A stretch of 12,894 nt of DNA from Rhodocyclales bacterium (GTDB lineage Bacteria; Pseudomonadota; Gammaproteobacteria; Burkholderiales; Rhodocyclaceae), in assembly GCA_021286885.1 (NCBI GenBank), contig JAJTBM010000049.1, positions 1 through 12,894 on the forward strand. The letters are read 5' to 3'. This document shows, one piece after another, positions 1 to 12,894 of this stretch. Every line of letters begins with the position of its first letter. The first letter of the stretch is position 1. The notes below the pieces were generated by a model, which was not told where the DNA came from, searched no databases, and was given only the letters and a program-made list of their open reading frames with translations. Position numbers and translations under genes: made by a program.

Positions 1-172
1 CCCAGAAATCCGGGTCGGCAAAGATGAAGGCAAAGGCCTCCAGGCCAATCTTGGCCCCGGGCATGAAGAAGGGGCTGGACAACAGGCTCTGGTAAAACAC
101 CAGGCCCAGCGGAAAGAAGACGGACAGGGCGAGCAGGGCCACCACCGCCCGTCTGGGCAATGTTTGCAACAT
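1..172 (-). CDS. ABC transporter permease, N-terminal fragment (cut by window edge)
   Basis: Only the first 57 codons lie in the window; the gene continues past position 1. The translation starts MLQTLPRRAVVALLALSVFF and continues with a hydrophobic helix at about residues 9-30, followed by a periplasmic-looking stretch (QSLLSSPFFMPG). A positively charged N-terminus before one long helix and then a loop is the usual opening of a binding-protein-dependent permease of the iron(III)/thiamine/phosphonate type. It reads in the same direction as the solute-binding protein gene, whose stop is 158 nt upstream, so the two should form one importer with the permease in the inner membrane. The ribosome binding site is weak (GGAAAA about 9 nt upstream). 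The ATP-binding subunit is not visible. The permease call rests on the helix pattern plus context; the substrate is unknown. Confidence 0.72.
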   Translation of the reverse strand, partial: MLQTLPRRAVVALLALSVFFPLGLVFYQSLLSSPFFMPGAKIGLEAFAFIFADPDFW

Positions 173-216
173 GGCAGGTTTTCCGGTCAGGACAAAAAAT
201 GGACGACAAGGCCCCG

Positions 217-275
217 CCCCACCGGCCAGGGCCGGGGGGAAACAGGGGGAAGCAGGCGCCAGCGGGGGGGCTGGC
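217..275 (-). other. Two GC-rich hairpins between the binding-protein and permease genes
   Basis: Two inverted repeats sit in the 158-nt gap between the binding-protein stop (331) and the permease start (172). The first, at 217-239, pairs CCGGCC with GGCCGG across a 2-nt gap, flanked by CCCC and GGGG. The second, at 258-275, pairs GCCAGC with GCTGGC around six identical bases. Neither is followed by a U-run in the minus direction, so they are not textbook intrinsic terminators. In importers of this kind, intercistronic stems often protect the abundant binding-protein message and lower downstream permease expression. That role here is inference from position. Confidence 0.4.
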
Positions 276-330
276 CTTCAGGGAAACTCTGGCGAGTTTG
301 GGTTTGGAATGTGGGGTGTGGGGTGCCGGA

Positions 331-1434
331 TCAGCGCCCCTTGAGGGCGGCGTTCCACTGGCGCAGGAAGTCCAAGCGCTTGGCCTGATCCAGATAGGTC
401 AAGAGACCCGTGCCGATGGGCACCGGGCGCAGGGCGTCCCCCAGCTGCTTGCGCAGGCCGGAAGCGGTGGTATCCCCCTCCACATCCGGGCGGATGGCGT
501 ACAGGTCGGCCTTGCTGGCGATGACTTCCTGGCCCCGCTTGGAGAGCACGAAATCCAGCCACAGCTTGGCCGCGTTGGGATGGCGGGCGTTCTTGGCGAT
601 GAACATCACCCGGGACAGCACCAGGGTGTAATCCTTGGGCAGCACGATGCCAATCGCCGGATCTTTCTGGGCCCGGGTCAGGGCGTAGGCGGCGTTCAGG
701 TTGTAGCCGATCAGGTTTTCGCCCGAGGCAATGCGCTCCATCATCGTCCCGGTGGCCCCCTGAACCTTGGCCTGGACGCCCCCCAGGGCCTTGATCAGAT
801 CATTGAACCCGGCCCCATTCACCTGCTTGTCCTGGGTGACCAGCATGAAGCCCACGCCGGATTTTTCCGGATCGTAGGTCGTCACCTTGCCCCGGTACTT
901 GTCGGCCTGGGTGGTGAGCAGCCGGATCAGGTCGGCGTGGCTCTGGGGCACATCGGCGGCAGGCACCAGGCGCTTGTTGTAGACGATCCCGATGGGCTCG
1001 TAGGTGGTGCCGAAGGCTTCGTTCTTCCAGTTAGCCCACTCGGGCAGGCGGGCGGTTTCTGCCGACTTGTGGGGCTGGGCATAACCATCGTTCACCAGCT
1101 TCACCTGCAGATCCATGGACGAAGACCAGGTCACATCCGCCGACGCGCCGGCAGCCGATTCGGAAATGAAGCGGTTGTACAGCTCGGTGGTGCTCATATT
1201 GCTGTACTCCACCTGAATCGCCGGGTAGAGGGTGCGGAAATCCCGGATCAGGTGATTGGCCTGCTCGTTGTCGGTGACGCCGTAAATCACCAGCTTGCCT
1301 TCCTTGTTGGCCGCCGCCACCAGCTCCGGCGTGCTCTGGGCGAAGCTGGCGCCGCTCCCCAGGGCACAGGCCAGCAAGGCAGCACCGGCTGCCAGACCAA
1401 AACGCCGCCGGGTGGGCTTGAAGATCGTGTTCAT
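331..1434 (-). CDS. ABC transporter periplasmic solute-binding protein (family 1, iron(III)/phosphonate-like)
   Basis: This is a 367-aa periplasmic binding protein for an ABC importer. The N-terminus MNTIFKPTRRRFGLAAGAAL is a signal peptide with a twin-arginine-like TRRRFG core, a hydrophobic segment to about residue 29 and a likely cleavage after ASFA (residue 32). The mature part opens with KEGKLVIYG and keeps typical binding-protein landmarks: TLYPAIQVEY, SADVTWSSSMD, GIVYNKRLV and, near the C-terminus, NARHPNAAKLWLDFVLS. Length and layout fit the SBP_bac_6/11-type ferric or phosphonate binders, but the tandem-tyrosine ferric ligand pair of FbpA is not evident, so the substrate stays open. 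The start at 1434 is chosen because AGGAG lies 9 nt upstream and the signal peptide begins there; the same frame stays open to 2232 only because it is antisense to the response regulator. It is divergent from a two-component system that probably regulates it. Confidence 0.88.
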   Translation of the reverse strand: MNTIFKPTRRRFGLAAGAALLACALGSGASFAQSTPELVAAANKEGKLVIYGVTDNEQANHLIRDFRTLYPAIQVEYSNMSTTELYNRFISESAAGASADVTWSSSMDLQVKLVNDGYAQPHKSAETARLPEWANWKNEAFGTTYEPIGIVYNKRLVPAADVPQSHADLIRLLTTQADKYRGKVTTYDPEKSGVGFMLVTQDKQVNGAGFNDLIKALGGVQAKVQGATGTMMERIASGENLIGYNLNAAYALTRAQKDPAIGIVLPKDYTLVLSRVMFIAKNARHPNAAKLWLDFVLSKRGQEVIASKADLYAIRPDVEGDTTASGLRKQLGDALRPVPIGTGLLTYLDQAKRLDFLRQWNAALKGR

Positions 1435-1443
1435 GGTGTTTGT

Positions 1444-1448
1444 CTCCT
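1444..1448 (-). promoter_or_regulatory. Ribosome binding site fixing the binding-protein start
   Basis: AGGAG on the minus strand lies 9 nt before the ATG at 1434. It decides the start against the much longer upstream open frame. Beyond it, 1449-1650 is the shared divergent promoter region; I found no pair of promoter boxes there that I would defend. Confidence 0.7.
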
Positions 1449-1650
1449 GATTTTTTTGTGAGTGTGGCCGCTCAAACCGCGCATCCCGCAACGCCGCCCG
1501 GCAGCCCATGGACTGCATGATTCTCCGGCTGGCTTTCGATTCGCTTTCAGCCCCGCAAGGCGCTAGGCTTCGCCCCACTGATCTGCCGGCCCGATCAAGC
1601 CCAGGCCGCCCAGACCGATACAAGGCCCCAACACAGCACAGAGCACACCC

Positions 1651-2331
1651 ATGCGCATCCTCCTTGCCGAAGATCACCCCGAGCTGGGCGAATGGCTCGC
1701 CAAATCCCTGCGCCAGGCCGGCTACGCGGTAGACGTGGCCGACCGGGGCGACCACGCCGAACACTTCCTGCAGAGCGAAAGCTACGATGGCCTGATCCTG
1801 GATCTGACCCTGCCCGGCAAGGACGGGCTGGAAGTGCTGCGCAACCTGCGGGGCCGGGGCTCCCGCATCCCCGTGCTGATCCTCACCGCCCGGGGCGCGG
1901 TGGATGACCGGGTGAAGGGCCTCAACTTGGGGGCCGACGACTATCTGGCCAAGCCTTTCGAGCTCAACGAACTGGAAGCCCGGCTGCGGGCCCTGCTGCG
2001 GCGCAGTGCGGGTTTCAACCCGGTGATCCGGGTCGGACGCCTGGATTTTGACACGGTGAGCCGCATGAGCAGCGTGGATAACCAGCCCCTGCCCCTCACC
2101 CCCCGGGAACTGGCCGTGCTCGAAGCCCTGCTGCTGCGGGCCGGGCGCCCCCTGTCCCGGGAAGCCCTGTTCGAAAAAGTGTTCAGCCTCGACCAGGACG
2201 CCCGGGCCGAGGCCATCGAAATCTATGTGCACCGGCTGCGCAAGAAACTCGAAGGCAGCGGCGTGCGCATCACCACCGTGCGCGGGCTGGGCTATATGCT
2301 GGGGCCCGAGGGCCCTGCCCCCGCCCCATGA
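1651..2331 (+). CDS. OmpR-family response regulator (TctD/QseB-like)
   Basis: This 226-aa protein is a cytoplasmic two-component DNA-binding regulator. Residues 1-115 form the receiver domain: acidic pair E7/D8 (LLAEDHPELG), phospho-acceptor D51 in LILDLTLPGKDG, conserved T79 in LILTARG and K101 in LAKPFELNELEARLRALLRR. Residues about 125-220 form the winged-helix DNA-binding domain, with LTPRELAVLEALL, the recognition-helix stretch EAIEIYVHRLRKKLE and the wing TTVRGLGYML. The length is standard for the family. Its stop overlaps the kinase start by 4 nt (ATGA), indicating translational coupling. No strong Shine-Dalgarno precedes the ATG. It is divergent from the ABC binding-protein gene, which is the obvious candidate target together with its own promoter; that is inferred from gene order. 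Confidence 0.95.
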   Translation: MRILLAEDHPELGEWLAKSLRQAGYAVDVADRGDHAEHFLQSESYDGLILDLTLPGKDGLEVLRNLRGRGSRIPVLILTARGAVDDRVKGLNLGADDYLAKPFELNELEARLRALLRRSAGFNPVIRVGRLDFDTVSRMSSVDNQPLPLTPRELAVLEALLLRAGRPLSREALFEKVFSLDQDARAEAIEIYVHRLRKKLEGSGVRITTVRGLGYMLGPEGPAPAP

Positions 2332-3722
2332 AGGCCGGCAGCCTCAAGCGCCACCAGAGCCTGTGGCTGGTGGGCATGCTGTCCTTGCTGCTGCTGGTGG
2401 ATGCGTGGTTCAGCTACGGCGACGCCCAGCAGACCGCCAACCACGCCTATGATCGCTCCCTCTCCGCCTCGGTGCGGGGGATTGCCGAGCGGGTGTACGC
2501 CACCGAAGACGAGATCGTGGTGGATGTGCCCTACTCCGCGCTGGAACTCTTCGAGGCAGGCAGCGCCGACCGGATCTATTACAACGTCCAAGTGCGGGGC
2601 GGGCGCCTCATCACCGGCTACGAACAGCTGCCCCTGCCCCCCGGCGAACCGGAATACAACAAGCCAGTGTTCTACGACGGGCTCTACAAGGGCGAGCCCC
2701 TGCGCCTGGGGGCCCTGGTCAAGCCTCTCTACCGGCCCGAGTTCCCCCATCCGGTGATGATCATCGTGGCGGAAACCACCAACGCCCGCCAAGACGTGGT
2801 GCAACGCCTTTTCCTGCGCGAATTTGCACGCAAGGCCCTAGTGATGGTGGCCGCCCTGGGCATCGTGCTGCTCGCCACCATCACCGCCCTGCGCCCCATC
2901 GACCAGCTGGGCCAAACCATACGCCAGCGCCCCGAGGACGACCTCACCCCCCTGGACGGGCGCCACGTGCCCGCCGAAGTCCAGCCCCTCGCCCAGGCCA
3001 TCAACCATCACCTGGCCCGCATCAGCCGCATGCTGGAAGCCCGCCGGCGCTTCATCACCGACGCCGCCCACCAGCTGCGCACCCCCCTTGCCGTGCTCAA
3101 GACCCAGGCCGAATACGCCCTGCGCCAAGACGACCCCGGCGAAACCCGCCACGCCCTAGGCGCCCTGCACCGCAGCCTGGGCCACGCCACCCGGCTCACC
3201 AACCAGCTGCTCTCCCTCTCCCGGGCCGAGGCGGTGAACGGAATGATGGTGGGCCTCAGCAGCGTGGATATGAACGCCCTGGCCCGGGAAGTGGTAATCG
3301 ACCTGCTGGTGCTGGCCGGCGAACGGGGCATAGACCTGGGCTTCGAAGGCGACACCCGCCCCTGCCGGGTCCACGGCCAGCCCCTGCTACTGCGGGAAAT
3401 GATCAGCAATCTGGTGGACAACGCCCTGCGCTACACCCCCGCCGGCGGAATGGTCACCGTGTCGGTCGACACCTGGAGCGGCCACCAGCGCCTGCGCGTC
3501 ATGGACAACGGCCCCGGCATTCCCCCGGAAGACCGGGCCTCCGTGTTCCAGCGCTTCTACCGCCTGCCCGGCCACAACCCCGCCGGCAGCGGCCTGGGCC
3601 TGGCCATCGTGCGCGAGATCGTGCTGAGCCACCAGGGCGAGATCGAACTCCACACCGCCCCCGAAGGCCAGGGCCTGGAAGCACGGGTGCTGCTGCCCGC
3701 CGAAGAGAGCCCGGCACACTGA
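2328..3722 (+). CDS. Sensor histidine kinase with 2CSK_N-type sensor region (TctE-like)
   Basis: This 464-aa inner-membrane kinase is the partner of the response regulator it overlaps. There are two transmembrane helices, at about residues 11-29 and 168-188, with a periplasmic sensor region of about 140 residues between them that resembles the 2CSK_N domain of TctE-type kinases (RSLSASVRGIAERV, then DRIYYNVQVRGGRLITGYE). The cytoplasmic part has the H-box with phospho-accepting H248 (AHQLRTPLAVLKTQAEYAL), the N-box NLVDNALRYTP (361-371), the G1 box DNGPGIP (393-399), an F-box-like FQRFYR and the G2 box GSGLGLAIVREI. All catalytic landmarks are present, so it should be active. TctE kinases normally control tripartite tricarboxylate transporters; here the neighbour is an ABC importer. 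The periplasmic domain may sense the same solute directly or through the binding protein (inference). Confidence 0.94.
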   Translation: MKAGSLKRHQSLWLVGMLSLLLLVDAWFSYGDAQQTANHAYDRSLSASVRGIAERVYATEDEIVVDVPYSALELFEAGSADRIYYNVQVRGGRLITGYEQLPLPPGEPEYNKPVFYDGLYKGEPLRLGALVKPLYRPEFPHPVMIIVAETTNARQDVVQRLFLREFARKALVMVAALGIVLLATITALRPIDQLGQTIRQRPEDDLTPLDGRHVPAEVQPLAQAINHHLARISRMLEARRRFITDAAHQLRTPLAVLKTQAEYALRQDDPGETRHALGALHRSLGHATRLTNQLLSLSRAEAVNGMMVGLSSVDMNALAREVVIDLLVLAGERGIDLGFEGDTRPCRVHGQPLLLREMISNLVDNALRYTPAGGMVTVSVDTWSGHQRLRVMDNGPGIPPEDRASVFQRFYRLPGHNPAGSGLGLAIVREIVLSHQGEIELHTAPEGQGLEARVLLPAEESPAH

Positions 3723-3755
3723 GGCAAACGCCGGAACCTGGCCGCCCTATCCCTT

Positions 3756-3773
3756 GTCCATGGCCCCATGGAC
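3756..3773. repeat. 18-bp perfect palindrome upstream of the photolyase cassette
   Basis: GTCCATGGCCCCATGGAC has perfect 8-bp arms around a 2-bp centre, 33 nt after the kinase stop and 86 nt before the DUF2256 start. The centre is too short for a good RNA loop and no U-run follows, so a dimeric-regulator operator is more plausible than a terminator. The regulator is unknown. A weak TTGTCC box overlaps the left arm, but no convincing -10 follows it. Confidence 0.4.
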
Positions 3774-3791
3774 TCATCAAACCCCCTCTTT

Positions 3792-3815
3792 CCACGCTCT
3801 CCACGCTCTCCACGC
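3792..3815. repeat. Short direct repeat, 2.7 copies of a 9-mer
   Basis: CCACGCTCT occurs twice in tandem, followed by the partial copy CCACGC. The repeat lies in the untranslated gap between the kinase and DUF2256 genes. It looks like simple slippage expansion; no function is indicated. Confidence 0.5.
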
Positions 3816-3858
3816 AACCACCGCCCGCCCCCGGGCCGGTGGCGCGTCGGCCTGCGCC

Positions 3859-4020
3859 ATGCGTCGTAAAGCCGATCTGCCCACCCGCATCTGCGCCTGC
3901 TGCGGACGCCCCTTTGCCTGGCGCAAGAAGTGGGCGGCCGTGTGGGACGAGGTGAAATACTGCTCCGAACGCTGCCGCCGCCAGCGCAAGGCTGGCCCCG
4001 CCCCCGAAGGTCGCCCATGA
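3859..4020 (+). CDS. DUF2256 family small zinc-finger-like protein
   Basis: This is a 53-aa basic protein of the DUF2256 family, which is widely found beside cryptochrome/photolyase genes and has no established biochemical role. The family signature is complete: LPTRICACCGRPFAWRKKW, then WDEVKYCSERCRRQRK. Four cysteines, C12-x2-C15 and C35-x3-C39, form a likely zinc-binding knuckle. The open frame extends upstream to a TTG at 3754, but that leader is low-complexity (HALHALHA comes from a DNA repeat), and family members begin just before the LPxxxC motif, so the ATG at 3859 is preferred even though no clear ribosome binding site precedes it. Its stop overlaps the photolyase start by 4 nt (ATGA). 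A role as cofactor or nucleic-acid-binding accessory to the photolyases is inference from this coupling. Confidence 0.88.
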   Translation: MRRKADLPTRICACCGRPFAWRKKWAAVWDEVKYCSERCRRQRKAGPAPEGRP

Positions 4021-5360
4021 ACACCCTCATTTACTGGTTCCGCCAGGATCTGCGGCTCCATGATCAGCCCGCCCTGGCCCGGGCCCTCCAGCACGCCCGC
4101 GCCACCGGGGCCGCCCTGCTGCCGGTGTGCTGCGTGCCCCCCGACACCGACACCCCCTACGGTTTTGCCCGGGTCGGGCCCCACCGGCGTGCATTCGAGG
4201 CCCAGACCCGGGCCGCTCTGGCCGCCCGCCTGCGCGCACTGGGCAGTGATCTGCTGATCCTGGCGGGCGCAGCCGCCCAGGTGCTGCCCCGGCTGGCCGC
4301 CGCCACGGGCGCAACCCAGATCTGGTGCGAAGCGATCCGCGCCCCCTGGGAAGCAGCCGAAGGGGCCGGACTGAAGCTGGAGTGCCACTGGCATTCCAGC
4401 CTGCTCGACCCGGCAGACCTACCCTTTGAGCCGGAAGCGGTGCCCACGGTATTTACCGCTTTCCGCCAGGCCGTCGAAGGGGCCGGCGTGCGCCCTGCGC
4501 CCCCCCTGCCCACCCCAGACCAGATCCCCGGCTGGGAAGGCGGGGCCGAGCCGCGCTGGTGCGGCCAAGCCTGGCCCGCGTGGCAGGCCCGCTGGGCGGC
4601 CCAGGGGCTGGTGCTCGACACCCCCGCCCCCGTCCCCTGCCCACCGGCCCATCCCCATAGCCTGTTCCCCTACGCCCACCCCACCTGCCAGGGGGGCGAG
4701 GCAGCGGCCCAGGCCCATTGGGAAACCTATCTGGCCCAGGGCCTGCCCCACAGCTACAAGGCCACCCGCAATCAAGTCATGGGCTTTGAGGCGTCCAGCA
4801 AGCTCTCACCCTGGCTGGCCACGGGCGCCCTCTCGCCGCGCTGGGCATGGGCCCGCCTGCAGGATTTCGAAGCCCGGCACGGGGCCAGCGCAAGCAGCTA
4901 TTGGCTCTGGTTCGAGCTGCTGTGGCGCGACCATTTTCGCTGGCTGCACTGGCGTCACGGGGCGGCGCTGTACCGGGCCCGGGGCCTCTCCGAACGCCCG
5001 CTACCCACATCGGGGCCCGATCAGGATCAAGCCTTTGCCCGCTGGTGCCAGGGCGCCACCGGCGAAGCCCTGGTGGATGCCGGCATGCGCGAGCTGGCCG
5101 CCACCGGCTTTCTGAGCAACCGGCTGCGCCAGATCGTGGCCAGTTATCTGATCAACGACCTGGGCGGCGACTGGCGTGCCGGCGCCGCCTGGTTTGAAGC
5201 CCAACTGGTGGATTTTGATGTGTATAGCAACCAGGGCAACTGGCTCTACATCGCCGGGCGGGGCACCGACCCCCGGGGCGGGCGGCGTTTCGACCCCCTG
5301 CGCCAGGGGCGCGAACATGACCCGGATGGCCGCTACCGGGCCCGCTGGGGGGCTACATGA
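4017..5360 (+). CDS. DASH-type cryptochrome/photolyase
   Basis: This 447-aa flavoprotein belongs to the cryptochrome/DNA photolyase superfamily, DASH subgroup. Known members use light and FAD to repair cyclobutane pyrimidine dimers, mainly in single-stranded DNA, and some act as photoreceptors. The N-terminal Rossmann-like antenna domain opens with TLIYWFRQDLRLHDQPAL. The C-terminal FAD-binding helical domain carries SYKATRN (246-252), SSKLSPWLATGALSPR (260-275), FELLWRDHFRW (299-309), TGFLSNRLRQIVASYL (363-378) and the DASH-like NQGNWLYIAGRGTDPRGGR (405-423). The start at 4017 replaces an in-frame upstream one because conserved sequence begins there and it overlaps the DUF2256 stop. The protein ends directly after DPDGRYRARW, a little earlier than many DASH proteins, with its stop overlapping the next start by 4 nt. 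Confidence 0.94.
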   Translation: MNTLIYWFRQDLRLHDQPALARALQHARATGAALLPVCCVPPDTDTPYGFARVGPHRRAFEAQTRAALAARLRALGSDLLILAGAAAQVLPRLAAATGATQIWCEAIRAPWEAAEGAGLKLECHWHSSLLDPADLPFEPEAVPTVFTAFRQAVEGAGVRPAPPLPTPDQIPGWEGGAEPRWCGQAWPAWQARWAAQGLVLDTPAPVPCPPAHPHSLFPYAHPTCQGGEAAAQAHWETYLAQGLPHSYKATRNQVMGFEASSKLSPWLATGALSPRWAWARLQDFEARHGASASSYWLWFELLWRDHFRWLHWRHGAALYRARGLSERPLPTSGPDQDQAFARWCQGATGEALVDAGMRELAATGFLSNRLRQIVASYLINDLGGDWRAGAAWFEAQLVDFDVYSNQGNWLYIAGRGTDPRGGRRFDPLRQGREHDPDGRYRARWGAT

Positions 5361-6913
5361 ACACGCCTGTGCCGGTGCACACCCTGCGGCTGGTGCTGGG
5401 GGATCAGCTCAACCCGCTGCACCGCTGGTGGCAGCAGCCCGACCCGGGCATCCTGCATGTGTTGATGGAGGTGCGCAGCGAAACCGACTACGTGCGCCAC
5501 CACGCCCAGAAGATCATCGCCCTGTTTGCGGCCATGGAAGCCTTTGTGGGCGCCCGCCGGGCCGAAGGGCACCGGATGCGCCACGTACGCATCGACGACC
5601 CGTCCAATCGCCAGTCGATCTGCGCCAATCTGGAGGCCCTCCAGGCCCATTACCAGGCCCCCCGCATCGAATACCAGGCCCCGGACGAATGGCGGCTGGA
5701 TCAAGCCCTGGCCGCGTGGAGCGCCCGCATGGAGGCCCAGGGCGTGACGGTGGAGATGGTCGATAGCGAGCACTTCCTCGCCCCCCGGGATGCGGTGGGC
5801 CGCTTCTTTGCCCAGCGGCGCGAGTGGCGCATGGAGCACTTCTACCGGGCCATGCGCCAGCAATGGCAGGTGCTGCTGGATGCCCGGGGCAAGCCCGAAG
5901 GCGGCCAGTGGAACTTCGATCAGGAGAACCGCAAGCGCTGGCCCGGCACCCCACCCGAGCCCGCCGACCTGCGCCCGCGCCACGATCACCGGGCGATCTG
6001 GGCCCGCATCCAGGCCGCCGGGGTAGACAGCTTCGGCCAGCCCTGCGCCGAGGCCCTGCGCTGGCCCCTGGACCGGCGCGAAGCCCTCGTCCAGCTGGAT
6101 GACTTCATCGCCCACGGCCTGCCCCATTTTGGCGACTACCAGGATGCGCTTTCGGCAAGCGCCCCGCGCCTGTTCCACAGCCTGCTGTCGTTTGCCCTCA
6201 ACACCAAGATGCTCCACCCCCGGGAGGTGATCCAGCGGGCAGAAGATGCCTGGCGGGCGGGCACCGCGCCGCTACCGGCCGTGGAAGGCTTCATCCGCCA
6301 GATTCTGGGCTGGCGCGAATACGTGCGCGGCGTGTATTGGGCGCAGATGCCGGACTATGCCGAGCACAACTTCTTCGGCCACACCCGGCCCCTGCCCGGC
6401 TGGTTCTGGACGGGCACCACCCGGATGGCCTGCCTGGCCCGGGCGGTGGGGGATTCTCTGGCCCACGCCTACGCCCACCACATCCAGCGCCTGATGGTGA
6501 TCAGCAACTTTGCGCTGCTGGCCGGGCTGGACCCGGCGGGGGTGCATCGCTGGTATCTGGGCGTCTATATCGACGCCTTCGAGTGGGTGGAGTTGCCCAA
6601 CACCCTGGGCATGGGCCAGTTTGCCGATGGCGGCCTGCTCGCTTCCAAACCCTATGTGAGCAGCGGCGCCTACCTCGACCGGATGGGCGACCACTGCCGC
6701 CAGTGCAGCTATGCGGTACGCCAGCGCACCGGCCCCGGGGCCTGCCCCTTCAACGCGCTGTATTGGGATTTTTTCATGACCCACCGCCCCCGCCTGGAAG
6801 GCAACCCCCGGCTGGGGCTGGTGTTCCGGCAGGTGGACAAGATGGGGGATGCAGAACGGGCGGCGCTGCGGGATTACGCGGCCGCCCTGCGGGCAAACAT
6901 CGAAACTTTGTAA
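5357..6913 (+). CDS. Iron-sulfur bacterial cryptochrome/photolyase (FeS-BCP, PhrB-type, DPRP family)
   Basis: This 518-aa protein belongs to the deoxyribodipyrimidine photolyase-related family, whose characterised members (Agrobacterium PhrB, Rhodobacter CryB) hold FAD, 6,7-dimethyl-8-ribityllumazine and a [4Fe-4S] cluster; PhrB repairs (6-4) photoproducts. The family opening HTLRLVLGDQLNP is present. Four cluster cysteines can be assigned: C359 (MACLARAV), C447 and C450 (HCRQCSY) and C463 (GACPFNALYWDF). The spacings of 88, 3 and 13 equal those I recall for PhrB C350/C438/C441/C454. The HHIQR stretch at 374-378 matches the PhrB His-His-x-x-Arg repair motif with the same offset of nine. The GQWNFDQENRKRWP segment is also typical. 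The full-length, intact frame is coupled to the DASH gene by a 4-nt overlap and ends 8 nt before a convergent gene. Confidence 0.95.
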   Translation: MNTPVPVHTLRLVLGDQLNPLHRWWQQPDPGILHVLMEVRSETDYVRHHAQKIIALFAAMEAFVGARRAEGHRMRHVRIDDPSNRQSICANLEALQAHYQAPRIEYQAPDEWRLDQALAAWSARMEAQGVTVEMVDSEHFLAPRDAVGRFFAQRREWRMEHFYRAMRQQWQVLLDARGKPEGGQWNFDQENRKRWPGTPPEPADLRPRHDHRAIWARIQAAGVDSFGQPCAEALRWPLDRREALVQLDDFIAHGLPHFGDYQDALSASAPRLFHSLLSFALNTKMLHPREVIQRAEDAWRAGTAPLPAVEGFIRQILGWREYVRGVYWAQMPDYAEHNFFGHTRPLPGWFWTGTTRMACLARAVGDSLAHAYAHHIQRLMVISNFALLAGLDPAGVHRWYLGVYIDAFEWVELPNTLGMGQFADGGLLASKPYVSSGAYLDRMGDHCRQCSYAVRQRTGPGACPFNALYWDFFMTHRPRLEGNPRLGLVFRQVDKMGDAERAALRDYAAALRANIETL

Positions 6914-6921
6914 GCTGGCCC

Positions 6922-7872
6922 TCAGCCCACCACAATCTTGGCCTTGCTGCGGAACTGGCTTTCGCGCCCCAGCACCAGACAGCCAAATTCATCCAGCAAC
7001 TGGCCATTGACCGCATCCAGCGGGAGGCTGAAACGGGTCACGCCGAAGCGCTCCAGATTGCGGGCCTCGATCAGGATCTGATCCTGATCCGGGTCGGCCC
7101 GCCACACCACCTGCACCGGGATTTCCTCGGCGAAGGCGAAGCGGATGCGGTTGATCTGGTTCAGCTCGTTGCGCTGGATCTGCACCTCCAGCTTGAAGCC
7201 CAGATCAATCAGCACCTTGCGCACCCGCTCGGCGGAGGCCGGGTCGAACTGATCCACCTGGCGCTGGCCCCGGCCCTTGAGGGTATAGGCAAACCCCGCC
7301 TGAAGGATGTGGCCCCCATCCCCCTCAGAAGCGCTGCGGTGATCAGCCCCCCCCTTGGCCCAGACCAGGCCGCTAAAAGCATCGTGCTTGTCGAACAGGT
7401 AATAGGTGCGGGGGATTTCGGGTTGCAGCACATTAAGCTGGCGGGTGAACTCGCGCAGATAGTCGGTGACCTGGCGCAGCACATCGGAACAGCGCTTGCG
7501 CCGGGCCGCGAGCAGCTCGGCGCTGGCCTGGGTTTGCTGGCGCTGCTCGGTTTCCTTGCGCAACTGGGCCAGCAAGCCCCCACCCAGCAGGCTGCTGGTG
7601 CCAGCCTCGGGAGCGGACACCTGGGCCGGGCGGGAGGACGCGTGCAGCGCGTGGGAGGCCTGGGGCGTGGCCGCCGGGGCGGCGGGCACTTCAGGCACTT
7701 CGGGCACATCCTTGACCGTGGGGAAGGATGTCTGGGAGCTGCGCAGGCCGGTGTAGCGCCCATCCACCGCCGCCACCCGGCGCTTGGCGGCTTCCAGGTC
7801 GAACGTGGCAATGTCGGCCAGCAGGGCTTCGGCCTGGGCATCCAGAGGAGAAGGGGCTTGGTTCGACGACAC
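6922..7872 (-). CDS. Uncharacterised 316-aa protein, GTG start
   Basis: I do not recognise a named family. The protein appears cytoplasmic: there is no signal peptide or membrane helix. Residues 1-45 are helical and acidic. Residues 50-95 form a Pro/Ala-rich linker (VPEVPEVPAAPAATP). Residues about 100-150 are charged and probably coiled-coil (LLAQLRKETEQRQQTQASAE). Residues 155-316 look like a folded alpha/beta domain with PRTYYLFDKHDAFSGLVWAKGG, VRKVLIDLGFKLEVQIQRN and LERFGVTRFSLPLDAV. The start must be non-ATG: the frame has no methionine codon, and an in-frame TGA lies seven codons before the GTG at 7872. Codon use matches the neighbours, so it is likely a real gene. It converges on the photolyase operon with an 8-nt gap and has its own candidate promoter. 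Confidence 0.8.
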   Translation of the reverse strand: MSSNQAPSPLDAQAEALLADIATFDLEAAKRRVAAVDGRYTGLRSSQTSFPTVKDVPEVPEVPAAPAATPQASHALHASSRPAQVSAPEAGTSSLLGGGLLAQLRKETEQRQQTQASAELLAARRKRCSDVLRQVTDYLREFTRQLNVLQPEIPRTYYLFDKHDAFSGLVWAKGGADHRSASEGDGGHILQAGFAYTLKGRGQRQVDQFDPASAERVRKVLIDLGFKLEVQIQRNELNQINRIRFAFAEEIPVQVVWRADPDQDQILIEARNLERFGVTRFSLPLDAVNGQLLDEFGCLVLGRESQFRSKAKIVVG

Positions 7873-7924
7873 AGTGTTTATCCCGGATCAGAAGGCAAAA
7901 AAACGGTAAAGGATCGTAAAAGCA

Positions 7925-7942
7925 GAATACCCCGAAGTATTC
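7925..7942. repeat. Inverted repeat overlapping the -10 box (candidate operator)
   Basis: GAATACCCCGAAGTATTC has perfect 6-bp arms around a 6-bp centre. The right arm coincides with the predicted minus-strand -10 box of the 316-aa gene, where a bound dimer would block RNA polymerase. Function is inferred from position only. Confidence 0.3.
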
Positions 7943-7964
7943 CGGCACAGCCCGGCCCGGTCAA
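7936..7964 (-). promoter_or_regulatory. Candidate sigma70 promoter of the 316-aa gene
   Basis: On the minus strand TTGACC (7959-7964, five of six consensus positions) is followed after exactly 17 bp by AATACT (7936-7941, four of six). Transcription would begin near 7929, giving an untranslated leader of about 57 nt before the GTG at 7872. The local AT-richness contrasts with the surrounding genes. Confidence 0.5.
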
Positions 7965-8015
7965 TGAAAAAATTACCCTGTCGTTTTATGACCTGGTTCG
8001 CAGGTGCTCCTGGCC

Positions 8016-8044
8016 TTGCTGCAGCGCGTCAGCTCCCTTAAGCT
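8016..8044 (+). promoter_or_regulatory. Weak candidate promoter of the cobalamin leader
   Basis: TTGCTG and TAAGCT are separated by 17 bp, each matching three of six consensus bases. The position would start transcription about 8051, just before the riboswitch P1 stem at 8059. The match is poor and the call rests mainly on location; 7965-8015 shows nothing better that I can support. Confidence 0.2.
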
Positions 8045-8058
8045 TGCACTCTTCCAGA

Positions 8059-8239
8059 TCCGACGGGGGCCGCCCGATCCATGCAGGCGGCCCAGGGAAG
8101 TCCGGTACAACGGCTTACAAACCCGTGATTCCGGCGCAGCCCCCGCTGCTGTAGGCCCGACGACACACCCTCATGCCACTGGCCCCAGGCCGGGAAGGCG
8201 GTGTCAAGTACGAAGGCAAGCCAGAAGACCGCCGCCGGA
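8059..8239 (+). promoter_or_regulatory. Cobalamin (B12) riboswitch aptamer
   Basis: The conserved cobalamin-riboswitch core is present in order. P1 pairs TCCGACGG (8059-8066) with CCGCCGGA (8232-8239), with one internal mismatch. P2 pairs GGGCCGCC (8067-8074) with GGCGGCCC (8086-8093) perfectly. AGGGAAGTCCGGT follows (8094-8106), then ATTCCGGCGCAGCCCCCGCT (8128-8147) with GCTGTAGGC after it, CCACTGG (8176-8182), GGGAAGG (8192-8198) and the 3-prime box AAGCCAGAAGACCGCC (8218-8233). Such aptamers bind adenosyl- or other cobalamins and usually switch off downstream B12 uptake or synthesis genes. It lies 164 nt before the cobN-like start on the same strand. Confidence 0.95.
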
Positions 8240-8403
8240 CCTTAAACGGCATTCGTGCATGACGAAGGCCAGCGCGACGCGGCCCCGGGGTGTGGGCATG
8301 ACGCCCGCCCCAGAGCCCCGCCCCCTGGGCGTGCCCTGCGGCCGCCCGTCTCCCGCCCCCTGCTGCCCTGGGCTGGCACTTCTGGCAGAGACGGCGTGGC
8401 ACC
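8240..8403 (+). other. Leader between riboswitch and cobN-like gene (expression platform)
   Basis: This 164-nt stretch has no credible gene. It is very GC-rich and contains several self-complementary short runs (for example CCCCGGGG near 8282-8290 and repeated CCCTGGG), but no stem followed by a U-run. A Rho-independent off-switch is therefore not evident; control of translation initiation or Rho-dependent termination is more likely (inference). The ribosome binding site of the downstream gene is weak, with a purine run AGAGACGG about 8 nt before the ATG. Confidence 0.5.
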
Positions 8404-11400
8404 ATGACTTTCTTTTCTTCCTTTGAATACCGCCCCCGGGTCGGATGGCTGGCGGCCCTGCTGCCCGCGCTCCTGCGGGTGATGCTGATGATGCTGGTGC
8501 TACCCCCAGCCCAGGCAGCCACCCTGTTTGCCGTCGTCACCGACCGGGCGGCCCCCGACGCCATGGAGGCCGCCCGCCTGCACCTGCGCCAGCACCCCCG
8601 GGATCAGGTACGGCTGCGCACCCCCGCCCAGCTCATGGCCGCCAGCGACAAACAGTTGGCCCAATGGCTCAACGCCGATGCGGTGCTGGCCGTCTCGGTG
8701 TTTGGCGACCCGGCCCGGCGCCTGCTTGAAGCCCTGCCCGCCAGCCGCGCAGTGCGCATTCTGGCCCTCAACGGAGAACAGCGCCTCACCCTGCAAAGCC
8801 GCAGTGCCCTGGGCCGTCTGGCGGGCACCGAGCCAGAGCTCTTACGCCAGCTGGCGGGCGAGGCACCGCCGCCCGAAGCCCTCGCCCGGGCACGACAATC
8901 CCCCGCCACCGCCGAATGGCTGGCCGCCCGCCAGCACTGGCAGGCCGGTGGCCCGGACAACCTGGCCCGGGTTTTCAGCCACGTACTCGATGGCCACCCC
9001 CTGCCCGCGCCCCGGCCCGAACCCACCCTGCGTCTGCGCGCAGGCGATGCCGAACGGCTGGATGACGCCGCCTGGGGCGCCGCCCTGCTGCCTTCTGGCC
9101 CGGCGCTGGTGGTGCTGGATCTATCCAACACCGAATCAGGCACCGCCGCTGCCCTGTGCGCCGAATCGCGCCGCCAAGGGCTGGCCTGCGCCCAAGTGCT
9201 CACCCGCTGGGGCAGCGCCTCCCGCACGGCCATCGAACGCCTGCCAGAACTGCTGGCCCCGGCCCGACCTGTGGGGCTGGTGGTGGTTCAGGATTTTGTG
9301 GTGGGTGCTGCCGAGAACCGCGAAGCCGTCACCGAGGCGCTCCAGCGCCTCGATCTGCCGGTGTTCAAAGCGATTCGCCTGACCGAGCGGACGGCCACCC
9401 AATGGCGCCTGTCCCCCGAAGGCCTGCCGGTGGATTCAGTCCAGTACCGGGTAGCCCTGCCCGAGTTGCAAGGGATTGGCCAGCCCATTGTGGTGGCCGC
9501 CGCCGGCCCCACCCGGGCCGATCCCCTCACCGGCATCGAAACCCGGCAGAGCCAGCCCATCCCCGAAGAAATGAGCCGCCTGATTGCCCGGGCCCGGCGC
9601 TGGCAACAGCTCCAGCACCTGCCCAACCAGGACAAGCGCATCGCGCTGATCTATTACAACCATCCGCCCGGGCGCCAGAACATCGGTGCCGACAATCTGG
9701 ACGTGCCCGCCTCCCTGTTCGCCATTCTCCAGCGGCTGAAAGCCGAGGGCTACACAGTGGGGGATCTGCCCCCCAGCCCCGAAGCCCTGCTGGAGCAAAT
9801 CATGGCCCGGGGGGTCAATCTGCCTGAAGACCGGGCCGCTCTGGCCGAGCTGGCCCAACACAGCCAAACCCTTGAGGGCGCCGCTTACGGAGACTGGTTT
9901 GCCCGCCTGCCCGAGCGGGTGCGCCTGGAAATGGTGTCCGGCCCCCTGGGGCGGCTCCATGCCGAACTACTGGAGGCCGAAGCCCGGGGCGAACGCAGCC
10001 TGGGGCGCAAGCGTTTGGAAGCGGTGATGAAAGAACTGCATCACCTGGCCGAAGGCGCCGACCACCCCCGCCGCCAGGACGCCATTGCCGGCCTGCATCA
10101 CCTGGAACAGGGCTATCTGGACTGCCTGGGCGAACACCCACGCCAGCCCTGCAGCCGCCTCACCCGCCAGGTGGCCCGCCTTGTGGATTACCGGATCGAA
10201 GGCCTCCGGGGCTGGGGCCCGGCTCCGGGACGGGTGATGGTGCATGGCGGGCGCCAGATCATCCCCGGCCTGCGCTTTGGCAACATCTTTGTGGGCCCCC
10301 AGCCTCCCCGGGGCTGGGAGGTGGATGAAGAATTGCTCCACGCCAACACCAGCGTGCCACCGCCCCACCAGTTTCTGGGCTTCTACCACTGGCTGCGGGA
10401 CGAATTCCGGGCCGATGCAGTCGTGCACCTGGGGCGCCACTCCACCTACGAATTTCTGCCCGGCAAGGCCGTGGGCCTCACCGCCGACGACTACCCCAGC
10501 CTGGTTGCCAGCGATCTCCCCGGGATCTACCCCTACATCGTGGACGGCGTGGGCGAAGGCATTCAGGCCAAGCGCCGAGGGCTGGCGGTCATCGTGGACC
10601 ACCTCACCCCGCCCCTGGCGGCCACTCCGCTTTACGACCAGCTCCTGAGCCTGCGCCAGGTGGTGGAAAGCTTTGAGGCCGCCAGCAGCGAAAGCCTCAA
10701 GGCCCAAGCCGCCCGCCGGATGCGGGAACAGGTGATCGCCCTTAACCTGCGCACCGAACTGGAAGCGAGCATGGCCGACGTGCTGGAGGTACGCGGCATC
10801 GGCTTTGAAGAAGCCGACGACGATCTGCTCGCCCACGAAGTGGGCCACTACCTCACCAAGCTGCAAGAGAAGTTCATGCCCCACGGCCTGCATGTGTTTG
10901 GGCAGGACTGGACGCCCGAATCCCTGCAACTCATGGCCGACTCCATGGGCCAGATGGCCGGCGGTTACACCCCCGAAATCGCCCGGCGCCTGGCCGACTC
11001 CCCGCGCCTGGAAATGGCCGGGCTACTGGCCGGGCTGGCCGGGCGCTACCTTCCCCCGGGCAAGGGCAACGACCCCCTGCGCTCCCCCGAGGCGCTGCCC
11101 ACCGGGCGCAATTTTCATGCGGTGGATGGCGACATCCTGCCCACCCGGCTCGGCTACGAACTGGGCCGCACCCTGGCCACCCAGGCCCGCCCGCGCCAGA
11201 CCCAGGACGCCAGCGATGCGGTGATCCTGTGGGCCTCCGATGCGGTGCGGGATGAAGGGGCCATGCTGGGCTTCTGCCTCGCCCTGATGGGGGCCGAGCC
11301 CGTCTGGAATGCCCGGGGCATCGTCACCGATGTGCGCCTGCTCGATGCCCCCCGGCGCGACGTGCTCATCACCACCTCTGGCCTGTTCCGGGATCTCTAC

Positions 11401-12108
11401 CCCAACCTGCTCAACCAGGTGGATCGAGCCGGACGCCTCGCCCTGGCCGCCTCCGCCCAGCCACTCCTGGCCCAGGCCCCCGAACTGGCCCCGGCCCTGG
11501 ATGCAGCCCTGGCCCCCATCCCCGGCGCCCCCCGAGGCGATCAGCCCTTAGCCGACAATCTGCTGGCCCGCATGTGGCTGATGCGTACCCGCCAACTCCT
11601 GAGCCGGGGCCTCCCACTCCAGGAAGCCGGCCCTGCCGCCAGCCTGCGCGTGTTTGGCGATGCGCCCGGCGCCTACAGCGCGGGGGTGAACCGGCTCGCG
11701 GAGCGCTCCGGCGCCTGGCAGACCCGGGACGAACTGGGACGCGTTTATCTGCGCCACATGGGGCATGCCTACGGGCTGGACGCCAGCGGCGAGGCCGCAC
11801 ATCTGGCCTTTGAAACCGCCCTGGCCGGGGTTGCTCGCAGCTACCACGGGCGCGCCAGCAATCTTTATGGCCTCCTCGACAACAACGACGCCTTCGACTA
11901 TCTGGGCGGCCTCTCCCTGGGGGTGGAAACCCTCACCGGACAGCGCCCCGAAGGCCTCAGAATGGATCAAGCCCCTGATGAAACACGGCTACGCCGGTGC
12001 CCGCACCATGGGCCAGGAGTTTCTGGAGAACCTATGGGGCTGGCAAGTCACCCGCCCCGAGCTGATCCAGCCCTGGGCCTGGGACGAAGTGAAAGCCACC
12101 TACTTTGA
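8404..12108 (+). CDS. cobN: Exported CobN-like chelatase subunit, frame-disrupted (first 1184 codons native)
   Basis: The open frame gives 1234 aa, but only about the first 1184 residues (to about 11955) read as CobN; the last 50 are out of frame. CobN/BchH/ChlH proteins bind tetrapyrroles and handle metal insertion. Landmarks here are DKRIALIYYNHPPGRQNIGA, the metal/corrin-site region HLGRHSTYEFLPGK (H675, H679, E683), LPGIYPYIVDGVGEGIQAKR followed by VIVDHLTPPL, and NNDAFDYLGGLSLGVETL. The N-terminus has an arginine-flanked hydrophobic segment (residues 14-33) and a PPAQA cleavage site near residue 38, so the protein should be exported. Cytosolic CobN of the CobNST complex lacks this. It lies under a cobalamin riboswitch and upstream of an ExbB-like gene. 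The symbol denotes family only; a periplasmic chelatase or dechelatase of the HmuS type is an alternative to cobalt insertion. Confidence 0.85.
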   Translation: MTFFSSFEYRPRVGWLAALLPALLRVMLMMLVLPPAQAATLFAVVTDRAAPDAMEAARLHLRQHPRDQVRLRTPAQLMAASDKQLAQWLNADAVLAVSVFGDPARRLLEALPASRAVRILALNGEQRLTLQSRSALGRLAGTEPELLRQLAGEAPPPEALARARQSPATAEWLAARQHWQAGGPDNLARVFSHVLDGHPLPAPRPEPTLRLRAGDAERLDDAAWGAALLPSGPALVVLDLSNTESGTAAALCAESRRQGLACAQVLTRWGSASRTAIERLPELLAPARPVGLVVVQDFVVGAAENREAVTEALQRLDLPVFKAIRLTERTATQWRLSPEGLPVDSVQYRVALPELQGIGQPIVVAAAGPTRADPLTGIETRQSQPIPEEMSRLIARARRWQQLQHLPNQDKRIALIYYNHPPGRQNIGADNLDVPASLFAILQRLKAEGYTVGDLPPSPEALLEQIMARGVNLPEDRAALAELAQHSQTLEGAAYGDWFARLPERVRLEMVSGPLGRLHAELLEAEARGERSLGRKRLEAVMKELHHLAEGADHPRRQDAIAGLHHLEQGYLDCLGEHPRQPCSRLTRQVARLVDYRIEGLRGWGPAPGRVMVHGGRQIIPGLRFGNIFVGPQPPRGWEVDEELLHANTSVPPPHQFLGFYHWLRDEFRADAVVHLGRHSTYEFLPGKAVGLTADDYPSLVASDLPGIYPYIVDGVGEGIQAKRRGLAVIVDHLTPPLAATPLYDQLLSLRQVVESFEAASSESLKAQAARRMREQVIALNLRTELEASMADVLEVRGIGFEEADDDLLAHEVGHYLTKLQEKFMPHGLHVFGQDWTPESLQLMADSMGQMAGGYTPEIARRLADSPRLEMAGLLAGLAGRYLPPGKGNDPLRSPEALPTGRNFHAVDGDILPTRLGYELGRTLATQARPRQTQDASDAVILWASDAVRDEGAMLGFCLALMGAEPVWNARGIVTDVRLLDAPRRDVLITTSGLFRDLYPNLLNQVDRAGRLALAASAQPLLAQAPELAPALDAALAPIPGAPRGDQPLADNLLARMWLMRTRQLLSRGLPLQEAGPAASLRVFGDAPGAYSAGVNRLAERSGAWQTRDELGRVYLRHMGHAYGLDASGEAAHLAFETALAGVARSYHGRASNLYGLLDNNDAFDYLGGLSLGVETLTGQRPEGLRMDQAPDETRLRRCPHHGPGVSGEPMGLASHPPRADPALGLGRSESHLL

Positions 12109-12691
12109 CGACAAGCAGAAACTCGGCCTGCCCAAGTTTCTGGAACAAGGCCCGAATGCCCACGTCAAGGCCCAGATGCTGGCAATTTTCATGGTGGCAG
12201 CCCACAAGGGCTTCTGGCAGACCGATCCGGCCACCCTGCGCCGCATGGGCGGCGAACTGGCCCGCCTGGTGGGACGTAACGGTCTGCCCGGCAGCGGCCA
12301 CACCGCCCCCAACCATCCCATGTGGGCCTGGCTGGCGCCCCAGCTCGACGCCGCCGACGCCCAAGCCCTCAACACCCGCCTGGAGCGGGCCCGAGGCGAA
12401 GACGCCAGCCCCCAGGCATCATCCGCATCCCAACCCCGGCCCCAGCCTTTGAACCAGGCCCGCACCCGCACGGCCCCCACGCACACGCCCCAAGCCGCCC
12501 CGGCCAACGCCCCGCCGCCGCCCCGTTACTCCACCCTCACCCGCCGGCCACCGGCTACCCAGCCCGCAGCCCTGCCCAGTGCCCCCCCGGAAACCCTGAC
12601 CAGCCTGGCCCTGCTGTGCCTGCTGCTGGGCCTGGGCTGGAGCCGGCGCCCCCTTCCTTCGACCTCACCCCGGAAATTCACCGATGAATGA
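11957..12691 (+). pseudogene. cobN: C-terminal part of the cobN-like gene, shifted into another frame
   Basis: From about 11957 the CobN-like sequence resumes in the next reading frame: SEWIKPLMKHGYAGARTMGQ, FLENLWGWQVTRPELIQPW and VGRNGLPGSGHTAPNHPMW, all typical of the CobN C-terminus. It runs 244 codons to the stop at 12689-12691. After the chelatase domain come a Pro/Ala/Gln-rich linker (about 12400-12590) and a hydrophobic segment SLALLCLLLGLGW (about 12603-12640) followed by RR, a single C-terminal membrane anchor. There is no start codon with a ribosome binding site at the frame change, so this part is probably not made unless the break is a sequence error. Joined to the upstream part it would give roughly 1430 aa. 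The end overlaps the next gene by 8 nt. Confidence 0.8.
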
Positions 12692-12894
12692 CACTCACCC
12701 CCTGGGCTGGCTGCACCAGCTCGTTTCCTGGCTGCTCACCCCAGCCCTGCTGACCCTCGCCCTGGCCTGCGCCATCGCCCTGGCCGAAGCAGGCCTTGCC
12801 CTGGGCGAACGCCTGTGGGGCCTGCGCCGCCTTGCCGCCCGGGGCGACCTGAGCCTGATCCAGCGCATCGCCCGTCACCGGCTGGAACGGGCCG
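12684..12894 (+). CDS. Probable MotA/TolQ/ExbB-type proton channel protein, N-terminal fragment
   Basis: The first 70 codons are visible and the gene runs off the window. The translation begins MNDTHPLGWLHQLVSWLLTP and has one strong helix at about residues 15-37 (ALLTLALACAIALAEAGLAL), then an amphipathic arginine-rich cytoplasmic stretch (ERLWGLRRLAARGDLSLIQR). This is the topology of the first helix of ExbB/TolQ-like proteins, which use the proton gradient to energise periplasmic processes. The start codon lies inside the last codons of the cobN-like gene, with an 8-nt overlap, so the two are translationally coupled. Membrane-anchored CobN-like proteins are known to be followed by an ExbB-like gene and a DUF2149 gene; the latter would be expected just beyond the window. 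The call depends partly on that context. Confidence 0.65.
   Translation, partial: MNDTHPLGWLHQLVSWLLTPALLTLALACAIALAEAGLALGERLWGLRRLAARGDLSLIQRIARHRLERA

Follow-up and report, generated by a model that had tools for sequence, protein, structure and literature searches.

What would a CobN-like protein do when it carries apparent export signals, lies downstream of a cobalamin riboswitch and is followed by an overlapping ExbB-like gene? The question is raised by a stretch of 12 894 nt (the window), which is the entire 12.9-kb contig of a Zoogloea-like MAG (80.5% complete) and ends at position 12894 inside the exbB-like gene. The explanation that we favour, and for which confidence and doubt are evenly matched, is that the protein ('BtuS') would be a B12-repressed, inner-membrane-anchored and periplasm-facing class I tetrapyrrole chelatase, PMF-driven and acting on imported corrinoids in salvage.

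The btuS operon and its control

The aptamer of a cobalamin riboswitch (RF00174; cmscan 86.2 bits, E 1.5e-20, full model 1-189) was found at 8046..8251 of the forward strand, as all features below, and is separated by 152 nt from the start of btuS at 8404. A profile detector, which regained 20 of the 21 Rfam matches at E<1e-3 with no extras, places a riboswitch 5' of btuS in 73 of 80 homologous loci, at a distance of 700 nt or less in 48 (an earlier regular-expression finder had been dropped because 53 of its 70 matches were absent from Rfam). The other seven loci had no upstream riboswitch on the btuS strand with this detector; three of them (L051, L066 and L077) have one nearby on the opposite strand, and L055 begins too close to its contig end. 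Thus the riboswitch noticed in an earlier examination of the letters alone (the sequence-only reading) is genuine by Rfam, and the preference of that reading for a corrinoid rather than haem agrees with the B12 control seen among the relatives.

As assembled, btuS (CobN/Mg-chelatase family, PF02514; 8404..12691) is read in two frames, from 8404 to ~11957 and then to 12691; the PF02514 match scores 697 bits for frame 8404-12108, and its C-terminal part lies in the following frame (11765-12691; 61 bits). The frame change results from an 89-nt gap at ~11957, as judged against six intact Zoogloea copies. The btuS copies are unbroken in the loci of the Zoogloea relatives, and the 89-nt deletion with its frame change in the window is either an assembly artefact or the mark of a pseudogene.

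A Sec-type signal peptide is predicted at 8404..8517 (12-residue hydropathy peak 2.53), with cleavage placed by eye after AQA, between PPAQA and AT. Near the other end, a hydrophobic stretch at 12596..12640 follows a Pro-rich linker and is probably an inner-membrane anchor; its 18-residue hydropathy peak of 1.51 is slightly below the cut of 1.55 set for the homologues, a value reached or exceeded at the C-terminus by 75 of 78 of them. The N-terminal hydropathy cut, a crude one, was passed by 58 of the 78 homologues versus none of seven CobN and none of five ChlH proteins, which have no such hydrophobic stretch at either end; on this ground the possibility that the signal peptide is an artefact was rejected. 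The exported and C-terminally anchored CobN-like protein of the sequence-only reading therefore stands. By eye, several of the homologues failing the N-terminal cut have apparently misplaced starts. Genes of the GC-rich relatives were called by codon usage, with approximate starts, in place of an open-frame list that was unreadable there.

The btuS stop is overlapped by the 5' part of an ExbB/TolQ-like gene (12684..12894) which is cut by the contig end, so that the region beyond 12894 could be read only in relatives. The fragment of 70 amino acids matches no Pfam or NCBIfam family on its own; it shares 77% identity with the initial part of a Z. oleivorans gene (L009:14353-14787) with a PF01618 match of 33.3 bits, which upholds its earlier designation as ExbB-like. 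All 25 aligned ExbB-like homologues match PF01618 (threshold E 1). The model of the ExbB-like protein has three helices (2-51, 54-95 and 99-144; pLDDT 91), and its top 45 Foldseek matches are ExbB/TolQ chains (best E-value 0.003). The sequence-only reading had advised looking past 12894 for DUF2149 and a TonB receptor: in the relatives, ExbB-like and DUF2149 genes lie 3' of btuS in 78 of 80 loci (the remaining two stop inside btuS), and TonB receptor genes occur within 46. On a Marinobacter plasmid (L154), exbB and DUF2149 are absent from the annotation beside btuS. The single N-terminal helix of DUF2149, in which Asp37 is invariant (25 of 25), looks by its sequence like the membrane helix of ExbD: their comparison scored 29.4, as against 21.6 or less for 40 shuffled decoys, at a profile match probability of only 39%. 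When the DUF2149 profile was compared with the PDB, no ExbD match was obtained.

A separate clade with its own active-site motif

In a quick LG+G4 tree (SH-aLRT only; placement of the long rows L155-L158 unsure), 34 homologues and L154 form one clade with an SH-aLRT of 100, separate from CobN, ChlH and proteobacterial HmuS-like proteins, and the split between exported and cytosolic proteins has a value of 99; the window protein is absent from this tree, and its Zoogloea homologues L009, L010, L015 and L049 (75-77% identical to it) are present. The family thus lies outside cytosolic CobN. Within the 80 loci, a search run with positive controls revealed no gene resembling ChlI, chelatase CobT or CobW; CobT likewise matched none of the btuS contigs (chelatase CobS was outside the search). 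None of the three outcomes named beforehand as speaking against the sequence-only reading was encountered, namely a neighbour that is not ExbB-like, a place within cytosolic CobN, or an operon running on into cobS/cobT (the last as judged from CobT in the 80 loci). Its proposal that a proton gradient takes the place of ATPase subunits is favoured by this genomic context; the proton coupling of BtuS itself we infer.

The sequence HLGRHST (10426..10446) is the BtuS version of the active-site motif HFG(T/A)HG. The pattern HxGRHS[T/I] is present in all 78 BtuS proteins longer than 1300 amino acids and in none of 17 HmuS-like, seven CobN and five ChlH proteins, HxGRHST being a signature that separates BtuS-type proteins from CobN; the plasmid copy L154, of the same clade, has YVGRHST. 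In an alignment that leaves out the N-terminal part of HmuS, the equivalents of HmuS H538, E542 and E577 are invariant in 35 of 35 BtuS rows, and in all 35 the Gly of the superfamily motif is replaced by Ser.

HmuS is a proven haem de-chelatase, with a cation site formed by His-538/His-1209, haem ligands Met-79 and His-254 in head and neck, and a domain IV in which the Met-rich insertion alone has 120 residues (PMC12583661). Could BtuS be an iron HmuS that happens to be B12-controlled? Its gene set does resemble hmu operons, and the PDB HmuS is a clear homologue. Against this, BtuS forms a separate clade behind a B12 riboswitch, all 35 rows have Asp at the position of His-1209, and the stretch assigned to domain IV measures 41-57 amino acids versus 92-134. 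The same Asp is found in 16 of 17 HmuS-like rows, and this residue alone is therefore not decisive. Moreover, at least 14 of 51 btuS genomes have a second, HmuS-like copy (a count that leaves a further PF02514 match of G032 unclassified), in one case beside a ChaN haem-binding gene. Orthology with HmuS was rejected on account of the clade, the replaced His-1209 and the short domain-IV segment, and we consider that BtuS is quite improbably a haem de-chelatase.

Corrinoid salvage and the B12 pathway in btuS genomes

Of the 80 loci, 52 contain genes to which a label of corrinoid uptake or salvage was given; in the other 28, none was recognized within the fetched flanks. The labels come in part from scanned representatives of gene clusters (TonB-A, TonB-B, CobO, CbiA, ABC ATPase, CobU, BtuF and BtuC types, as well as BluB, whose representative matched only 'Nitroreductase') and in part from inspection by eye (CbiB, CobD, CbiP, PepSY, CobC and cobalamin synthase CobS/CobT). 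Transporters of the BtuC/BtuF type and of a type related to PDB 8c7p ('Cobalamin ABC transporter', matched by one member at 9e-56) are linked to btuS loci. These transporters, together with the TonB receptors and the Gly to Ser replacement, would suit a protein that, driven by the ExbB-like/DUF2149 motor, merely passes corrinoids from outer-membrane receptor to inner-membrane transporter with no metal chemistry; such a role appears unlikely to us, as the catalytic Glu and His are invariant and would be needless for mere binding.

The gene cbiC, for corrin-ring synthesis, is missing in 40 of 51 btuS genomes (some of them incomplete MAGs) in which btuS is nevertheless kept, and the shared role should therefore not be ring synthesis. 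All 11 cbiC-positive genomes have another route of cobalt insertion: ten contain cbiD, a marker of the early-cobalt pathway, and the eleventh carries CobN with ChlI as its neighbour. That BtuS inserts cobalt in the course of de novo B12 synthesis, a possibility for which the sequence-only reading had left room, was thus rejected. BtuS as a biosynthetic cobaltochelatase standing in for CobNST could draw on its homology to CobN and on the rarity of chelatase CobT, which was matched in just 6 of the 51 genomes (five above cut-off, 35-97 bits; none in Zoogloea), strong ChlI/D-type matches being present in at least two. In the window's own genome, 80.5% complete, the matches listed include no CobT and only weak TIGR02442 matches. 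This reading is contradicted in the sample of 51 genomes by the cbiC and CbiD distribution and by the export of BtuS, and we regard it as extremely improbable.

What the cbiC-less genomes do retain is CbiA, in 37 of 40. As a control, a weak one, 139 genomes of the class besides that of the window were searched, 120 of which lack cbiC and BtuS: 51 of these 120 had an NF002204 match of some kind, and ~9 of 120 after hand sorting, which kept the 9-10 matches reaching profile position 419-420; the rest are presumably of the siroheme-amidating DsrN type. The contrast was counted by hand, with relatedness and B12 use uncontrolled, and the BtuS type was recognized from a split match pattern.

Alternatively, BtuS could act in the periplasm on an imported cobalt compound, be it a porphyrin, a corrinoid or a metallophore, and strip off the cobalt, which the cell would take up as the free ion. 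Precedent exists in HmuS, which takes iron from haem (PMC12583661), and similar modules under zinc control (PA1922-1925, PMC4542158) and inside the hyp genes of Runella suggest one module per metal; a CbiM gene also lies just 3' in Zoogloea L015. The operon partners, however, are corrinoid salvage genes, and the 40 genomes without cbiC would hardly need free cobalt for making B12, so that we give cobalt scavenging a small share of credence.

Under the favoured explanation of a chelatase in salvage, scarcity of corrinoids would allow the riboswitch to permit expression of btuS-exbB-DUF2149, and corrinoids would reach the periplasm via B12-regulated TonB receptors. The central cleft of BtuS may then shut around the corrinoid, its presumed substrate, with proton flow via the ExbB-like/DUF2149 stator powering the conformational work. 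In the cytosolic relatives, CobST or ChlID do equivalent work with ATP. The corrinoid would be treated at its metal centre, by insertion, removal or exchange of the metal if metal chemistry is indeed the step, before passage through BtuFCD or the 8c7p-type transporter and processing by CbiA, CobO and CbiP. Removal of cobalt from a corrin is kinetically difficult, which counts against simple de-metallation of B12. More specifically, BtuS might be a PMF-driven periplasmic cobaltochelatase for environmental corrins that lack a metal or contain the wrong one; by insertion or exchange it would prepare them for finishing by CbiA, CobO and CbiP, a version that we hold to be rather doubtful.

If that version is true, a class I metal chelatase would be powered by an ExbB/ExbD-like rotary stator rather than by an AAA+ ATPase, and organisms unable to build the corrin ring would have a route to B12. 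Should the favoured explanation hold, the metal chemistry of tetrapyrroles would, outside the cytoplasm, be powered by a proton gradient, and one CobN-like/ExbB-like/DUF2149 module would have been refitted to iron/haem, zinc, nickel and B12 through a change of receptor and regulator. It would also explain why a 'cobaltochelatase' is kept by many organisms without corrin-ring synthesis, in which the annotation wrongly implies B12 production.

Comparison with known systems

A close parallel is HmuS (hmuYRSTUV, Bacteroides thetaiotaomicron, PDB 9d26), which is likewise an exported and anchored class I chelatase homologue, and hmu operons (Porphyromonas, Prevotella) share TonB receptor, ExbB-like and DUF2149 genes with btuS loci. 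HmuS differs in belonging to a haem/iron system, in which iron is released from haem in an NADH-dependent way (PMC12583661), and in possessing His-1209 and the long domain-IV insertion that BtuS lacks; in hmu operons, hmuS and the exbB-like gene are also separated by an additional gene. The PF02514 body and the conserved cleft residues Glu and His are common to BtuS, CobN (of CobNST) and ChlH/BchH, but the latter two fall in separate clades and are cytosolic and ATPase-driven (PMC7689651). The operon PA1922-PA1925 of Pseudomonas aeruginosa combines a TonB receptor with CobN-like, Exb-like and hypothetical proteins, a likeness judged by gene set, and differs in its Zur/zinc control (PMC4542158). 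On plasmid pSZ77/pGLOV01 of Trichlorobacter (Geobacter) lovleyi, whose genome is reported to be without CobST (PMC3403914), a TonB-ExbB-DUF2149-CobN set stands beside a corrinoid gene, although this CobN (L155) lies outside the BtuS clade.

The notion of a distinct CobN-like 'BtuS' is not wholly new: according to PMC6460266, the name was given by Rodionov et al. 2003 (JBC 278:41148) to a relative of CobN that they distinguished from both CobN and ChlH. The published BtuS work covered here concerns haem-iron use in Bacteroides and the proteomics of Methanosarcina (PMC10846266). The link to ExbB-like and DUF2149 genes, the HxGRHST signature and the context of salvage genes come from the present analysis.

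Organization of the B12-controlled locus

The window carries a cobalamin riboswitch (RF00174, 8046-8251; Rfam, E 1.5e-20) and, beginning 152 nt after it, the CobN/Mg-chelatase gene btuS (PF02514; 8404..12691, +), the arrangement noticed from the sequence alone. An overlapping gene with an ExbB-like start had also been proposed, and it is borne out: the gene starts at 12684, within the end of btuS, and the 70 residues encoded before the contig end truncates it are 77% identical to the Z. oleivorans ExbB-like protein. At about 11957, six intact Zoogloea copies have 89 nt that are absent from the window btuS; the gap changes the frame and reflects either an assembly fault or a pseudogene. The window makes up one entire contig of its assembly (3.44 Mb, 611 contigs, 80.5% complete). 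The Zoogloea loci matching the window best show 74-79% identity in the best segment. By Pfam/NCBIfam-type assignments, the window neighbours (1651-3722, 4017-6913, 331-1461 (-)) are ordinary genes: they encode a two-component pair (a response regulator with a 2CSK_N kinase), a DASH cryptochrome, a protein related to deoxyribodipyrimidine photolyase, and a periplasmic binding protein. The 316-aa protein of 6922-7872 (-) had no match in Pfam or NCBIfam; by eye, a look-alike occupies the same place in a Zoogloea locus (L007).

Homologous loci were collected by contig scan (best 80 of 170 matching relatives, flanks up to 10 kb), and their genes were predicted with a codon-usage caller and clustered. 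DUF2149, sought beyond the window end, was found in these relatives: btuS is followed by ExbB-like and DUF2149 genes in 78 of the best 80 of 170 loci, the contig stopping inside btuS in the other two (L025 and L035), and the btuS-exbB gap is ≤60 nt in 70 of the 78. Alignments were made from 25 loci for each of the two families; all 25 ExbB-like proteins match PF01618 and all 25 DUF2149 proteins match PF09919. A riboswitch profile was built from 18 Rfam hits; checked on 12 loci and the window, it recovered 20 of 21 Rfam hits at E<1e-3 with zero extras. With this profile a riboswitch was detected upstream of btuS, on its strand, in 73 of the best 80 of 170 loci (within 700 nt in 48). None was found upstream on the same strand in L051, L055, L057, L066, L073, L077 and L083; L055 lies at a contig start, and L051, L066 and L077 have a riboswitch just upstream on the other strand. 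This architecture is firmly established.

Gene labels pointing to corrinoid uptake or salvage, some assigned by eye, were given in 52 of the best 80 of 170 loci (CobO in 26, CbiA in 23). A BtuB/TonB receptor had been sought beyond the window end; 46 of the loci have a labelled TonB receptor. A gene of ~189 aa is present in 10 loci, and the one member tested matches PDB 8c7p, 'Cobalamin ABC transporter' (9e-56). One TonB receptor family spans 12 loci (L009:15586-17667, L014:15462-17561 and similar); a single scanned member scores nearer siderophore receptors than BtuB, and in several loci the receptor adjoins DUF2149 under its own cobalamin riboswitch. Five loci (L012, L017, L023, L026 and L033) have a TonB receptor and, by eye, a PepSY-type membrane protein downstream of the btuS set, which hints at a periplasmic reduction step.

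Export and active site of BtuS, and its proposed motor partner

A crude hydropathy rule was applied to the N-terminus and the C-terminal 70 residues of BtuS proteins >1300 aa. The N-terminus passed in 58 of 78 and the C-terminus in 75 of 78, supporting the signal peptide and C-terminal anchor read from the window; HmuS-like proteins passed in 15 of 17 at either end, and none of 7 CobN and 5 ChlH did. Window BtuS passes at the N-terminus (2.53) and falls just below the 1.55 cut at the C-terminus (1.51). The model of the 145-aa ExbB-like protein consists of three long helices (pLDDT 91), and its top 45 Foldseek matches are all ExbB or TolQ chains, none at E <0.001. DUF2149 has an invariant Asp (25/25) inside an 'NLVDVMLVF' helix. 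Against a profile of 15 ExbD proteins this residue aligned with the ExbD Asp (score 29.4, whereas none of 40 block-shuffled decoys scored above 21.6; probability only 39%); a DUF2149 profile search of the PDB returned no ExbD. We consider, with moderate confidence, that the pair forms an ExbB/ExbD-like stator.

In a quick LG+G4 tree of 68 rows, including 34 of the 80 BtuS loci, the BtuS rows and a Marinobacter plasmid copy form a single clade (SH-aLRT 100, stem 0.80). The 17 proteobacterial HmuS-like, 7 CobN and 5 ChlH proteins form clades of their own (support 100 each), with CobN and ChlH split from all exported types (99), so that BtuS lies outside cytosolic CobN. These group labels rest on one PDB-matched member each: L086 for CobN (9uk9, 1307 bits), L087 for ChlH (4zhj, 931 bits) and L094 for HmuS-like (9d26, 405 bits). 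Z. oleivorans BtuS is about equidistant from ChlH (373), HmuS (367) and CobN (334).

Equivalents of HmuS H538, E542 and E577 are identical across all four groups (35/35 BtuS rows); H534 has its equivalent in 34 of the 35 rows, the exception being Tyr in the Marinobacter copy L154. E542 and E577 align with positions changed in ChlH entries 6ytj, 6yt0 and 6ytn; PMC12583661 describes an HFG(T/A)HG motif as strictly conserved in the chelatase superfamily. HxGRHS[T/I] is found in 78/78 BtuS versus 0/17 HmuS-like, 0/7 CobN and 0/5 ChlH proteins. BtuS alone also has Ala in place of S1014, Phe in place of Q1027, and a His near H506 that is displaced by one residue; the HmuS His-1209 position is Asp in BtuS, CobN (7/7) and HmuS-like rows (16/17). 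The segment between two motifs, taken for domain IV, measures 41-57 aa in BtuS, 68-80 in ChlH, 92-134 in HmuS-like proteins and 127-142 in CobN. All four groups show conservation at 112 columns: 67 carry the same residue throughout, 14 differ in BtuS alone, and BtuS shares 7 with HmuS-like proteins only and 3 with CobN only, so there is no pointer to corrin from a CobN-like pocket. Judged from these alignments, BtuS retains the chemistry residues in a rebuilt pocket.

B12 synthesis capacity of btuS genomes

The survey covered 51 genomes, some of them incomplete MAGs: the window's own, and 50 that carry loci from the set of 80. Only 11 have cbiC, and 10 of these have cbiD, an early-cobalt marker (CbiM, CbiX, CbiD and CbiG genes lie downstream in Zoogloea L015); in the eleventh, Azotobacter G048, CobN adjoins a ChlI gene. 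CobT was matched in 6 of the 51 genomes (5 above cut-off, 35-97 bits), always on a contig other than that of btuS and in no Zoogloea. At E 1e-5, the 80 loci hold no homologue of the CobW/ChlI proteins of L086 or the CobT-like protein of L120 (positive controls were found), so the operon does not run on into genes for CobT- or ChlI-like subunits there. As a role for BtuS, biosynthetic cobalt insertion is contradicted in this sample, since all 11 cbiC-positive genomes have cbiD or CobN with ChlI. The 40 genomes without cbiC still retain btuS, and 37 of them have CbiA, the comparison group being imperfect. Our best reading, given about an even chance, is that BtuS would act on corrinoids in the periplasm, driven by protons.

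Related modules and their probable metals

According to PMC6460266, Rodionov 2003 introduced the name BtuS for a third type of CobN. In the literature searched, most subscription journals being outside its scope, we recognised no description of the riboswitch-BtuS-ExbB-DUF2149 set in Proteobacteria. Other sources cover HmuS (PMC12583661; P. gingivalis, PMC13227078), iron stimulons with hmu operons (PMC10434189) and cobalt (review, PMC7689651). In Zoogloea L007 the B12-controlled set (L007:9980-15160) is preceded, ~6 kb upstream, by an HmuS-type CobN-like/ExbB/DUF2149 set with a ChaN haem-binding gene (L007:1-4092), and in Aureibacter L157 a like gene set occurs together with HmuY. Runella plasmid pRUNSL01 (L156) has a version of the module that is probably linked to nickel: flanked by hypF on one side and hypC/D/E on the other, it comprises genes for a TonB receptor, 'urease accessory protein', ExbB, DUF2149 and CobN. 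A like set stands beside BzaF in T. lovleyi (L155), where CobN without CobST near TonB/ExbB genes was already noted (PMC3403914). In P. aeruginosa, a CobN-like gene, a TonB receptor and an Exb-like gene are Zur-controlled, according to PMC4542158 and PMC13083405. We infer that one module has been refitted to different metals, P. aeruginosa PA1923 being included on gene context.
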